Assembly: GCF_018614205.1 (NCBI RefSeq)
Contig: NZ_JAGGOS010000067.1
Coordinates: 1-64,000, forward strand
Direction: 5' to 3'
DNA length: 64,000 bases
Source: Streptomyces sp. ISL-36
GTDB taxonomy: Bacteria > Actinomycetota > Actinomycetes > Streptomycetales > Streptomycetaceae
The notes beneath the pieces were generated by a model. The model made no database searches. It had not been told where the DNA came from and saw only the letters and a program-made list of their open reading frames with translations. A program made the position numbers and the translations under genes. Positions 1 through 64,000 of this stretch are shown piece after piece. How positions within the stretch are numbered: position 1 is the stretch's first letter; each line of letters opens with the position of its first letter.

Positions 1-111
1 CTCCAGGACCTCGATCCGGTACCGGCCGCCGCCGGCCGTCGCCAGGCGGGCGGCGGCCGCGAGGCCTGCGGGTCCGCCGCCGACCACGAGCACGTCCACC
101 GCGCGGTTCAC
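1..111 (-). CDS. FAD-dependent oxidoreductase, N-terminal fragment
   Basis: Only the first 37 codons lie in the window. The protein begins with a dinucleotide-binding segment (DVLVVGGGPAGLAAAARLA) that marks a FAD/NAD(P)-binding oxidoreductase. The GTG at 111 overlaps the TGA of the upstream GlpA-like gene as GTGA, so translation is probably coupled; a GTG at 123 in the same frame is an alternative. By position it is the third gene of a kinase / GlpA-like / oxidoreductase operon. In related operons such a partner passes electrons from the GlpA-like subunit, but that role is inferred here, because the diagnostic C-terminal part is outside the window. Confidence 0.75.
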   Translation of the reverse strand, partial: MNRAVDVLVVGGGPAGLAAAARLATAGGGRYRIEVLE

Positions 112-1664
112 CGTCGCGACCACCGTGGCTCCGCCTCCTCGAACATCGCACGGACCGCGGCCCCGCAGAAGAACCCCTGGCAGCGGCCGCCCCGTGCGCG
201 CGTCCGCCGGCGCAGCCCGTCGAGGGAGCCCGGCGGGACCGCCGAGGCGAGCGCGTCCCGGATCTCTCCCCGGGTCACCCGCTCGCAGTGACAGACGATC
301 GCCCCGAACTCCGGGTCACGGGCGATCAGTTCGGCATCTCGGTACGGTCGGGGAAAGGCCTCGCCCAGGTTCGGCATCCGGACCGGGGCGAGCGGCCGCT
401 CCGCCCCCAGGTCGAGCCCGCTGTCCGCGAGCAGCTCCACCACGTGCGCGGCGATCGCCAGGGAGGCGGTGAGTCCGGTGGAGCGGATGCCGCCCACCGT
501 GACGTACCGCAGGGCCCGATGAGCGCCGATCCTGTAGTCGTCGAACTCGGTGGCGGCCCGCAGGCCGGCGTAGACCGCGGTCACCTCCTCGTCGAGCAGA
601 GCGGGCAGGATCCGCCGCCCCTGGGCGCGCAGCGCCGCAAGGCCCTCCGCCGTCGATCCGGTGGCCGTCCTGTCGTCCAGGTCTTCGGCCGTCGGTCCGA
701 GCATCACGTTCCCGTACACCGTCGGCGCGACCAGGACACCCTTGCCGAGCGAACTGGGGACGGGAAGGAGGATGTGGCGGACCAGTCCTCGCGCGAACTT
801 GTCGAAGACGATCAGCTGACCGCGCCGCGGTGTCACCGTGAAGTCCTGCCGGTCGAACAGCGCGTCGAACGCGTCCGCGTACAGCCCACAGGCGTTGACG
901 ACGTACCGGGCGCGCAGCACCCCCCGCGGGGTGACCAGCCGGTGCGGCGAGCCGGGATTCGCCTTCTCGACCCGGCAGTTGAGGTGCAGGTCGACTCCGG
1001 AGGCGACGGCCTGGGTGGCGTACGCGAGCGTGGTCGTCCAGGGGCAGATGATCGACTCGCCGGGCACCTCGAGGGCGGCGAGCGCTCCCGGCCCCAGGTG
1101 CGGTTCGCGCGCCCGCAGCTCCTCGGGGCCCAGGATCCGGGTGGTGCGGCAACCGTTGCGCACCGCCTTGTCCGCGAGGCGGGGCAGGGCGGCCGCCTGT
1201 TCCTCGTCCCAGGCGACGAGAAGCGCACCGAGCGGCTCGACCGGGATCCCCGCCTCCCGCGCGTACGAGGCGAGCAGGCCCTGCCCCTCCCGTACGAGCC
1301 GGGACTCCAGCGATCCGGGAACGGCGTCGAAACCCGTATGCAGGATCGCGGTGTTGGCCTTGGACGTGCCGTCGCCGACATCGTTGGACGCCTCGACGAG
1401 CGCGACGCGCGGGGAGTGGCGGGCGAGCTCCCGGGCGATGGCGCAGCCGACCACCCCGGCGCCGACCACCACGACGTCATACTCCGCCCCCGCCGACGAG
1501 GCGCCCGGCGGTGCGGTGTCCGCCGAGGAGGTGCTTGGCGGTTCGGTGTCCGCCGAGGAGGTTCCCGGCGGTGAAGGGTCCGACGGCCAGGTGTCCGGCA
1601 GCGTCCCCGCCCGAGTGACGACCCCGGCCGCCCGCGGCCCGGCCCCCGCCCGGCCCTTCGTCAT
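108..1664 (-). CDS. GlpA-like FAD oxidoreductase with C-terminal BFD [2Fe-2S] domain
   Basis: The 518-residue protein carries a FAD-binding GAGVVG motif at residues 68-73 and a DAO/glycerol-3-phosphate dehydrogenase-type body. It ends in a BFD-like iron-sulfur domain with Cys458 and Cys460 (VCHCE) and Cys495 and Cys500 (CQGFFC). This matches the architecture of anaerobic glycerol-3-phosphate dehydrogenase subunit A and related dehydrogenases. The first 60 residues are an unusual Pro/Ser/Thr-rich extension built of three decapeptide repeats. Its ATG overlaps the stop of the upstream FGGY kinase (ATGA), which supports the long start despite the extension. A role in oxidising glycerol 3-phosphate or another polyol phosphate made by the adjacent kinase is inferred. 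Confidence 0.85.
   Translation of the reverse strand: MTKGRAGAGPRAAGVVTRAGTLPDTWPSDPSPPGTSSADTEPPSTSSADTAPPGASSAGAEYDVVVVGAGVVGCAIARELARHSPRVALVEASNDVGDGTSKANTAILHTGFDAVPGSLESRLVREGQGLLASYAREAGIPVEPLGALLVAWDEEQAAALPRLADKAVRNGCRTTRILGPEELRAREPHLGPGALAALEVPGESIICPWTTTLAYATQAVASGVDLHLNCRVEKANPGSPHRLVTPRGVLRARYVVNACGLYADAFDALFDRQDFTVTPRRGQLIVFDKFARGLVRHILLPVPSSLGKGVLVAPTVYGNVMLGPTAEDLDDRTATGSTAEGLAALRAQGRRILPALLDEEVTAVYAGLRAATEFDDYRIGAHRALRYVTVGGIRSTGLTASLAIAAHVVELLADSGLDLGAERPLAPVRMPNLGEAFPRPYRDAELIARDPEFGAIVCHCERVTRGEIRDALASAVPPGSLDGLRRRTRARGGRCQGFFCGAAVRAMFEEAEPRWSRR
1492..1611. repeat. 30-bp in-frame tandem repeat in the GlpA-like gene
   Basis: Three clear copies of a 30-bp unit lie at 1492-1521, 1522-1551 and 1552-1581, with a more diverged fourth at 1582-1611. 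Each starts with gccgasgag and ends in gtgtcc or a close variant. They encode decapeptides of the form PPxxSSAxxx in the N-terminal tail of the oxidoreductase, before the FAD motif. The period is a multiple of three, so copy-number change would lengthen the tail without breaking the frame. Confidence 0.85.
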
Positions 1665-3112
1665 GCGCGCGACCCTCCCGGAGCGCCGCCGAGGAGCGCG
1701 TCCACGGCGCTACGGAACCGGTCCAGGCGCTCTCCCGCCTCCGCGCCGCCGATGGAGGGCTCGTACACGGCCGACGGCTTCCACTCCGGTACGGCCTCGT
1801 GCACGGCGAGCCCGGGATCGAGACCGAGCCGGGCCACCGCCCCCACCCCCAGCGCGGTCGCGTCGGGCAACGCCGATACCTCCACGGGGAGTTGGAGGAG
1901 GTCCGCCTGGGTCTGCATCAGCAGCGCGGAGCGGGTGAGGCCGCCGTCCACACGGAGCGAGGTCAGCGGTGTGCCGAGGTCACCGGCCGCCGCCTTCGCC
2001 AGCTCCACCACCTGCGCGGCGATCCCCTCGCACAGCGCGCGGACCAAGTGCCCGCCGGTCGTGTCCAGACCCAGACCGTGCAGGGAGCCGCGCACGTCGC
2101 CGCGCCACCACGGCGCGGCGAGCCCGGCCAGCGCCGGTACGAAGGTGACCCCGGCGGAGTCCGGTACGGTCCCGCCCACGGCGTCGAGGTCCTCGGCGCC
2201 CGAGAGCACGCCGAGATCGGTCAGCCAGCGCACGGCGGAAGCGGCCGTGTACACCTGGCCGTCGAGGCAGTAACTCGTCCGTCCCGCCAGCCGCCAGGCC
2301 ACACAGCTCACCAGCCCCGAGTCGCTCCGGCGGGGGAGCGAGCCGGTCTGGGCGAGGAGGAAGGCCCCGGTCCCGTAGGTGCACTTGGCGCTGCCGGGCT
2401 CGGTGACGCTCTGTGCGAGGAGGGCCGCCTGCTGGTCCACGAGGAGCCCGGTGAGCGGAAGCCGGGGGCCGAAGGCGGTCGTGGTGCCCACCCGGGTGTC
2501 CGCGTCGACCACCTGGGGCAGGCGTTCGGCGCTCAGGCCGAAGACGTCGAGGGCGGCCGCGGACCAGGCGGCCGAGTCCAGGTCGAGGAGCCCGGTCCGG
2601 CCCGCGGTCGCGGTGTCCGTGACGAACGCGCCCGTGAGGCGGTGCACCAGCCAGGAGTCGCTGGTGGTGACGGTGCCGGCGCCCGTGAGGTGGCGACGGA
2701 TCCAGGCCATCTTGGGGGCGGCGAAGTAGGGGTCGAGCGGCAGACCGGTCCACTGCTTCAATGCGTCGGCGTGGGCGGCGAGTTCGGTGCACAGGCCAGC
2801 CGCCCGCCGGTCCTGCCAGACGAGCGCGTCGGTGAGCGGCTCGCCGGTCGCGGGGTCCCAGGCGAGGACGGTCTCGCCCTGATTGGCGAGGCCGACGGCG
2901 ACGACCGGGGTGTCCGCGGCGGCCAGGGCCGCCCGGCCGGCGGTGACGACGGACTCGTACAGCTCCGCCGGGTCGACCTCGACCAGGCCCCCCGGCAGGT
3001 AGCGGGGCCGTACGGGTGCGGAGCCGGTGCCGATGACACCCCGCTCCGGGCAGACGACGAGCGCCTTCGTGCCCGAAGTGCCCTGGTCGACGGCGAGTAC
3101 CGGGCCCGTCAT
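1661..3112 (-). CDS. FGGY-family carbohydrate kinase, glycerol kinase-like
   Basis: The start at 3112 gives 483 residues, close to the usual 490-510 of glycerol kinases. It has a good Shine-Dalgarno (GACGGGAG about 10 nt upstream); the open frame extends further upstream but without a family match. The phosphate-binding motif DQGTSGTK is at residues 9-16. Other kinase landmarks are NQGETVLAWD, WQDRR, TYGTGAFLL and the C-terminal VDGGLTRSALLMQTQAD with DATALGVG. The predicted reaction is ATP-dependent phosphorylation of glycerol or a similar polyol in the cytoplasm. It is translationally coupled to the downstream GlpA-like oxidoreductase, which supports polyol use. The exact substrate cannot be told from sequence alone. 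Confidence 0.85.
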   Translation of the reverse strand: MTGPVLAVDQGTSGTKALVVCPERGVIGTGSAPVRPRYLPGGLVEVDPAELYESVVTAGRAALAAADTPVVAVGLANQGETVLAWDPATGEPLTDALVWQDRRAAGLCTELAAHADALKQWTGLPLDPYFAAPKMAWIRRHLTGAGTVTTSDSWLVHRLTGAFVTDTATAGRTGLLDLDSAAWSAAALDVFGLSAERLPQVVDADTRVGTTTAFGPRLPLTGLLVDQQAALLAQSVTEPGSAKCTYGTGAFLLAQTGSLPRRSDSGLVSCVAWRLAGRTSYCLDGQVYTAASAVRWLTDLGVLSGAEDLDAVGGTVPDSAGVTFVPALAGLAAPWWRGDVRGSLHGLGLDTTGGHLVRALCEGIAAQVVELAKAAAGDLGTPLTSLRVDGGLTRSALLMQTQADLLQLPVEVSALPDATALGVGAVARLGLDPGLAVHEAVPEWKPSAVYEPSIGGAEAGERLDRFRSAVDALLGGAPGGSRA

Positions 3113-3278
3113 CGTCGTCGTACTCCCGTCCTCGAATCCTTGATCGCCGAAGCGCAAAGACTCGTGCACGCGCACGGCCGCGTCAAGCGGATCGCGACGC
3201 GGACTTCGGATCCACACGGCGAACCGACGAGTAATCACATTCGGTCTGTGGCCGGATAGTTACGGTCAGAAGCGAAAG

Positions 3279-3309
3279 TGGACCGCTGTCGTCCAGAGAC
3301 CTCTATAGT
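3279..3309 (+). promoter_or_regulatory. Possible promoter
   Basis: A TATAGT -10-like hexamer at 3304-3309 follows a TGGACC -35-like hexamer at 3279-3284 with a 19-bp spacer. It points toward the gene at 3404. The spacer is slightly long, so this is a candidate only. Confidence 0.35.
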
Positions 3310-3374
3310 GATCGCCGATCAACGGCCGGGACGCCCGCCGGGGGCTGACCACCCCCTTCCCCAACCGAGGACCC

Positions 3375-3404
3375 ATGTCTCCCACCGCACCGCCCGCTCC
3401 GTGA
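3375..3404 (+). CDS. Possible 9-residue Pro-rich leader peptide
   Basis: An ATG at 3375 preceded by CCGAGGA opens a nine-codon frame, MSPTAPPAP, four of whose residues are Pro. Its TGA overlaps the ATG of the next gene as TGATG (3402-3406), an arrangement that allows translational coupling. The Shine-Dalgarno in front of this mini-frame is better than anything immediately in front of the downstream ATG. It could be a real leader or chance; there is no homology to judge by. Confidence 0.3.
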   Translation: MSPTAPPAP

Positions 3405-4378
3405 TGGCCGGTCACGGCTTCCGGCCCGTCTACCATCCGGCCGGCCATGACCATGCCCTGCGCCACGCCGTCCAGGATCTGCGGACCGGCCGCTGGGTGT
3501 CCATGGCCCAATTGCTCGACGAGACCTCCCACTGGGACGGCTGGACCCGGCGCACGCAGGTTCTCGCCGCCGTCGCCGCCGGCACCGACGTCGTCCAGGC
3601 CTGGCGGACCGAGCAGCCGGACAGCCTCGCCGCGACGGTGATGCACGCCCGGGTCGCCGTGGAACGGGCCGTACGCTCCCATCGAACGGGCCACTCCCGC
3701 AGCCGCGAACTATGGCGGGAAGCCTGGGCCACCTGCCGTGAGACCGCCGACCAGGCACCCGACGACCCGGTTCCCTGGGTCTGCATGCTCGCCCTCGCCG
3801 CGCTCGACGAGAACCAGCGCAGGGAGGAGCACCGACACCGGCCGCCGGCGCCCATGCTGCCGGCCGGTCCCTGGGGCCTTCTCGCGGAGGCCGAGAAGCG
3901 CGACCCGTACAACCGCGAGGCGCACCACCGGATGCTGCAGTTCTTCTCCACACGCGGCTCGGGCTCGCTCTCCGAAGCCGTCAACTACGCCCAGTGGGCC
4001 GCGGCCTCGGCCCCGTCCGGGTCCGCCCTGCACGCGCTTCCGCTCTACGTCCGTGTCGAGCGCTACCGCCGCGAGCGCGGTCACGAACGCGCTCTCGACC
4101 TGCACTGGGTCGCCGAGGACGCCGTCCGTGACGCCCAGCGCGCGCTGGACATCTGGTTCCTCTTCTGCGACACCGCCGAGGCGTCCCTGCTCGACCTCAA
4201 CCATCTCGCGCACGCCCTCTTCGGCGCCCTGCGCTTCGACGACGCGGCCCGGGTCTTCGAGTCCCTCGGGCCGTACTACACGGTGTTCCCCTGGGCGTAC
4301 CGCACGGCCCGGCCGGACGACCGGGCGCTCGCCGAAGAGGTCTTCCTGCGCGCCCGGAGCCGCTGTCTCGACCACTGA
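3404..4378 (+). CDS. Conserved hypothetical protein, helical repeat-like
   Basis: From ATG 3404 the product is 324 residues; the upstream part of the frame looks non-coding. No catalytic motif or transmembrane segment is seen. The middle and C-terminal parts are Ala/Arg/Glu-rich amphipathic helices (for example RDAQRALDIWFLFCDTAEAS and a stretch around FDDAARVFESLGPYY) that resemble tetratricopeptide-like helical hairpins, suggesting a protein-interaction scaffold. The C-terminal segment FPWAYRTARPDDRALAEEVF is well folded-looking. Function is unknown. It is divergent from the glycerol-kinase operon and upstream of the APC permease, which has its own ribosome binding site and a 160-bp gap. 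Confidence 0.7.
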   Translation: MAGHGFRPVYHPAGHDHALRHAVQDLRTGRWVSMAQLLDETSHWDGWTRRTQVLAAVAAGTDVVQAWRTEQPDSLAATVMHARVAVERAVRSHRTGHSRSRELWREAWATCRETADQAPDDPVPWVCMLALAALDENQRREEHRHRPPAPMLPAGPWGLLAEAEKRDPYNREAHHRMLQFFSTRGSGSLSEAVNYAQWAAASAPSGSALHALPLYVRVERYRRERGHERALDLHWVAEDAVRDAQRALDIWFLFCDTAEASLLDLNHLAHALFGALRFDDAARVFESLGPYYTVFPWAYRTARPDDRALAEEVFLRARSRCLDH

Positions 4379-4541
4379 TCCGCCGCCCCGACCCCCGGTC
4401 TCCCCCCAACCCGTGATCCGCCGCTCCGACCCCTGATCCGCACGTGCCCCACCTCTCCCCGCCATTCCCCACCGTCCCCACCGTCCCCACCTTCCCCACA
4501 AGAACCGACCCCGCTCGCTCCTTCCCCCGGAGGTACCGGCA

Positions 4542-6071
4542 ATGTCCCGCACCGTCCCCGTCGACGAGATACCGAGGCCCGCGGCGGCCCAGGACGAGGA
4601 GGCCCGGCTCAGAGAGCTCGGATACCAGCCCGTTCTCGCCCGCCGTATGGGCGGCTTCGGCAACTTCGCCATCAGCTTCTCCGTGATCTCCATCCTGTCC
4701 GGCTGCATGACCCTCTACGGCTTCGGCCTGGGCACCGGCGGCCCCGCCGTCATGATGTGGGGCTGGGCGGGCGTCGGGCTCTTCGTGCTCTGCGTCGGCC
4801 TCGCGCTCGCCGAGGTCACCAGCGCCTATCCCACCTCCGGCGCGCTCTACTACATGGCCGACCGGCTCGGTGGCCGCCGCTGGGGCTGGTACACCGGCTG
4901 GCTGAATCTGCTCGGTCTCCTCGGCGCCATCGCCGGCATCGACTACGGCGCGGCCCTCTTCACCGGAGCCTTCCTCAACCTCCAGTGGGGCATCGTGCCC
5001 ACGGCCGGCTCGACCTTCCTGATCTTCCTCGCCATCCTGCTGCTGCACGCCGTGCTCAACCTCTTCGGCGTGCGCCTGGTCAGCGTCCTCAACTCCGTCA
5101 GCGTCTGGTGGCACCTCGCCGGTGTGGCCGTGATCGTCGGCGCCCTCGCGATCGTCCCCGACCGCCACCAGTCCGTCGAGTTCGTCTTCACCGAGTTCGT
5201 CAACGACACCGGCTGGGCCAACCCCTTCTACGTCGCCGCCGTCGGCCTGCTCCTCGCCCAGTACACCTTCTCCGGCTACGACGCCTCCGCCCACCTCTCC
5301 GAGGAGACCTCCAACGCCTCGGTCAGCGCGGCCAAGGGGATCGTCCGGGCGATCTGGGTCTCCTGGATCGCCGGCTTCGCCCTGCTCGCCGGGCTGACCT
5401 TCGCGATCCAGGACTACGCCGGCACACAGAACAGCGCCACCGGCGTCCCGCCCGCGCAGATCCTGCTGGACGCGCTCGGCTCCGGCGGCGCCACCGCCCT
5501 GCTGCTCGTGGTGATCGTGGCCCAGCTCTTCTGCGGCAACGCCGAGGTGGCCGCGGCGAGCCGGATGGTCTTCGCCTTCAGCCGCGACAACGCCCTGCCC
5601 GGCTCGGCGCTCTGGCGCAAGGTCAGCAGCCGTACGCAGACCCCCGTGCCCGCGGTCTGGCTCGCGGTCGGTGTCGCCGCCCTCCTCGCCGTGCCGTCGC
5701 TGTACTCCGCCACCGCGTACGGCGCCGTCACCGCCATCAACGTCATCGGCATCACCCCCGCCTACGCCATCCCGATCTACCTCCGGCTCCGGGCGGGCGA
5801 CCGGTTCACCCCGGGCCCGTGGAACCTGGGCCGCTGGAGCCGGCCGATCGGCTGGACCGCCGTGGTCTGGGTGGCGGTCGTGACGGTCCTCTTCTGCCTG
5901 CCGCAGAAGTCCCCGGTGACCATCGACTCCATGAACTACGCGGTCATCGCGCTCGCCGTCGTCCTCGTGCTCTCCAGTATCTGGTGGTACGTGGCACGCC
6001 GCTCGTACGGCACGCCCTCGGCGTACGGAACCGCGCGCGAGGAGGCGGAGATCGCGGAGGGCATCGTCTGA
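4542..6071 (+). CDS. APC-superfamily amino acid/polyamine permease
   Basis: The 509-residue protein has about 12 hydrophobic segments and the typical cytoplasmic N-terminus LRELGYQPVLARRMGGFGNF, followed by the substrate-contacting first helix with ISFSVISILSGCMTL. The segment VTSAYPTSGALYYMADRLGG is typical of the GABA/choline-type (ACT) branch of the APC superfamily. It likely imports an amino acid, GABA or polyamine by cation symport across the cytoplasmic membrane. The ATG is preceded by CCCGGAGGTACC. It ends convergently with the SDR gene; a hairpin at 6122-6153 lies between. The actual substrate is not identifiable from sequence. Confidence 0.88.
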   Translation: MSRTVPVDEIPRPAAAQDEEARLRELGYQPVLARRMGGFGNFAISFSVISILSGCMTLYGFGLGTGGPAVMMWGWAGVGLFVLCVGLALAEVTSAYPTSGALYYMADRLGGRRWGWYTGWLNLLGLLGAIAGIDYGAALFTGAFLNLQWGIVPTAGSTFLIFLAILLLHAVLNLFGVRLVSVLNSVSVWWHLAGVAVIVGALAIVPDRHQSVEFVFTEFVNDTGWANPFYVAAVGLLLAQYTFSGYDASAHLSEETSNASVSAAKGIVRAIWVSWIAGFALLAGLTFAIQDYAGTQNSATGVPPAQILLDALGSGGATALLLVVIVAQLFCGNAEVAAASRMVFAFSRDNALPGSALWRKVSSRTQTPVPAVWLAVGVAALLAVPSLYSATAYGAVTAINVIGITPAYAIPIYLRLRAGDRFTPGPWNLGRWSRPIGWTAVVWVAVVTVLFCLPQKSPVTIDSMNYAVIALAVVLVLSSIWWYVARRSYGTPSAYGTAREEAEIAEGIV

Positions 6072-6121
6072 CCCCGGATTCGGGCTTCCGGATTTCGGCT
6101 TCCGGATTTCCGAAGACCGGC

Positions 6122-6153
6122 CCCGGGTCGTGGCCTGTGGGCCGCGGCCCGGG
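6122..6153. terminator. Hairpin between convergent genes
   Basis: Arms 6122-6135 (cccgggtcgtggcc) and 6140-6153 (ggccgcggcccggg) pair over 14 bp with two G-U pairs around a 4-nt loop. No T tract follows, as is common for actinomycete terminators. It sits between the 3' ends of the permease and the SDR. Confidence 0.5.
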
Positions 6154-6178
6154 ACCTTGTCGGGTCTCGCGGCCGTGA

Positions 6179-6907
6179 TCAGTCGAGCGCGGTGCCCGTC
6201 TCCTCGGCCAACGTCCGCAGGAGACGGTCCTGGAACGCCTCGTCGTGGACCGCGCGGTGCGGCTGCAGCCGCCGGCGGTGGTACCAGTACCCGCCGGTGG
6301 TCAGGGCCTGGGGTTCGTCGCTGGAGGCGAGCCACTCCTGTGTCCGATGGCCGAGCTCCAGATCGTCCGGTGCGCCCGGTCCGCCCATCCTGGTCGGCAC
6401 CCAGCCCGGATCCACGGCGTTGCTCAGCACCCCGGGGCGCAGGCGGGCCACCGCCGCAGCGAGCGTCGTGACGAACAGCTTGCTGTCGGAGTACGAGCCC
6501 GCGCTCTCGCCCCGCCAGTCGACTCCGGTGAGCGAAGGGCGCCCACCGAAGTGCGAGCCGCTGCTCAGGTACACCAGTCGGCGCGGCCCGTGGAGCAGGG
6601 CCGTGAGCAGGTACGGTGCGACGATGTTGACCGGCATGACCGCCGGTCCCTTCCACACCCCGGCATTGTGGATGACCGCGTCGAGCGGCTTCGCGTCGTT
6701 CAGTTCCGCGGCTACGCGCCGTACGGCGTCGCGCTCCGAGAAGTCGCCCACGACGATGCCCGCCCCACGGTCGACCAGCGCGCGGAGGCCCGCTGCGCGC
6801 TCCTGGTTCCGGGCGTGCACCACGACATCGTGCCCCGCGGACAACAGCGCATCCGCGGCGGCACGCCCGAGGCCGTCCCGGGAACCGGTCACCAGAATCC
6901 GGCTCAC
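6179..6907 (-). CDS. Short-chain dehydrogenase/reductase
   Basis: The 242-residue protein shows the SDR cofactor motif TGSRDGLG at residues 7-14, the NAG segment (IHNAGVW), the catalytic Ser in YLSSGS and the catalytic YSDSK (YxxxK). It should be a cytoplasmic NAD(P)-dependent oxidoreductase; the usual length for the family is about 250. GTG at 6907 has GAGGGG about 10 nt upstream. The C-terminal segment (GGYWYHRRRLQPHRAVHDEAFQ) is common in an SDR subgroup of unknown substrate. The gene stands alone; the 277 bp upstream toward the GntR gene hold no convincing gene. Confidence 0.85.
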   Translation of the reverse strand: MSRILVTGSRDGLGRAAADALLSAGHDVVVHARNQERAAGLRALVDRGAGIVVGDFSERDAVRRVAAELNDAKPLDAVIHNAGVWKGPAVMPVNIVAPYLLTALLHGPRRLVYLSSGSHFGGRPSLTGVDWRGESAGSYSDSKLFVTTLAAAVARLRPGVLSNAVDPGWVPTRMGGPGAPDDLELGHRTQEWLASSDEPQALTTGGYWYHRRRLQPHRAVHDEAFQDRLLRTLAEETGTALD

Positions 6908-7184
6908 GACGGCACCGCCCCTCGGACAGCGTGCCTGACTGCTCCTCGCATCGAGGTGTCTCCTTCCGCTCGTGGGCGCGGTGGCCGCTGAAGGGCTTCA
7001 GCGTGTCGTGGATCGGCGCGTGGGCGACGGAGCCTCCCGGGTGGCCCAGGCACAGTGGTCCACACCTCGACGGTACGACCTGCACGCCGCCGCAGGGACG
7101 CGCGAGAGCCGATCAAGGTCTCCGTGCCTGAGCTGCACCAGGTCGAAGAGACGCAACAGCGCCGGCGACGAGGACCCGCCTCCG

Positions 7185-7937
7185 TCAGCCGCTGAACTCG
7201 TAGGTCCAGGCCGCTCCCCGGGCCGCGAAGTCGATGTCCGTGATCTCCAGCGCGTGCCCGTGCTGGTCGCTCACCACCCGGTGGACGACCAGGCGGGCCG
7301 CGCCGTCCCCGACCGCCGTCTCCTGATCCGGTGGTACGCCGATCGACTCACGGCGGGTGAGCCGGAGCCCGGCCTGGTGCATCCAGTGGTAGAGCAGCCG
7401 CAGGTCGGGCTGGAGCGCGGGTCCCTTGCCGCGTCGGTAGCGGCCCAGCTGGGGGATCTCGGCGAGGGCGGGCCGGGAGAACCATGACACCGACCGTTGC
7501 AGGGCCGTCCCGCCGGGGGAGAGGACGACATGCCGGTGGACGAGCGTGGGTTCACCGGGGACGAGCGCGAGCCGTCCGGTCAGCGCGGCCGGCGGTGCCT
7601 CCCAGTCGAGCGAGGCGCGGACCAGCGCGTCGGCCGCCTCCGCGCCGCCGGGAAAGAACTGCCTGCGGGCCGTCAGAGCGGGCGTGCGCGCCCCGTGTTC
7701 GGAGCCCGCGGCGAAGGTCCCGCGGCGGTCGGTGACGACGAGCCGTTCCTCGCGCAGGAGTTGGAGCGCGCTGCGGACCGTCTGCCGGTTGACGTGGTAG
7801 CGGTGCGCGAGGGAGCGCTCGGACGGTAGCCGGCTTCCGGGGGCGAGGCGCCGGTCGGTGAGGTCGCTCCGCAGTGCGGCGGCGACCTTGAGGTAGAGCG
7901 GGACCACCGCCGCCTGCTCGGGTTCGGGCTCAGCCAT
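7185..7937 (-). CDS. GntR-family regulator, HutC/UTRA type
   Basis: The start at 7937 has AGAGAGGG upstream and gives 250 residues, the usual length; the open frame continues upstream without support. Residues about 10-80 form a winged helix with the GntR signature (PLYLKVAAALRSDL, LPSERSLAHRYHVNRQTVRS). The rest is a UTRA-like effector domain (VHRHVVLSPGG, VVHRVVSDQHGHALEITDI) that would bind a small ligand. The protein is presumably a ligand-released repressor. The dyad at 7999-8014, 62 bp upstream, strongly resembles the operator of DasR, another HutC-type GntR regulator, so autoregulation and control of the divergent DUF2252 gene are likely. Confidence 0.88.
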   Translation of the reverse strand: MAEPEPEQAAVVPLYLKVAAALRSDLTDRRLAPGSRLPSERSLAHRYHVNRQTVRSALQLLREERLVVTDRRGTFAAGSEHGARTPALTARRQFFPGGAEAADALVRASLDWEAPPAALTGRLALVPGEPTLVHRHVVLSPGGTALQRSVSWFSRPALAEIPQLGRYRRGKGPALQPDLRLLYHWMHQAGLRLTRRESIGVPPDQETAVGDGAARLVVHRVVSDQHGHALEITDIDFAARGAAWTYEFSG

Positions 7938-7998
7938 GTTCCAACCCTCTCTTTGCTCAGCGTGACCGCGTGGGTCGCGTGGGTGATCAATTCCTATC

Positions 7999-8014
7999 AT
8001 TGGTCTAAACCATT
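7999..8014. promoter_or_regulatory. DasR-like (dre-like) GntR operator
   Basis: The 16-mer attggtctaaaccatt contains the near-palindrome TGGTCTAAACCA. It matches 13 of 16 positions of the DasR-responsive element consensus ACTGGTCTAGACCACT. It lies between the divergent GntR gene (start 7937) and the DUF2252 gene (start 8136). It may be bound by the adjacent GntR regulator, by DasR itself, or by both. Confidence 0.65.
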
Positions 8015-8135
8015 TAGGAAGAGGGGTGGGTCACGAGTGGCTGAAACCGCCACCGCCCGGGGTGCGGGCGACAGTCGCTGACCTTGTAATGAATCTCAAC
8101 CGGTAACGGGTGGTGGAAGAGGCGGGTGAGGCCGG

Positions 8136-9476
8136 ATGGCGACACCGTCGGAGCGGGCCGAGGTCGGCCGAGCGGCCCGCAAGATCGTCCCGCGGTCCTC
8201 GCACGGCCGCTGGATACCCTCCTCGCAGCGCCCCGACCCGCTGACCGTCCTGGAGGACCAGGCCGTCGACCGGGTGCCCGAACTGGTCCCCGTCCGGTAC
8301 GGCAGGATGGTCGTCTCGCCCTTCGCCTTCCTCCGCGGCGCCGCCGCCGTCATGGCCGCCGATCTCGCCGCCCAGCGTCACACCGGGCTCACCGTCCAGC
8401 TCTGCGGAGACGCCCATCTGCTCAATTTCGGCGTCTACGCATCACCCGAACGGGCGCTTCTCCTCGACGTCAACGACTTCGACGAGACGCTGCCCGGCCC
8501 CTTCGAATGGGACGTCAAGCGGCTCGCCGCCAGCGTGGCCGTCGCCGCCCTGCAGAACGGCACCACCAAGGCCAAGGCCCACCGAGCCGCCCTGGGCGCC
8601 ACCGCCTCGTACCGCACCACCATGCGTCGCCTCGCCGGACTCGGCGAGCTCGCCGTCTGGTACGAGCGCATCGACGCGGACGACCTGGCTTCCCTGGTGC
8701 GCCGGGAGCGGCGCTCCCGGTTCGAGAGCCGCCTCGCCCGAGCCCGTCGGCGCACGAACCTCCAGGCGCTCGCCGACCTCACCGAGGAGGACGAGAACGG
8801 CGGCCGGCGCCTCGTCGACGACCCGCCGCTTCTTCAGCGCACCACGGACCTCGACCGGATCGCCCTCGGTAAGATCTTCAGCGACTACCGCAGCTCCCTC
8901 TCCGAGGACCACCGGCTGCTCCTCGACCGGCACCGCTTCGTCGACGCGGCCCGCAAGATCGTCGGCGTCGGCGGTGTCGGCACCCGCTGCTACGTCCTCC
9001 TGCTCGAAGGCCGCGACGCCGCCGACCCGCTGTTCCTCCAGATCAGGGAAGCCGGCCGCTCGGCCCTGGAGCCCTATCTGCCCCCGACCGCCTACGCCCA
9101 CCAAGGGCAGCGGGTCGTCTGCGGGCAGCGCCTCGTCCAGGCCGATGGCGACATCTTCCTCGGCTGGATGACAGGGCCCGAGAGGCGCCACTTCTACTGG
9201 CGTCGACTGCCCGACATGAAAAGCCCGGCGGAGGTGGAGACCATGTCCCCGGCGATGCTGCGCGACTACGCCGCGCTCTGCGGCCGAGCCCTCGCCCGCG
9301 CCCATGCCCGCTCCGGCGACCGGATCGCCATCGCCGCCTACCTCGGCTCCTCGGAGGTCTTCGACCGGGCCGTCGCCGACTTCGCGATCCGGTACGCGGC
9401 GCAGAACGCCGACGACCACGCGGTGCTCGGCGCGGCCATCGCGGCGGGCGTGATCGCGGCGGCGCCGGGCGTGTGA
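8136..9476 (+). CDS. DUF2252 family protein
   Basis: The 446-residue protein matches the DUF2252 pattern: an N-terminal basic segment (KIVPRSSHGRW), FLRGAAAVMAADLA, the kinase-like motif LCGDAHLLNFGVY with Asp, His and Asn, and DVNDFDETLPGPFEWDVKRL. These motifs resemble the catalytic HxDxxxxN / DxD pattern of aminoglycoside-phosphotransferase-like folds, so a phosphotransfer activity is possible but not demonstrated for the family. The protein looks cytoplasmic. ATG 8136 is preceded by GGCGGGTGAGG. It is divergent from the GntR regulator and may be under its control through the operator at 7999-8014. Confidence 0.85.
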   Translation: MATPSERAEVGRAARKIVPRSSHGRWIPSSQRPDPLTVLEDQAVDRVPELVPVRYGRMVVSPFAFLRGAAAVMAADLAAQRHTGLTVQLCGDAHLLNFGVYASPERALLLDVNDFDETLPGPFEWDVKRLAASVAVAALQNGTTKAKAHRAALGATASYRTTMRRLAGLGELAVWYERIDADDLASLVRRERRSRFESRLARARRRTNLQALADLTEEDENGGRRLVDDPPLLQRTTDLDRIALGKIFSDYRSSLSEDHRLLLDRHRFVDAARKIVGVGGVGTRCYVLLLEGRDAADPLFLQIREAGRSALEPYLPPTAYAHQGQRVVCGQRLVQADGDIFLGWMTGPERRHFYWRRLPDMKSPAEVETMSPAMLRDYAALCGRALARAHARSGDRIAIAAYLGSSEVFDRAVADFAIRYAAQNADDHAVLGAAIAAGVIAAAPGV

Positions 9477-9507
9477 GGGCGTACGCGGAGAGTCTCCGCG
9501 TACGCCC
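9477..9507. terminator. Perfect hairpin between convergent genes
   Basis: Arms 9477-9489 (gggcgtacgcgga) and 9495-9507 (tccgcgtacgccc) are perfectly complementary around a 5-nt loop. The hairpin begins directly after the stop codon of the DUF2252 gene and ends 6 bp before the stop of the convergent monooxygenase gene, so it can terminate both. Confidence 0.8.
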
Positions 9508-9513
9508 GCCGGA

Positions 9514-10902
9514 TCACGCCTCGCGCCGCATCGGAGGCTCGGCCGGAGTCTCCGGGACCGGGCCGAAGAGCACGGCGCGGGCCACCGCGGGGGCGAACAG
9601 CGCGGTCATCGGGGCCGAGAGCGTCAGGACCGACCGGAAGGCCGCGCCGATCAACGGGTCGCCGGCGTACCGCTGTTGCAGACGACGGAGATACCAGCCC
9701 ACCGGCTTGTCCGTCGCCCGCGCGGCGATTCCGTTGCCGGTCGCGCCCGGCATCTTCTTGTCCGCGCCCGCCGAGATGTCCCACGCCTGCTGCGAGGCGT
9801 CGAGCAGCGCCTTCTGGACCCTCCCCGTGGTCGGCGTCCGCCGCGGGTCGGCCAGGGCCCGGCGCAGGGCGACGGCGCTCATCGCGGCGACCGCCATGCC
9901 CTGTCCGTAGACCGGGTTGAAGGCGCACAACGCGTCGCCCGTGGCGAGGAATCCGGCCGGGCGGCGCCCCGGACGGTCGTACCTCCGGCGCACGTTGGCG
10001 GTCTTGCGGAAGCCGAAGACCGAGGACTCGGGCTCCGCCCTCGCCAGCCACTCGCTCACCAGGGGGTGGGGGAGCCGCTTCGCGTACTCCTCGAACCCCG
10101 CCTCGTCCGTCGGGGGCAGGTCGTCGCGCAGCCCCGACAGCGTCACGAGATGCCGGCCGCCCCCGAGCGGCACCACGACCCCTCCGTACACCTGGTCGGG
10201 ATTGGGCACGATGTTGAAGCCGAGGGCGTCCGATTCACCGTCCTCCGCGGCCCGGTAGACACGCGTGGAGTAGCCGAGGCCCGTGTCGATGACCTCTTCG
10301 TGCGGCGCCTCCGCGCCGATCGCGGCGAGCCAGTCGGGAGCGTGCGAGCCGCGGCCCGACGCGTCCACCACCAGGTCGGCCTCCAGGGTGCGGGTCTCCT
10401 TCGCGGAGTCCGTGCCACGCTCGCGCAGCAGGACGCCGCGGACCCGCGAGGAGTCACCGATCAGTCCGACGGTCTCGGTGCCCTCGACCGTCTGGATCCG
10501 CGGGTCGGCGAGCACCCGCGTACGCACCAGCCACTCGAGCTGCGCGCGCGCACCCGTGTGGATGACGGTGGTCGCGGCCGTACGCCGGAACCACTGGCCG
10601 TTCTGCCACTGGACCATGTCCGCGGGCATGCCCACCTGGGGCGAGCCGAGCGCCGTGAGTTCGTCCATGAAGCCCGGCAGCAGCTCGTCGAGCGCCTTCT
10701 GGCCTCCCTCGATGAGTACGTGGGTGTGTCGGCCCTGCGGAACCCCCGGCCGTGCGTCCGGCCCTTCCGGGAAGCGGTCGCGTTCGACGACCGTCACCCT
10801 CTCGGCGTGCTCGCTGAGCACCCGCGCGGCCAGCAGGCCCGCGAGACTTCCCCCGATGACCACCGCATGACGTGCTCCGCGGTGCCCCAAGTCGTCGGCC
10901 AT
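9514..10902 (-). CDS. FAD-dependent monooxygenase/dehydrogenase, PHBH-like
   Basis: The 462-residue protein has the FAD motif VVIGGSLAGLLAARVL at residues 14-29, the VVDASGRGSHAPDWL segment (DG-like motif) and the second FAD motif GFLATGDALCAFNPVYGQGM. This is the layout of single-component flavin monooxygenases of the p-hydroxybenzoate hydroxylase/UbiH fold. Its best-fitting subgroup is the tryptophan-halogenase/geranylgeranyl-reductase-like oxidoreductases seen in actinomycetes, and the substrate is unknown. A stretch of hydrophobic residues near the C-terminus may touch the membrane. No partner gene is nearby; the next gene upstream is the ArsR regulator with its own 24-bp gap. Confidence 0.82.
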   Translation of the reverse strand: MADDLGHRGARHAVVIGGSLAGLLAARVLSEHAERVTVVERDRFPEGPDARPGVPQGRHTHVLIEGGQKALDELLPGFMDELTALGSPQVGMPADMVQWQNGQWFRRTAATTVIHTGARAQLEWLVRTRVLADPRIQTVEGTETVGLIGDSSRVRGVLLRERGTDSAKETRTLEADLVVDASGRGSHAPDWLAAIGAEAPHEEVIDTGLGYSTRVYRAAEDGESDALGFNIVPNPDQVYGGVVVPLGGGRHLVTLSGLRDDLPPTDEAGFEEYAKRLPHPLVSEWLARAEPESSVFGFRKTANVRRRYDRPGRRPAGFLATGDALCAFNPVYGQGMAVAAMSAVALRRALADPRRTPTTGRVQKALLDASQQAWDISAGADKKMPGATGNGIAARATDKPVGWYLRRLQQRYAGDPLIGAAFRSVLTLSAPMTALFAPAVARAVLFGPVPETPAEPPMRREA

Positions 10903-10926
10903 CCCCGCCCTTTCGACGTCGTGGAT

Positions 10927-11304
10927 CTACGACTTCCCAGTATCCACGCTCTCTTGGGGTGCGTCGCGGGTGCCGAGACGCAGGTGCTCGATGTGGTAGA
11001 CGGCCTCGTCGAGGAGTTGGGCCACGTGGTTGTCGTAGAGGCTGTACTCGATCCGGCGCCCCTGCCGGACTCCGGTGACCAGGCCCAGCGCGCGCAGCAG
11101 GCGCAACTGGTGGGAGACGGCCGACTGCTCCATGTCGACGGAGTCGGCGAGCTCGGTCACGCCGCAGGGGCCCTGGCGCAGCTTGGTGAGGATCATCAGC
11201 CGCGAAGGGGTGGCCAGCGCCTGGAGTGTGGCGGCGATGGTGGCCGCGGACTCCGCGTCCAGGTGGGTGGCTCTCGTCGCTCCGCCGTTCACTCCGTGTC
11301 CCAT
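10927..11304 (-). CDS. ArsR/SmtB-family metal-responsive repressor
   Basis: From ATG 11304 the protein has 125 residues, typical of the family; an in-frame ATG at 11328 would add eight. The winged helix is clear: ATPSRLMILTKLRQGPCGVTELADSVDMEQSAVSHQLRLLRALGLVTGVRQGRRIEYSLYD spans residues about 30-90. The C-terminal helix has His residues (DNHVAQLLDEAVYHIEHLRLG) in the position used by the alpha5 metal site of NmtR/CzrA/SmtB-type sensors (DxHx10HxxE/H). It is divergent from a metal-transporting ATPase, so it probably represses the ATPase and itself and lets go when Zn, Co or Ni is in excess. Confidence 0.9.
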   Translation of the reverse strand: MGHGVNGGATRATHLDAESAATIAATLQALATPSRLMILTKLRQGPCGVTELADSVDMEQSAVSHQLRLLRALGLVTGVRQGRRIEYSLYDNHVAQLLDEAVYHIEHLRLGTRDAPQESVDTGKS

Positions 11305-11332
11305 GCGCTCATCGTAGCGGCGGCGCATAGGT

Positions 11333-11356
11333 ACAGATGAAGACCTCTTCATGTGT
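11333..11356. promoter_or_regulatory. ArsR/SmtB-type operator
   Basis: The core atgaagacctcttcat (11337-11352) is a 7-2-7 inverted repeat with perfect arms, extended by ACA and TGT on the flanks. This resembles the 12-2-12 imperfect repeats bound by SmtB/ArsR proteins. It sits in the 111-bp space between the divergent regulator (start 11304) and ATPase (start 11416), where it could occlude both promoters. Confidence 0.7.
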
Positions 11357-11415
11357 TCCGCTATGGTGGTCCCCTCGTGTTCCTCGCTCCCCCGAGACCA
11401 GAGGTGTTCTTCTCC

Positions 11416-13341
11416 ATGGCTTCCCCGGTGCTCGACACCCAGGCCGCCCCGCCGCGGACGGCGCCCGCGCCCTCCCGCGGAACCCGTCTGTCCGCCCTGC
11501 CCGAGGTCCGCTGGGCGGCACTGTCCGCCGTCGCCTTCCTCCTCGCCCTGCCCCTGGACCTGTCCGGCGCCCCCGCCTGGGCCTGGGGTCCGCTCTACGC
11601 CGTCTGCTACGCGGCCGGCGGCTGGGAACCCGGCTGGGCCGGGCTCCAGGCACTGCGGGAGAAGTCCCTCGACGTGGACCTGCTCATGGTGGTCGCCGCG
11701 ATCGGCGCCGCGGCGATCGGCCAGTACCTCGACGGCGGACTGCTGATCGTCATCTTCGCCGTCTCCGGGGCGCTGGAGGCCCTCGCCACCCGGCGTACCG
11801 CCGACTCCGTCCGCGGACTGCTCGACCTGGCGCCGGCGAAGGCGGTACGCCTCCCCGACGCCGCGGACGCGGTGAACGGGACGGACGGGGCGGCCGTGGT
11901 CGAGGAGTCGGTGCACGTGGCGGACCTCAGGGTCGGCGACATCGTGCTCGTACGGCCCGGGGAGCGGCTGCCCGCGGACGGAACCGTGCTCCACGGCACG
12001 AGCGACGTCGACCAGGCCACGATCACCGGGGAGTCGCTCCCCGCCGCCAAGTCGCCCGGCGACGAGGTCTTCGCCGGCACCCTCAACGGCACCGGAGCGC
12101 TGCGCGTCCGCGTCGACAAGGACGCGGGTGACTCCGTCATCGCCCGGATCGTCGCCCTCGTCGAGGAGGCCAGTGCCACCAAGGCGCCCACCCAGCTCTT
12201 CATCGAGAAGGTCGAACAGCGCTACTCCGTCGGCGTCGTCGTCGCCACCCTCGCCCTCTTCGCCGTACCGCTCGCCCTCGGCGCCGACTTCACCGAGACG
12301 CTGCTCCGCGCCATGACCTTCATGATCGTGGCCTCGCCCTGCGCGGTCGTCCTCGCCACCATGCCGCCGCTCCTGTCGGCGATCGCCACCGCCGGACGCC
12401 ATGGCGTCCTGGTCAAGTCCGCCGTGGTGATGGAGCGCCTCGGCATGGTCGACCGGGTCGCGCTCGACAAGACCGGCACCCTGACCGAGGGCGCGCCGCG
12501 CGTGACCGAGGTACAGGGCGACGAGGAGGCCCTCGCCCTCGCCGCCGCGGCCGAACTGCCCAGCGAACACCCCTTGGCGCGCGCTGTCGTCGCCGCGGCG
12601 CGCGCACGAGGGCTGAGCATCCCCGAGGCGAGCGACTTCTCCTCCGTCCCCGGTGAGGGCGTACGCGCGATCGTCGAAGGGCGCGAGGTGCGGGTGCGCC
12701 GCGCCGAGGGCGAGCACGCCGACACGGCGGTCGAGGTCGTCGTCGACGGCGCCCGCGTCGCGGTCCTGGCGCTCGCCGACCGGCTCCGCGACGGCGCCCC
12801 CGAGGCGGTCGCCGCCCTGACCCGGCTCACCGGCACCACCCCCACCCTGCTGACCGGCGACAACGCGGCCGCGGCGAGCCGGGTCGCCGACCGGACCGGT
12901 ATCACCGACGTACGCCCCGGGTTGCTGCCGCAGGAGAAGGTCGCGGTGGTACGGGAGTGGGAGCGGGCCGGGGCACGGGTCCTGGTGGTCGGCGACGGCG
13001 TCAACGACGCCCCCGCCCTGGCCGCCGCCCACAGCGGCATCGCCATGGGCCGGGCCGGCTCGGACCTGGCACTGGAGACCGCCGACGCCGTCGTCGTACG
13101 GGACGAACTGGCCACGGTCCCGGCGGTCGTGGCGCTCTCCCGGCGCGCCCGCCGCCTGGTCGTCCAGAACCTGGTGATCGCCGGCGTCTGCATCGGCGCC
13201 CTGGTGGTGTGGGACCTGGTGGGCCACCTTCCACTGCCGCTGGGCGTGGCGGGTCACGAGGGCTCGACGGTCCTGGTGGGCCTGAATGGGCTGCGCCTGC
13301 TGCGCGACGCGGCATGGCGCAAGGCGGCGGCGGGGGAGTGA
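11416..13341 (+). CDS. P1B-4 type heavy-metal-exporting ATPase (CtpD/CoaT-like)
   Basis: The start at ATG 11416 is chosen for the GAGGTG 10 nt upstream; the protein has 641 residues. It lacks an N-terminal HMA domain. In order it shows the actuator motif TGES, the transmembrane metal motif SPC (IVASPCAVVLATMPPL), the phosphorylation motif DKTGTLTEG, the HP dipeptide (SEHPLARA), GDGVNDAPALA, and the last-helix motif HEGST. An SPC motif with HEGxx and few transmembrane helices is the signature of subgroup P1B-4, whose members export Co2+, Fe2+, Ni2+ or Zn2+. It is regulated by the divergent ArsR gene. Which metal is carried in this organism is unknown. Confidence 0.93.
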   Translation: MASPVLDTQAAPPRTAPAPSRGTRLSALPEVRWAALSAVAFLLALPLDLSGAPAWAWGPLYAVCYAAGGWEPGWAGLQALREKSLDVDLLMVVAAIGAAAIGQYLDGGLLIVIFAVSGALEALATRRTADSVRGLLDLAPAKAVRLPDAADAVNGTDGAAVVEESVHVADLRVGDIVLVRPGERLPADGTVLHGTSDVDQATITGESLPAAKSPGDEVFAGTLNGTGALRVRVDKDAGDSVIARIVALVEEASATKAPTQLFIEKVEQRYSVGVVVATLALFAVPLALGADFTETLLRAMTFMIVASPCAVVLATMPPLLSAIATAGRHGVLVKSAVVMERLGMVDRVALDKTGTLTEGAPRVTEVQGDEEALALAAAAELPSEHPLARAVVAAARARGLSIPEASDFSSVPGEGVRAIVEGREVRVRRAEGEHADTAVEVVVDGARVAVLALADRLRDGAPEAVAALTRLTGTTPTLLTGDNAAAASRVADRTGITDVRPGLLPQEKVAVVREWERAGARVLVVGDGVNDAPALAAAHSGIAMGRAGSDLALETADAVVVRDELATVPAVVALSRRARRLVVQNLVIAGVCIGALVVWDLVGHLPLPLGVAGHEGSTVLVGLNGLRLLRDAAWRKAAAGE

Positions 13342-13560
13342 GCGGGTCGTCGGCCGGGGAGTGAGTCGGGCGTCGGGTGGCGTGACCGGAGGCCGACCGG
13401 GGTGACCGGCGTGACCGGAGGCCGACCGGGGTGGACGAGGCGCTGGTCGACGTGACCGGGGGCAGGCCGGGGTGGACCGGGCGCCGGGCGGGGTGACCAG
13501 GCGCCGGGCAGGGTGAAGAGGCGGCGGCCGGGGAGTGAGTCGGGCGCCGGGCGGGGTGAC
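13327..13560. repeat. Cluster of GC-rich direct repeats after the ATPase gene
   Basis: A 36-bp unit at 13351-13386 recurs at 13525-13560 with three mismatches; it includes cggccggggagtgagtcggg. A partial third copy (gcggcgggggagtgagcggg, 13327-13346) contains the stop codon of the ATPase gene itself. Between them cgtgaccggaggccgaccgg occurs twice, at 13381 and 13410 (29-bp period). The 266-bp gap to the PadR gene holds nothing else recognisable. Confidence 0.75.
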
Positions 13561-13607
13561 CGACCCCCGTCTCGACCGCCAGGTGACCGTATGGTGCGGG
13601 TCGGGGG

Positions 13608-14141
13608 CTACCGCTCCAGCTCGCTCAGCGCCTGGGTCAGCCACTCCACCCAGAACCGCTCCAGATCGATCCCGCCGCGCAGGACCAGGTGGCGCAGCCG
13701 GTCCGGCTCGCTCTCCCGGCGCTCCGGCGGGAAGTCCCGTACCTCGATCGCCCGGTACTCGTCCAACTGCCGCTGGTGCAGGCCGAGATGGTGCCGCAGT
13801 TCCTCCCGCATGCCCGGCGCGCCGACGACCGCCGCCGCCCGCATGCGCAGCAGCAGTGCCGAGCGCAGCGGTTTGGGGTCCTCGCTCCTCGCCACCCACT
13901 CGGTCAGCTCGGCGCGGCCCGCGGGCAGGACTTCGTACTCCTTCTTCTGCCCACGGGCCGGTGTCGGGGCGGGCAGGGCACGGATGTGCCCCGCCTGCTC
14001 CAGCTTGCCCAGCTCGCGATAGATCTGCTGATGCGTGGCCGACCAGAAGTAACCGATCGACCTGTCGAAACGGCGCGTCAGCTCAAGGCCCGATGAAGGC
14101 TTCTCGAGCAGCGCGGTCAGGATCGCGTGCGGGAGGGACAT
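13608..14141 (-). CDS. PadR-family transcriptional regulator
   Basis: The 177-residue protein has an N-terminal PadR winged helix (LPHAILTALLEKPSSGLELTRRF, HQQIYRELGKLEQAGHI) and a C-terminal Vir-type helical domain with a long coiled segment (RHHLGLHQRQLDEYRAIEV) used for dimerisation. PadR proteins repress transcription and respond to phenolic or other small molecules. It lies 30 bp downstream of fadH on the same strand, so the two are probably cotranscribed; the dyad upstream of fadH (16246-16259) is a candidate target. Confidence 0.87.
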   Translation of the reverse strand: MSLPHAILTALLEKPSSGLELTRRFDRSIGYFWSATHQQIYRELGKLEQAGHIRALPAPTPARGQKKEYEVLPAGRAELTEWVARSEDPKPLRSALLLRMRAAAVVGAPGMREELRHHLGLHQRQLDEYRAIEVRDFPPERRESEPDRLRHLVLRGGIDLERFWVEWLTQALSELER

Positions 14142-14171
14142 GCGCGCAATCCTAGATTCCGCCCGCGTGGC

Positions 14172-16427
<2,256 letters not shown>

Positions 16428-16457
16428 TCACGTCGCTCTGACGGAAGTGGAGATGTA

Positions 16458-16787
16458 GTGCACAAGCTTCGCAAGGCTGCTCTCGTGGCTGCCATGGTCG
16501 GGACTGTCACCCTGTTCGGGGCCTCCGTTGCCTCTGCCACCAACGCCCACAACACCGGCGAAACCAACGGCGCCCCGTGCGATCAGCGGGTGGAGGTCAC
16601 CAACGATTCATCCGGTCTCGTCAACCTCTCGAACATCAACATCACGCTCCTCGGCACCGGCCCGGCTCTGGCCCCGGCGGTGACGCAGGTCTGCGGCGAG
16701 GGCAACAACGCCGCCAGTGTCGCCAACGCCGACTCGTCGATGGATGGCGGGATCCTGAACGGGCTCCTCGGCAACGGCCTGATCTAA
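16458..16787 (+). CDS. Small secreted protein
   Basis: The 109-residue precursor starts at GTG 16458 after GGAAGTGGAG. Residues 1-27 form a Sec signal peptide (basic HKLRK, hydrophobic core, ASA cleavage site). The mature part is about 80 residues with only two cysteines, one in NGAPCDQRVEV and one in TQVCGEGNNAAS, and is rich in Asn, Gly and Leu (NITLLGTGPALAPA, GILNGLLGNGL). The two-Cys, small secreted pattern recalls rodlin/chaplin-like cell-wall proteins of aerial hyphae, but no chaplin repeat is visible, so the function is open. A strong terminator follows 19 bp after the stop. Confidence 0.72.
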   Translation: MHKLRKAALVAAMVGTVTLFGASVASATNAHNTGETNGAPCDQRVEVTNDSSGLVNLSNINITLLGTGPALAPAVTQVCGEGNNAASVANADSSMDGGILNGLLGNGLI

Positions 16788-16806
16788 GCGCTGAGGCCGG
16801 CTCACT

Positions 16807-16838
16807 GGGCAGCTCCGGACGCAAGTCCGGGGCTGCCC
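16807..16838 (+). terminator. Strong intrinsic-type hairpin
   Basis: Arms 16807-16819 (gggcagctccgga) and 16826-16838 (tccggggctgccc) pair over 13 bp with one G-U pair around the loop cgcaag. It follows the stop codon of the small secreted protein gene. Confidence 0.8.
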
Positions 16839-16863
16839 TCCCGCGTTGCCGGGCCCGGCCCGG

Positions 16864-17172
16864 AGCGAGGTCCCTCACGCTTGGGCCCGCATGGTGCGCC
16901 GGCTGCAGGACAACGCCCCGGTGAGCGCCGCAGCGCTACGGCCTGCCGCCGCCGCTGAGGACATCGCGGCAGCAGAGCACGCGGGAAGCGTCCCGTTCCC
17001 GGCGGAACTCCGTACCTGGCTGACGATCAACAACGGTGTGCGGACCGCGGACAGCACCCTGGACCGGGCCCCGTACACGACCACGGATGCTTCCTTCCGG
17101 GCGGCCGACACCCCCTGTCCACGGCCCTGATCCCAAAGACGTACCAGCGGCCCGCAGTCGGGCTCGGCGTGG
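16864..17172 (+). pseudogene. SMI1/KNR4 (SUKH-like) family remnant, frameshifted
   Basis: The translation HAWARMVRRLQDNAPVSAAA, then LRPAAAAEDIAAAEHAG, FPAELRTWLTINNGV follows the N-terminal half of actinomycete SMI1/KNR4 proteins. Near 17090 the frame is lost; the continuation GCFLPGGRHPLSTALIPKTY is found in the neighbouring forward frame (shift of -1). This is what the family shows next. After about 17150 the similarity fades, so the rest of the domain is missing. SUKH proteins often act as immunity proteins for polymorphic toxins; here the gene looks dead and no toxin is nearby. The frameshift call rests on reading the two frames by eye. Confidence 0.6.
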
Positions 17173-17185
17173 CCCGAAGAGTCCG

Positions 17186-17728
17186 TCACCACTTTCGGTG
17201 CACGGTTGCCTTACTGCCGTTCACCAAGCTGGCCGGCGGAACGTCATCGGCCACGACCGCGCCGGCGGCAACCACGGCGTCACGGCCGATGCTGACGCCG
17301 GGCAGGATCGTGGCACCGGCACCGATCCACACATTCTCCGCCACGTCGATGGGTGCGCCGGTGAGGTACAGCCGCCGCTCCTCGGGATCGACCGGGTGGC
17401 CGCTGGTGATGAACGTGACCTTCGGTCCGATCATCACGCGCTCGCCGAGCCGGATGCCGGCATAGTCCAGGAACGTGCAGTTCTGGTTGATGAAGACGCG
17501 CTCGGCGAGGGCGAGGTTCAGGCCATGGTCCGTGTAGAAGGGCGGATAGATCGTGACTCTCGGCGGCAGTGGCCTGCCAAGGATCTGTTCGAACAGTTCC
17601 GCCTTGCCCGCTTCGTCTTCGAAAGGCAGGACGTTCAGGCGGGAGGTGAGCTCGGTGACCCGCAGGACCCTCTCGGCCATGGCCTGGAACTCGGCGCTGT
17701 TGATGCGCATGAGACGGTCGCTGGACAT
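17186..17728 (-). CDS. Hexapeptide-repeat sugar O-acetyltransferase (LacA/NodL/Maa type)
   Basis: From ATG 17728, preceded by AGAAAGGAT, the protein has 180 residues, normal for maltose/galactoside acetyltransferases. It shows the N-terminal helical region with INSAEFQAMAERVLRVTELT, then a left-handed beta helix (LAERVFINQNCTFLDYAGI, IGPKVTFITSGHPVDPEERR with the catalytic His, IGAGATILPGVSIGRDAVVAAGAVVADDVPP). It transfers acetyl from acetyl-CoA to a sugar or similar acceptor in the cytoplasm. It lies between two decayed genes and looks intact, so it may be a late arrival or a survivor of the same region. Confidence 0.88.
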   Translation of the reverse strand: MSSDRLMRINSAEFQAMAERVLRVTELTSRLNVLPFEDEAGKAELFEQILGRPLPPRVTIYPPFYTDHGLNLALAERVFINQNCTFLDYAGIRLGERVMIGPKVTFITSGHPVDPEERRLYLTGAPIDVAENVWIGAGATILPGVSIGRDAVVAAGAVVADDVPPASLVNGSKATVHRKW

Positions 17729-17831
17729 GCCGCGATCCTTTCTGGGAACCGGTGACTGGACACGACTCACCGGACGATCAAAGTCAAGGGGTGCCGAGGA
17801 GACGAAAACGAGGGCGCCCAAGATCGTTTTG

Positions 17832-18155
17832 TGACGAACAACCTGGACAACCCTCGCGACGGCACTCTATGTGAAGACCGACGACCTGCTGAAGGCGTCT
17901 CCGCATCTGGCGCCGTGGCGTCCGGCCGTGGGGATCGCCCCGCAGCTCACCGACGCGGAACTCGTCACGCCGGCAATGGTGCAGGCCATGCTCGGCTTCA
18001 CCTCCGAGGCCAGGTGGCTCCGTCACGCCCGCGTTCACCTGCGGCACCTCTTCGCGTACCTGCCCCAGCAGCCCGGCTACAACAAGCGCCTGCGCAAGGC
18101 CGCCGCGCTGCTGCGGCGGATCACCCCCAGCGACATGATCGGCCGGACACCCTAG
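17832..18155 (+). mobile_element. IS982-type transposase remnant
   Basis: Residues YVKTDDLLKASPHLAPWRPA, VGIAPQLTDAELVTPAMVQA, MLGFTSEARWLRHARVHLRH and LPQQPGYNKRLRKAAALLRR match the N-terminal third of IS982-family transposases. Only about 110 residues are left, ending at RIT near 18123; the remaining DDE domain is absent. Upstream, the sequence gtgacgaacaacctggacaa contains one extra A relative to the frame that would give NLDTLATALYVKTDD, so the start is frameshifted as well. The element is dead. Its end abuts the 3' end of cbiO (stop at 18152), which is intact. No terminal inverted repeats were identified. Confidence 0.75.
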
Positions 18156-19000
18156 GCGTTCCCCGGCACCCCCACCCACGCGTCGAGTTCCTCCGCCGTG
18201 CGCGGGCCCTCGGCGTCCGGCGCGAGCAGGCCGTGCGTGCGCAGCAGGCGGGTCACCGCCATGCCCCACGGCCGGCGCAGCCGTGCCGCGTCGAGGAGGG
18301 CGTCGTCGGCGAGGAGTTCCGCGATCGGCCCCGTCCGCAGGCCCGCAGGCGAGAGCACGGCGGCCTCGTCCGCCCAGCGCAGCGCCAGATCGACGTCATG
18401 GGTCGCCATCACCACCGTCGTGCCGGACTCCCGAAGCCGCCCGAGCGCATCGAGCAGCCGCTCCTGCCCGTGCGGATCGAGCCCCGCCGTCGGCTCGTCC
18501 ATGATGAGCACCCGCGGCCGCATCGCCACGGCGCCGGCGATCGCGGCCCGCTTCCGCTGCCCGTACGAGAGCAGATGGGTCGGCCGGTCCTCCAGGGCCA
18601 CGATGTCCAGCGCCTCCAGGGCGTCGCGCACCCGGAGCCGTACCTCCTCCTCCGGGAGCCCCAGGTTCATCGGGCCGAACGACACGTCCTGGCCGACCGA
18701 GGCCGCGAACAGCTGGTCGTCCGGGTCCTGGACGACCAGCTGTACGGTCGTCCGCAGCCGGGTGAGCCCCTTGCGGTCGTACGACACCTCCTCGCCGTCC
18801 AGACGGAGCGCGCCGCTGCCGCAGCGCAGGCCCCCGCTGAGCAGCCGCAGCAGCGTCGTCTTGCCGCTGCCGTTGCGGCCGAGCAGGGCCAGTGCCCGCC
18901 CCTCCGGCACGGCGAAATCGATCCCGTCCAGGACGGCGGGCCCGTCCTCGTAGGCGAATCCGGCCTTCACCAGCTCCACGACAGGCGACGCGATACTCAC
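18152..19000 (-). CDS. cbiO: Cobalt ECF transporter ATP-binding protein
   Basis: The 282-residue ABC ATPase begins at GTG 19000, overlapping the cbiQ stop as GTGA. It has Walker A GRNGSGKTT, the Q-loop VVQDPDDQLF, the signature LSYGQRKR, Walker B VLIMDEPTAGLD and the switch His in ATHDVD. In the membrane it powers Co2+ uptake with CbiM, CbiN and CbiQ. It is the last gene of cbiMNQO, which starts behind a cobalamin riboswitch. The C-terminal extension (RLLRTHGLLAPDAEGPRTAE) is common in actinomycete homologues. Confidence 0.92.
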   Translation of the reverse strand: MSIASPVVELVKAGFAYEDGPAVLDGIDFAVPEGRALALLGRNGSGKTTLLRLLSGGLRCGSGALRLDGEEVSYDRKGLTRLRTTVQLVVQDPDDQLFAASVGQDVSFGPMNLGLPEEEVRLRVRDALEALDIVALEDRPTHLLSYGQRKRAAIAGAVAMRPRVLIMDEPTAGLDPHGQERLLDALGRLRESGTTVVMATHDVDLALRWADEAAVLSPAGLRTGPIAELLADDALLDAARLRRPWGMAVTRLLRTHGLLAPDAEGPRTAEELDAWVGVPGNA

Positions 19001-19746
19001 GGCAGGGACCTTTCCAGTACGAGGGTGAGGGCGACGAGACCGGTGAGGAGGCCGGCCGTCGCGGCGAGGAACCGGCCCGAGACCGCGGCCTCGGGCACCA
19101 GGACCCGCAGCGTCCCGTCGTAACCCCGCCCGGCGAGCCCCGTCTGCAGGCGCTGCGCACGGTCGAAGGCGCGCACGAAAGCCGTCGCGCCGAGACCGGC
19201 GAGCGAGCGCCAGGTCGCCGCCCGGGAGGTGAGCCCGAGCCGGGCCGCCTGCGCCTGCCGGATCTTGGACATCGCGTCCAGAAGAAGGAAACTGATCCGG
19301 TACATGACCAGGGCGACGTCCACGACCGGCGCCGGCACCCCCGCCCGTACCAGACGAGGCAGCACGTCCGAGACGGGCGTGGTGAAGGCGAACAGCAGCA
19401 CGCCCAGCGAGGCGGCCGACGTCCGCAGCAGCAACTCGCCCGCGTGCACCGGCCCGTCCGGGGCGAGCGCGACCAGTCCGCGGGCCCCGCCCACCTCGAA
19501 CAGCAGCGGTACGGCGCCCGTCACGCAGAACCCCAGCGGGATGCGGAACGCACGCCACAGCTGCCGCCCCGGCACCCCGGCCGGACCGAGCAGTACCGCG
19601 AGGGTGGCCGCGGCGACGAGCACGGCACCCGGCCACGGCGGCAGGCAGACCGCCGACAGGGTCAGACCGAAGCCGAGAACGGCTTTCTCGCACGGGTGAC
19701 GGCGGCGCCAGCGACTGCTGTGCGCCGCCGCGTCGATCGGCAGCAT
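18997..19746 (-). CDS. cbiQ: Cobalt ECF transporter membrane protein CbiQ
   Basis: The 249-residue protein begins MLPIDAAAHSSRWRRRHPCE, a pattern usual for CbiQ, and has about five hydrophobic segments. The cytoplasmic coupling region SKIRQAQAARLGL contains the A-R-G like motif that contacts the ATPases of energy-coupling factor transporters; a second such motif is AQRLQTGLAGRGYDG. It links the ATPase CbiO to the substrate-binding membrane subunit CbiM. It is six bases downstream of cbiN and overlaps cbiO by four bases. Confidence 0.9.
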   Translation of the reverse strand: MLPIDAAAHSSRWRRRHPCEKAVLGFGLTLSAVCLPPWPGAVLVAAATLAVLLGPAGVPGRQLWRAFRIPLGFCVTGAVPLLFEVGGARGLVALAPDGPVHAGELLLRTSAASLGVLLFAFTTPVSDVLPRLVRAGVPAPVVDVALVMYRISFLLLDAMSKIRQAQAARLGLTSRAATWRSLAGLGATAFVRAFDRAQRLQTGLAGRGYDGTLRVLVPEAAVSGRFLAATAGLLTGLVALTLVLERSLP

Positions 19747-19752
19747 CGGCGG

Positions 19753-20202
19753 TTACTCGCCATCCGAGGCGACAGGCGTCGCCTTCACCGTGGGCGCCCC
19801 GGCCGCCGCCGTGGTCGCGCCGGCCACCGTGGTCGCGTCGGCCACGTTCGGCGCGCCCGCCATCGCAGGCGCGTCGGCCGTTCTGGCCGCCGCGGCCGCC
19901 GCGCGCTCCTCGCCCTGCCGGCGTCCGCGCCGCAGCCCGAAGTAGTACGCCAGCACCCCGGCCCCCAGCGCCGCCTGCAGGGAGAACAGCGCCGACTCGA
20001 TCTCGCCGGACGGCGGCTCGTACAACGGGCTGAACCACGGCTTGTAGTCGGGGTCGATCTCCGTGATGGCCGTCTCCGCCTCGGCGTCGGCGCCGGTGAA
20101 CGGCTCTTCCTTGTGGTCACCCAGCCCCAGCAGCAGAGGCACCACCGCCAGCGCCGCGACGACGAGCAGCAGCAGAGCGTTGATCTTCGCGTTCCGGCTC
20201 AT
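19753..20202 (-). CDS. cbiN: Cobalt transporter accessory protein CbiN
   Basis: The start at 20202 overlaps the cbiM stop (ATGA) and gives 149 residues. The two transmembrane helices ([20 protein letters not shown] and the segment [20 protein letters not shown]) flank the periplasmic-type loop [23 protein letters not shown]...[11 protein letters not shown] that defines CbiN. This loop helps load Co2+ onto CbiM. The protein is longer than the usual 100-120 residues because of an Ala/Thr/Pro-rich C-terminal tail (about residues 105-149) with no obvious function. Confidence 0.9.
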
Positions 20203-20900
20203 CGGGCGCTCGCCTCCGCCTGCTCGGCCTTCCGGGCGCCGGGGAGCAGAATCCCGAGCCGGGTCAGCTCTCCCTTGCTGGACTGCGTGAGCAGGCGCAT
20301 GACGAGCACCGTCAGCAGGCCCTCGCTGACGGCGAGCGGCAGTTGCGTGACGGCGAAGATCCCGCCGAACTTGGCCAGCGCCCCCAGGACGCCGCTGCCC
20401 GGGTCCGGGAAAGCGAGCGCGAGCTGGACGCTGGTGACGCAGTACGTGGACAGATCGGCGACGAACGCGCCGAAGAACACGCTCACCATGAGCGGGACGC
20501 CGAAGCGGCGCAGCAGCCAGTACGTTCCGAAGCCCGCCCACGGTCCGACGATCGCCATCGAGAAGACGTTGGCGCCGAGCGTGGTCAGCCCGCCGTGGGC
20601 GAGCAGCAGCGCCTGGAAGAGCAGCGTGATCGTGCCCAGGACCGCCATCACGGGAGGCCGGAACAGGATCGCGCCCAGACCCGTGCCGGTGGGGTGGGAA
20701 CAACTTCCCGTCACCGAGGGGATCTTGAGCGCGGACAGGACGAACGTGAACGCACCGGACGCGCCCAGCAGCAGGGTCGACTCGGGGTTGGACCTGACCT
20801 CACGGGTCAGGGCGCGGACGCCGTGGACGACGAACGGAGCGGACGCGACGCCCCAGGCGGCCGCGTGCACAGGGGGCAGATACCCCTCGGCTATATGCAT
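20199..20900 (-). CDS. cbiM: Cobalt ECF transporter substrate-binding membrane protein CbiM
   Basis: Start 20900 gives 233 residues beginning [17 protein letters not shown]. His2 directly after Met1 is the metal ligand conserved in CbiM/NikM, so this start is secure; the longer frame runs into the riboswitch. Further features are [20 protein letters not shown] (the ligand His of CbiM), [16 protein letters not shown] and several transmembrane helices. The protein captures Co2+ outside the membrane. Expression is expected to fall when cobalamin binds the upstream riboswitch. Confidence 0.93.
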
Positions 20901-20934
20901 GGTTGGGAGACCCTCTCCAGCACCTCGTGGATGG

Positions 20935-21112
20935 ACAACGCACCTTGGCCGGTCTCCTGGCTGACGGGTCATGCCGCCGCGACTCCGCCTTCCCACACCA
21001 CAACGGTCTCCCGCGGCGGTGCAGTGGCTTCCCCGGGGGGATGGAGCCGGACTTCCCGATCACAGTGGCGAGGGCCGCACCGGTACCGCACCGGTTTCCC
21101 GTACACCAAGGC
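20935..21112 (-). promoter_or_regulatory. Cobalamin (B12) riboswitch
   Basis: Read on the minus strand the leader contains gggaaaccggtgcggtaccg and cggccctcgccactg near the 5' end. Further on come gaagtccgg, a second gccactg, gggaaggcg, and near the 3' end the B12 box gtcagccaggagaccggcc (20947-20965). These are the conserved segments of the adenosylcobalamin riboswitch in their usual order. It sits directly upstream of cbiM. In actinomycetes such elements turn off cobalt uptake and B12 synthesis genes when B12 is plentiful. The boundaries given are approximate. Confidence 0.9.
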
Positions 21113-21200
21113 CCTGCGACATTAGTGGGTTGACCAGCTACATCACAACACGGGTGGAGTCCGGTACGGCCTGTGACAAGCGCCTCGTGGTCTGTTCCGC

Positions 21201-21605
21201 TCACACCTTCCGGTACGTGTACGCCTCCGAGGCCGCCGCCACCACCGCGTCCAGATCCCCGCCGGCCGTGGCCGTGACGAGGGCGGCGACGGCGCCCTCC
21301 ACGAAGGGGGCGTCCACGAGCCGTGATCCCTCGGGCAGCTCGTCCTCCTCGGCCAGGAGCGCTTTGACGGTCAGTACGGCGCTGCCCAGATCGACCAGCA
21401 GCGCCACACCGGCGCCTCGGTCGACCGCTTTCGCCGCCTCGACGATGAGCTCGGAACTGGTGCCGAGACTTCCGTCGGGGGTGCCGCCCGCGGGCGCGAT
21501 CGGCGCGGTGGCGCCGGCGCCGGTCAGTCCCCGGGCGAGCTCGGCCACGGCCCTCGCGACGGCGGCACTGTGCGAGACGAGAACGATGCCCACCTGCTCG
21601 CTCAT
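21201..21605 (-). CDS. dhaM: Dihydroxyacetone kinase phosphotransfer subunit DhaM
   Basis: The 134-residue protein is the EIIA(Man)-like domain of DhaM: VGIVLVSHSAAVARAVAEL carries the phospho-accepting His12 followed by the usual Ser, and GVALLVDLGSAVLTVKALL is the typical core. It receives phosphate from the PTS protein HPr and passes it to DhaL-bound ADP. No HPr or EI domain is fused, unlike in enterobacterial DhaM, so it must rely on the general PTS proteins. It overlaps the dhaL stop (ATGA). Confidence 0.9.
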   Translation of the reverse strand: MSEQVGIVLVSHSAAVARAVAELARGLTGAGATAPIAPAGGTPDGSLGTSSELIVEAAKAVDRGAGVALLVDLGSAVLTVKALLAEEDELPEGSRLVDAPFVEGAVAALVTATAGGDLDAVVAAASEAYTYRKV

Positions 21606-22216
21606 CCGGCCGCCACCTCCGCGAGGGCGGCGACCAGCAGCGCCGACGAGGTGGCCCCCGGATCCTGGTGTCCGATCGACCGCTCACCCAGATAGCTCGC
21701 CCTGCCCTTGCGCGCCTGGAGCGGTACGGTCCCGAGGGCGCCCCGCTCGGCTGCCTCCCGGGCCGCCTCGAAGGACTCGCCCAGCGCCTCGGCCGCCGGA
21801 ACGAGCGCGTCCAGCATGGTCTTGTCGCCGACCTGCGCCCCGCCGAGCTGGGCGACGGCGCCGACCCCGGCGGTCAGCGCCGCCGCCAGCTGCTCCCTGG
21901 TGACGGTCGCGGAATCGCCGAGGGCCTTGCCGGTCCGCCGCAGCAGCGTCCCGTACAGCGGTCCGGAAGCACCGCCGACGGTGGAGATCAACTGTCGTCC
22001 AGCGGCGACGAGTACGGCTCCCGGGGTCTCCGGCGGTTCCTTGTCCAGTACGTCCCTCACGGCGGCGAATCCCCGCTTGAGGTTGGCGCCGTGGTCGGCG
22101 TCGCCGATCGCCGAGTCCAGCTCGGTCAGGCGGTCGGCCTCGCGATCGACGGCCGTCCCGGCGACGGTCAGCCAGCGGCGGAAGAAGGCGGCGTCGAGCC
22201 CGGTGATGTCAGTCAT
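21602..22216 (-). CDS. dhaL: Dihydroxyacetone kinase ADP-binding subunit DhaL
   Basis: From ATG 22216 the protein has 204 residues. It contains LTELDSAIGDADHGANLKRG with the aspartates that bind Mg-ADP, STVGGASGPLYGTLL, and GGAQVGDKTMLDALVPA, all DhaL hallmarks, plus ARKGRASYLGERSIGHQDPG near the C-terminus. It transfers phosphate from DhaM through tightly bound ADP to dihydroxyacetone held by DhaK. It follows dhaK by 17 bp. Confidence 0.92.
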   Translation of the reverse strand: MTDITGLDAAFFRRWLTVAGTAVDREADRLTELDSAIGDADHGANLKRGFAAVRDVLDKEPPETPGAVLVAAGRQLISTVGGASGPLYGTLLRRTGKALGDSATVTREQLAAALTAGVGAVAQLGGAQVGDKTMLDALVPAAEALGESFEAAREAAERGALGTVPLQARKGRASYLGERSIGHQDPGATSSALLVAALAEVAAG

Positions 22217-22233
22217 TTCCCCTGATTCCCTTC

Positions 22234-23226
22234 TTACCGGCCCCAGCGCAGGGCGGGCGTCTGTACGGGCGCGTCCCACAGGCGCAGCATCTCCTCGTCG
22301 GCCTCGCACAGCGTGACCGAGCAGCCCGCCATGTCGAGCGAGGTGACGTAGTTCCCCACCAGGGTCCGGGCGACCGGCACCCCGCGTTCGGTGAGCACCC
22401 GCTGCACCTCGGCGTTGAATCCGTACAGTTCGAGCAGTGGTGTGGCCCCCATCCCGTTCACCAGGGCGAGGACCGGTCCGGACGGCTGCAGATCCTCCAG
22501 TACGGCATCGACGGCGAAGTCCGCGATCTCACCCGACGTCATCATCGGCCGCCGCTCACGCCCCGGCTCGCCGTGGATACCGATGCCCAGCTCGAGTTCA
22601 CCCTCAGGCAGGTCGAAGGTGGGGCTGCCCTTGGCGGGTGTGGTGCAGGCGCTCAGCGCCACGCCGAAGGACCGCGACCGCTCGTTCACCCGCCGCGCGA
22701 TCGCCTCGACCCGCTCGAGCGGCGCGCCCTCCTCGGCCGCCGCCCCGGCGATCTTCTCCACGAACAAGGTGGCCCCGGTCCCGCGCCGCCCGGCCGTGAA
22801 CAGACTGTCCGTGACCGCCACGTCGTCGTTCACCAGCACCTTGGCGACCTGGATGCCCTCGTCCTCGGCGAGTTCGGCGGCCATCTCGAAGTTGAGCACG
22901 TCGCCGGTGTAGTTCTTGACGACGAACAGCACCCCCGCCCCGGAGTCGACCGCGGCGGCGGCCCGCACCATCTGATCGGGCACGGGCGAGGTGAACACCT
23001 CCCCGGGGCACGCCGCCGCCAGCATCCCGGGCCCGACGAACCCTCCGTGCAACGGCTCGTGCCCGGACCCGCCCCCGGACACCAGCGCGACCTTCCCGGC
23101 GACGGGAGCGTCCCGCCGCAGGACCACACGATGCTCGACATCGACGGTCAGCTCGGGGTGCGCGGCGGCCATGCCCCGCAGCGCGTCGGCGACCACGGTC
23201 TCGGGGACGTTGATCAGCATCCTCAT
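22234..23226 (-). CDS. dhaK: Dihydroxyacetone kinase substrate-binding subunit DhaK
   Basis: The 330-residue protein has ALVSGGGSGHEPLHGGFVG and PGEVFTSPVPDQM at the N-terminal part, VLFVVKNYTGDVLNFEMA, and ELELGIGIHGEPGRER with the His that forms a covalent hemiaminal with dihydroxyacetone. It is the first gene of dhaKLM and produces dihydroxyacetone phosphate for glycolysis. ATG 23220 is an in-frame alternative start. The dyad at 23261-23281 lies 35 bp upstream and may regulate the operon; no regulator gene is adjacent. Confidence 0.94.
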   Translation of the reverse strand: MRMLINVPETVVADALRGMAAAHPELTVDVEHRVVLRRDAPVAGKVALVSGGGSGHEPLHGGFVGPGMLAAACPGEVFTSPVPDQMVRAAAAVDSGAGVLFVVKNYTGDVLNFEMAAELAEDEGIQVAKVLVNDDVAVTDSLFTAGRRGTGATLFVEKIAGAAAEEGAPLERVEAIARRVNERSRSFGVALSACTTPAKGSPTFDLPEGELELGIGIHGEPGRERRPMMTSGEIADFAVDAVLEDLQPSGPVLALVNGMGATPLLELYGFNAEVQRVLTERGVPVARTLVGNYVTSLDMAGCSVTLCEADEEMLRLWDAPVQTPALRWGR

Positions 23227-23260
23227 ACGTGACTCCTGGCAACGCTGGTAGATGTGTCTT

Positions 23261-23281
23261 TGACCAGTGTCTTCCTGGTCA
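23261..23281. promoter_or_regulatory. Inverted repeat upstream of dhaKLM
   Basis: tgaccag (23261-23267) and ctggtca (23275-23281) form perfect 7-bp arms with a 7-bp spacer, 35 bp upstream of dhaK. The size fits a repressor half-site pair. The bound protein is not known. Confidence 0.5.
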
Positions 23282-23566
23282 GGCTGGGTGAGCGTAGGTG
23301 GCGATCCCCATGCTGAGGTTCGTGACGGTGTGTCGGGCGGATGGAACAGTCGACCGGTTTGCGGGTGCCGGGCATGTCGTCTTCAGCAGTATCGACGGTT
23401 TGCACCGACGATCACAGACCGCGGCGATCAGTGTGTCCCCACGCGCCCAAGCGACCACGCACTCAGTGAGCCGCCGCGATTCGGCCCGCTGAGCTGTGCG
23501 CTCAGCGGGCCGAGACCTCTCTCGACGTCCTTCACTGGTGTCGGGCCCAGGGCCGGTACCTCTGTC

Positions 23567-25048
23567 CTACGGTCGGGTGACCGAGTCCTCGACCCCCGGA
23601 GTGGCGGTGTCGGTGTGCGCGTCCTTGCGGCCGGCGCCGGTCAGGTCGCGGAACACGGCGATGGCCAGGACGAGGCCGGCGGCCAGCAGCGACATGAGGA
23701 CCTGTTCGCGTCCGGCCTCATCGGTCAGCATGTAGACGAGGACGAACGAGATCATCGCGATCGTGACCCAGGTCAGATACGGAAAGAGCCACATCCTGAC
23801 GACCAGCTTCTCCGGCTGCTCGCGCAGGATGATGCCGCGCATCCGCAGCTGGGTGAAGCAGATCATCAGCCATACGAAGAGGGCCACCGCGCCCGATGAG
23901 TTGAGCAGGAAGTCGAAGACGGTGTCCTTCCACTGGTAGTTGAACCATACGGCGACGAAGCCGAACACGACGGAACCGAGGATCGCGGCCTGCGGCACAC
24001 CGCGGGCGTTGGTGCGGGCGAAGGCTTTGGGGGCGTCTCCGCGCCGGCCGAGGGAGAAGGCCATGCGGGAGGCGGTGTAGAGACCGGAGTTGAGACAGGA
24101 CAGGACGGCGGTCAGGACGATGACGTTCATGACCTGGCCGGCGTGCGGAATGCCGATGGAGTTCAGGGCGGCGACGTACGAACCGTCCTCGACGATCGAC
24201 TTGTCGTTCCACGGGAGCAGTGTGACGACGACGAAGATCGAACCCAGGTAGAAGACGCCGATACGCCAGATGACGCTGTTGGTGGCCTTGGTGACGGCGC
24301 GCTGCGGGTCTTCCGACTCGCCGGCGGCCAGGGTGACGATCTCGCTCCCCATGAAGGAGAAGACGACCATCAGGACACCGGTGAGGATGGCGCCCGCGCC
24401 CTGGGGCATGAAGCCGCCCGCGTCGGTGAGGTGTGCGAATCCGGTGCCGGGGTTGTCGGAGCCGGGCAGCAGACCGAAGACGGCGAGCAGGCCGATGGCC
24501 ACGAAACCGCCGATGGCGACGACCTTGATCCCGGCGAACCAGAACTCGAACTCTCCGTAGGAGCCGACCGAGACGAGGTTCGTGGCGGTGAGCACCACCA
24601 TCACGATGAGTGCCCAGCCCCACTGCGGGATCGCGGGTATCCACCCGTTGAGGATGACGGCACCGGCGGTGGCCTCCACCGCGAGCACGACGACCCAGAA
24701 GAACCAGTACAGCCAGCCGATGGTGAAGCCGGCCCAGCGGCCGAGGGCCTGGTCGGCGTAGGTGGAGAAGGAGCCTGAGGTCGGCCGTGCGGCGGCCATC
24801 TCGCCGAGCATCCGCATGACCAGGACGACCATCGCGCCGACGAGGACGTAGGAGATGAGGATGGCGGGTCCGGCGGCGGCGATGCCGGAGCTGGAGCCGA
24901 CGAACAGACCGGCACCGATGACACCGCCGATGGCGATCATGGACAGATGGCGGTTCTTCAGCCCGGCCTTGAGGCCGTCGGGGGAGGGGGCCTGCGCGGG
25001 GTCGCCAGGCTGTGCGGCCACCTTGGTGGTCGTCGGTTGGGCGCTCAT
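23567..25048 (-). CDS. Amino acid permease, AAT family (GabP/AnsP-like)
   Basis: The 493-residue protein has 12 predicted membrane helices. The signature LKAGLKNRHLSMIAIGGVIG, with VIGAGLFVGSSSGIAAAGPA, and then GEMAAARPTSGSFSTYADQA, defines the AAT branch of the APC superfamily (GABA, aromatic amino acid, Asn permeases). It should import an amino acid by proton symport across the cytoplasmic membrane. The N-terminal 25 residues and the C-terminal tail are low-complexity. No amino acid catabolic gene lies next to it, so the substrate is not predicted. Confidence 0.9.
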   Translation of the reverse strand: MSAQPTTTKVAAQPGDPAQAPSPDGLKAGLKNRHLSMIAIGGVIGAGLFVGSSSGIAAAGPAILISYVLVGAMVVLVMRMLGEMAAARPTSGSFSTYADQALGRWAGFTIGWLYWFFWVVVLAVEATAGAVILNGWIPAIPQWGWALIVMVVLTATNLVSVGSYGEFEFWFAGIKVVAIGGFVAIGLLAVFGLLPGSDNPGTGFAHLTDAGGFMPQGAGAILTGVLMVVFSFMGSEIVTLAAGESEDPQRAVTKATNSVIWRIGVFYLGSIFVVVTLLPWNDKSIVEDGSYVAALNSIGIPHAGQVMNVIVLTAVLSCLNSGLYTASRMAFSLGRRGDAPKAFARTNARGVPQAAILGSVVFGFVAVWFNYQWKDTVFDFLLNSSGAVALFVWLMICFTQLRMRGIILREQPEKLVVRMWLFPYLTWVTIAMISFVLVYMLTDEAGREQVLMSLLAAGLVLAIAVFRDLTGAGRKDAHTDTATPGVEDSVTRP

Positions 25049-25881
25049 GGATTCCTCGGCTGTCGAAGGAGTTCGGGGCGTGACTCAGCGCAGCTGGAGT
25101 GACGAAGCCAGGGCATTGAAGGGTGCCCATACGAGAGCTACGGCAGGCTGATCACGGTTCTGCTGCGTCTCCGGCCGGTGTGGATCGGCACGGTGGTGGG
25201 TGTCCTGGACGCAGGGACCGCTGTACGGCGCGGGTGCGGGCGAGGCGCACCGTCTGGCCCTGTGGGGCATGCGTGCAACGGATTCCGCACTGATTCCAGT
25301 GGGGTTGGGGTCAGCCGGCTCACAGGCTGACCCAGGGCCAAGACGGTAGGGCATGAATGCGGAATTGGAAACAGCCGCCCGCTCCGGCGTCCGGTCCGTG
25401 TCTGAGTGCGCTGGACCGCCCCCTCGGCTGCCGCAGCGACTTGAGCATGTGTATGAACCCGGTTCACCGGGAGTCTGGCATCTGTCCATGGTGTGGGGGT
25501 GGGGCCGCTTCTACGGTCGGTGTACGCGAGATGCCGCCGGGCGACCCCCGGCGCTCCTCATCGGCCAGGGTGGTCCTCCTCGAGGGCCGGCGAGTCCTGG
25601 CTCTCTTCCTGCTCCGGGCGTCCCACGCAAGCCGATCCGGTCGTTCGGGCGATTGCCATCGCGACGGAGCAGGCCCGCCGTCCCTATGCCCCTCCGGCTC
25701 TGTCGGGCGGATTGCGCGGGCCCCTTCTCCACGCGCCTTCACAGGTGCATCCGCATGTACACCCGCATGTACGCCCGCAGGCATACGGGGCTCGCCTCCG
25801 CCCGCGACCTCGCGCCTCGGCCGCTGGAGCTGCCTACGCGGCGTTCAATACGGCCCGACCACCATCCGAGGGAGTTGACCC
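25049..25881. other. Gene-free stretch of about 830 bp
   Basis: No convincing coding sequence is seen on either strand; the open frames here lack family-like composition and ribosome binding sites. Two structures stand out. A perfect 9-bp hairpin lies at 25308-25333 (gggtcagcc, 8-nt loop, ggctgaccc). Three copies of a 12-bp unit beginning ccgca lie at 25751-25786 (ccgcatgtacac, ccgcatgtacgc, ccgcaggcatac). The region separates the permease start from the small Cys-rich gene. Confidence 0.5.
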
Positions 25882-26079
25882 ATGTCTGCCGCATCCGGGC
25901 AGCCTGTCCCGCCTGCCGGCGTCATCCTCCGCCCACCGGCCGAGGGCGGCCGGTCCGCCGATCCGAGTGACCCCACGTGCCACTGCGGCCAACTGCTCGT
26001 CAGCTTCGGCGGCTGCCGGACCCTCCGTTGCCTCGACTGCGAGCCCTACCGTTCCGATGACTGCCTCTTCGACCTCTGA
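25882..26079 (+). CDS. Small Cys-rich protein
   Basis: The 65-residue protein starts at ATG 25882 after CGAGGGAG. It has a Pro/Gly-rich N-terminal half and the cysteine pattern C-x-C-x9-C...C-x2-C-x6-C (CHCGQLL, GGCRTLRCLDCEPYRSDDC), ending CLFDL. Six Cys in about 30 residues suggest a small zinc ribbon or another metal-binding knuckle. No signal peptide or membrane segment is seen. Function unknown. Confidence 0.6.
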   Translation: MSAASGQPVPPAGVILRPPAEGGRSADPSDPTCHCGQLLVSFGGCRTLRCLDCEPYRSDDCLFDL

Positions 26080-26278
26080 GCAACCCCGCAGCGACGTCCG
26101 CGCCGCGTACAGGACCGCAAGCCTGATCGGGTTACGGCCGCGCGGCGTGCTCGCACACGGGAGGCGGCTCCTTGTGGAGCGCGCGAACGGGACGTTGGTG
26201 CGGTGGCCCTATGTGGACCGGTGCGACCACCCACAGGACAGGCACGCCGATGGCCCACGGCGGGTCCGTGACATTTGA
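26057..26278 (+). CDS. Small hypothetical protein overlapping the Cys-rich gene
   Basis: A frame from ATG 26057 gives 73 residues, basic and Arg-rich: MTASSTSEQPRSDVRAAYRT, LIGLRPRGVLAHGRRLL, VERANGTLVRWPYVDRCDHP. It overlaps the 3' end of the Cys-rich gene by 23 bp in another frame. No good ribosome binding site is seen, so coupling or a chance frame are both possible. Nothing in it is recognised. Confidence 0.35.
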   Translation: MTASSTSEQPRSDVRAAYRTASLIGLRPRGVLAHGRRLLVERANGTLVRWPYVDRCDHPQDRHADGPRRVRDI

Positions 26279-26369
26279 GCGGAGTGCCGCGGAGTCGCCG
26301 AGGCCGGGCTGTCATGCCAAGGAGCGCCGCTGCCGGGCCACCGCCCTGCCGGACTGAGCATCCGCTCCG

Positions 26370-26930
26370 TTACACCGCCGCCGCGTCCCCGGTGGGCTCC
26401 GGCCGCACGCTCCGGGCGGCCGGCTCAGGCTGCGCCGGCGGTCCGGCCTGAACGTGTTGGGCGGCTTCGGCGGCGGTGTAGGAGGAGGCGAAGGTGAACG
26501 CGCGTGGGGACGGCCCGTTCGCCCGCAGGTCCGCCAGCCGCTCCAGGGCTTCGCCGACGGTCGGGAGGTGACCGGCGGGGACCCACCAGAGCACCATGTA
26601 CGCCTCGACGTGCCGCTCGAACCATTCGCGGCGCCGCCGCATCACCTCCAAGTGGCCGCTGCGGTAGGTGAAGTCCCACAGGGCCTCCTGGGTCTCCCAC
26701 ACCGACAGGTTGACGATGACGTTCTCGCCCGCCGGGCGCAGGCCGGTGGCGTCGGCCGCACCCTCCTCCGCGAGCCGCCACACGAAGCCGGGCGTGCCGT
26801 CGGCGGCGGCGTTGACCGGGTCGAGCATGTCGACGAACGGTGCCATGCGTGGGTCGTCGAGGGGGTGGCGGAGTGTGGCGACGTTGAGCTCGGCGAGGTG
26901 GGCGGCATGCGTGGATGCGGTCATGGTCAC
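26370..26930 (-). CDS. DUF3291 family protein
   Basis: The 186-residue protein begins HLAELNVATLRHPLDDPRMA, then FVDMLDPVNAAADGTPGFVW and NLSVWETQEALWDFTYRSGH, and then MVLWWVPAGHLPTVGEALER. This is the DUF3291 pattern, which has the dimeric alpha-beta barrel look of antibiotic-biosynthesis-monooxygenase-like proteins. The catalytic role is not established. The C-terminal 30 residues are low complexity. It follows the HTH regulator gene by 26 bp on the same strand and is probably cotranscribed. The start is GTG 26930 or ATG 26924; neither has a clear ribosome binding site. Confidence 0.82.
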   Translation of the reverse strand: MTMTASTHAAHLAELNVATLRHPLDDPRMAPFVDMLDPVNAAADGTPGFVWRLAEEGAADATGLRPAGENVIVNLSVWETQEALWDFTYRSGHLEVMRRRREWFERHVEAYMVLWWVPAGHLPTVGEALERLADLRANGPSPRAFTFASSYTAAEAAQHVQAGPPAQPEPAARSVRPEPTGDAAAV

Positions 26931-26956
26931 ATACCAGCACGGCCCGGTTTTCTATG

Positions 26957-27637
26957 TCAATCCTGATTGTTTTTAGAAGGTTCGACCACCACGCAGCACT
27001 CTCCTGGTCGGGCGTCCATGCGGGCGCGGACGGGGCCGTCCGTGCCGAGCAGCCCCTCCAGCAGCGCGAGATTCATGCCGCAGACGAGCGGCGGGAACCG
27101 TTCGGCGACGGCGTGGAAGGGGCAGTTGCGCATACGGACGACCGGGGCGGCCGCCCCGGTCGTCCCCTCGGTGCCTTCCAGGTGCGGTTCGTAGCCGCGG
27201 GCGGCCAGCGTCTCCATGGCCTCTTCGAGGCCGGCGCAGGGCTCCGCGGAACCGCGCAGGGCCTCGCCCCGGCGGCGTGCGGCCGCGCAGAGCCCGGCGT
27301 CCAGCCCGGCGTGCTCGGCGGCCTCGGCCAGCAGCTCGGCGGCGGTGCGGTAGTCGCGGGCGGGCAGCGACACCGTCCGCTCGTCCCGCGTCCGCGTGTA
27401 CACCTTGGCGGGGCGGCCCGCCCCCGGCCCCGAGCGGCCCGACAGGCGACGGCTCCCGCTCTCCAGTAGCCCGGCATCGGCCAGCTTGTCCAGATGGTGC
27501 GCGGCAAGCGTGCGCGTCACCCCGACCGCCTCGGCGGCCTCGTTGCGGCCGACCTCGCGGCCCTGTGCCGCCACGTACTCGTACAGGCGGCGCCGCACCG
27601 GATCCTGCAACGCCGCGATCGCGTCGATATCCTTCAT
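26957..27637 (-). CDS. HTH regulator with SufR-like Cys region
   Basis: The 226-residue protein has an N-terminal winged helix of the ArsR/SufR kind (ALQDPVRRRLYEYVAAQGRE, RNEAAEAVGVTRTLAAHHLD, KLADAGLLESGSRR). The C-terminal half is helical and ends in a cysteine cluster: RMRNCPFHAVAERFPPLVCGM, then GECCVVVEP. A C-x13-C...CC arrangement in a DUF/SufR-type HTH protein suggests a metal or Fe-S sensing site, as in SufR, though the spacing is not that of classic SufR. It is upstream of the DUF3291 gene and likely regulates that small operon. Confidence 0.75.
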   Translation of the reverse strand: MKDIDAIAALQDPVRRRLYEYVAAQGREVGRNEAAEAVGVTRTLAAHHLDKLADAGLLESGSRRLSGRSGPGAGRPAKVYTRTRDERTVSLPARDYRTAAELLAEAAEHAGLDAGLCAAARRRGEALRGSAEPCAGLEEAMETLAARGYEPHLEGTEGTTGAAAPVVRMRNCPFHAVAERFPPLVCGMNLALLEGLLGTDGPVRARMDARPGECCVVVEPSKNNQD

Positions 27638-28162
27638 TCGGCCATTCTAGGAACAACGCAGGTTGGAGATAGAAGGGCGTGACGCGGCCCCGGCCAGTGC
27701 CACGCCCCGGCCAGTGCCACGCCCCGGTCGGTGCCACCCCGAGGACCACCACCCCGGGCGCGCTCCGGCCCTCGCCGAAGACCGCGGCCGGCGGTTCCAC
27801 GAATTCCGGTCGGCACGCGGACGGGCCCGGGCCGGTCGCGGCGACGGTGACCTCCGTCGTACGCGGTCGGGCCCCGCTGGACGCAGCCGTACACCTTCCT
27901 GCCTGCCACGCGGCTCAACCACCCCTTCCCCGAGCCCGGTTCGTCCGGCCGTCTTCAGCGACGGCGCAACCCCTGACCTGGGAACGGTCAGTGGTTGCTC
28001 CGTATGCGAGAACGTCACAGAAAAGCCTTCTCCCGGTTACACGGCCAGCCCCTCCTCCGTGCCACGCTCCCGGTTGCGAGAAGTCAACACGCGTAGAACG
28101 CGGCGCCGTTGAGCCGCACGTCGCGTTCCGCCGCGGCCGTTCCCAGGAAAGGGCATCCCCCC
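27638..28162. other. Non-coding stretch of about 520 bp
   Basis: No gene is supported here. The stretch holds a 3 x 17-bp tandem repeat (27687-27737) and a possible ECF sigma promoter: GGAAC at 27981-27985 followed after 15 bp by CGTA at 28001-28004. The latter would face the endonuclease gene about 150 bp downstream. The promoter is only a visual match. Confidence 0.4.
27687..27737. repeat. 3 x 17-bp tandem repeat
   Basis: Copies gccccggccagtgccac at 27687-27703 and 27704-27720 are identical; the third (gccccggtcggtgccac, 27721-27737) differs at two positions. It lies in the gap between the regulator and the endonuclease gene. Confidence 0.85.
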
Positions 28163-28966
28163 ATGTCCGTTGCACAGATAGGCAGATGGAAGGCGCTGAC
28201 GGCAGCCGTCGCCGCCGTCCTCCTCGGCCTCACTCTCCCCACCGTCGTCGCGACTCCCGCGAGCGCCACGACCACCGCGTACGACAGCACGTACTACAAG
28301 AACGCGATCGGCAAGACCGGCACGAGCCTGAAGTCCTCGCTGCACACGATCATCAGCAGCCAGAACAAGATCTCGTACGACGCGGTCTGGAACGCGCTGA
28401 AGGTCACCGACCAGGACCCGAACAACAGCAGCAACGTCATCCTGCTGTACAGCGGCACCTCACGCAGCAAGGCCCTCAACGGCGGTGACGTGGGCGACTG
28501 GAACCGCGAGCACGTGTGGGCCCAGTCCCACGGCAGCTTCGGCACCTCGGCCGGCCCCGGCACCGACCTGCACCACCTGCGCCCCGCGGACGTCCAGGTC
28601 AACAGCATCCGCGGCAACAAGGACTTCGACAACGGCGGCAGCGCGGTGAGCGGCGCGCCCGGCAGCTACACGGACTCCAACTCCTTCGAGCCGCGCAACG
28701 CGGACAAGGGAGACGTGGCCCGCATGATCCTCTACATGGCCGTCCGCTACGAGGGCGACGACGCCTGGGCCGACCTGGAGCCCAACGATTCGACCACCAA
28801 CGGCAGCGTCCCCTTCCACGGCCGCCTCTCGATCCTGAAGCAGTGGAACGAGCAGGACCCGCCGAGCGCCTTCGAGGAACGCCGCAACGACGTCATCTAC
28901 GGCACCTACCAGGGCAACCGCAACCCGTTCATCGACCACCCCGAGTGGGTCGAGGCGATCTGGTAG
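28163..28966 (+). CDS. Secreted endonuclease I family nuclease
   Basis: From ATG 28163, with CAGGAAAGGG upstream, the precursor has 267 residues. Residues 1-35 are a Sec signal peptide ending near ATPASAT. The nuclease domain has DWNREHVWAQSHGSFG with the catalytic His, GTDLHHLRPADVQVN and RGNKDFDNGG, all hallmarks of the EndA/endonuclease I family (His-Me fold, Mg2+ dependent). It should cleave double-stranded DNA outside the cell. A hairpin at 28984-29015 follows the stop. Actinomycetes use such enzymes for nutrient scavenging or during mycelial turnover; which applies is not shown. Confidence 0.93.
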   Translation: MSVAQIGRWKALTAAVAAVLLGLTLPTVVATPASATTTAYDSTYYKNAIGKTGTSLKSSLHTIISSQNKISYDAVWNALKVTDQDPNNSSNVILLYSGTSRSKALNGGDVGDWNREHVWAQSHGSFGTSAGPGTDLHHLRPADVQVNSIRGNKDFDNGGSAVSGAPGSYTDSNSFEPRNADKGDVARMILYMAVRYEGDDAWADLEPNDSTTNGSVPFHGRLSILKQWNEQDPPSAFEERRNDVIYGTYQGNRNPFIDHPEWVEAIW

Positions 28967-28983
28967 ACGGAGCCCGGCATGCG

Positions 28984-29015
28984 CCGAGCTCTCCCCTCAC
29001 GGGCGGGGAGCTCGG
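28984..29015 (+). terminator. Hairpin after the endonuclease gene
   Basis: Arms 28984-28996 (ccgagctctcccc) and 29005-29015 (ggggagctcgg) pair over 11 bp with one bulged t around an 8-nt loop, starting 17 bp after the stop codon. Confidence 0.7.
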
Positions 29016-29096
29016 CCAAGCCCTCACCCGGCCGACCAGGGCCGCCGGAGTGACCCGGGGACCAGTCCCTGGCGCGGCAGCGCGTACGACCAGCGG

Positions 29097-29855
29097 TCAG
29101 ACTCCGACGTCATCGGTGCGACGGATGAGGCGTCCGGCCGCTTCCCGGCGGGACAGCCGGCGGTGCTCCCGGGCAGCCCACTTCCGGACCCGCTCGGGTT
29201 CCAGAGGCGAGCCGTGTCCGACGTGGAGCCGGGTGGGACGCAGAGCGAGCATCTCCTGCAGGCTGGCGAGGTTGCCCAGCGGGTCGTCGTGGAAGGGCGG
29301 GTTGGCGGGCTTCCCCGGGATGAGACCCATGAAGGAACCGGCCACCAGGTCACCGGCGACCAAGTCCCCCTCGTCGGTGAGGACGGAGACCGAACCCGCC
29401 GTGTGTCCCGGGGTGGGCATGATGCGGGCCCCGATCCCGAAGTCGTCCAGATCCGTCTCTCCGCGAACGAGTACGTCGGGTTCCAGCGGGGCGACCTTGA
29501 TGTGGAGGTTCTTGTTCCTGGCCATGAGGCGGCCCATGGGACCGGTGGGCAGGTACGGTTCGCGGACGCGACCGGTACGGAACGGAACCAGGTCCGCGAC
29601 GTGGCCCGCCACCGGCGCCCCGGTCAGGCGATGCAGTTCCGCCGCGGAGCCGAAGTGGTCGATGTGGCCATGGGTGATCACGATCAGCGACACGTCGGTG
29701 GGATCCACGCCGTGGGCGGCGACCTGCTCGTAGATCTTGCGGCCGCTGCCGGGCGTTCCCGCATCGACGATGACGGGACGACGTCCCAGCAGCAGGTAGG
29801 CGTTGATGTTGTGACGGCCCATGACGGGGATGGGGATGACCTTGGTGGGGGACAC
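29097..29855 (-). CDS. MBL-fold metallohydrolase
   Basis: The 252-residue protein has NINAYLLLGRRPVIVDAGTP, the metal motif THGHIDHFGSAAEL (HxHxDH), PGHTAGSVSVLTD and a late His in RLHVGHGSPLEP. These are the metal ligands of the glyoxalase II-like metallo-beta-lactamase superfamily. The substrate is not predicted. GTG 29855 is preceded by AGAGGAG. It lies 104 bp downstream of the GlxA regulator gene on the same strand and may be one of its targets. Confidence 0.87.
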   Translation of the reverse strand: MSPTKVIPIPVMGRHNINAYLLLGRRPVIVDAGTPGSGRKIYEQVAAHGVDPTDVSLIVITHGHIDHFGSAAELHRLTGAPVAGHVADLVPFRTGRVREPYLPTGPMGRLMARNKNLHIKVAPLEPDVLVRGETDLDDFGIGARIMPTPGHTAGSVSVLTDEGDLVAGDLVAGSFMGLIPGKPANPPFHDDPLGNLASLQEMLALRPTRLHVGHGSPLEPERVRKWAAREHRRLSRREAAGRLIRRTDDVGV

Positions 29856-29959
29856 GGTGTCTCCTCTCGGGTTCGCGGCGCGCCGATTTCGACGGGCACG
29901 CCGGTGTTCCGCCCCGCGGCGCTGCGCAAGGCGGTGGCTGGTCGGGACCGGCGCCGGGG

Positions 29960-30973
29960 TCAGCGGAAGCGGCGGCGGTATTCGGCGGGGGTGGTGCCCA
30001 GGCGCCGTCGGAAGGCTCGGTGCAGGCTCTCCACCGAGCCGAGGCCGCTGGCCGCGGCGACCTCGGCCAGAGGGCGGTCGCTCTCCTGGAGGAGTCGGCG
30101 GGCGGCCTCCAGGCGGGCGGCCTCCACATAAGCGGCGGGAGTGGTCTGCGTACGTCGGCGGAACAGCCGGTTGAAGTGGCGCACGCTCAGGTGGAGGCGG
30201 GCGGCCAGGGCTTCGGCGGAGAGGTCGCCGGTGAGGTGTTCACCGATCCACATGCGCAGTTCGTCGATGCGGTCGCCGGTGTCGCCGGCGTCGCCGGGCA
30301 CCGCGAGCGGGACGCTGAACTGGCTCTGACCACCGGGCCGTTTGACGTACATGACCATCATCCGGGCGGTGGCCAGCGCGAGCTCCGGGCCGTGGTCCTC
30401 GGCGACCATCGCGAGGGCCATGTCCAAGCCCGACGTGATGCCGGCGCAGGTCCACACGCGGCCGGCCCGGATGAAGATCGGGTCCGGGTCCACAGTGACG
30501 CGCGGGTGGGCGGCGGCCAGCCGCGGGGCCGTGAGCCAGTGCGTCGTGGCGGACAGCCCGTCCAGCAGGCCCGCGGCGGCCAGCAGGTGCGCGCCCGCGC
30601 AGATCGAGCCGACCCGAGCGGCCCCGGGCGCCGCGTCACGCACCCAGGCGGTGACCTCTTCGTCGAGTACCGGCTCCACACCGTCGCTCCTCACGTCGAC
30701 CGCGCCCGAGACCAGGAGGGTGTCCATCCGGTCGCGGGCCTCGTGCAGCTTGAGGTCGGCGATCAGCCTGACTCCACTGGACGTGGTCACCGGGCCGCCG
30801 TCGGCCGTCGCGATCCGCACGGTGTAATCGGGCCGGCGGCTGCCTCCGACGCGCGTGGCGACCGAGAACACCTCGGCCGGACCCGTGACGTCCAGCAGCT
30901 CGACGCCGGGGAAGGCCGTGATGACGACTCTGTGCGGTGGAAGCATGCCCTGATCTTTTCGCTCCGCCCCCAT
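29960..30973 (-). CDS. GlxA-family (DJ-1/PfpI + AraC HTH) regulator
   Basis: The 337-residue protein combines an N-terminal DJ-1/PfpI domain (VVITAFPGVELLDVTGPAEV, nucleophile-elbow Cys in VGSICAGAHLLAAAG) with a C-terminal pair of AraC helix-turn-helix motifs (SAEALAARLHLSVRHFNRLF, EVAAASGLGSVESLHRAFRR). This architecture is the GlxA/ArgR-type transcriptional activator. An in-frame ATG at 30946 is an alternative start. Effector and targets are unknown; the downstream metallohydrolase is a candidate. Confidence 0.9.
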   Translation of the reverse strand: MGAERKDQGMLPPHRVVITAFPGVELLDVTGPAEVFSVATRVGGSRRPDYTVRIATADGGPVTTSSGVRLIADLKLHEARDRMDTLLVSGAVDVRSDGVEPVLDEEVTAWVRDAAPGAARVGSICAGAHLLAAAGLLDGLSATTHWLTAPRLAAAHPRVTVDPDPIFIRAGRVWTCAGITSGLDMALAMVAEDHGPELALATARMMVMYVKRPGGQSQFSVPLAVPGDAGDTGDRIDELRMWIGEHLTGDLSAEALAARLHLSVRHFNRLFRRRTQTTPAAYVEAARLEAARRLLQESDRPLAEVAAASGLGSVESLHRAFRRRLGTTPAEYRRRFR

Positions 30974-31179
30974 GTCCGCAATGACGAGGTTCTGTCAGAT
31001 CAGGCCCTCGGCGCGGCAGCACCCCAGCCACCGTCACAGCCACAGCCACGCCCCCCGCCCCCGGGCACCCTTGTCGGGCATCCACTCGCCCGGACCGTAG
31101 CCCGTACGCCCTGGGCGTCGCCGCCTCGCCCAGCCGAAAACGGCTCGTCCGCACCAGACCCGGTTGGCATGATGAGCCG

Positions 31180-31686
31180 ATGGATGATCACAAGCGGACC
31201 GAGCCTTCACGGGTGGCCGACGACCGAACCTCGTTGACCGGCTTTCTCCAGTACCAGCGCGAGACCCTGGCGTGGAAGTGCGCGGGGCTGTCGGCCGAAC
31301 AGCTCAGGGAGCGAGCTGTCCCACCCTCGGCGCTGTCTCTGCTCGGACTGGTCCGGCACATGGCCGAGGTCGAGCGGAGCTGGTTCCGCATGGTGGTGAA
31401 CGGTGAGGAAACCCGCGCGCACTGGCCCCGCCGGACGTCCGACCACTTCGCCGAGTTCGACGTGGACTCCGCCGATCCGGAGGAGGCGTTCAGGATCTGG
31501 GAAGAGGAGTGCGCGCGGTCCCGTGCCACGGTGGACGCGGCCGAGTCGCTCGACGTCACGGTGCAGTGGCGGGACGAGGTCTTCTCACTCCGCTACGTCA
31601 TCACGCACATGATCGAGGAGTACTCGCGCCACAACGGTCACGCCGATCTGCTCCGCGAGTGCATCGACGGAACCACCGGGGAGTAG
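31180..31686 (+). CDS. DinB-like DUF664 protein
   Basis: The 168-residue protein has [37 protein letters not shown] and [20 protein letters not shown]. The three His positions form the metal site of the DinB/YfiT four-helix fold; DUF664 members are thought to be thiol-dependent (mycothiol or bacillithiol) S-transferases. It looks cytoplasmic and stands alone. Its 3' end abuts a decayed nhaA gene on the other strand. Confidence 0.88.
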
Positions 31687-31746
31687 ACGGGCGAGCAGGC
31701 CCCAGGGCGAGCCCGCCCACCGAGAGCTCCGATGGAGTGCCCGCCT

Positions 31747-31961
31747 GGCGGGCGATGTGATGTGTTCCGCCTCCGCCTCGGCCGGGAAGGCGATTTCGCC
31801 GATCAGAAGGGCGACGGTGAACCCGATCCCGGCGAGGGTGGCGAGTCCGAACATGTCGGCCCAGGCCAGGCCGGGGTTGAGCTGTGCTCGGGTGAAGCCA
31901 CGACGGCCGCGAGCAGCAGGACCATGCCGCTGACCGTCTCCGTCCGCAGGTGAAGAAGGAG
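31747..31961 (-). pseudogene. nhaA: Na+/H+ antiporter nhaA remnant with large internal deletion
   Basis: Two NhaA pieces survive in different frames. At 31961-31906 the translation [20 protein letters not shown] matches the N-terminal helix region of NhaA. At about 31895-31747 [20 protein letters not shown], then [20 protein letters not shown] matches its C-terminal helices. The roughly 350 codons in between are gone and the two pieces are out of frame. The 435-bp gap between the DinB-like gene and htpX holds nothing else. Confidence 0.75.
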
Positions 31962-32121
31962 CCCTCGCCCGGTCCTCCGCCAGGGTGCTCCCGTGCGAGC
32001 CGGGCACGTCGGGAGACGGGTCGGGCCGTGGCCTTCACGGGCTCCGGCCCTGTTGACCGCCGGGGGTGCACACTGGCAGAGAAGGTACGCGCAGTGGATC
32101 TCCGCCTGGAGGGTGAGTCGG

Positions 32122-33036
32122 ATGCCCGGTGACCGGTCACGCTCGCGCTATGTCCCGGATCGAGGACTCACCACGCGCATGGTGACGACGATGTTCCTGA
32201 TCGGGTTGCTCTACGTCGTCTTCGTCGGCGTCCTGCTGGTCCTCCTCAAGGGCTCGTGGCCCGTCATCCTGCTGATCGCGGGCGGTCTGTTCGTCGCGCA
32301 GTTCTGGTTCAGCGACCGCATCGCGGCCCTGGGTATGGGCGCCCGTGAGGTCACCCCCGAGCAGGCGCCCGCGCTGCACGGCGCTGTCGATCGCATCTGC
32401 GCCCTCGCCGACATGCCCAAGCCGCGGGTGGCGATCGCCGACAGCGACGTACCGAACGCCTTCGCCACCGGCCGCAACGAGAAGACCGCCCTGGTCTGCG
32501 CCACCACCGGCCTGCTTCGGCGCCTGGAGCCCGAGGAGCTGGAAGGTGTCCTCGCGCACGAGCTGTCGCACGTCGCCCACCGCGACGTCGCGGTGATGAC
32601 CATCGCCTCGTTCCTCGGCGTCCTCTCCGGAGTCATGGTCCGCGTCGCCCTCTACAGCGGACTGGGCAGGAACAGCCGCGACAGCAACGCCGCGATCGCC
32701 GTGATCCTGATTCCGGTGGTCAGCGCCGTCGTGTACGTCATCAGCTTCCTGCTCACCCGGCTGCTCTCCCGCTACCGCGAACTGTCCGCCGACCGTGCCG
32801 CCGCACTGCTCACCGGCCGCCCCTCCGCCCTCGCCGCCGCGCTCACCAAGGTGACCGGCGACTTGGCGAAGATCCCGACCCGGGACCTGCGGAAGGCCGA
32901 GCCGTTCAACGCCTTCTGGTTCGCACCCGCCTTCTCCTCCAAGGAGAGCCTGGGCCGGCTCCTCTCCTCCCACCCGACGCTCGAGCAGCGCCTCGACCAG
33001 CTCGGCCGGATCTCGGCACAGCTCGGCCGCCCGTAA
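32122..33036 (+). CDS. htpX: M48 zinc metalloprotease HtpX-like
   Basis: From ATG 32122, preceded by GGAGGGTGAG, the protein has 304 residues. Two hydrophobic segments near the N-terminus (VTTMFLIGLLYVVFVGVLLV and VILLIAGGLFVAQFWFS) precede the zinc motif VLAHELSHVAHRD (HExxH), and two more segments follow. The third zinc ligand is the Glu in RYRELSADRAAALL. HtpX degrades damaged membrane proteins. The gene sits 31 bp upstream of pspAB, a pairing common in actinomycetes that links both to membrane stress. Confidence 0.93.
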   Translation: MPGDRSRSRYVPDRGLTTRMVTTMFLIGLLYVVFVGVLLVLLKGSWPVILLIAGGLFVAQFWFSDRIAALGMGAREVTPEQAPALHGAVDRICALADMPKPRVAIADSDVPNAFATGRNEKTALVCATTGLLRRLEPEELEGVLAHELSHVAHRDVAVMTIASFLGVLSGVMVRVALYSGLGRNSRDSNAAIAVILIPVVSAVVYVISFLLTRLLSRYRELSADRAAALLTGRPSALAAALTKVTGDLAKIPTRDLRKAEPFNAFWFAPAFSSKESLGRLLSSHPTLEQRLDQLGRISAQLGRP

Positions 33037-33067
33037 CCCGCCCCCGACCGGAGCGGAGGTGCTCAGG

Positions 33068-33667
33068 GTGGGACTCCTCGACTCGATCCTCGGCCGCAGC
33101 AAGCCGGTACGCCCCGACCTCGACCAGCTCTTCGCGCTGCCCTCCGCCGCGATCACCCTCCAGGCGGGAGGCGGGTTCATCCCCACGGGCAGCGGCTCGG
33201 TGTGTTTCGCCGGCGTCGAGGGCGGCACCTTCGCCACGCTCCGGGAGGAGGTACGGGAACTGCTGGACGCGGACACCGAGCGGGGAGGCACACCGGTCGA
33301 GTTCAGCAGGGACGCGTACGGCTACACCTGGCTCCTCGTCCGCCATCCCCCCGACGACACCGCCTCCCTCGTCAACGACCTGCACGCCGTCAACACCCTC
33401 CTTCAGGACGCCGGCTTCGGCCCGCAGCTGCTCTGCTCCCTGGTCGCCTTCCGTGAGGCGGCGGGAGAGCGCCTCCTGGCGCTCATCTACCTCTACAAGC
33501 GCGGCACCTTCTACCCCTTCGCACCGCTCCCCGGCGACACCGAGAAACGCGACAACGCACTCGAACTCCAGATCAAGGCCCTCCTCGCCGACGACCTGCG
33601 CATCGAGCCCGACCTCGCCCGCTGGTTCCCCGTCTGGGGCGCGCCGGGGCTCGGCGGCGCACTGTGA
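33068..33667 (+). CDS. pspAB: PspA-associated protein PspAB
   Basis: The 199-residue protein begins MGLLDSILGRSKPVRPDLDQ, the usual PspAB start, and contains FALPSAAITLQAGGGFIPTG, then YTWLLVRHPPDDTASLVNDL and LIYLYKRGTFYPFAPLPG. GTG 33068 is chosen for GGAGG eight bases upstream; the GTG at 33059 lies inside that signal. PspAB proteins accompany PspA in phage-shock-type membrane stress systems; no pspA is in the window. Its function is not known. Confidence 0.88.
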   Translation: MGLLDSILGRSKPVRPDLDQLFALPSAAITLQAGGGFIPTGSGSVCFAGVEGGTFATLREEVRELLDADTERGGTPVEFSRDAYGYTWLLVRHPPDDTASLVNDLHAVNTLLQDAGFGPQLLCSLVAFREAAGERLLALIYLYKRGTFYPFAPLPGDTEKRDNALELQIKALLADDLRIEPDLARWFPVWGAPGLGGAL

Positions 33668-33716
33668 CGACGCCCGGTGAAGGCGTCAGGCCTCATGCGC
33701 AGCGAGCGAAGGGCCC

Positions 33717-34535
33717 TCAGACGTGCGGCGACCGCGGGTCGATACGGAAGTCGAAGGCGAGCGTGCCGGGGTCGAGGGCGGTCGCGCCGCCGTCCGCGGT
33801 GAGTACGGCTCCGTTGACGAAGGAGGAGGCGGGCGAGAGCAGCCAGGCGATGGCCTCGGCGACCTCGCGAGGCTCACCCGGACGCCCGGTGGGCAGGACG
33901 CGGGTGACCTCCTCGTACGCCGCCTCGACACCGTCCTCCCCGAGCCCGGCCTCCTCGGCGAACCGGCTCATCCTGCGGTCCGCCATGTCGGTACGCACCC
34001 AGCTCGGGCACACCGTGTTGGCGCGCAGCCCGGCGCCCCCGTAGTCGACCGCGAGGGAGCGGCAGAGCTGGAGCAGCGCCGCCTTGGAGGTGGCGTAGGC
34101 GGCACTCCCCACGCCGTTGCGCAGCGCGGACACCGACGCGACCGCGACCACCGCGCCGCGGGCGTCGAGCAGATGGGGGAGTGCGGCGCGCAACAGATGG
34201 AACGGCCCGGTGAGGTTGGTCCGCATGACCTCGTCCCAGTCCTCGAGCCGCACCTCGCCCACGCTCCCGCCCCGCCCGATCCCGGCGTTGAGGACGAGTC
34301 CGTCGAGTCGGCCGTGCGCGGCGACGGCCGCCTCGACGAGTGCGCGTACGGCGTCGGGATCGCCGATGTCGGACGGGACGGCCAGGGCCCCCGTCTCCTC
34401 CGCGACGATCCTCAGCGGCTCGGGGCGGCGCCCGGAGATCACCACCTGGTGTCCCGCCGCACGCAGCAGCCGGGCGGTCGCGGCGCCGATGCCCGTCCCG
34501 CCACCGGTCACGAGGTACACGCGCTGGTCCGCCAT
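33717..34535 (-). CDS. Short-chain dehydrogenase/reductase
   Basis: The 272-residue SDR has VYLVTGGGTGIGAATARLL, LVLNAGIGRGG, VAVASVSALRNG with the catalytic Ser and AYATSKAALLQLCRSLA (YxxxK), followed by RANTVCPSWVRTDM. The C-terminal FVNGAVLTADGGATA is typical. It is a cytoplasmic NAD(P)-dependent oxidoreductase of unknown substrate. It is convergent with pspAB; the 49-bp gap shows no strong hairpin. Confidence 0.88.
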   Translation of the reverse strand: MADQRVYLVTGGGTGIGAATARLLRAAGHQVVISGRRPEPLRIVAEETGALAVPSDIGDPDAVRALVEAAVAAHGRLDGLVLNAGIGRGGSVGEVRLEDWDEVMRTNLTGPFHLLRAALPHLLDARGAVVAVASVSALRNGVGSAAYATSKAALLQLCRSLAVDYGGAGLRANTVCPSWVRTDMADRRMSRFAEEAGLGEDGVEAAYEEVTRVLPTGRPGEPREVAEAIAWLLSPASSFVNGAVLTADGGATALDPGTLAFDFRIDPRSPHV

Positions 34536-34717
34536 GGGTCGTCGAGCCTCCGTCGTCGTCTGCCGTCACCTGCCGTCGTCGTGATCATATGCAGGCGAAC
34601 GACGGCCGGTCCGGTCCGCTGCGCGGGGGCGGACCCGAGCTCCACGTCACGGCGGTCCTGATCTGCGTACCGGGCCGGGCAGTGCCGTGGCTGCGACCAC
34701 TGCCCGGCCCGGAGCCC

Positions 34718-35918
34718 TCAGGCCCGGAGCACCGGCGCCGGGTGGTCGTGCTCCAGCCCGTGCTCGTGCTCGCAGGCGTCGTCGATGCCGAACGTCTCCC
34801 ATGCCGGAAACGGGTCGCCCGGTGGCAGGGACTCGCCGTCGGCCATCAGGCAGTCGGTCAGGGCGGCCCGGAGTGCTTCGGTCCACAGCCCGGTACCGAT
34901 GAAGACCAGTTCCTGCCCCTGGGGCGTCTCCGCGTCGCGGGCCCCGGAGGGCTCGAAGCGGGCGACGGCGCCTGCCTGCGACCACAGACCGGTGACGTGG
35001 GGACGGCTGGCCAGCCAGAAGAACCCCTTCGAGCGAAGGATCTGTCCGTAGGTGCCGCTGTCGAGGCCCTGGGTGACGAAGGTCCACAACCCGGTCGGGG
35101 TGGAAGGGAAGTTCGGAGCGGAAGACGGTGGACGAGATGCCGTACTCCTCGGTCTCCGGGACGTGGTCACCGTTGAGCTCCATGACCCAGCCCGGGGCCT
35201 GCTGGGCGCGTTCCAGGTCGAACAGCCCGGTGCCGAGGACCTCGCGAAGTGCGACGCGTCCGCGGGTCGCGGACACGATCCTGGCGACGGGGTTGAGACG
35301 GGTGAGGGCGGCCCGGAGCCGGTCGGCATCGGCCGCGCCGACCAGGTCGACCTTGTTCAGGACGATGACGTCGGCGAACTCGATCTGGTCCATCAGCAGC
35401 TCGCTGACGGTCCGCTCGTCGTCCTCGTACTGATCGAGCCCCCGCTCGACCAGCCCGTCACCGCCGTTGAGCTCCGGCAGGAAGTTCGCCGCGTCGACGA
35501 CGGCGACCATGGTGTCCAGGCGGGCGAGATCGCCGAGGGTGGCGCCGTCGTCCCGGGGCAAGGCGAAGGTGGCGGCGACGGGCATCGGCTCGGAGATGCC
35601 GCTGGACTCGATGAGGAGGTGGTCGAACCGGCCCTCGCGGGCGAGGCGGTCGACCTCTTCGAGGAGATCGTCGCGCAGGGTGCAGCAGATGCACCCGTTG
35701 GTCATCTCGACCAACCGCTCCTCGGTGCGCGAGAGGGCGGCCTCGCCGCCGCGTACGAGGGCGGCGTCGATGTTGATCTCGCTCATGTCGTTGACGATGA
35801 CCGCGACGCGCAGGCCCTCTCGGTTGCTCAGGACGTGGTTGAGCAGGGTGGTCTTGCCCGCGCCGAGGAAGCCGGACAGCACGGTCACCGGCAGCCGGCC
35901 GTCGGTCGTGCCGCTCAC
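34718..35918 (-). pseudogene. CobW/COG0523 GTPase (ZNG1/YciC-like), frameshifted
   Basis: The gene begins at GTG 35918 with [20 protein letters not shown] (P-loop), then the metal motif [17 protein letters not shown] (CxCC) and [10 protein letters not shown], as in COG0523 zinc metallochaperone GTPases. The frame breaks after SELPFHPDR: the expected continuation [20 protein letters not shown] with [20 protein letters not shown] runs in another frame to the TGA at 34718. Reading the CCC at 35090-35092 as CC restores one frame of 399 residues ending in a His-rich tail ([12 protein letters not shown]). Either this is a true one-base insertion or a sequencing error in a homopolymer. It follows rpmF by 5 bp and is probably Zur-regulated. 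Confidence 0.85.
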
Positions 35919-35923
35919 GCGCC

Positions 35924-36094
35924 TCAGCCCTCGGGCCGGAGCAGACCGCGCTCGTACGCCTTGGCGAGGCGCTGCGGGACGCGGTGGACGACGCCGTCGA
36001 TCGTGACCGGTGTCAGCTGGGGCGTGGTGGCCTTCCACTGGGCGCGGCGGTGACGGGTGTTGGAGCGGGACAGCTTCCGCTTGGGAACGGCCAT
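35924..36094 (-). CDS. rpmF: Cysteine-free ribosomal protein bL32 (C- paralogue)
   Basis: The 56-residue protein reads [20 protein letters not shown], then [20 protein letters not shown] and [16 protein letters not shown]. This is bL32, but it lacks the four zinc-binding cysteines of the C+ form. Such C- paralogues replace zinc-bound ribosomal proteins under zinc starvation and are repressed by Zur. The ATG is followed directly downstream by the COG0523 GTPase, 5 bp away, and a Zur-box-like site lies 46 bp upstream, which fits that regulon. The gene is short and easily missed. Confidence 0.9.
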
Positions 36095-36140
36095 GGTGAC
36101 TCTCCTGGGTGGATGGGGCGCGAGCGGCTCAAACGGTATA

Positions 36141-36155
36141 TGAAAATGGTTTCCA
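36141..36155 (-). promoter_or_regulatory. Zur-box-like operator
   Basis: tgaaaatggtttcca matches 13 of 15 bases of the Streptomyces Zur-box consensus TGAAAATGATTTTCA (7-1-7). It lies 46 bp upstream of rpmF and 105 bp upstream of the divergent epimerase gene. It also overlaps a second inverted repeat, aatgg-ttt-ccatt (36145-36157). Confidence 0.75.
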
Positions 36156-36260
36156 TTGTCTAAATGGCCCTGGAGCGAGATGCGCCCAACCGGTGACGGA
36201 AGTCTTACGTACGGGCGCGGAGCCTACGCGGCGCAGCACGGTGTCCGTAGCGTCCTCGGC

Positions 36261-37337
36261 ATGCGAGTACTCGTCACCGGAGGCGCGGGCTTCATCGGCG
36301 CGCACATCGTCACGGCCCTGACCGAGCGCGGGCACGACGTCGTCGTCCTGGACGCGCTGCTGCCGAGCGCGCATCCGGGGCGGCGGCCGCCGCTGATGCC
36401 GGATGCCGAACTGCTCGTCGGGGACGTCCGCGACACGGACGTGGTACGCGCCGCCCTGCGCGGTGTGGACGCGGTCTGTCATCAGGCCGCGATGGTGGGG
36501 CTCGGCAAGGACTTCGCGGACGCTCCCGCCTACGTCGGCTGCAACGACCTGGGCACCGCGGTGCTGCTGGCGGCGATGGCCGAGGCCGGTGTGCGCCGGT
36601 GCGTCCTCGCGGGGTCGATGGTGGTCTACGGCGAAGGGCGCTACACCTGCCCTCGGGACGGGATCGTGCGGCCCGGCCCGCGCGAGGTCGCCGACCTGGA
36701 GGCGGGGCGCTTCGAACCGCACTGCCCGGTCTGCGGGGCGCCGTTGGTCCCCGGCCTGGTGGGCGAGGACGCCCCGGCCGATCCCCGCAACGTGTACGCG
36801 TCCACCAAGCTGGCCCAGGAGCACCTGACCGCCGCCTGGGCACGGTCCACCGGCGGACGGGCGGTGTCGCTGCGCTATCACAACGTGTACGGGCCGGGCA
36901 TGCCCCGGGACACCCCCTACGCCGGAGTTGCGTCCTTCTTCCGGTCGGCGCTGGCCCGGGGCGAGGCGCCACGCGTCTTCGAGGACGGGGCGCAGCGCCG
37001 TGACTTCGTGCATGTACGGGACGTGGCCGCGGCCAACGCGGTGGTGCTGGAGGCCGTCGGCGACCGCCCGGGCGGGTCGTTCGTCGCCTACAACACCGGC
37101 AGCGGCGAACCGCACACCATCGGGGAGATGGCACGCGCGCTCGCCACGGCCCACGGCGGCCCCCGGCCCGTGGTCACCGGCGAGTACCGGCTCGGCGACG
37201 TTCGGCACATCACGGCGGATTCGGCGCGGCTGCGGTCCGAATGGGGATGGCGCACCCGGGTCGGTTTCGCCGAGGGCATGGCCGAGTTCGCGCGGGCGGA
37301 GCAACGCGCCTCGGCCGCTCTCCCGCAGCGCGCCTAG
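36261..37337 (+). CDS. NAD-dependent sugar epimerase with Cys-knuckle insert
   Basis: Start ATG 36261 is chosen because MRVLVTGGAGFIGAHIVTAL begins a Rossmann motif; the frame extends further upstream without support. It has 358 residues, TGGAGFIG at 6-13, LAGSMVVYGEG and the catalytic YASTK. An insert with YTCPRDG and EPHCPVCGAPLV (three Cys, likely a zinc knuckle) is typical of extended SDRs related to dTDP-L-rhamnose 4-epimerases. It is the first gene of the glycan-type cluster to 44807. No partner nucleotide-sugar genes are in the window. Confidence 0.85.
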   Translation: MRVLVTGGAGFIGAHIVTALTERGHDVVVLDALLPSAHPGRRPPLMPDAELLVGDVRDTDVVRAALRGVDAVCHQAAMVGLGKDFADAPAYVGCNDLGTAVLLAAMAEAGVRRCVLAGSMVVYGEGRYTCPRDGIVRPGPREVADLEAGRFEPHCPVCGAPLVPGLVGEDAPADPRNVYASTKLAQEHLTAAWARSTGGRAVSLRYHNVYGPGMPRDTPYAGVASFFRSALARGEAPRVFEDGAQRRDFVHVRDVAAANAVVLEAVGDRPGGSFVAYNTGSGEPHTIGEMARALATAHGGPRPVVTGEYRLGDVRHITADSARLRSEWGWRTRVGFAEGMAEFARAEQRASAALPQRA

Positions 37338-37460
37338 CCCGCACGCGCGCCGGACGGCGTTCACCGCCTCGGTGTCGAGTGCGGACGAAGGCCGGGTCGT
37401 GTCGCGCCCTCTGGTCCGGCTGGAGACGACCTGATCAGCGCGCCGGGCCGGGGTTCCGGG

Positions 37461-37500
37461 GCCGGGCCAGGGGACGGCTGTTCCGGGCACCTGGCCCGGC
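37461..37500. terminator. Hairpin between epimerase and histidine kinase genes
   Basis: gccgggccagg (37461-37471) and cctggcccggc (37490-37500) form perfect 11-bp arms with an 18-nt loop, between the convergent 3' ends. Confidence 0.55.
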
Positions 37501-37507
37501 GCGCGGC

Positions 37508-38626
37508 TCACGGCGCCTCGACCGGCACGGGCAGCGTCACCTCGAAGCGGCAGCCGCCCGGCACATTGCGTACCTCCGTACGCCCGGCGTGGGCCTCGAC
37601 GATGCCGCGCACGATCGCCAGGCCGAGGCCGGCACCCGCGGGCGGGGTCCGGGCGTCGCTGCCCCGCCAGCCGGTGTCGAAGACCCGTGGCAGATCCTCG
37701 TCGGGGATGCCGCCGCAGCCGTCGGTCACGGACAGCACCACCGCGTCGGCGCGGCGTTCGGCGGCGACGGCGACCGTCCCGTCGGCGGGCGTGTGGCGGA
37801 TCGCGTTGACCAGAAGGTTCGCCAGGACCCTCGTCATCTCCTTGCCGTCCACCTGCACGGGCCCCCGGTCGACCTTCTCGCCGACCAGCCGCACCCCGTG
37901 CTCGTGGGCGAGCGGATGCGCCCCGGAGAGGGCGTCGCCGACCAAGTCGTACACCGAGATCCTCGCGGGGGAGAGAGCGAGAGCGCCCGCGTGGATGCGG
38001 GAGAGTTCGAAGAGGTCGCCGACCATGGAGTTGAGCCGATCGACCTCGATGCCGATCTGTCGGTGGTAGCGGGACGGGTCGGCGGCCAGCCCGTCCTCCA
38101 ACGCCTCCGACATGGCCCGCAGCCCGGCCAGCGGAGTACGCAGATCGTGGGAGATCCAGGCGACCAGCTCGCGCCGCGAGCGCTCGAGGGCCCGCTCCCT
38201 CTCCCGTGAGGCCGCCAGCTTGGCGCTGGTGGCGGCCAGTTCCCCGGCCAACTCCGCCAGTTCGGCGGTGGCCGCGGCGGCCGGGGCCGCGAAGCTGCCG
38301 CCGTCGCCGAAGTGGCGTGCGGCGAGGGCCAGTTCACGGCTGCGGGCGACGACCCAGCGGCCCAGCAGCAGGGAGGTGGCCAGCGAGACGACCGCTGCCA
38401 TGGCCACGACGAGGGTGACCACGGTGAGGTCGTGGGGGGAGAGGAACATCGCCCGGGCGACGGCGAGCGTGCCCGCCAGCATGGCGGTGACGGTGACGGC
38501 CGCCACGACCGTGAGGGAGACCGCGACCGAGCGCCGGCGCACCAGGCGCAGGGCGACAGCGCCGAGTATCCCCGCGCACGCGGCCCCGCCGAGGGCGAAG
38601 GCCGCGATGAGGAACAGGTCCTTCAC
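37508..38626 (-). CDS. Sensor histidine kinase
   Basis: The 372-residue kinase begins at GTG 38626, overlapping the stop of the response regulator. Three hydrophobic segments near the N-terminus are followed by a HAMP-like region. Then come the H-box WISHDLRTPLAGLRAM, the N-box NLLVNAIRHT, and the G-boxes DGCGGIPDEDLPRVF and GAGLGLAIVRGIVEAHAG. It autophosphorylates the His and passes phosphate to the response regulator next door. No periplasmic domain is obvious, so it may sense membrane state or an internal signal. Confidence 0.9.
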   Translation of the reverse strand: MKDLFLIAAFALGGAACAGILGAVALRLVRRRSVAVSLTVVAAVTVTAMLAGTLAVARAMFLSPHDLTVVTLVVAMAAVVSLATSLLLGRWVVARSRELALAARHFGDGGSFAAPAAAATAELAELAGELAATSAKLAASRERERALERSRRELVAWISHDLRTPLAGLRAMSEALEDGLAADPSRYHRQIGIEVDRLNSMVGDLFELSRIHAGALALSPARISVYDLVGDALSGAHPLAHEHGVRLVGEKVDRGPVQVDGKEMTRVLANLLVNAIRHTPADGTVAVAAERRADAVVLSVTDGCGGIPDEDLPRVFDTGWRGSDARTPPAGAGLGLAIVRGIVEAHAGRTEVRNVPGGCRFEVTLPVPVEAP

Positions 38627-39357
38627 CGCTCCTCCCCGCTCCCGGACGGAATATCGAAGCGGTACCCGACGCCCCACACGGTCTGGATCAGCTGCGGCCG
38701 GGCCGGGTCGTCCTCCACCTTGGCGCGCAGCCGCCGGACATGGACCGTGACCGTCGAGAGGTCTCCGAAGTCCCAGCCCCACACGTCCCGCATCAGCGCC
38801 TCGCGGCTGTGGGGTACGCCGGGGTGGCGCAGGAAGTGTGCCAGGAGATCGAACTCCCGGAGTGTGAGGGCGAGTTCCGTACCGTTCTTGGCGGCCCGGT
38901 GGCTGTCCGGGGCGAGAGTGAGCCCGGCGCCGCACAACGGCGGCTCCGGTGTGGCGCTCGCCGTCGCCGAGCTCCGGCCGTGGCTGCGACGCAGCACGGA
39001 CTCCACCCGCAGGACGAGCTCGCGCGGGCTGAACGGCTTGGTGACGTAGTCGTCCGCACCCAGTTCGAGGCCCGCGATGCGGTCCTCCTCGTCGCCTCGC
39101 GCGGTGAGCATGACCACCGGTACGGGGCCGATGGCGCGGAGCCGGCGGCACACCTCCAGACCGTCGAGACCCGGCAGCATCAGGTCCAGGACCACCAGGT
39201 CCGGCCAGGTCCGCGTCGCGCTCGTGAGGGCGGCGGGACCGTCCGGGGCGTGTTCCACGCACAGTCCCGCGCGTTTCAGATATCCGGTGACGACCTCGGC
39301 GACCGTCGGATCGTCGTCGACCACCAGGACGCGAGCCGAAGGGGGTTCCATGCGCAT
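38623..39357 (-). CDS. OmpR/PhoB-family response regulator
   Basis: The 244-residue protein has a receiver domain (ARVLVVDDDPTVAEVVTGYL, phospho-acceptor Asp in VVLDLMLPGLDG, the Lys in YVTKPFSPRELVLRVESV). A C-terminal winged helix follows (LTLREFDLLAHFLRHPGVPH, VTVHVRRLRAKVEDDPARPQ, TVWGVGYRFD). It binds DNA when phosphorylated by the kinase encoded next to it. The gene is divergent from the GT2 gene (39473), so its control of the glycan-type genes is a reasonable inference. The start could also be ATG 39351. Confidence 0.92.
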   Translation of the reverse strand: MRMEPPSARVLVVDDDPTVAEVVTGYLKRAGLCVEHAPDGPAALTSATRTWPDLVVLDLMLPGLDGLEVCRRLRAIGPVPVVMLTARGDEEDRIAGLELGADDYVTKPFSPRELVLRVESVLRRSHGRSSATASATPEPPLCGAGLTLAPDSHRAAKNGTELALTLREFDLLAHFLRHPGVPHSREALMRDVWGWDFGDLSTVTVHVRRLRAKVEDDPARPQLIQTVWGVGYRFDIPSGSGEER

Positions 39358-39472
39358 GGCCCCAGCCTCGCATCACCTGGTCCGGGCAGGCAGGGGCGCA
39401 GGGGCCTGCGGGGAGTGACGTCCGCGTTTCGTAAGGAGTCGATGTCCGCTATGTCCGGCGCGGATTCATACG

Positions 39473-40174
39473 GTGAATCCCGTGACCGTAGACGTAGTAC
39501 TTCCCTGTCTCAACGAGGCGGAGGCCCTGCCCTGGGTGCTCGCCCGCGTCCCCGCCGGCTGGCGGGCTCTCGTGGTCGACAACGGCTCCACCGACGGGTC
39601 CGCCGACATCGCCGCGGAGCTCGGTGCGACCGTGGTGCACGAGTCCCGCCGCGGCTTCGGCGCGGCCTGCCACGCCGGACTGCTCGTCGCCGAGTCGGAC
39701 GTCGTCTGCTTCTGCGACTGCGACGCCTCGCTCGACCCCGGGCTCCTCGCACCCTTCGCGGCGACCGTGGCGGACGGCGCGGCCGACCTCGTACTCGGCC
39801 GGCGCAGACCGCACGGACGCGGCGCGTGGCCGGTCCACGCCCGCGCCGGCAACCTGGCCCTCTCCCGGATGGTGCGCCGACGCACCGGGTTGAACGTGCG
39901 CGACCTCGGTCCGATGCGGGCGGCACGCCGTGAGGCGCTGCTCGGGCTGGAACTGACCGACCGTCGCAGCGGCTATCCCCTCCAGATGGTGGTCCGCGCC
40001 GCCGACGCCGGATGGCGGGTACGGGAGGTGGACGTGCCCTACCTTCCGCGTGCCGGGAAGTCCAAGGTCACCGGCACCTGGCGAGGTACCTGGCACGCGG
40101 TGCGCGACATGCGCCGCGTACTGGCCGAACCCTCCGCGGGCCGGCCCCGGGCCGCGACGGGAGGCCGCGCGTGA
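39473..40174 (+). CDS. Glycosyltransferase family 2 (DPM/DolP-mannose-synthase-like)
   Basis: The 233-residue protein has VDVVLPCLNEAEALPWVLAR, VVDNGSTDGSADIAAELG, the DxD-like motif in CFCDCDASLDPGLL and the segment RDLGPMRAARREALLGLELT, with RSGYPLQMVVRAADAGWRVR. It looks like a soluble GT2 that moves a sugar to a polyprenyl phosphate, as in dolichol-phosphate mannose synthases. GTG 39473 has no good ribosome binding site; the AAGGAG at 39436 faces an out-of-frame ATG. It is translationally coupled to the next gene (GTGA). Confidence 0.85.
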   Translation: MNPVTVDVVLPCLNEAEALPWVLARVPAGWRALVVDNGSTDGSADIAAELGATVVHESRRGFGAACHAGLLVAESDVVCFCDCDASLDPGLLAPFAATVADGAADLVLGRRRPHGRGAWPVHARAGNLALSRMVRRRTGLNVRDLGPMRAARREALLGLELTDRRSGYPLQMVVRAADAGWRVREVDVPYLPRAGKSKVTGTWRGTWHAVRDMRRVLAEPSAGRPRAATGGRA

Positions 40175-40815
40175 CCACGCTGCTGGTGATGGCGAAGGAG
40201 CCCCTGCCGGGCCGGGTGAAGACGCGTCTCACCCCGCCCTTCACCCCGGCGGAGGCGGCCGCCCTCGCCGAGGCCGCCTTGGCCGACACCCTGGCGGCGG
40301 TCGCGGCGACTCCGGCCCGACGACGCGTGCTCGTGCTCGACGGCCGCCCGGGGCCCTGGCTGCCACCAGGCTTCGAAGTGGTCCCCCAGTGCGAAGGAGG
40401 CCTCGACGAGCGGCTCGCCGCCGCCTTCGCCGCGTGCACCGGGCCGACGCTGCTGATCGGCATGGACACACCGCAGGTCACGCCGGCGCTGCTGCCTCCG
40501 GAGGACTGGAGGGGATACGACGCGTGGTTCGGGCCGGCCGTCGACGGGGGCTTCTGGGCCCTCGGACTCGCGGCGCCGGATCCCGCGCTGCTGCGGGGAA
40601 TCCCGATGTCCGTTCCCGAGACGGGCGCCGCCCAGTACACGCGGCTTGTCGACGCCGGGCTGCGGGTCGGGCGCCTTCCCGTCCTGAGGGACGTGGACAC
40701 CGCCGCGGACGCCCGGCTCGTGGCCGCGGAGACCGTCGACGGACGCTTCCACAGCGTCCACGCGCGTCTGACGGCGGCCGCGCCCGCCCCCGGCGAACGG
40801 CCGGTCCACGCATGA
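40171..40815 (+). CDS. TIGR04282-like glycosyltransferase (DUF2064)
   Basis: The 214-residue GT-A fold protein has LLVMAKEPLPGRVKTRLTPP, VVPQCEGGLDERLAAAF, PTLLIGMDTPQVTPALL, and WFGPAVDGGFWALGLA. These are the landmarks of the TIGR04282/DUF2064 family, a group of small transferases of uncertain substrate. It overlaps both neighbours by GTGA and ATGA, so the three proteins GT2, this one and the methyltransferase are likely made together. Confidence 0.85.
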   Translation: MTTLLVMAKEPLPGRVKTRLTPPFTPAEAAALAEAALADTLAAVAATPARRRVLVLDGRPGPWLPPGFEVVPQCEGGLDERLAAAFAACTGPTLLIGMDTPQVTPALLPPEDWRGYDAWFGPAVDGGFWALGLAAPDPALLRGIPMSVPETGAAQYTRLVDAGLRVGRLPVLRDVDTAADARLVAAETVDGRFHSVHARLTAAAPAPGERPVHA

Positions 40816-41603
40816 GGGTTCATGAGCCGCGGGCGGGCGCGGGTGCGGGTTCCGGCTCGGGCGTGGGTACGGGTTCGGGATCAGGCCTGGGTACGGCATC
40901 GGGCCTCGGTACGGGATCGGCGGCACGCGGCACCCGGACGAAACCGGCCGCCTGGTGTGAGGACCCGTACGACGACGCTCTGCGCGACGGGCGAGGCCCG
41001 CTCTTTCTGCGCCGCGAGGACGGGTGGCTGCTGCCCCTGGAGGTGGAACGCTGGTGCGCCGAGCCCGACCCGGCGGACCTGAGCGTGCTCGCCCGGTGTC
41101 GGGGCGCGGTCCTGGACATCGGATGCGGGCCCGGCCGACTGGTCGCCGCACTGGCCGCGCGGGGGCATCCCGCGCTGGGCCTCGACGTGAGCCGGGAGGC
41201 GGTGGCCCGTACCGAGCGGCTTGGCGGGCTCGCCCTCTGCCGGTCGGTCTTCGATCCGCTGCCGGGGCAGGGCCGTTGGGACACCGCCCTCCTCATCGAC
41301 GGCAACATCGGTATCGGCGGTGACCCGGCGCGCCTGCTGCGCCGCCTGAGGGAGGTGACCGGCCCGGAGGCGATCGTCGTCGCCGAATGCCTGGCGGTGG
41401 AGGTGGACGAGTGCTGCGAGGTCCGGATCGACAACGGTCGCGGCGGGTACGGCGCCCCCTTCGCCTGGGCGCGGGTCGGCCCCCAGGCGTTGCACCGCCA
41501 CGCCGAACACGCCGGGTGGGCCCGCCGTACACAGTGGTCGGTCGCCGGCCGGGTGTTCCTGGAACTGGCACCCCGGCCTCAGCCTTCAGCGCCGCCGTCC
41601 TGA
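40812..41603 (+). CDS. SAM-dependent methyltransferase with Gly/Ser/Thr-rich N-terminus
   Basis: The 263-residue protein has a class I methyltransferase core: AVLDIGCGPGRLVAALAARG, HPALGLDVSREAVARTERLG, DGNIGIGGDPARLLRRLREV. Residues about 9-40 are a low-complexity Gly/Ser/Thr tract (GAGAGSGSGVGTGSGSGLGT) made by near-repeats of gggtacggg, probably a linker. The acceptor is unknown. Its 3' end overlaps the convergent membrane gene by 25 bp. The ATGA overlap with the upstream gene supports the start. Confidence 0.85.
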   Translation: MRVHEPRAGAGAGSGSGVGTGSGSGLGTASGLGTGSAARGTRTKPAAWCEDPYDDALRDGRGPLFLRREDGWLLPLEVERWCAEPDPADLSVLARCRGAVLDIGCGPGRLVAALAARGHPALGLDVSREAVARTERLGGLALCRSVFDPLPGQGRWDTALLIDGNIGIGGDPARLLRRLREVTGPEAIVVAECLAVEVDECCEVRIDNGRGGYGAPFAWARVGPQALHRHAEHAGWARRTQWSVAGRVFLELAPRPQPSAPPS

Positions 41604-42100
41604 TCGCGCGGTCCCGGCTTCGCCCGCGGACCGTCTCCGGGCGGCCGGCGCGACCCCGCCCCCACCGCCGACGCGGGCCCGTCCGGGCCTCGTCGGCGCC
41701 GGCGCACCAGCACCACCGAGGCGGCCACCAAGGCCACGACCCCGAGCACCAGCAGCAGATTCCGCCCGTACGGCAGGGGAAGCGCGGACGGGTTGGGTGG
41801 TGGGCCGGGCCGTAGCAGCAGCGGCAGCGTGACCAGCACCAGCGAACCGGCGACGACCAGGGCGCCGCGCATCACCCCACGGGCCGGGCCGGCGGCGACC
41901 AGGAACCCGACGGCCAGCACCAGGGGCGCGAGCACCCCGTCGTGCAGGACGAGCGCCCCCACGAGCCAGACCCCGACGTCTTCGGGCCGGGGCAGCGACC
42001 ACAACTGCCAGGCACCGATCCCCATCAGCAGCAGACCGAGGAACCCCAGCACATAACGGGCCGCACTCACCCGACCCGCTTCCACCGCCTCGCCCCTCAC
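41579..42100 (-). CDS. Hypothetical integral membrane protein
   Basis: The 173-residue protein has four predicted membrane helices: ARYVLGFLGLLLMGIGAWQL, GVWLVGALVLHDGVLAPLVL with AVGFLVAA, GALVVAGSLVLVTLPLLL and NLLLVLGVVALVAASVVLV. It ends in a basic, Pro/Gly-rich tail. GTG 42100 overlaps the stop of the molybdopterin oxidoreductase gene (GTGA). It is probably translated together with that gene and may be its partner in the membrane; no motif shows a function. Confidence 0.72.
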   Translation of the reverse strand: MRGEAVEAGRVSAARYVLGFLGLLLMGIGAWQLWSLPRPEDVGVWLVGALVLHDGVLAPLVLAVGFLVAAGPARGVMRGALVVAGSLVLVTLPLLLRPGPPPNPSALPLPYGRNLLLVLGVVALVAASVVLVRRRRRGPDGPASAVGAGSRRPPGDGPRAKPGPRDQDGGAEG

Positions 42101-43257
42101 AGAACCTCCAGCCTGGTGACCCACTTCGTCTGCAGCACACCCGGCCGGTTCGGTGCGATGATCCGCGCCGGATAGCCGTGATCGGGGGAGAGGACCCGGC
42201 CGTTCAGGGTGAGCGCGAGCAGGGTCAGGGGATCCTCCGCGTACTCCCGCCCCATCTCCATCACCCGGTAGTCGCCCCGCACTTCCAGCGAGACGACCCG
42301 CACATCGGCCCCCGGCCGCCCGCCGGCCCGCTCCACCAGGTCGCGCACCCGTACGCCACCCCAGCGGGCCTCCACGCTCCACCCCTCCACACACGAGATC
42401 GGCAGCCGTGCCGACGTCTGGGTCAGCGACCGCAGTTGATCCAACGTCAGGGAGTACGGAGCCGGGCCGAGCACCTCCAGCCGCCAGTCGCGCAGGGCAC
42501 GGGCCGTCACCCCGGCCGCGGCCACCGTACGGTTCACCGGCAGCCCCTGCGGGCCGTGGTCGGGATGGCGTGGCGCCAACAGGTCCAGCCGCTTCAACGG
42601 CGTGAAGGCCTGCCCGACCGTGGTCAGCGTCACCGCGCCGACCGCCGCCCCGACCCCCAGCATGAGCGAGCGCCGGTCCCGGGCGTCCTCGGCGGGCAGC
42701 GCCAGGGTACCGGCCGAACGGCGTCCCCAATGGGCCCTGATGTCGGGGGCCTTGACGGCGATGTGCAGCAGCAGCGAACCCGCCACCACCCACGCCACGG
42801 CGAAGTGCGTCTGCACGAACGGAAACGGCCACGGATACCACTCGACGATGTTCAGCAGCCCGGTGAACAGCTGGAAGACCGCCGTCGCCACCAGCACCGC
42901 GACCGAGAGCCGCTCCAGGCCGTGCCGTACCGACCGCACCGGCGGCCGGACGTAGAGACGCGGATAGACCGCCCAGAGCTTCGCGAGCAGCAGCACGATC
43001 GCCGCGAGCCCGGTGGCGACGTGCAGCCCCTGCGTGAGCCGGTAGCCCCAGACCGGCCGGCTCGGCAGACGGTCGGCCGACCAGGCCGGCGGGTGCTGCA
43101 GGTAGTGGCTGATCAGCCCGGTCACGAAGCACACGGCGACAGCGGCGCCCAGCCAGCGCCCGACGGCGGTCGCGGTACGGGCGTCGTGCAGCCGCCCGCG
43201 GAACAAGGGCGGCCTGACGGGCGGAAGGTGGGGGCGCCATCGGGTTCGCGGAGTCAT
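42097..43257 (-). CDS. Membrane-anchored molybdopterin oxidoreductase (SUOX/YedY fold)
   Basis: The 386-residue protein has four or five N-terminal hydrophobic segments with His residues suited to heme (LISHYLQHPP, GLHVATGLAA, QTHFAVAWVVAGSLLLHIAV). A C-terminal oxidoreductase molybdopterin-binding domain follows, with the molybdenum-ligand Cys in LPISCVEGWSVEARWGG and SLEVRGDYRV, DHGYPARIIAPNRPGVLQTK. This suggests a cytochrome-b-like anchor passing electrons to or from a sulfite-oxidase/MsrP-type catalytic domain facing outside. ATG 43266 is an alternative start. Confidence 0.85.
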   Translation of the reverse strand: MTPRTRWRPHLPPVRPPLFRGRLHDARTATAVGRWLGAAVAVCFVTGLISHYLQHPPAWSADRLPSRPVWGYRLTQGLHVATGLAAIVLLLAKLWAVYPRLYVRPPVRSVRHGLERLSVAVLVATAVFQLFTGLLNIVEWYPWPFPFVQTHFAVAWVVAGSLLLHIAVKAPDIRAHWGRRSAGTLALPAEDARDRRSLMLGVGAAVGAVTLTTVGQAFTPLKRLDLLAPRHPDHGPQGLPVNRTVAAAGVTARALRDWRLEVLGPAPYSLTLDQLRSLTQTSARLPISCVEGWSVEARWGGVRVRDLVERAGGRPGADVRVVSLEVRGDYRVMEMGREYAEDPLTLLALTLNGRVLSPDHGYPARIIAPNRPGVLQTKWVTRLEVL

Positions 43258-43370
43258 GCCGTCCATCACACCGCCGTATGACGCCGTGCGGTGGATCCGA
43301 CACCTTACGAAACGCGGACGACGGGCCCGGCCAGGCCGGTTCTCGCCCGCCCCGCTGCCACCCTGGCGCC

Positions 43371-44807
43371 ATGAACAGGCCACGCATCGCCGGAACCGTC
43401 CCGACCGTGGACGCCCCGAACCCGGCCGCCCCGACCCCGACCGCCTTGGCCCTGGTCGCTCCGGTCGCCCTGACCGCTCTGACCGCCGTCCTCGTCCTCA
43501 CCGTGCGCCACGAAGGCCAGGTCACGGACCCGTCGGGGCTGTCCTGGTGGTACGCGGCCTGCTGGCTGCTGTTCGCCGCGGCCACCTGGTCGCTTCGTCA
43601 CGTCCCCGCACGCCGTGTGGTGCCGCTGGTCATGTGCGGAGCGGTCCTGGTCGCCGTCACCGGGCTCGTCGCGGCTCCCCGGACGAGCACGGACTCCTTC
43701 CGATACGCCTGGGACGGCCGGGTGCAGGCCGCGGGCCTCTCCCCGTACGACCGCACGCCGGCGGACCCCGCGCTCACCGGCCTGCGGGACGACTGGCTCT
43801 TCCCCCGGGGCGAGCGGGCGTGCGCCGGGCCCGACCGCGCCCCGGTCGGGCCCGGGACGTGCACGCGGATCAACCGCCCCCAGGTCCACACGATCTACCC
43901 GCCCGTCGCGGAGGGCTACTTCCTCCTCGTGCACGTCGTCTCACCGCCGGAGGCCCGCCACAAGGTTCTCCAGACCGGCGCGGCCCTCCTGGCCGTCGCC
44001 ACGACCGCCGCCCTCCTGGTGATCCTGCGCCGCCGGGGCGATCCCCGTCACGCCGCCTACTGGGCCTGGTGTCCGGCCGTACCGATCGAGGCCGTGAACA
44101 ACGCCCATGTCGACGTCCTCGCCGTCCTGCTGTCCGTCACCGCGCTCGGAGTGGTCGTACGGCACCGGGCGGCGGGCGGCGCGCTGCTCGGACTGGCGAT
44201 CGCCGCCAAGATGCTGCCCGCCGTCCTGCTGCCGGGCGCCCTGTCCGGCGTACGTCGCCTCCGCGACACCGGGGCGGTCCTGCTCTCCGCCGCCGTCGTC
44301 GTCGGCCTGGTCTACCTGCCGTACGTGCTCGTCTCCCACGCCTCCGTCCTGGGCTACCTCGGCGGCTACGCCGAGGAGGAGGGCTACGGGGATTCATCGG
44401 CCCAGGCCCGCTATGCCCTGGTCCGCCTGGTGTTCCCCGACTCCTGGGCGCTGCCCCTGGTCGTGGTCGCGATGCTCCTCATGGTGGCGTACGTACTGCG
44501 CCGCGGCGATCCGGAACGTCCCTGGAGCGGGGCTCTGGTCGTGACGGGGACGGCCTTCCTGCTCATGACGCCGGGATACTCCTGGTACGCGCTCCTGCTG
44601 ATCGCTCTGGTCGCACTCGACGGGCGCTGGGAATGGCTCACCATCGCCGTCGCCGGCGCGGCCTCCTACGTCACGGGCCGGGCCCTCGGCGAGGTGACGG
44701 TCACGGTCGCCTACGGGCTCGCCGCGGCGGCGATCCTCACGGGATGGCTCCTGCGCAGACGGCAGGGCCGGGGCGCCGTGCGGCACCTTTCGTACGACAT
44801 CGCATGA
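43371..44807 (+). CDS. GT87-family polytopic glycosyltransferase (DUF2029)
   Basis: The 478-residue protein has 10 or more hydrophobic segments. It has the TSTDSFRYAWDGRVQAAG segment with an acidic residue in the first external loop, NRPQVHTIYPPVAEGYFLLV, AAYWAWCPAVPIEAVNNAHV and AIAAKMLPAVLLPGAL. These are features of GT87/DUF2029 mannosyltransferases that use polyprenyl-phosphate sugars. It may act on a lipid-linked glycan or cell-wall acceptor at the outer face of the membrane. It is divergent from the oxidoreductase gene. Confidence 0.85.
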   Translation: MNRPRIAGTVPTVDAPNPAAPTPTALALVAPVALTALTAVLVLTVRHEGQVTDPSGLSWWYAACWLLFAAATWSLRHVPARRVVPLVMCGAVLVAVTGLVAAPRTSTDSFRYAWDGRVQAAGLSPYDRTPADPALTGLRDDWLFPRGERACAGPDRAPVGPGTCTRINRPQVHTIYPPVAEGYFLLVHVVSPPEARHKVLQTGAALLAVATTAALLVILRRRGDPRHAAYWAWCPAVPIEAVNNAHVDVLAVLLSVTALGVVVRHRAAGGALLGLAIAAKMLPAVLLPGALSGVRRLRDTGAVLLSAAVVVGLVYLPYVLVSHASVLGYLGGYAEEEGYGDSSAQARYALVRLVFPDSWALPLVVVAMLLMVAYVLRRGDPERPWSGALVVTGTAFLLMTPGYSWYALLLIALVALDGRWEWLTIAVAGAASYVTGRALGEVTVTVAYGLAAAAILTGWLLRRRQGRGAVRHLSYDIA

Positions 44808-45001
44808 AAATCGCCCGTCCGGCACGTTCAGGCGGCACACATCCGGGCAAGTGCGGGAGGCGAGCTCAGGACGAGCGTCACCCGCAGTGCGGTCGGAGCG
44901 GCGCCGTCCCTCACAGCGGTGGCTCCCGGTGTGCATCACCCCTCCCGCCCCGGGGGCCGCCTCCCGAGCAGCAGACCGCTACACGGCGACAGGAGAGCCA
45001 G

Positions 45002-47260
45002 ATGACAGGCAACCCCTCACCCGACGTACCGGAGGACGCCCTCCCCGGGCGGCCCGGCGCCAAGCCCGCCTCCCTCCAGGAACCCACCGATCCCCATGGC
45101 CCGCCGGCGCCCAAGCCGGACCAGGGCGGTCCCGAAACGGTGAGCCCCACGGGCCAGGCCACGGGCGAGGACCCGGCACGCTCGGCACAGAGCGGCGCCT
45201 ATCTCACCAACGCGCAGGGTGCCCGGCTGTACGAGAGCGACCACTCGCTCAAGGCCGGCGTCCGCGGCCCCGTGCTGCTCCAGGACCACCATCTGCGCGA
45301 GAAGATCACCCACTTCGACCACGAGCGCATCCCCGAACGGGTGGTGCACGCCCGGGGAGCCGCGGCGCACGGCGTCTTCCGGAGCTACGGCACCGCGAGC
45401 CGCATCACCAGGGCCGCCTTCCTCGCCGAGGACGTGGAGACGCCCGTCTTCGTCCGGTTCTCCACCGTGCTCGGATCGCGCGGCTCGGCCGACACCGTCC
45501 GTGACACGCGGGGCTTCGCGACCAAGTTCTACACCGAGGAGGGGACGTTCGACCTGGTCGGCAACAACATCCCGGTGTTCTTCATCCAGGACGCGGTGAA
45601 GTTCCCCGACATCATCCACGCCGGCAAGCCGCACCCCGACCGTGAGATACCGCAGGCGCAGAGCGCCCACGACACCTTCTGGGACTTCGTGACGCTGCAC
45701 ACCGAGGCCACCCACCACACCCTCTGGAACATGTCGGACCGGGGTATTCCCCGCTCGTTCCGGATGATGGAGGGCTTCGGCGTCCACACCTTCCGGCTCG
45801 TCGACGCCGAGGGCGGCACGGCACTGGTCAAGTTCCACTGGAAGCCCCGGCTCGGCGTGCACTCGCTGGTCTGGGAAGAGGCGCAGCTCATCAACGGCAT
45901 GGACCCCGACTTCCATCGCAGGGACCTCTTCGACGCCATCGAGGCGGGCGCCTTTCCGCAGTGGGAGCTCGGCATCCAGACGTTCCCCGACATCCCGGAG
46001 CAGACCTTCGAGGGCATCGACCTGCTCGACCCGACGAAGATCGTGCCCGAGGAGCTCGCCCCGGTGCAGCCGATCGGCCTGCTGACCCTCAACGCCAACA
46101 CCAAGAACTTCTTCGCGGAGACGGAGCAGGTGGCCTTCCACCCCGGCCATCTGGTGCCCGGTATCGACATCACCGACGACCCGCTGCTCGCCGGCCGTCT
46201 CTTCTCGTATCTGGACACCCAGATCAGCCGGCTCGGCGGCCCCAACTTCGCCCAGCTGCCGATCAACCGCCCGCACGCCCCCGTCAACGACATGCTGCGG
46301 GACGGGATGCACCAGACGGCCGTGCACACCGGCGTGGCGCCCTACCGGCCCAACTCCCTCGACGGCGGGTGCCCGTTCCTGGCCGGCGCCGATACCGGCG
46401 CGTACATCGAGACACCGGTCCCGATGCCGGCCTCGACCAAGCGGCGTGAGGCACCGGAGTCGTTCTCGGACCACTTCAGCCAGCCCCGGCTCTTCTGGCT
46501 GAGCATGACGCCCGCGGAGCGCGAGCACATCATCGCCGCCTACACCTTCGAGCTGAACAAGTGCTACGAACAGGCCGTCAAGGAAAGGGCATTGACGGTG
46601 CTGGCCAACATCGACCCGGTGTTGTGCGAAGGCGTCGCGGCCGGGCTCGGCCTGCCCGTTCCGCCGGCCACCGTGGAGCTCGCGGCGGTCGAACCCAGCC
46701 CCGCGCTCTCCCAGCTCGGACAGGCCTGGCCGCTCGACGGGCGCATCGTCGGAATCGTCACCGACGGGGGCCAGGACGGCGACGGGGAAGAGGGCGGGTC
46801 CATGGACGCCGTGCGGTCGGTCCGCGAAGCCGCCCTCGCCGCCGGAATGGTTCCCCTGGTCATCGCCCCCGCGGGTGGCACCCTCGGCGCCGACGGCGAG
46901 CGGATCGCCGTCCAGCGCACGTACGCCACCGCTCGGTCCACGGAGTTCGACGCTCTGTTCGTCGCGGGGGTTCCAGGGCCCGGGCTGGACGCGCAGGGGG
47001 TACGGGACGCGAAGGCGGGCCACATCGCGACCGACTCCGCCACCGTCGACCCCCGGGTGCTGCTGATGCTGGACGAGGCGTACCGCCACGGCAAGGCCAT
47101 CGGCGGGACGGCGGCCGCCGCGACCGTCCTCGACGCCGCCCGTCTGCCCGCCGACGCACCGGGAATCGTCCTCGGTGACGGCGCTGACGAGGTCTTCACC
47201 CAGCTCACGGACCTGCTCGGGCGGCACCGGGTCTGGCAGCGCCATCCCGCGTCGATCTAG
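45002..47260 (+). CDS. katE: Large-subunit catalase (HPII, KatE)
   Basis: The 752-residue catalase belongs to the large-subunit class: the core has RVVHARGAAAHGVF with the catalytic His, DLVGNNIPVFFIQD with the Asn, and RLFSYLDTQISRLG with the heme-ligand Tyr. The C-terminal 150 residues form a DJ-1/PfpI-like flavodoxin domain (GRIVGIVTDGGQDG, FDALFVAGVPGPGLDAQGV). ATG 45002 is preceded by AGGAGA. It removes hydrogen peroxide in stationary phase or osmotic stress in related bacteria. It is not linked to its neighbours by spacing. Confidence 0.95.
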   Translation: MTGNPSPDVPEDALPGRPGAKPASLQEPTDPHGPPAPKPDQGGPETVSPTGQATGEDPARSAQSGAYLTNAQGARLYESDHSLKAGVRGPVLLQDHHLREKITHFDHERIPERVVHARGAAAHGVFRSYGTASRITRAAFLAEDVETPVFVRFSTVLGSRGSADTVRDTRGFATKFYTEEGTFDLVGNNIPVFFIQDAVKFPDIIHAGKPHPDREIPQAQSAHDTFWDFVTLHTEATHHTLWNMSDRGIPRSFRMMEGFGVHTFRLVDAEGGTALVKFHWKPRLGVHSLVWEEAQLINGMDPDFHRRDLFDAIEAGAFPQWELGIQTFPDIPEQTFEGIDLLDPTKIVPEELAPVQPIGLLTLNANTKNFFAETEQVAFHPGHLVPGIDITDDPLLAGRLFSYLDTQISRLGGPNFAQLPINRPHAPVNDMLRDGMHQTAVHTGVAPYRPNSLDGGCPFLAGADTGAYIETPVPMPASTKRREAPESFSDHFSQPRLFWLSMTPAEREHIIAAYTFELNKCYEQAVKERALTVLANIDPVLCEGVAAGLGLPVPPATVELAAVEPSPALSQLGQAWPLDGRIVGIVTDGGQDGDGEEGGSMDAVRSVREAALAAGMVPLVIAPAGGTLGADGERIAVQRTYATARSTEFDALFVAGVPGPGLDAQGVRDAKAGHIATDSATVDPRVLLMLDEAYRHGKAIGGTAAAATVLDAARLPADAPGIVLGDGADEVFTQLTDLLGRHRVWQRHPASI

Positions 47261-47327
47261 TGGATCTCCCGCGGACGTGGGTCCGACGGATCCCGCCGGC
47301 CGCTGAGGCGCGGAGGGGGTCGTCTCA

Positions 47328-48032
47328 TCAAGGAAGGGTCCGAGTGACTCCGGGAAGGGTGTGAGTGACTCGGGGAAGGGTCTGAGTGACGCGCCACAGG
47401 CGGCGCGGGAGCGCGCCCTCCGCGAACGCGTGAACCTCGTCGAGCTGCCAGCCGTCGGCCAGCAGGTCGACGAGGTGACGCGGGAAGAAGTGCACCGCGA
47501 ACCCGCCGTGCTCGTAGATGTCGTCGCCGTGCGCGACGCCGGCGCCGTAGTGGGCGTCCCCTGTGTGGCGCACGGTGTAGACGAAGGTTCCGCCGGGCCG
47601 CAGCACTCGGCGGACCTCCGCGACCGCCGAGCGGATCTCCTCCGTGGAGAGGGCCATGCACAGCAGCATGTGCGCGAAGACCGCGTCGACGGAAGCGTCG
47701 GGGAGGGGGAGCGGTGTGCGGACGTCATGGACCTGGGTGGTGATCCGCGCCGCGACGTCCTGCCGCCGCGCCGCCGTGCGGAGCTGCTCCAGGCCGGCGG
47801 CGCTGAAGTCGGTGGCCCGCACGGCGAAACCCTGGCGAGCGAAGTACAGGGCGTCCCGGCCGTGGCCTGCGCCCAGCTCCAGCACCTCGCCCGCTCCCGC
47901 CGCACGGAACACCTCGGCGGCATGGACGGCGGGCGCGGACGGCTCCGCGCCGTACATCTCCGGGTGCGCCCCATAGGTGCTCTGCCAGTGCTCCCGCTGC
48001 GCGTCGGCCAGGCGCTGGTCGTCGTCCGCCAC
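47328..48032 (-). CDS. Class I SAM-dependent methyltransferase
   Basis: The 234-residue protein has VLELGAGHGRDALYFARQGF, AVRATDFSAAGLEQLRTAA, VHDVRTPLPLPDASVDAVFA and LRPGGTFVYTVRHTGDAHYG. It resembles the TehB/ UbiE-type small methyltransferases often linked to tellurite or thiol methylation, but no further hint is given. Its last 20 residues are the 7-residue repeat (RVTQTLP, RVTHTLP, GVTRTLP) from a 21-bp tandem repeat. It is convergent with katE. Confidence 0.85.
   Translation of the reverse strand: MADDDQRLADAQREHWQSTYGAHPEMYGAEPSAPAVHAAEVFRAAGAGEVLELGAGHGRDALYFARQGFAVRATDFSAAGLEQLRTAARRQDVAARITTQVHDVRTPLPLPDASVDAVFAHMLLCMALSTEEIRSAVAEVRRVLRPGGTFVYTVRHTGDAHYGAGVAHGDDIYEHGGFAVHFFPRHLVDLLADGWQLDEVHAFAEGALPRRLWRVTQTLPRVTHTLPGVTRTLP
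47332..47394. repeat. 3 x 21-bp tandem repeat at the C-terminus of the methyltransferase
   Basis: Units start at 47332, 47353 and 47374, each beginning ggaagggt and containing gagtgac. They encode heptapeptides at the extreme C-terminus, where they would be tolerated. Confidence 0.85.
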
Positions 48033-48197
48033 GATCGTTCCGCCTTCCGGGTGCTCTACGAGGCCAGCCTACGGGGGCGCGATTGAAGTCCTCCCAGGTG
48101 GGCACGCGCGCCGTGGCCGGAAAGACCGGGAATCAGCCGACACAGCCGTCACAGCCGTCACAGCCGACACAAGGGTCCGGGGGCCCAGAGGTACGCC

Positions 48198-49925
48198 ATG
48201 AATCTTCCTCTGCCCGACGATGTCACCGAGCTCAAGGAAGTGATCGGGCGCGAGATCTCGGCCCTGCGCGCCGACGTACGCCGTAAGACAGCGGTCAGCC
48301 GGCCCGCACCGATGACCACGGACCGGGCCTCACCCGTACAGAGCACGGCGACCCTCCCGCGCAGGCACGACGGCGCCCTGAGTTCCCCCTGTCTGTGCGG
48401 CACGGACGGAGACGCCCGCGATCCCTGGTCGTGCGTCTGCGCGGCCCTGCCCGCCATCCCCGTGTCGGCGGCGCTCCTCACACCGCTGCGGGACGACAAC
48501 GGCGACGTCGTCGACTTCGTGATCCGGGCAGGCAACCAGATCCGCTCGGTGGAGTGGCTGGAAGCACCCGGCCACCAGGTGGGCCAGCGTTTCATGGAGG
48601 CGCGGCCCGGTGCGGCGGCAAGTGGCCTGCTCGGGGCGCTCGCCGACGTCCTGACGACCGGGCGGCCCATGGACGGCCTGGTCGTCGACTACACGGAGGA
48701 GCGGCTCGGCCGGCTCCACCGCGCCCAGCTGCTGTACTACGCCGCCTCCTGCGGCGGTGAGCTCGTCGCCACCTGGCGCCCCATTCGGAGCCAGGCGGAG
48801 ATGCTGACCGTGGACGCCCAGCATCTCGCGTCCATGGGCTGGGGGCACTGGGACCTGCTGTCGGGAAAGGTGACCTGGTCGGAGGGGCTGAGCCGGATCT
48901 TCCGTACGGAACTGAACATGCCGTGGTCGCTGCAGGAGCTGTGCGACGCGCTGGAGCCCGCCGACACGACGGCGTTCGCCGAGTTCATCACGGCCGTGCT
49001 GGCCGGGGAGGAACCGGCCTGGACCAGGATCCGTTTCCTGGTGCTCGGTGAGGTGCGGACGCTCGACCTGCTCGGGCGGCCGGTCGCCGGCACCGACGGC
49101 CGGCCCTGGGCCGTGCACCTCATCGCCCGCGACCTCACGCCCCAGATGCGCAGCCGACGCCGGCTCGTGGAGACGGAACGCGAGACGGAGCGGCTGCGGC
49201 AGCAGGCGGAGGCGGAACGCCACGTCGCCGCCTCGCTCCGCGAAGCGCTGCTGCCGACGCACTCGCAGGAGCTGGCCGCCAAGGGGCTGACTGTGGCGGC
49301 CGCGTACCTGGCGTCCGAACCTGACTCGGCGGTCGGGGGTGACTGGTACAAGTGCCGTCTGCTGCCGGACGGGCGGGTGCTCGTGGCGATGGGCGACGCC
49401 TGCGGCCACGGGCTCGACGCGGTGGCCCGGATGGCTCAGCAGCGTCACGCGCTGGCGGGTCTGGCCCAGACCGGAGCCTCGGCCGGGGAGATCATGACCT
49501 GGCTGAACGAACTCGTGTGCAGCGACCCCTCGGGCGAGACGGCCACCGTGATCGCCGGCCACATCGACGACGACCGGGTTCTCCACTGGGCCGACGCCGG
49601 GCACCCCGCGCCCGTGCTGCGGCGCGAGGGACGGGCCTTCGCGCTGACCGCGGAGCAGCGCGGACCGTTGCTCGGGGCGTTGGCGGGATACGCGTACGAG
49701 ACCTCCGCGTTCCAGCTCCTCAGGGGCGACCTGCTGGTGCTGTACACCGACGGCATGGTGGAGCGGCGAGGTGAGGACATCAGTCAGGGCATCGAACGCT
49801 TCGCGGCAGCGGTGGGCGCGGCGGCCGGGCTGACTCCGCAGCAGACGATCGACCGGCTGGTGGCGGACCACATCCGGTCGGGGCACGAGGACGACGCCTG
49901 CCTGCTGGCGATCCGGTTCGACTGA
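48198..49925 (+). CDS. PP2C/SpoIIE-family protein phosphatase with PAS-like sensor region
   Basis: The 575-residue protein starts at ATG 48198 after AGAGGTACG. Its N-terminal part contains a Cys-rich tract (CLCGTDGDARDPWSCVCAAL) that may bind metal, followed by a PAS-like region (MGWGHWDLLSGKVTWSEGLS) with a helical linker. The C-terminal domain is SpoIIE-like: AVGGDWYKCRLLPDGRVLVA, MGDACGHGLDAVARMAQQRH, VLYTDGMVERRG and DDACLLAIRF, with the metal-binding Asp. It should remove phosphate from an anti-anti-sigma factor. No anti-sigma or STAS gene is adjacent. Confidence 0.9.
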   Translation: MNLPLPDDVTELKEVIGREISALRADVRRKTAVSRPAPMTTDRASPVQSTATLPRRHDGALSSPCLCGTDGDARDPWSCVCAALPAIPVSAALLTPLRDDNGDVVDFVIRAGNQIRSVEWLEAPGHQVGQRFMEARPGAAASGLLGALADVLTTGRPMDGLVVDYTEERLGRLHRAQLLYYAASCGGELVATWRPIRSQAEMLTVDAQHLASMGWGHWDLLSGKVTWSEGLSRIFRTELNMPWSLQELCDALEPADTTAFAEFITAVLAGEEPAWTRIRFLVLGEVRTLDLLGRPVAGTDGRPWAVHLIARDLTPQMRSRRRLVETERETERLRQQAEAERHVAASLREALLPTHSQELAAKGLTVAAAYLASEPDSAVGGDWYKCRLLPDGRVLVAMGDACGHGLDAVARMAQQRHALAGLAQTGASAGEIMTWLNELVCSDPSGETATVIAGHIDDDRVLHWADAGHPAPVLRREGRAFALTAEQRGPLLGALAGYAYETSAFQLLRGDLLVLYTDGMVERRGEDISQGIERFAAAVGAAAGLTPQQTIDRLVADHIRSGHEDDACLLAIRFD

Positions 49926-50018
49926 CGCCGGCCGTTGCGGCTGACGCGGACCGTTTCGACGCTCGCGGACCGGGCGACATGAACGGGTCGTCGGCGATGT
50001 GTGGCTACGCCAGTACCT

Positions 50019-50055
50019 TGCGGTGCATGACAGTACGTGACTATCATGCACCGCA
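50019..50055. promoter_or_regulatory. PadR operator, 12-bp perfect arms
   Basis: tgcggtgcatga (50019-50030) and tcatgcaccgca (50044-50055) are perfect inverted arms separated by 13 bp. They overlap the start region of the PadR gene, so PadR binding would block its own transcription. The position also includes the alternative ATG codons of that gene. Confidence 0.8.
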
Positions 50056-50444
50056 TGACAAAGGAGCTGTCGGGCGTCGGTGACCAACGGCGCAGTCAGC
50101 TGCTGCGCGGAGTGCTCGACCTCTGCCTGCTGGCTCTGATCGCCGAACGCCCTCGCTACGGCTACGAGTTCGTCGAGGCGCTCAGGGAGAGCGGACTGGA
50201 GCTGGTGAGCGAGGGCAGCATCTACCCGCTCCTCGCCCGGATGGAGCGGGCGGGGCTCGTCGAGTCGTACCGCGCTCCCTCGTCCAGCGGTGGGGCGCCG
50301 CGCAAGTACTACCGGCTGACCGGGGCGGGCCAGGCCGAACTGTCCCGGGGAAGGGCGGTATGGCGGGAATTCGCCACCCAGGCCGGCCGGATCCTCGACC
50401 GCACCGGCCGACCCATCGAACCCACGGGGGGAACGACACCATGA
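50046..50444 (+). CDS. PadR-family regulator
   Basis: The 132-residue protein has LLRGVLDLCLLALIAERPRY, GYEFVEALRESGLELVSEGS and IYPLLARMERAGLVESYRAP, the PadR winged helix. It is of the short PadR type with a brief C-terminal helix. Starts at ATG 50046 or 50055 are both possible; no ribosome binding site is clear, so leaderless translation is possible. Its stop overlaps the start of the next gene (ATGA). The operator at 50019-50055 shows it likely represses the operon. Confidence 0.88.
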   Translation: MHRMTKELSGVGDQRRSQLLRGVLDLCLLALIAERPRYGYEFVEALRESGLELVSEGSIYPLLARMERAGLVESYRAPSSSGGAPRKYYRLTGAGQAELSRGRAVWREFATQAGRILDRTGRPIEPTGGTTP

Positions 50445-51034
50445 CCATCGAGCGCGTACTCGCTGTCTGCCGCAGCAACTGGGAGTACCGGGGCATCGAC
50501 GACACCTCCGTCCGGGAGATGCTCGACGAGCTCACGGCCCACCTGGAGGACGCCGCGGCAGCCGGGCGTTCGCCCAAGGACGTCGTCGGCGAGGATGTCA
50601 CGGCCTTCGCGGCGTCTTGGGCCAGGGCGAGGATGCCGCTGCACCGGCGCGTGCTGAGGATGACCGCCATGGTCTCCTTCATGGCGGGCGTGCTGCTGCT
50701 CTTCTCACACCTCACCCGGTGGACGACCGGCGTGGAGGTCACCCCGGGACGGCTGGCCTTCTGGCTCGGCATCGCGGTCGCCACGGTCGTCCTCGAACTG
50801 CGCCGCGGCTCCCTGGGGCTCGGCAAGGGCTGGCTGGTGGCGCTGGTCGTCGGCCTGCCGGTCGCACTGCTCACCGAGACCCTGCTCGGCGACGAACCGC
50901 TGTTCCGCGTGCCGCTGTGGGCCACGGTGCTGCTCACGCTGCCAGGACTGGCGTACGCCGTCGCCGAACGCAGGGGCGTGGCGGCGGACTTGCGGGGCGG
51001 AGCCGCCTCCGATGACGCGCCGCACCTCAGGTAG
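50441..51034 (+). CDS. HAAS-domain membrane protein of PadR operon
   Basis: The 197-residue protein has an N-terminal helical region (SVREMLDELTAHLEDAAAAG, RSPKDVVGEDVTAFAASWAR) that resembles the HAAS domain, commonly paired with PadR regulators. Four to five hydrophobic segments follow, among them VSFMAGVLLLFSHLT, LAFWLGIAVATVVLEL, WLVALVVGLPVALL and LWATVLLTLPGLAYAVA. It probably acts in a membrane stress response controlled by the PadR protein. Its 3' end overlaps the convergent methyltransferase by 8 bp. Confidence 0.8.
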   Translation: MTIERVLAVCRSNWEYRGIDDTSVREMLDELTAHLEDAAAAGRSPKDVVGEDVTAFAASWARARMPLHRRVLRMTAMVSFMAGVLLLFSHLTRWTTGVEVTPGRLAFWLGIAVATVVLELRRGSLGLGKGWLVALVVGLPVALLTETLLGDEPLFRVPLWATVLLTLPGLAYAVAERRGVAADLRGGAASDDAPHLR

Positions 51035-51815
51035 GCGACTGGTCGGCGCCCGGGTCGGCAGCCGACGGCGGTACCTCGACGACGAAGAACAGGAAGGTGG
51101 TTTTGGTCGAAAGGTCATGGAAGCCGTCGGGGAAGAGTTCACGGGCGGCCGGGTCGGGCTGCGGCTCGCTGATGCTGGAAAGGCGGAAGCCGGCGGTGGT
51201 GAAGGCATCGGTCATCGCGTGCAACGGCTTGCGCCAGAACCTCATCGGGACGGACCGCCCGTTGAAGGTCCAGTCGAAGCTATAGCTGGTGGTCGCAAAG
51301 TAGTCGGGCCGAGGATCCGGGATCGTGTACGCCACGAACGGGTGGTCCACCGACGCGATCAGCCGGCCGCCGGGCCTGAGCACTCGCCGCAACTCGGCCA
51401 GCGTCGGCCCCCAGTCCTCCACATAGTGCAGGACCAGTGACGCGACCACGTCGTCGAACGCACCGTCACCGAACGGCAGCGGGTCGCTCAGGTCGACGAC
51501 GTGCAGGTCCGCGTCGTCACCGAGCCGCCGCCCGGCCAGCGCCAGCATCCCGGCGCTGGAGTCGATGCCGGTGACGACGGCACCGCGGTCGCGCAGTTCG
51601 GCGGAGAGAGGGCCTGAGCCGCAGCCGGCGTCCAGGATCCGGCGGCCGGTCACGTCTCCGGCGAGGGCCAGCATCGCGGGCCGCTCGTAGTACGCGTTCA
51701 CGAGGCTGTTCTCGTTCTCCGCCGCGTACGCCTCGGCGAAACTGTCGTAGTCGTTCACCCGGTCCCGATCTGCAGACGGGGCGAAGCTCTCGGGCACGTC
51801 GCTTGCGCGTTCCAT
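51027..51815 (-). CDS. Class I SAM-dependent methyltransferase
   Basis: The 262-residue protein has RILDAGCGSGPLSAELRDRG, VVTGIDSSAGMLALAGRRLG, DVVASLVLHYVEDWGPTLAE and VLRPGGRLIASVDHPF. A UbiE/ COQ5-type small molecule methyltransferase is the best fit; the substrate is unknown. The N-terminal 20 residues are low complexity. The start at ATG 51815 has only a weak AGG upstream. Confidence 0.85.
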   Translation of the reverse strand: MERASDVPESFAPSADRDRVNDYDSFAEAYAAENENSLVNAYYERPAMLALAGDVTGRRILDAGCGSGPLSAELRDRGAVVTGIDSSAGMLALAGRRLGDDADLHVVDLSDPLPFGDGAFDDVVASLVLHYVEDWGPTLAELRRVLRPGGRLIASVDHPFVAYTIPDPRPDYFATTSYSFDWTFNGRSVPMRFWRKPLHAMTDAFTTAGFRLSSISEPQPDPAARELFPDGFHDLSTKTTFLFFVVEVPPSAADPGADQSPT

Positions 51816-51919
51816 CGTCGCAGCCTAGTAGTCGCATGATCCGTCGGGCGGGCCGTAGCTTCCTCTCCGGCCCGGCCCGGCCCGCCCCGGCCCGTCCCGT
51901 CGCGAGTGCAGCGGCAGCG

Positions 51920-53653
51920 TCAGGAGCCGAAGCCGCTGATCACCGTCCTCATGTCGTAGCTGTACATCTCGCGCTTGCACGCCGAGCACTCGCTCGGGGC
52001 GTGCTCGCTCAGGGACCACAGCTGCGGTGCGAAGCCGTCGCCGCGCCCGTGCGCCAGATACAGGTCCTCCGGCCCGAAGGAGGACCGCAGCACCTTCGTA
52101 TTGCCGACGAGCCGGCTCGTACCGTCGACGGTCCCCACGGTGGCCTGGAGAAGACGGCCGTAGTCGTGGCCGTTACTGCGGTGGAAGTACCACGTGCCCT
52201 CGTACCGCGTGGCCCCTTGGATCTTGTGCCACAGCTTCTCGTCGCCGAAGGCCGCGCCGGTCGGCAGGCCGTAGGCGAGATCGGCGCGGGCGACCGTGCC
52301 CGTCGCACCCGCGATGGCGGCCGTCAGCGCCGTCATCGGGTACGTGGCGACCCGGCCCGGGCTGGTGCCGCCGTTGACGGTGTTGCAGTACTCGCCGAGG
52401 ATCAGGTGGTCCGTGCCGGTCCGGTCCAGCGAGATGTACGAGGCCTTCGGGCGGCCGGTGGCGTAGCACTGGTTCTCGCTGGTGTCGCCGCTGTTCTTCG
52501 CCGCGGTGAACTTCAACGTCGCGACCTGGGGCATGACGTACCGGTAGCCGTAGCTGTACCAGACGTTGTTCTGGCGGCCGATCCGCTTCTTGACCAGGAC
52601 GTTGCTGACCAGGCCGTCGGGCGTCCGGTCGTTCGTGGTGGCGTCGTCGTCCGGGTCGAGGTCCAGGATCGTGCGGAGGTCGAAGACCCGCATACCGTTG
52701 GCGGTGTCGGCGACGTACAGGTGATTGCCGTACCAGACCATGCCGCCGGCGTGGATGCCGCCCTGCGCCTTGCAGCTCGCCGTCACCGCGGTGGTGCACG
52801 TGCCCTCGCGGGCGTGCAGGGCGTCGAACGAGATGTGGCCCTTGGAGTTCAGGTACGGCCACACCAGGAGCACGTGGCGGTACTTCCGGGTGGCCTGGTT
52901 GAAGAAGCTGACCCGGACGCCCTTCTCGTTGCACGCGTCGGAGGCGGTCGCCTTGACGCAGTTGTCGCGGTCGGCGATGTAGTCGCTGCGGCCCGGGTTC
53001 TCCGCGTCGTAGGCGCCCACGGCGATCGGCTCGGCGTCGGACGAGCCCCAGTCCTCGTCCTCCTGCGCGTCGGAGACGCCGGTGATGGACTGGGGGACCC
53101 ACTCCGACGACGTGGCGTCGTCGCTCTCCCAGCAGATGCGATGGCTCGGCGGGAGGTCAGGCCCGTAGATGCCGGTCGCACCACAGGCACCCTCCCAGCC
53201 GGCCTCCCGGTTCGCCTGCTCCATCAGCTCGCTGAGGCCCTGTGAGGGCAGCGAGGCTTCGAGCCCGAGGACGAGGCCGGTGAGAGGAGAGCCCGATTCC
53301 AGCTCGAAGTCCCCGGCGCGACCGGGTACCGGATCCGCTGCCGCCAGGGTCTCGGTGGACGACGGCGTCGGCTTGCGAAACCCGTCGTCGGACGCGGACG
53401 CGGACGCGGGCGCGGAGGCGGTCGAAGGCACGCCCTCGGTCCCCGCGAAGTCGTCCTGCTCGCCGCCGGATTCGTCGACATATCCGTCGTCCGGCATCCC
53501 CTCCACCGGGTCGACGGCAGCCGCGGCCGCGACGGTCGAGGTCGTCGGCCCCGGGGCGGCGGATGCGCCGGAGGCAGGGAACAGCCCGGACAGCATCGCC
53601 GCGGTGAGTACGGTTCCGGCGGCGCGACGCCTGAGGCGGGACCGTCGTCTCAT
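51920..53653 (-). CDS. Large secreted protein of unknown function
   Basis: The 577-residue precursor starts at ATG 53653 with AGAAAGG upstream. Residues 1-33 are a signal peptide (basic RRRSRLRRR, then AAGTVLTAAMLSGLFPASGA). A low-complexity Ala/Ser/Pro/Asp linker (about residues 38-100) precedes a folded domain. The domain has 11 or so Cys and repeated beta-strand-like segments such as RHVLLVWPYLNSKGH, HAGGMVWYGNHLYVADTANG, VFDLRTILDLD and DHLILGEYC, which suggests a beta-propeller-like fold. No catalytic motif is recognised. The 13-bp dyad upstream suggests regulated expression. Confidence 0.78.
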   Translation of the reverse strand: MRRRSRLRRRAAGTVLTAAMLSGLFPASGASAAPGPTTSTVAAAAAVDPVEGMPDDGYVDESGGEQDDFAGTEGVPSTASAPASASASDDGFRKPTPSSTETLAAADPVPGRAGDFELESGSPLTGLVLGLEASLPSQGLSELMEQANREAGWEGACGATGIYGPDLPPSHRICWESDDATSSEWVPQSITGVSDAQEDEDWGSSDAEPIAVGAYDAENPGRSDYIADRDNCVKATASDACNEKGVRVSFFNQATRKYRHVLLVWPYLNSKGHISFDALHAREGTCTTAVTASCKAQGGIHAGGMVWYGNHLYVADTANGMRVFDLRTILDLDPDDDATTNDRTPDGLVSNVLVKKRIGRQNNVWYSYGYRYVMPQVATLKFTAAKNSGDTSENQCYATGRPKASYISLDRTGTDHLILGEYCNTVNGGTSPGRVATYPMTALTAAIAGATGTVARADLAYGLPTGAAFGDEKLWHKIQGATRYEGTWYFHRSNGHDYGRLLQATVGTVDGTSRLVGNTKVLRSSFGPEDLYLAHGRGDGFAPQLWSLSEHAPSECSACKREMYSYDMRTVISGFGS

Positions 53654-53684
53654 GTGAGGGCCTTTCTGGGAGACAGGCAGATCG

Positions 53685-53715
53685 CGGCACAGCTGATGAC
53701 GTATCAGCTGTGCCG
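53685..53715. promoter_or_regulatory. Perfect 13-bp dyad upstream of the secreted-protein gene
   Basis: cggcacagctgat (53685-53697) and atcagctgtgccg (53703-53715) are perfectly complementary around a 5-nt centre. It lies 32 bp upstream of the ATG at 53653, so it could be an operator or a 5'-leader hairpin; nothing on the sequence tells which. No T tract follows. Confidence 0.7.
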
Positions 53716-54164
53716 GCCCTCACGCTAACAAGGCAATTCGGTCCTTTCTCGGACCATCTGATCGACGGTCATCGGACCTCCGCCGAACGACGGAGCGGGT
53801 CGGGCGCCGTCTCCTTGGCTTCGCCGCCGTCCTCGGATGTGGTCGTGGACGCTTCGTACCGACCGTCCGCGAGACGTCGGAGATGGTGTCGGCGGGGATC
53901 GAGGGCGGGGTGGGATACCCGGTGGGCCCGGTCGCCGGCGCGAGGGGGACGCGAGGGGCACGCGAGGGGGAGGGCGGTCACGGGGCCAGAGGGGCCGCGC
54001 GGCGTGCGCCGATCGCCACGGGCTCGGCGGCGGGTACGACGACGTCGAATGGCGCTCCGGGCCCGCTGCCGTCGCCTCGCATTCCCGCGCGCGGGGAGGG
54101 ATCCTGGTAGGAAGAGGGAGGCGCGTCGGTGCCGCGCGCCCCCGGCAGCGCGAGGAGGCAGACC
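53716..54164. other. Gene-free stretch of about 450 bp
   Basis: Open frames on both strands are GC-composition artefacts with no family look. A near-duplicated acgcgagggg unit occurs at about 53949. The right end carries the ribosome binding site GAGGAG of the DUF1876 gene. Confidence 0.4.
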
Positions 54165-54464
54165 ATGACACGGACCCTTGAGTGGACGGTCGGCCTGGAA
54201 CTGGTCGAGGAGGACGGCAGGACCAGGGCCGAGGCGCATCTGGACACCGGCACGTCGACCCTCACCGGCCGCGGCAGCGCGCGGTGCAATCCGGCGGACG
54301 TGGACGTCCCGGCGATCGGCGACGAGCTCGCCGCCGGCCGGGCCATGAAGGACCTGGCCGGCCAGTTGATGAGGGAGGCCAACCGGGAGATGGAGGCGGT
54401 GGGCGCGGGGACAGTGCCCCAGCACACCGGTCCCGGATACGGCTGGCCGGAGGCGGTCTCCTAG
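54165..54464 (+). CDS. DUF1876 domain protein
   Basis: The 99-residue protein starts at ATG 54165 after GCGAGGAG. It reads LEWTVGLELVEEDGRTRAEA, then TGRGSARCNPADVDVPAIGD and ELAAGRAMKDLAGQLMREAN, the DUF1876 signature, which has a dsRBD-like fold and no known function. It looks cytoplasmic. A strong hairpin follows the stop at 54483. Confidence 0.9.
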   Translation: MTRTLEWTVGLELVEEDGRTRAEAHLDTGTSTLTGRGSARCNPADVDVPAIGDELAAGRAMKDLAGQLMREANREMEAVGAGTVPQHTGPGYGWPEAVS

Positions 54465-54482
54465 CCGGACCGCCTCACGGAA

Positions 54483-54525
54483 CGGACCACGGCCCGTCGG
54501 CTCCCCGCCGACGGGCCCTGGTCCG
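54483..54525. terminator. Long hairpin between convergent genes
   Basis: Arms 54483-54501 and 54507-54525 pair over 19 bp with one mismatch around the loop tcccc, beginning cggacca and ending tggtccg. It lies between DUF1876 (+) and the CBS-BON gene (-) and can stop both. Confidence 0.85.
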
Positions 54526-54536
54526 CTCGCCCTCCG

Positions 54537-55247
54537 TCACGGCAGGGGCGGGATCCCGCTGTCGCTGTCGCTGTCGCTGTCGCGGTCCTGGGCCGGGGCC
54601 TGGGCCCGGTCCCGCTCCTCGTCCTCGCCCCGGCCCTCGTTCTCGCCCCGGCCCTCGTTCTCGTCCTCGTACGCGAGGCGGTCCACGACCTCCACGACGC
54701 CGTCCACGCTCTCGCAGAGCCGTACGAAGACGGGTGCGAGGCTCTTGCGCTCCAGCGTGCCGGTGAGTGTCACCCGGCCTTCTTCGACATCGATGTGCAG
54801 CGAGGCGGGGGAGAGGCCGAGGATGCGGGTGACCACGTCCTCCAGGATCTCCTCCTGGATGGCGCGATCACGCCGGAGGAACAGCTGCAGCAGATCGCTC
54901 CGGCTGAGCACGCCGATGAGCTGCCCGCTCGTGTCCACCACCGGCAGCCGCTTCACCCGGTGCCGTTCCATGAGCCGGGCCGCCTCGACCGCCGTCCACG
55001 ACGGACGGGCCACCACGACGGGGCTGGACATCATGGCCTCGGCGGTGCTGGGGCCGTCCTTGGCGGTGTGGCGCCTCAGCAGATCCGCCTCGGAGACCAC
55101 GCCGATCGGCCGGTTGTCCGCGTCCACCACCGGCACCGCCGTGATGCCGTACTCGTCGAGCAACCGCGCGATCTCCTTGAACGACGTCCCCGGCTGCACG
55201 GCCACCGCGGTCGGCGTCATCAGGTCGGCGACACTGCGGTTCCGCAT
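54537..55247 (-). CDS. CBS-pair and BON domain protein
   Basis: The 236-residue protein has two CBS motifs (VADLMTPTAVAVQPGTSFKE, GITAVPVVDADNRPIGVVSE and MMSSPVVVARPSWTAVEAAR, VKRLPVVDTSGQLIGVLSRS) and then a BON domain (ASLHIDVEEGRVTLTGTLER). CBS pairs bind adenine nucleotides and BON domains associate with membranes. The C-terminal tail contains repeats (NEGRGENEGRGE, DSDSDSDSG) coded by short tandem repeats. It is common in actinomycetes with unknown targets. Confidence 0.9.
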   Translation of the reverse strand: MRNRSVADLMTPTAVAVQPGTSFKEIARLLDEYGITAVPVVDADNRPIGVVSEADLLRRHTAKDGPSTAEAMMSSPVVVARPSWTAVEAARLMERHRVKRLPVVDTSGQLIGVLSRSDLLQLFLRRDRAIQEEILEDVVTRILGLSPASLHIDVEEGRVTLTGTLERKSLAPVFVRLCESVDGVVEVVDRLAYEDENEGRGENEGRGEDEERDRAQAPAQDRDSDSDSDSGIPPLP

Positions 55248-55327
55248 GTCGGTCCCGTCCCTTCTCCGCTCCTGAGTCCATGATCCCTCACGGGCGGCCG
55301 GGGCGACGCGAGACCGGACCGGGCGGT

Positions 55328-56536
55328 CTAGTCGAACGGGTCGAGCGTGACGTAAGCCTGCTGGGGGCTGCCGTCGTGCACCAGTGACTCGTGCGCGCCG
55401 ACGTCGTCGAAGGCGAAGCCGTAGGCCTTGCCGTCCGCCATCTGCGCGTGGATCTTGCGCGCGTAGTGGTTGGTCACGGTGTCCTGGTAGAAGCCGGCGG
55501 ACGAGGTGTCGGGCTGCTGGGGGTTGGTGAGCAGCGTGGAGCGGTTGTAGCCCGCGCAGAGGGTACGGGAGACGGGGCCGCGCACCTGGTCGTTCGGGGC
55601 GTCGAGCAGCTTGTAGCAGCCGAAGACGCTGTCCGAGTCGGGCTTCTGGAAGGAGGTGACGACCGCCCCGGCGCTGTTGGTGAAGTTCATGACGTTGCCG
55701 GAGACGCGGCCGAAGTACTTCACCGACGGCTGGTTCGCGAAGGGGGTCACGGTCAGTGTCGAAGTGGCGTACTTGGTCCAGACACGGTTGATGTAGTCGT
55801 TCATGACGCTCGCGGGCAGCGCGCCGGCCTCGATGCCGTGGCCGGGTGCCAGGGCGCGCAGCACGGTGCCGTCGGCGCGGGTCTGGACGAGGCCCGCCCA
55901 GCCGCCCGGCTGGCCGCGGAGCGCGTTGAAGAAGCCGCTGTAGCCGCCGGGCCTGAGCCTGCCGGTGGTGACGACACTGCCGTCGGGACGCTTGAGGCCT
56001 ACGGCGTACGGCGCCGAGACCATGTCGACCTGGGTGCTGTTGAGCCAGAGGCCGGAGTCGTTGAGCGTGTACTCGGACCAGTTGAAGAGGATGTTGCGGT
56101 TGGGGTCGCTCGGGTTCTGTACCGCCGGCTGCACCAGGCCGCCTGTGGCGAGCTTGAAGACGAGTTTCTGTCCGTAGCTGAAATAGATCCGGCCCGAGAA
56201 CTTCGGCAGACGGATCGTCATGGACTGGCCGTTGGCCGGGCCGGTGATGGCGGCGTCGGGCGCGGGGACGGGGGTGGACCCGCCGGCGGGCCAGGGGTGG
56301 AAGGTGCCGTTCGCGTCGGCCCAGCCCTGGCGGCCGGTGGAGAGTTCGGTGCCGAGGTTGTAGACGTACACCTGGTCGGCACGGCCCGAGTTGTTCTTGA
56401 ACGTGAGCGGAATGGTGGCCGGGACGGCGGCCTGGACCGTGGGGGAGGGACCGGCGACGGTGACGGCGGTGCCGAGCAGGCCGGCCGCGGCGAGGGGTAT
56501 GAGGAGAGTGAACTTGCGCCGATGACGGGAGGGCAC
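55328..56536 (-). CDS. Secreted GH64 beta-1,3-glucanase (laminaripentaose-producing type)
   Basis: GTG 56536 is chosen because GAGGAG lies just upstream; an ATG at 56563 is less likely. The 402-residue precursor has a signal peptide (RKFTLLIPLAAAGLLGTAVT) and a GH64 body: PATIPLTFKNNSGRADQVYV, FNWSEYTLNDSGLWLNSTQV with the candidate Glu and the following Asp, and DSDSVFGCYKLLDAPNDQV. GH64 enzymes release laminaripentaose from beta-1,3-glucan of fungal walls. The dyad TGAGAGCGCTCTCA 55 bp upstream suggests control by a LacI-type sugar repressor. Confidence 0.9.
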   Translation of the reverse strand: MPSRHRRKFTLLIPLAAAGLLGTAVTVAGPSPTVQAAVPATIPLTFKNNSGRADQVYVYNLGTELSTGRQGWADANGTFHPWPAGGSTPVPAPDAAITGPANGQSMTIRLPKFSGRIYFSYGQKLVFKLATGGLVQPAVQNPSDPNRNILFNWSEYTLNDSGLWLNSTQVDMVSAPYAVGLKRPDGSVVTTGRLRPGGYSGFFNALRGQPGGWAGLVQTRADGTVLRALAPGHGIEAGALPASVMNDYINRVWTKYATSTLTVTPFANQPSVKYFGRVSGNVMNFTNSAGAVVTSFQKPDSDSVFGCYKLLDAPNDQVRGPVSRTLCAGYNRSTLLTNPQQPDTSSAGFYQDTVTNHYARKIHAQMADGKAYGFAFDDVGAHESLVHDGSPQQAYVTLDPFD

Positions 56537-56590
56537 GGGGGGCTCCTCTGGGGTCGGGGACATGTGGGGGGTGAGCACGGCAGCGCGTTC

Positions 56591-56604
56591 TGAGAGCGCT
56601 CTCA
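56591..56604. promoter_or_regulatory. CebR-like LacI operator
   Basis: tgagagcgctctca is a perfect 14-bp palindrome. It matches 12 of 14 bases of the CebR consensus TGGGAGCGCTCCCA, differing only at the symmetric third and twelfth positions. It lies 55 bp upstream of the GH64 gene. A LacI-family regulator responding to a glucan breakdown product is expected. Confidence 0.75.
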
Positions 56605-56706
56605 AGAAGGTGGGACTCAGAATGGTGAGGTTGTTATGGCCCTGTCAATGCTTGGGACGGTTTCCCGCGCGATCGATGCCCAGCGGTCCCCGCCTGACCG
56701 GCGCGG

Positions 56707-56781
56707 GTACGGCGGTGGTCCGAGCCCGCAGGTACGTCGGCGGTTCGAGTCCGCACGTACGTCGGCGGTCCGCGTCCGCGC
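56707..56781. repeat. 3 x 25-bp direct repeat in a divergent intergenic region
   Basis: Copies start at 56707, 56732 and 56757 with exactly 25-bp spacing; each begins gtacg, contains cggcggt or a variant, and ends ccgcag/ccgcac/ccgcgc. They lie between the GH64 gene and the amidohydrolase. No gene is coded here. The spacing could suit a DNA-binding array. Confidence 0.75.
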
Positions 56782-56848
56782 GCACGCGGGCCCCGGCGAT
56801 CTCCTCACCCCCGTTGACCTGCGGTGCGCCACCGGGTTCCATGATCGG

Positions 56849-58489
56849 ATGACGACCTCCGCGGATCTCCTCTTCACCAACGGCCCCGTTTTCACCGCCG
56901 ATCCGGCCCGCACCCGCGCCACCTCCCTCGCCGTCGTCGGCGAGCGCATCGCCGCGGTCGGGCACGACGAGGTGCGGGAGCTCGTCGGGCCGCGGACCGA
57001 AGTCGTCGATCTCGCGGGCCGCATGCTGATCCCCGGCTTCCAGGATGCCCACATCCACGCCGTGTTCGGCGGCATCGAGCTCGGCGAGTGCGATCTGAGC
57101 GGAACCACGGGCAGGGACGAATACCTGCGCCGGATCGCGGCCTTCGCCGAAGCCCACCCCGACTGCCCGTGGATCACCGGAAGCGGCTGGTCGATGGAGA
57201 GTTTCGAAGGCGGGTTGCCCCACCGCCGCCTGATCGACGCGATCGTCGCCGACCGGCCCGTCTACCTCGTCAACCGCGACCACCACGGAGCCTGGGCCAA
57301 CACCCGGGCGCTGGAGCTCGCCGGGATCACCGCGGACACCCCCGATCCGGCCGACGGCCGCATCGAGCGTGATGCGGACGGAACCCCGAGCGGTGTCCTC
57401 CAGGAAGGCGCCACCGCCCTCGTCGCCCGTCTCGTCCCGACCCTCAGCGACGAGGAACGCATGGCGGGACTGCTCCGGGCACAGGAACTCCTCCACGGCC
57501 TCGGCATCACAGGCTGGCAGGACGCCCTCCTCGGCACCTTCAACGGTCAGCCCGACCCTTCCGACGTCTATCTCGCCGCCGCGCGCGCCGGTACCCTCAC
57601 CGCCCGCGTCAACGGGGCCCTGTGGTGGCGCAGGTCCCGCGGCGCCGAGCAGATCCCGGAACTGCTCGCCCGGCGCGCCGAACTGCGCCACGGCAGATTC
57701 CGGGCCGACTCGGTCAAGATCATGCAGGACGGCATCGCCGAGAACTTCACCGCCGCGATGACCACCCCCTATCTCGACTCCTGCGGCTGCGCCACCACCA
57801 ACAGCGGCCTGAGCTTCGTCGACCCCGAGGAGCTCCTGTCGTACGTCACCGAGCTCGACGCCCATGACTTCCAGGTCCACTTCCACGCCCTCGGCGACCG
57901 GGCCGTCCGGGAGGCGCTCGACGCGATCGAGGCCGCCCTGAAGGCCAACGGCAGCCGCGGCAACCGGCACCACCTCGCCCATCTCCAGGTGGTCCACCCG
58001 GACGACGTCCCACGGTTCGCCGCCCTCGGCGCGCTCGCCAACATCCAGCCGCTCTGGGCCGCCCACGAACCGCAGATGGACGAGCTGACGATCCCCTTCC
58101 TCGGCCCCGAGCGCGCCGCCTGGCAGTACCCGTTCGGCGACCTGCTGCGCGCCGGGGCCACCCTGGTGGCGGGCAGCGACTGGCCGGTGACCAGCCCCGA
58201 TCCCCTGGCCGGTATCCATGTCGCAGTCAACCGGGTGGAGCCGGGCGGCGACCCCGAGCGCGTCTTCCTGCCCGAACAGCGCCTCGACCTCGCCACCGCG
58301 CTCGCCGCCTACACGGCCGGCTCCGCACACGCGAACGGCCTCGACGACGCGGGCAGCCTGCTCCCCGGCCATCTCGCCGACCTGGCGGTCCTGGACCGCG
58401 ATCTCTTCGCCGCGCCGCCCGGCGAGATCGCCCACGCGCGCGTGGAGCAGACCTTCGTGGGCGGGTCACGGGTGTACGCGGCAGGCTGA
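56849..58489 (+). CDS. Amidohydrolase family 3 (YtcJ-like) protein
   Basis: The 546-residue protein has IPGFQDAHIHAVFGGIELGE with the metal HxH, PVYLVNRDHHGAWANTRALE, HALGDRAVREALDAIEAAL and VAGSDWPVTSPDPLAGIHVA, typical of amidohydrolase-3/YtcJ proteins. The C-terminal LPGHLADLAVLDRDLF is the usual end strand. It probably hydrolyses an amide or exo-cyclic C-N bond in the cytoplasm. The substrate is unknown. ATG 56849 has a weak ribosome binding site. Confidence 0.88.
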   Translation: MTTSADLLFTNGPVFTADPARTRATSLAVVGERIAAVGHDEVRELVGPRTEVVDLAGRMLIPGFQDAHIHAVFGGIELGECDLSGTTGRDEYLRRIAAFAEAHPDCPWITGSGWSMESFEGGLPHRRLIDAIVADRPVYLVNRDHHGAWANTRALELAGITADTPDPADGRIERDADGTPSGVLQEGATALVARLVPTLSDEERMAGLLRAQELLHGLGITGWQDALLGTFNGQPDPSDVYLAAARAGTLTARVNGALWWRRSRGAEQIPELLARRAELRHGRFRADSVKIMQDGIAENFTAAMTTPYLDSCGCATTNSGLSFVDPEELLSYVTELDAHDFQVHFHALGDRAVREALDAIEAALKANGSRGNRHHLAHLQVVHPDDVPRFAALGALANIQPLWAAHEPQMDELTIPFLGPERAAWQYPFGDLLRAGATLVAGSDWPVTSPDPLAGIHVAVNRVEPGGDPERVFLPEQRLDLATALAAYTAGSAHANGLDDAGSLLPGHLADLAVLDRDLFAAPPGEIAHARVEQTFVGGSRVYAAG

Positions 58490-58607
58490 GCGTCACGCGG
58501 GCCGGGCACCGCACCGCGCCGGCCGCGAGCGGGCCGCACCACACCCACGGCGGCCGGGGCCGGCGGTCCGCGTGCCGACCGGTTGAGTCCGGCGGAGAGT
58601 GGAGGGC

Positions 58608-59645
58608 GTGGATGTCGAGCGGGTCATCGAGGAGCTGTACCGGCTGAAGCCGGGTGACTTCGTGTCGGCGCGGGACGGGTACGTCGCCCAGGCGCGGAAG
58701 GCCAAGGACGCTTCCGCGGCGAAGGCGATCGCGGCGCTGCGCCGGCCGACGCGGGCCACGTGGGCGGCCAACCTGCTCGCCCGTGAGCGCCGGGACGAGG
58801 CCGGGCAGCTCCTGGCGCTGGGAGAGACCCTGCGGGAGGCCCACCGGACGCTCGACGCGGAGCAGCTGCGGGCGGCCGGCCATCGGCGGCATCGGCTCAT
58901 CGCGGCGCTCGCCCGGGAGGTGGCCGAGCTGGCCCGCTCGGCGGGCCAGCCGATCGGCGACACCGTCGTGCACGAGGTCGAGCAGATTCTCCACACGGTC
59001 CTCGCGGATCCCGCGGTCGCGGAGGAGTGGTCGCACGGCCGTCTCACGGCTGTCCCCGACGCGGTCGTCGGCTTCATGGGCGTTCCGACCCCGTCCGTTC
59101 CGCCTCCGCCTGCCTCGACCCCGCCTGCCTCGACCCCGTCCGCCCCGCCCCCGTCCGGCCCGGGCCCGTCCGCCCCGCGTCCACCCGCCCAGGCTCCGTC
59201 CGCCCGGCCCCCTTCCACCCCGGTTGCCTCCGCCCCGTCCTCTGGCCCCTCCCGCGCGGCCCGCAAGGAGCAGCGGGCCGCGCCCGAGGACGAGGAGCGG
59301 AAGTCGGCCCAGGCGCGGGCCCGGCAGCGTGACCGGGTGGAGCGTGCCCGTACGGCGGTCGCCGAGGCCGACGCCGAGGCGCGGCGACGCGAGGAGGAGC
59401 TGCGCGACGCCCGGGAAGCACAGCGGGCGGCCCAGGCACCGGCCACCGAGGCGGCCGAGCGGGTACGTGCCGTGGAGCGCGAGCTGCACGACGCCCAGCG
59501 TGCCGAACGCGGAACCCGTGCGGCCCTGGCGCAGGCCGCATCGGCGGTGAAGGACGCGGAGCGCGCGGCCCGGGAAGCCCACAGCGCCGCCGGTCGGGCC
59601 GCGCGCTCACTGGAGCGTGTCGAGCGGCAGGGCGAAGACGCGTAG
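58608..59645 (+). CDS. Hypothetical protein with Pro-rich linker and coiled coil
   Basis: The 345-residue protein starts at GTG 58608 with GGAG 10 bases upstream. The N-terminal half is helical ([40 protein letters not shown]). Residues about 165-220 are Pro/Ala/Ser-rich ([20 protein letters not shown]). The last 120 residues form a strongly charged coiled coil ([35 protein letters not shown]). It is a conserved-looking actinomycete protein of unknown function, perhaps a scaffold. Confidence 0.75.
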
Positions 59646-59824
59646 CCCCGGCTCGCGACAACAGCCCGGGCGCGGGAATGTGGCCAGGAGCGGAATGCGG
59701 CCAGGAGCGGCCGGCCGGAGGCAGGTGCCGAACGGACCACCGGCCTCGTCTCACCGCCCGCCTCCGCCCCTGCTCCGGGCGAGCCCGGGTCGCCGCCCTT
59801 GAGAACCCCAGCGAAGGAGTCCCC

Positions 59825-60673
59825 GTGCAGACCGTCACACTGAACAACGGTGTCCAGATGCCCGTTCTCGGTTTCGGCGTCTACCAGATCCCGCCGGAGC
59901 AGACCGAGCAGGCCGTCTCGGACGCGCTGGCCGCCGGCTACCGGCTGCTGGACACCGCTGCCGCCTACGGCAACGAGGTCGCCGTCGGCCGCGCCGTCAG
60001 GAGCAGCGGCATTCCCCGCGAAGAACTCTTCATCACCACCAAGGTATGGATCCAGGACGCCGGCGAGGAGAACACCAAGCGCGCCTTCGGCACCTCGCTG
60101 GACAACCTCGGCCTGGACTACCTCGACCTGTACCTGATCCACCAGCCTTTCGGCGATGTCTACGGCTCCTGGCGCGCCATGGAGAAATTGAACCGCGACG
60201 GTGGCGTCAGGGCGATCGGCGTCTCCAACTTCTACCCCGACCGGCTCGTCGACCTCATCGACCACAACGAGATCACGCCCGCGGTCGACCAGATCGAGAC
60301 CCATCCCTTTTTCCAGCGCACCACCGACCAGGAACTGATGCGCGAGCGCGGGGTCCAGATCGAATCCTGGGGGCCGTTCGCCGAAGGCAGGAACAACCTG
60401 TTCTCCCACCCCGTCCTCAGCGAGATCGGCGCGCAGCACGGCAAGTCCGTGGCGCAGGTCGTGCTCCGCTGGCTCGTTCAGCGACAGGTCGTCGTCATCC
60501 CCAAGTCGGTCCGCGCCGACCGTATGGCGGAGAACATCGACGTGTTCGACTTCGAGCTCTCCGACGATCAGCTGGCCCGCATCGCGGCCCTGGACACGGG
60601 AAGCTCCGTCTTCTTCGCCCACTGGGACCCTGCCGTCGTCAGCCGGCTCGGCAACGCCCGTATCCACGCCTGA
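59825..60673 (+). CDS. Aldo/keto reductase
   Basis: Start GTG 59825 follows AAGGAG by 8 bases; the protein has 282 residues. It has the TIM-barrel landmarks [37 protein letters not shown] (catalytic Asp and Tyr), [10 protein letters not shown] (Lys), YLIHQPFG (His) and the cofactor end [20 protein letters not shown]. It is a cytoplasmic NADPH-dependent carbonyl reductase of the 2,5-diketo-gluconate/ prostaglandin-F-synthase-like group. The physiological substrate is unknown. Confidence 0.9.
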
Positions 60674-60780
60674 CCCGGCACGCGGTCTCCGCGGCGATCC
60701 TGGGCCTCCTGCCGCCGGTCCCACCCGTACCCGGCATCGGCGGCCCTCGACGGATCGCCCCAGAGGGGGCGGACGGCGAA

Positions 60781-60810
60781 GGCCGGCGGTCCCGAGGAGG
60801 ACCGCCGGCC
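60781..60810. terminator. Perfect 12-bp hairpin between convergent genes
   Basis: ggccggcggtcc (60781-60792) and ggaccgccggcc (60799-60810) are perfect complements around cgagga. It serves the aldo/keto reductase and the protease gene. Confidence 0.8.
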
Positions 60811-60849
60811 CGTGGTGCCCGCGAGGCGCTGTTTACCGGACGTTCGAGG

Positions 60850-61767
60850 CTAGAAGATGCTCACGCCGTACGCGCTGAGGGCTTCCGTCACCGGCTGGAA
60901 GAACGTGGTGCCGCCGCTGGAGCAGTTGCCGCTGCCTCCGGAGGTGAGGCCCAGAGCGGTGCTGCCGGAGAACAGCGCGCCGCCGCTGTCGCCCGGCTCG
61001 GCGCACACGTTGGTCTGGATCAGGCCATACACGATGTCGCCGCCACCGTAGTTGACGGTCGCGTTGAGACCGGTGACGGTTCCGCCGTGCAGGCCGGTGG
61101 TGCTGCCGCTGCGCTGGACCGACTGGCCCACGGAGGCGTTGCCCGCACCGGTGATGTCGCGGTAGCTGCCGTTGTAGAGGTAGACCCGGCCGTCCGCCGC
61201 CGAGGCGTTGGAGTGGCGGATGATTCCGTAGTCGTTGTTCGGGAAGCTGGAGCCGGTCCGGGTGCCGAGCACCGTGGTGTTGGCCGAGTTGGTGTACCAG
61301 GTGCTGCCGATGTTGGTGCAGTGGCCGGCCGTCAGGGCGTAGTAGGTGGAACCGCTACGGACGTTGAAGCCGAGCGAGCAGCGTCCGCCGCCCGCGTAGA
61401 TGGCCTGGCCCCCGGCGATGAGCTTGTTGAACGTGCCCGGGGTGCGCTTGATCTCCAGGGTGTCGGCTCGGTCGCCGGCCGCCTTCCTGATCTTGGCGAT
61501 CTCGGCGGCGGAGACGGTGGAGTCGGCGGTGACGACCACCTTTCCGGTCGCCTGGTCGGTGTACCAGGCCGTGCCGGGCACGTCGGCTCCGAGTACGGCT
61601 TCGCCGGCGGCGGCGAGTTGGGCGGTGGTGGCCCGCCCGGCGTCGGTCGTCGCCGCGGACGAGGCGGGTGCGGCAAGCGCTGAGGCGGCCAGGAGCGCGG
61701 AGGCGACGGCGATCAGCCGTGCGCCCTTCGCGACGCCGCCGAGGGGGGACAGGCGCTTGAGGTTCAC
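60850..61767 (-). CDS. Streptogrisin-like secreted serine protease (S1E)
   Basis: From GTG 61767, with GGAGGA upstream, the precursor has 305 residues, close to streptogrisin B (299). A signal peptide ([20 protein letters not shown]) is followed by a pro-region ([20 protein letters not shown]) that assists folding. The protease domain has [10 protein letters not shown] (His), NNDYGIIRH (Asp) and [11 protein letters not shown] (Ser), with four Cys for two disulfides. It is secreted and cleaves extracellular protein for nutrition. The promoter region upstream is 660 bp long and free of genes. Confidence 0.94.
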
Positions 61768-62427
61768 TACATCCTCCGGTGGGGGAAAGGGGCTCGCTGG
61801 GTGGGCGGGCCCGTGAGACGGGATCGGCGGACCCGGACGGAGGGTTGCTCCGTCATGGACCTGCCAATCTCGACGGGGGAATCCTCGAATCCGGGTGGTG
61901 CCCACGGCAAGGACGCCTTTCGGCCGATCTACGCGCGTTCATGTGGTTCCAAGACGTGGCGCGAGAGGAGCGTGCCTTCGGGTCGCCCCAGGCGGCGCGG
62001 CGGAGTGAGTGTGGTGCAAACGCTTTCTGCGGTTTGCTGACGGATCTTCAGGAGGGGGCGTTACCCGGGCGGAAAGGCCCGGTGGTGGGGGAGGAAGCGG
62101 AGGAAGATCTACCGCTTCGCCAGTTCACCCTGTCGCGGCGACCCCGCCCCGCATCCCGCCCCCGTCCGGCGCTGCCTTTCGCCGTGTGCGCGGCTTCGTT
62201 CGCGGTGCGAGGCGTAGCGGGCGCACAGATCGGTGGGCCTCCGGACGGTGGAGGCGGGGTGGGTCGGGGCGGGCGGTGGCCGGCGCCGTCGTACAGCAGG
62301 GCCTCCATCGAGTCGGAGGTCCAGGCGCCGGTACCTCCTCAATGCCTCGAACAGCCCCCTTCGCCCGGCCCGTTCGCGTGTCCGGTTCCCGTCGCCCCTG
62401 GCCGTCGCCTCGGTGGGCGTGACGGTG
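61768..62427. other. Gene-free stretch of 660 bp
   Basis: No coding sequence or RNA is supported. An inverted repeat gcaaac / gtttgc lies at 62016-62037 with a 10-bp spacer and could be an operator for the protease gene. The rest is GC-rich sequence without clear structure. Confidence 0.45.
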
Positions 62428-63612
62428 TCAGAGCGACGCGTACACCGCCTCGATCAGGGCCATCTTGCGGGGGTCGTCCGCGATGCGTCCGCCCATACGG
62501 TTCATCACGTATCCCAGTGAGACCCCCGCTTCGGGGTCCGCCAGCCCGCAGGAGCCCCCCAAGCCGTCATGGCCGAAGGCCCGGGGGTTGGGGCCGTAGG
62601 AGGCGTTGGGGCCGCTCAGCCAGAGGCCGAGGGCGCACTCCGTGTCGTGGGCGAAGCCCGCGCCAAGAACCACGTCCCGACAGGCGCCCTGGCCCTCGCG
62701 GGCACGTTCGGCGGCCTCCTCGGAGAGCACCCGGCGGGCCCCGGACCGCCCCCGCCCGGCGAAGACGCCGTACAGCGCGGCGACCGCGCGGGCCGTGCCG
62801 TGACCGTTCGCCGCCGGAAGCTCCGCGGCGCGCCACTGCGGACTGTTGGCCTGCGCGATGCCGACCAGTGGGTTGGCCAGGGCGGCCCGGGCCGCGGGTT
62901 CCAACTGGGCGAAGGTCGCCGCCCGTTCACTCGATGCGCTGGTCGTCGCAGGCACCAGCTCGGCCACTCGGCCCGCCTCCATCGCCGGCAGACCGATGGT
63001 GAAGTCGATGTCGAGCGGCCCGGTGATCTCGTCGCGCAGGAAGGCGCCCGGCAGCTGCCCCGTGATGCGCCGGATCACCTCGCCGACCAGGAAGCCGTAC
63101 GTCATCGCGTGGTAGCCGGACCGGGTGCCCGGTTCCCACCACGGCTCCGTCGCCGCCAGCCGGGCGGTCGTCACCTCCCAGTCGTAGAGCTCGGCGAGGG
63201 CGTGCGGTTCGCGCAGTCCGGCCAGCCCGGCCCGATGGGAGAGAAGGTGGCGGACGGGGAGCTCCTCCTTGCCCGCCGCGCCGAACTCGGGCCAGTACGA
63301 GGCGACCGGCGCGTCCAGGTCGAGCAGCCCGCGGTCCGCCAACAGATGGGCGCAGAGCGCGGTCACGCCCTTCGTCGTGGACCAGACGTTGACCGGGGTG
63401 TCGCGTTCCCAGCGGCGCGTACGGGCGGCGTCCGCCCAGCCGCCCCACAGGTCGACCACGGTCCTGCCGTTGACCTGGACCGTCAGCGCGGCGCCGAGTT
63501 CGTCGCGTCGGCGGAAGTTCTCCTCGAAGGCCTCCCGTACGGCGTCGAAGCGGGGGTCGTGATGGCCTTCTACCTCGGGAGCGGGTGAACGGTGCGGACC
63601 GGACTCGGGCAT
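62428..63612 (-). CDS. Beta-lactamase-like serine hydrolase (class C/EstB type)
   Basis: The 394-residue protein has NVWSTTKGVTALCAHLLADR with the nucleophile in the SxxK motif STTK, SGYHAMTYGFLVGEVIRRIT with the Tyr motif, and FGHDGLGGSCGLADPEAG near the C-terminus. It belongs to the serine beta-lactamase/EstB superfamily, acting as esterase or peptidase rather than a proven lactamase. There is no signal peptide, so it appears cytoplasmic. ATG 63612 is the likely start; a dyad at 63651-63668 lies 39 bp upstream. Confidence 0.88.
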   Translation of the reverse strand: MPESGPHRSPAPEVEGHHDPRFDAVREAFEENFRRRDELGAALTVQVNGRTVVDLWGGWADAARTRRWERDTPVNVWSTTKGVTALCAHLLADRGLLDLDAPVASYWPEFGAAGKEELPVRHLLSHRAGLAGLREPHALAELYDWEVTTARLAATEPWWEPGTRSGYHAMTYGFLVGEVIRRITGQLPGAFLRDEITGPLDIDFTIGLPAMEAGRVAELVPATTSASSERAATFAQLEPAARAALANPLVGIAQANSPQWRAAELPAANGHGTARAVAALYGVFAGRGRSGARRVLSEEAAERAREGQGACRDVVLGAGFAHDTECALGLWLSGPNASYGPNPRAFGHDGLGGSCGLADPEAGVSLGYVMNRMGGRIADDPRKMALIEAVYASL

Positions 63613-63650
63613 GGCGTCCTCCAGGTCGGGCGGGGCGGCTGCACCGCAAC

Positions 63651-63668
63651 ATACCGACTGGTCGGATA
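63651..63668. promoter_or_regulatory. TetR-type operator candidate
   Basis: ataccgactggtcggata contains the perfect dyad ccgac-tg-gtcgg (63654-63665). This core recurs in TetR-family operators of actinomycetes. It lies 39 bp upstream of the serine hydrolase gene. No TetR gene is in the window. Confidence 0.6.
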
Positions 63669-63744
63669 GGAGGGAAGGAGTCGGGTCCTCACGTCCTGGC
63701 GGCGGCGCCTGGATTCCTGCGGCCGCCGGGGGACGGGCCGGGGC

Positions 63745-64000
63745 TCACTTCAGGTCGAGGATCTCCCGCAGCGCCGCGACCGCGTGCGCGCGATGCTCGG
63801 TCAGCCAGTGGACGGCGGCGTCCGTATCCCCTTCGCGGACCGCCGAGATGACGGCACGGTGCTCGCGGACGGCCAGCTTCCGGTGGGGGAGCTCGGTGTA
63901 GTAGAGCGAGCGGTAGGCGTCCGTGGCGTCCCAGAGCGTGCGGATGAGGCGCACCAGGCGGGGCATGCCGGACCCTTCCATCAGCGCGAAGTGGAAGCGG
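63745..64000 (-). CDS. GntR/FCD-family regulator, C-terminal part
   Basis: The last 84 codons before the stop at 63745 lie in the window. The sequence FHFALMEGSGMPRLVRLIRT, then LYYTELPHRKLAVREHRAVI and SAVREGDTDAAVHWLTEHRA matches the FCD domain, with His residues of the metal/ligand site. The DNA-binding part is outside the window. It is probably unrelated to the serine hydrolase in regulation. Confidence 0.85.
   Translation of the reverse strand, partial: RFHFALMEGSGMPRLVRLIRTLWDATDAYRSLYYTELPHRKLAVREHRAVISAVREGDTDAAVHWLTEHRAHAVAALREILDLK

Follow-up and report, generated by a model that had tools for sequence, protein, structure and literature searches.

Autoregulation of a PadR-family gene through two tandem inverted repeats is already known from cdPadR1 of C. 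difficile R20291; in the available text of its description the recognition helices lie ~34 Å apart, for half-sites ~10 bp apart (PMC5050560). The domains DUF1700, DUF1129 and DUF1048 have been united as HAAS, and pairs of HAAS and PadR genes have been proposed as signalling dyads and, in 2024, as an alternative to two-component systems (PMC11237479). Of the primary transcription start sites of S. coelicolor, 21% are reported as leaderless; their −10 has the form TAnnnT, and +1 falls on the start codon (PMC4895711).

The locus described here lies in a stretch of 64,000 nucleotides of Streptomyces sp. ISL-36, referred to as the window. It is quite probable, judging by sequence and its conservation, that two tandem 23-bp PadR operators are built into the core promoter of a self-repressing padR–HAAS operon, and that the half-sites of these operators seem to double as the −35, the −10 and the start codon. 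The features are as follows:

50012–50034, centre 50023: site 1, predicted upstream operator, the 23-bp palindrome AGTACCTTGCGGTGCATGACAGT, whose left half H1 contains the predicted −35
50018–50023, + strand: predicted −35 TTGCGG, inside H1, 18 bp before the −10
50019–50055, no strand: the inverted repeat of the earlier note, equal to the facing parts of sites 1 and 2
50040–50062, centre 50051: site 2, predicted start-codon operator, the 23-bp palindrome ACTATCATGCACCGCATGACAAA, in which H3 contains the predicted −10 and the right half H4 the start codon
50042–50047, + strand: predicted −10 TATCAT, inside H3, with TAnnnT at −13 in 47 of 48 promoters
50055, + strand: predicted transcription start, the A of the ATG, after a 7-nt gap from the −10
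50055–50444, + strand: PadR-family regulator of 129 aa (PF03551; predicted model with pLDDT 84.2)
50427–50433: Shine-Dalgarno-like GGGGGAA of the HAAS cistron
50441–51034, + strand: HAAS/DUF1048-like protein of 197 aa, overlapping padR by ATGA

The gene at the repeat had been named as a PadR gene in the earlier note, and it does encode one (PF03551, E 5e-23, 81.3 bits against a cut-off of 27). The best fold matches of its model are the PadR structures 6abq, 3hhh, 4esb and 5zqh (4esb: TM 0.72/0.89, 41% identity). A profile of 41 PadR orthologues—the window and the 40 loci of a contig scan—returned 42 distinct solved sequences with PadR entries on top. At 129 residues, with a helix at 90–117 after the wing in the predicted model, the protein has the short form of PadR-s2.

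The proposed pairing with a HAAS membrane protein is likewise borne out: padR shares an ATGA overlap with a gene for a membrane protein that has a HAAS/DUF1048-like domain, and a HAAS-like gene lies downstream of padR in all 48 promoters compared below (tblastn), the coupling expected of a HAAS–PadR dyad, with the window protein itself scoring 24.8 bits for DUF1048, below the Pfam cut-off of 29.6. Among 29 family members, DUF1048 is matched in 26 and PF22564 (HAAS) in seven at E ≤ 0.01. The predicted model has N-terminal helices at 3–16, 21–40, 45–49 and 53–63, followed by four long helices which are read as membrane helices. Of the fold matches listed, only the DUF1048 structures 2o4t and 2o3l exceed a probability of 0.4 (0.97–0.99, with E 0.56–1.5). 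Residues 42–45 are GRSP, a GxxP against the conserved GxP motif at the kink of the third HAAS helix; A41, G42 and G50 are invariant in the 29 members. The HAAS alignment left out 12 of the 40 contig-scan loci (L067, L069, L072, L074 and others), in which the match did not begin at residue 1 or the frame was no longer than 150 aa, as well as the 14 other orthologues of the 199-genome search described below.

The inverted repeat is exactly as the earlier note gave it, with 12-bp arms TGCGGTGCATGA (50019–50030) and TCATGCACCGCA (50044–50055) perfectly inverted around a 13-bp spacer; it overlaps the candidate start codons as claimed, GTG 50037, ATG 50046 and ATG 50055 all falling inside its span. 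The arms grow to 16 nt around 5 bp with one mismatch (50019–50034 and 50040–50055; 15 of 16 pairs). On its own a 12-bp repeat is unremarkable in this window, since perfect 12-bp arms with spacers of 0–20 occur in 24 overlapping registers at nine distinct places, and dinucleotide-shuffled windows hold a mean of 0.76 such registers each, with at least one in 40 of 100 shuffles. Arms pairing at 15 of 16 positions around exactly 5 bp are found at two places in the window and in none of 20 shuffles. Conservation in 47 other promoters is stronger evidence for the repeat than these shuffling statistics.

A strong inverted repeat ~95 bp downstream of a stop codon could be a terminator, here of the upstream SpoIIE-type phosphatase gene, which ends at 49925. 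This is barely credible: there is no T-run, a scan found no terminator, and a same-strand SpoIIE-type relative lies upstream in one of 47 loci (L061) while the sites are conserved regardless. In five other loci there is a distant reverse-strand match.

The promoters were assembled from two sources. Fifteen orthologues, one of them in the window's own genome, came from a search of 199 genomes of the genus; the other 14 have 71–85% identity, and the next paralogue 51%. A scan of genome contigs yielded 40 orthologue loci. All but one of the 40 named orthologues carry the label Streptomyces, the exception being Streptosporangium nondiastaticum; S. virginiae, S. avidinii and S. noursei are among the species with an orthologue. 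From 55 merged rows, seven identical duplicates were removed, leaving 48 distinct promoters (the window and 47 orthologues); L100–L115 were not taken as orthologues, and the PadR starts of L091 and L096 were placed by hand upstream of the match. In this alignment the left edge of conservation is sharp, with 1.65 bits at −43 from the ATG and 0.21 at −44; from −44 outwards there is almost none, and the conserved block runs on into the first codons. It consists of AnTnTCTTGC-N3-GCAAGRYAnT at −43 to −21 and ACTATCWTGYRCCGCATGACAAA at −15 to +8.

The earlier note had taken the feature for one 37-bp operator. Conserved palindromic sites do lie at the padR start; the operator unit was probably misread, and is better described as two tandem 23-bp palindromes. 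Two like palindromes of the form AnTRTCWTGY-N3-RCAWGAYAnT are present in 47 of 48 promoters, and with 23-bp sites the feature extends over 50012–50062, for which the original span was too short. Scored with a matrix from which the window was excluded, site 2 is the best 23-bp match in the window (35.0 bits) and site 1 the second best (32.2 bits), while the next-best position reaches 2.4 bits. A matrix match at 5987 (2.7 bits), inside a 509-aa frame, was dropped. Site 1 is found in 47 of 48 promoters at 17.5 to 37.5 bits and site 2 in all 48 at 23.3 to 37.0 bits; the centres stand 28 bp apart in 40 of the 47 promoters with both, 27 in five, 29 in one and 24 in one. The matrix, the search pattern and the half-site comparisons were all built from the same orthologues that they describe and were chosen after the alignment was seen.

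The alternative, a single 37-bp palindromic operator whose dyad, at 50037 between the sites, would bind a dimer or tetramer, is unlikely. It draws on the extent of pairing across that dyad (15 of 16 pairs in the window, 16 in L093, 15 in L097 and 14 in L098), which, comparing the reverse complement of site 1 with site 2, averages 15.49 of 23. This is about as frequent as the pairing within site 1 (mean 7.19 of 10) and more frequent than that within site 2 (5.57 of 10), an imperfect palindrome; but like half-sites give such pairing anyway. The 3-bp spacers, too, match across the dyad more than when shuffled (21 of 5000; relatedness uncontrolled). The note's description of an ‘unusually clean operator’ fits the perfect arms of the window, but at least 11 perfect pairs run about 50037 in just five of 48 promoters (the window, L078, L093, L097 and L098), so clean arms are a variable property; the count was ungapped, which lowers the score of any row where an indel lies between the sites. 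Covariation does not decide between one palindrome and two, because neither kind of dyad covaries beyond shuffling: the observed value is reached by 568 of 5000 shuffles across the central dyad (984 of 5000 with G-U pairs), and by 3935 and 4223 of 5000 within the sites. The reading as two sites is favoured by the spacing, which varies from 24 to 29 bp, by a promoter which has site 2 alone (L095), by a conservation footprint that passes the 37-bp span on both sides, and by the half-site distances: facing half-sites are ~18 bp apart across the central dyad, whereas those within a site are ~10 bp apart, the figure reported for PadR dimers.

Within the two-site reading, site 1 may be auxiliary, because it is absent in L095, is shifted to 24 bp from site 2 in L096 and is weak (17.5–23.0 bits) in seven others (L060, L073, L076, L080–L082 and L088). 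L095 and L096 are divergent orthologues that keep site 2 with site 1 lost or shifted, and as such are natural tests of which site is essential. Additional sites also occur. In L085 there is a third, strong site 29 bp further upstream, and L010, L011 and L016 have a weaker one (14–16 bits) 16 bp upstream, within inverted repeats with 19-nt arms; those of L060 and L071 are weaker still. The 19-nt-arm repeats, at −60 to −19 before padR, join site 1 to the third site. Although the arms of L010 differ from those of L016 at several positions, they pair within each of the two loci, which looks as though selection or template switching had maintained the match.

The choice among start codons, left open in the earlier note, can be resolved. 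An ATG stands at 50055 in all 48 promoters, and GTG 50037 shows no conservation. At 50046 the codon is TTG in 31, ATG in 16 and GTG in one, so that this position is not excluded as a start by its codon alone. The padR start is almost certainly ATG 50055. No Shine-Dalgarno-like motif is found at −20 to −4 in any of the 48 promoters, while a TAnnnT begins at −13 in 47, against 7% of shuffled upstream sequences with one within the range searched. padR thus has the marks of a leaderless gene, and since the ATG is present in 48 of 48 without a Shine-Dalgarno and behind a TAnnnT −10, in the layout of S. coelicolor leaderless genes, its message is predicted to be leaderless with the 5′ end at 50055. 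TTGCGG is a poor −35, and a simple promoter scan of the window found no sigma-70-type promoter.

The repeat might instead act in RNA, as a hairpin on a transcript started further upstream which hides the start codon. RNA of 50010–50090 folds at −32.6 kcal/mol (z −2.87; one of 200 shuffles as good), but any DNA palindrome folds in this way. The hairpin requires a promoter upstream of 50019, whereas conservation ends at −43 and the hexamers put the start at 50055; in none of the 48 promoters is there a Shine-Dalgarno to hide, and pairing tolerant of G-U shows no covariation (984 of 5000). Such a role in RNA is very improbable.

Returning to two DNA sites with a leaderless start, the four half-sites, read in one direction, are H1 AnTNYCTTGC, H2 AnTRYCTTGC, H3 ACTATCWTGY and H4 TTTGTCATGC. 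Three departures from the common motif fit overlapping signals. At position 6, H1 has T in 46 of 47 promoters, compared with 68 of 94 half-sites in H2 and H3, as would suit the TTG of a −35 (P 1.6e-4; 0.009 when thinned); at position 3, H3 has A in 46 of 47, compared with 40 of 94 in H1 and H2, as would suit the TA of a −10 (P 5e-12; 2e-4 when thinned); and at position 6, where the start ATG lies, H4 has A in 47 of 47, compared with 23 of 141. Thinning left 16 promoters at below 85% protein identity; these Fisher tests take related sequences as independent, which thinning cures only partly, and L095 is absent from the half-site counts as it has no site 1. No promoter signal accounts for the C at position 1 of H3 (44 of 47 against 32 of 94), nor for the T at position 0 (40 of 47) and the G at position 3 (44 of 47) of H4, both of which may stem from codons 2 and 3.

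In 43 of 48 genes the second codon is ACA, and in the remaining five it does not encode threonine; in the rest of these genes ACA makes up 43 of 356 threonine codons (P 6e-34); in the set thinned to below 85% identity the figures are 15 of 17 and 15 of 114. This excess points to a DNA-level constraint within the coding region, where H4 sits.

The conserved palindromic sites at the padR start are consistent with autorepression, and a PadR autorepression operator is their best reading. The biology of the earlier note thus holds in broad terms, its geometry probably not. From this layout we infer the following course of events. Four half-sites of the motif AnTRTCWTGY, in two inverted pairs with centres 28 bp apart, would supply the −35 (TTGCGG, in H1), the −10 (TATCAT, in H3) and, on the complementary strand, the start codon (in H4). 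Transcription would start at ATG 50055 and give a leaderless padR message, the HAAS cistron, which overlaps padR by ATGA, having a Shine-Dalgarno-like sequence of its own. A pair of PadR dimers, one at each site, would mask −35, −10 and start point alike and keep RNA polymerase away, by which the operon would repress itself. In line with the proposal made for HAAS–PadR dyads, the HAAS membrane protein may sense a membrane or envelope signal and free PadR from the DNA, whereupon both proteins would rise.

The location of such sites across genomes bears on which protein binds them. Across 392 genomes of the genus, the exact pattern TATCWTGYNNNGCAWGRYA turns up at 32 places, spread over 23 genomes, against two places for the reversed control. 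Thirty of the 32 precede the padR–HAAS pair (28 with a locus of their own, two located 27–28 bp from a checked place). Among the 199 gene-searched genomes, the exact site is found in 10 of the 15 with an orthologue and in none of the 184 without; the other five orthologue genomes have no exact match. In the window's own genome (7.98 Mb) nothing but the two padR sites comes within two mismatches of the idealised site; at three mismatches there are six further places, which brings the total to eight matches on each strand, the reversed control having 10. None of the 17 other PadR-like matches of this genome (13 above the Pfam cut-off) has a comparable site, with best scores of −12.9 to −28.1. 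The site is nearly dedicated to this padR–HAAS pair. A wider regulon was considered and rejected, the own genome having no other strong site and only two of the 32 exact sites lying elsewhere in the 392 genomes.

Those two exact sites (L128 and L135) stand at leaderless-looking starts of unrelated genes, and for this reason TATCnTG...cATG is partly a generic leaderless promoter pattern. At position 1501 of L128, TACCATGCGGGGCATGATA precedes an antitoxin-like frame, and at 1501 of L135, TATCATGCGGCGCATGACA precedes an acetyltransferase-like frame; both are site-2-like, the functions being assigned by eye.

That the sites are mainly bound by another regulator, with PadR a bystander, is distinctly unlikely given that this padR follows 30 of the 32 exact sites found across the 392 genomes, that exact sites in the gene-searched genomes occur only where a padR orthologue is present, and that both the adjacency and the tandem layout match known PadR autoregulators.

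The arrangement of PadR operators within a leaderless promoter may extend beyond this orthologue group. We propose tentatively, and with somewhat less than even confidence, that in HAAS-linked PadR genes of actinobacteria, and perhaps beyond, the half-site TATCTTGC serves as −10 and −35 and its mirror copy as the initiation codon of a leaderless message; if this is true, the operator, the promoter and the start of translation form a single evolving element. The comparison covers 15 PadR paralogue loci of the genus at 42–51% identity, of which one has no start and 14 have starts chosen among in-frame codons. A TAnnnT lies 12–14 bp before the start in all 14; 12 lack a Shine-Dalgarno-like motif, with L019 and L022 matching AAGG within the hexamer; and in nine loci TATCTTGC or TACCTTGT ends five bases before the ATG. 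Of ten downstream partners tested (16 frames listed), eight match HAAS above the cut-off—seven of nine from the genus and one from a Chloroflexi locus—and those of L019 and L022, among the ten scanned, have no HAAS match. This suggests a common design across HAAS-linked PadR genes.

Several further loci were seen in passing. L021, L023–L026, L028–L030 and L033 make up a PadR paralogue family of their own. At the start its members have GGTATCTTGCATCGC|ATGGAACC or a close variant, in which the same half-site ends five bases before a start codon that lacks a Shine-Dalgarno; a HAAS protein stands next to padR in all five that were scanned of these nine. In L100, a Chloroflexi MAG, a PadR gene is followed by a HAAS protein (46 bits), and CTACCTTGC-CGC-GCAAGGAT lies upstream, its centre 53 bases before the PadR match at 2001. 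Its core, CTTGC-N3-GCAAG, is a similar palindrome outside the actinobacteria that scores only 5.1 bits by the matrix. A second PadR gene in the window, on the minus strand (match 13899–14123, start near 14141), has AATC-TAG-GATT just before its start, with TAGGAT seven bases before the ATG, and may be leaderless. The PadR gene of L039 (C162 of the own genome) has a palindrome ACATACT...AGTATGT running into its likely ATG, near a −10-like stretch TATACAT.

The locus can be described as a defined 51-bp operator–promoter, which predicts two bound dimers, a leaderless start at 50055 and induction via the HAAS protein. With a nearly dedicated site, the input of the dyad is testable with a simple reporter. 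As predicted here, a start codon can be recruited into the repressor site of a leaderless gene.

By analogy, the locus would work like a PadR-s2 autoregulator, with inverted-repeat sites in its own promoter (two in 47 of 48 promoters, one in L095). cdPadR1 is close in geometry: in the available text its sites have a 4-N11-4 layout of 19 bp, like TATC-N11-GATA here, and an inter-site distance of 27 bp against 28 (PMC5050560). They differ from those described here in sequence, with an AT-rich core, and in standing upstream of the start codon, and 200 motif matches are reported in that genome against a nearly dedicated site here (PMC5050560). The ATGT-N8-ACAT operator of LmrR, PadR and LadR is not what is found at this locus, where the consensus is AnTRTCWTGY-N3-RCAWGAYAnT; cdPadR1, as far as its available description goes, departs from it too, and the motif does not define the whole PadR-s2 subfamily. 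LmrR of Lactococcus lactis, which is PadR-like, also represses its own gene, and multiple dimers have been proposed on its promoter (PMC4534193). Its motif is of the ATGT/ACAT type, unlike the site here, in the accessible parts of two reports (PMC3506622, PMC4517056); it controls an ABC transporter, and a HAAS partner is not described in the portion available (PMC4534193).

The gene arrangement, a PadR gene beside one for a HAAS-domain protein, is that of the proposed HAAS–PadR-like wHTH dyads; that account, in its available text, covers domains and neighbourhoods and gives no operator or promoter (PMC11237479). In Listeria, the PadR repressor LltR is encoded in an operon with a DUF1700 membrane protein and regulates mainly its own operon, and the promoter of the LftR gene holds a partly palindromic site to which LftR itself binds. 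Both are from Firmicutes, unlike the locus here, and the accessible sections do not spell out the operator sequences (PMC6624303, PMC4517056, PMC6457526). The padR layout of TTGCGG, 18 bp, TATCAT, 7 nt and ATG fits the leaderless genes of S. coelicolor, for which the available text does not describe an operator fused with the start codon, as predicted here (PMC4895711). Neither this operator nor a leaderless PadR operator in Streptomyces was found among the literature titles and abstract openings listed, most subscription journals being outside the reach of the search. Tandem-repeat autoregulation by PadR proteins and the HAAS–PadR dyad are thus already known, while what looks new is the sequence of the operator and the way in which it is fused to a leaderless promoter and a start codon.
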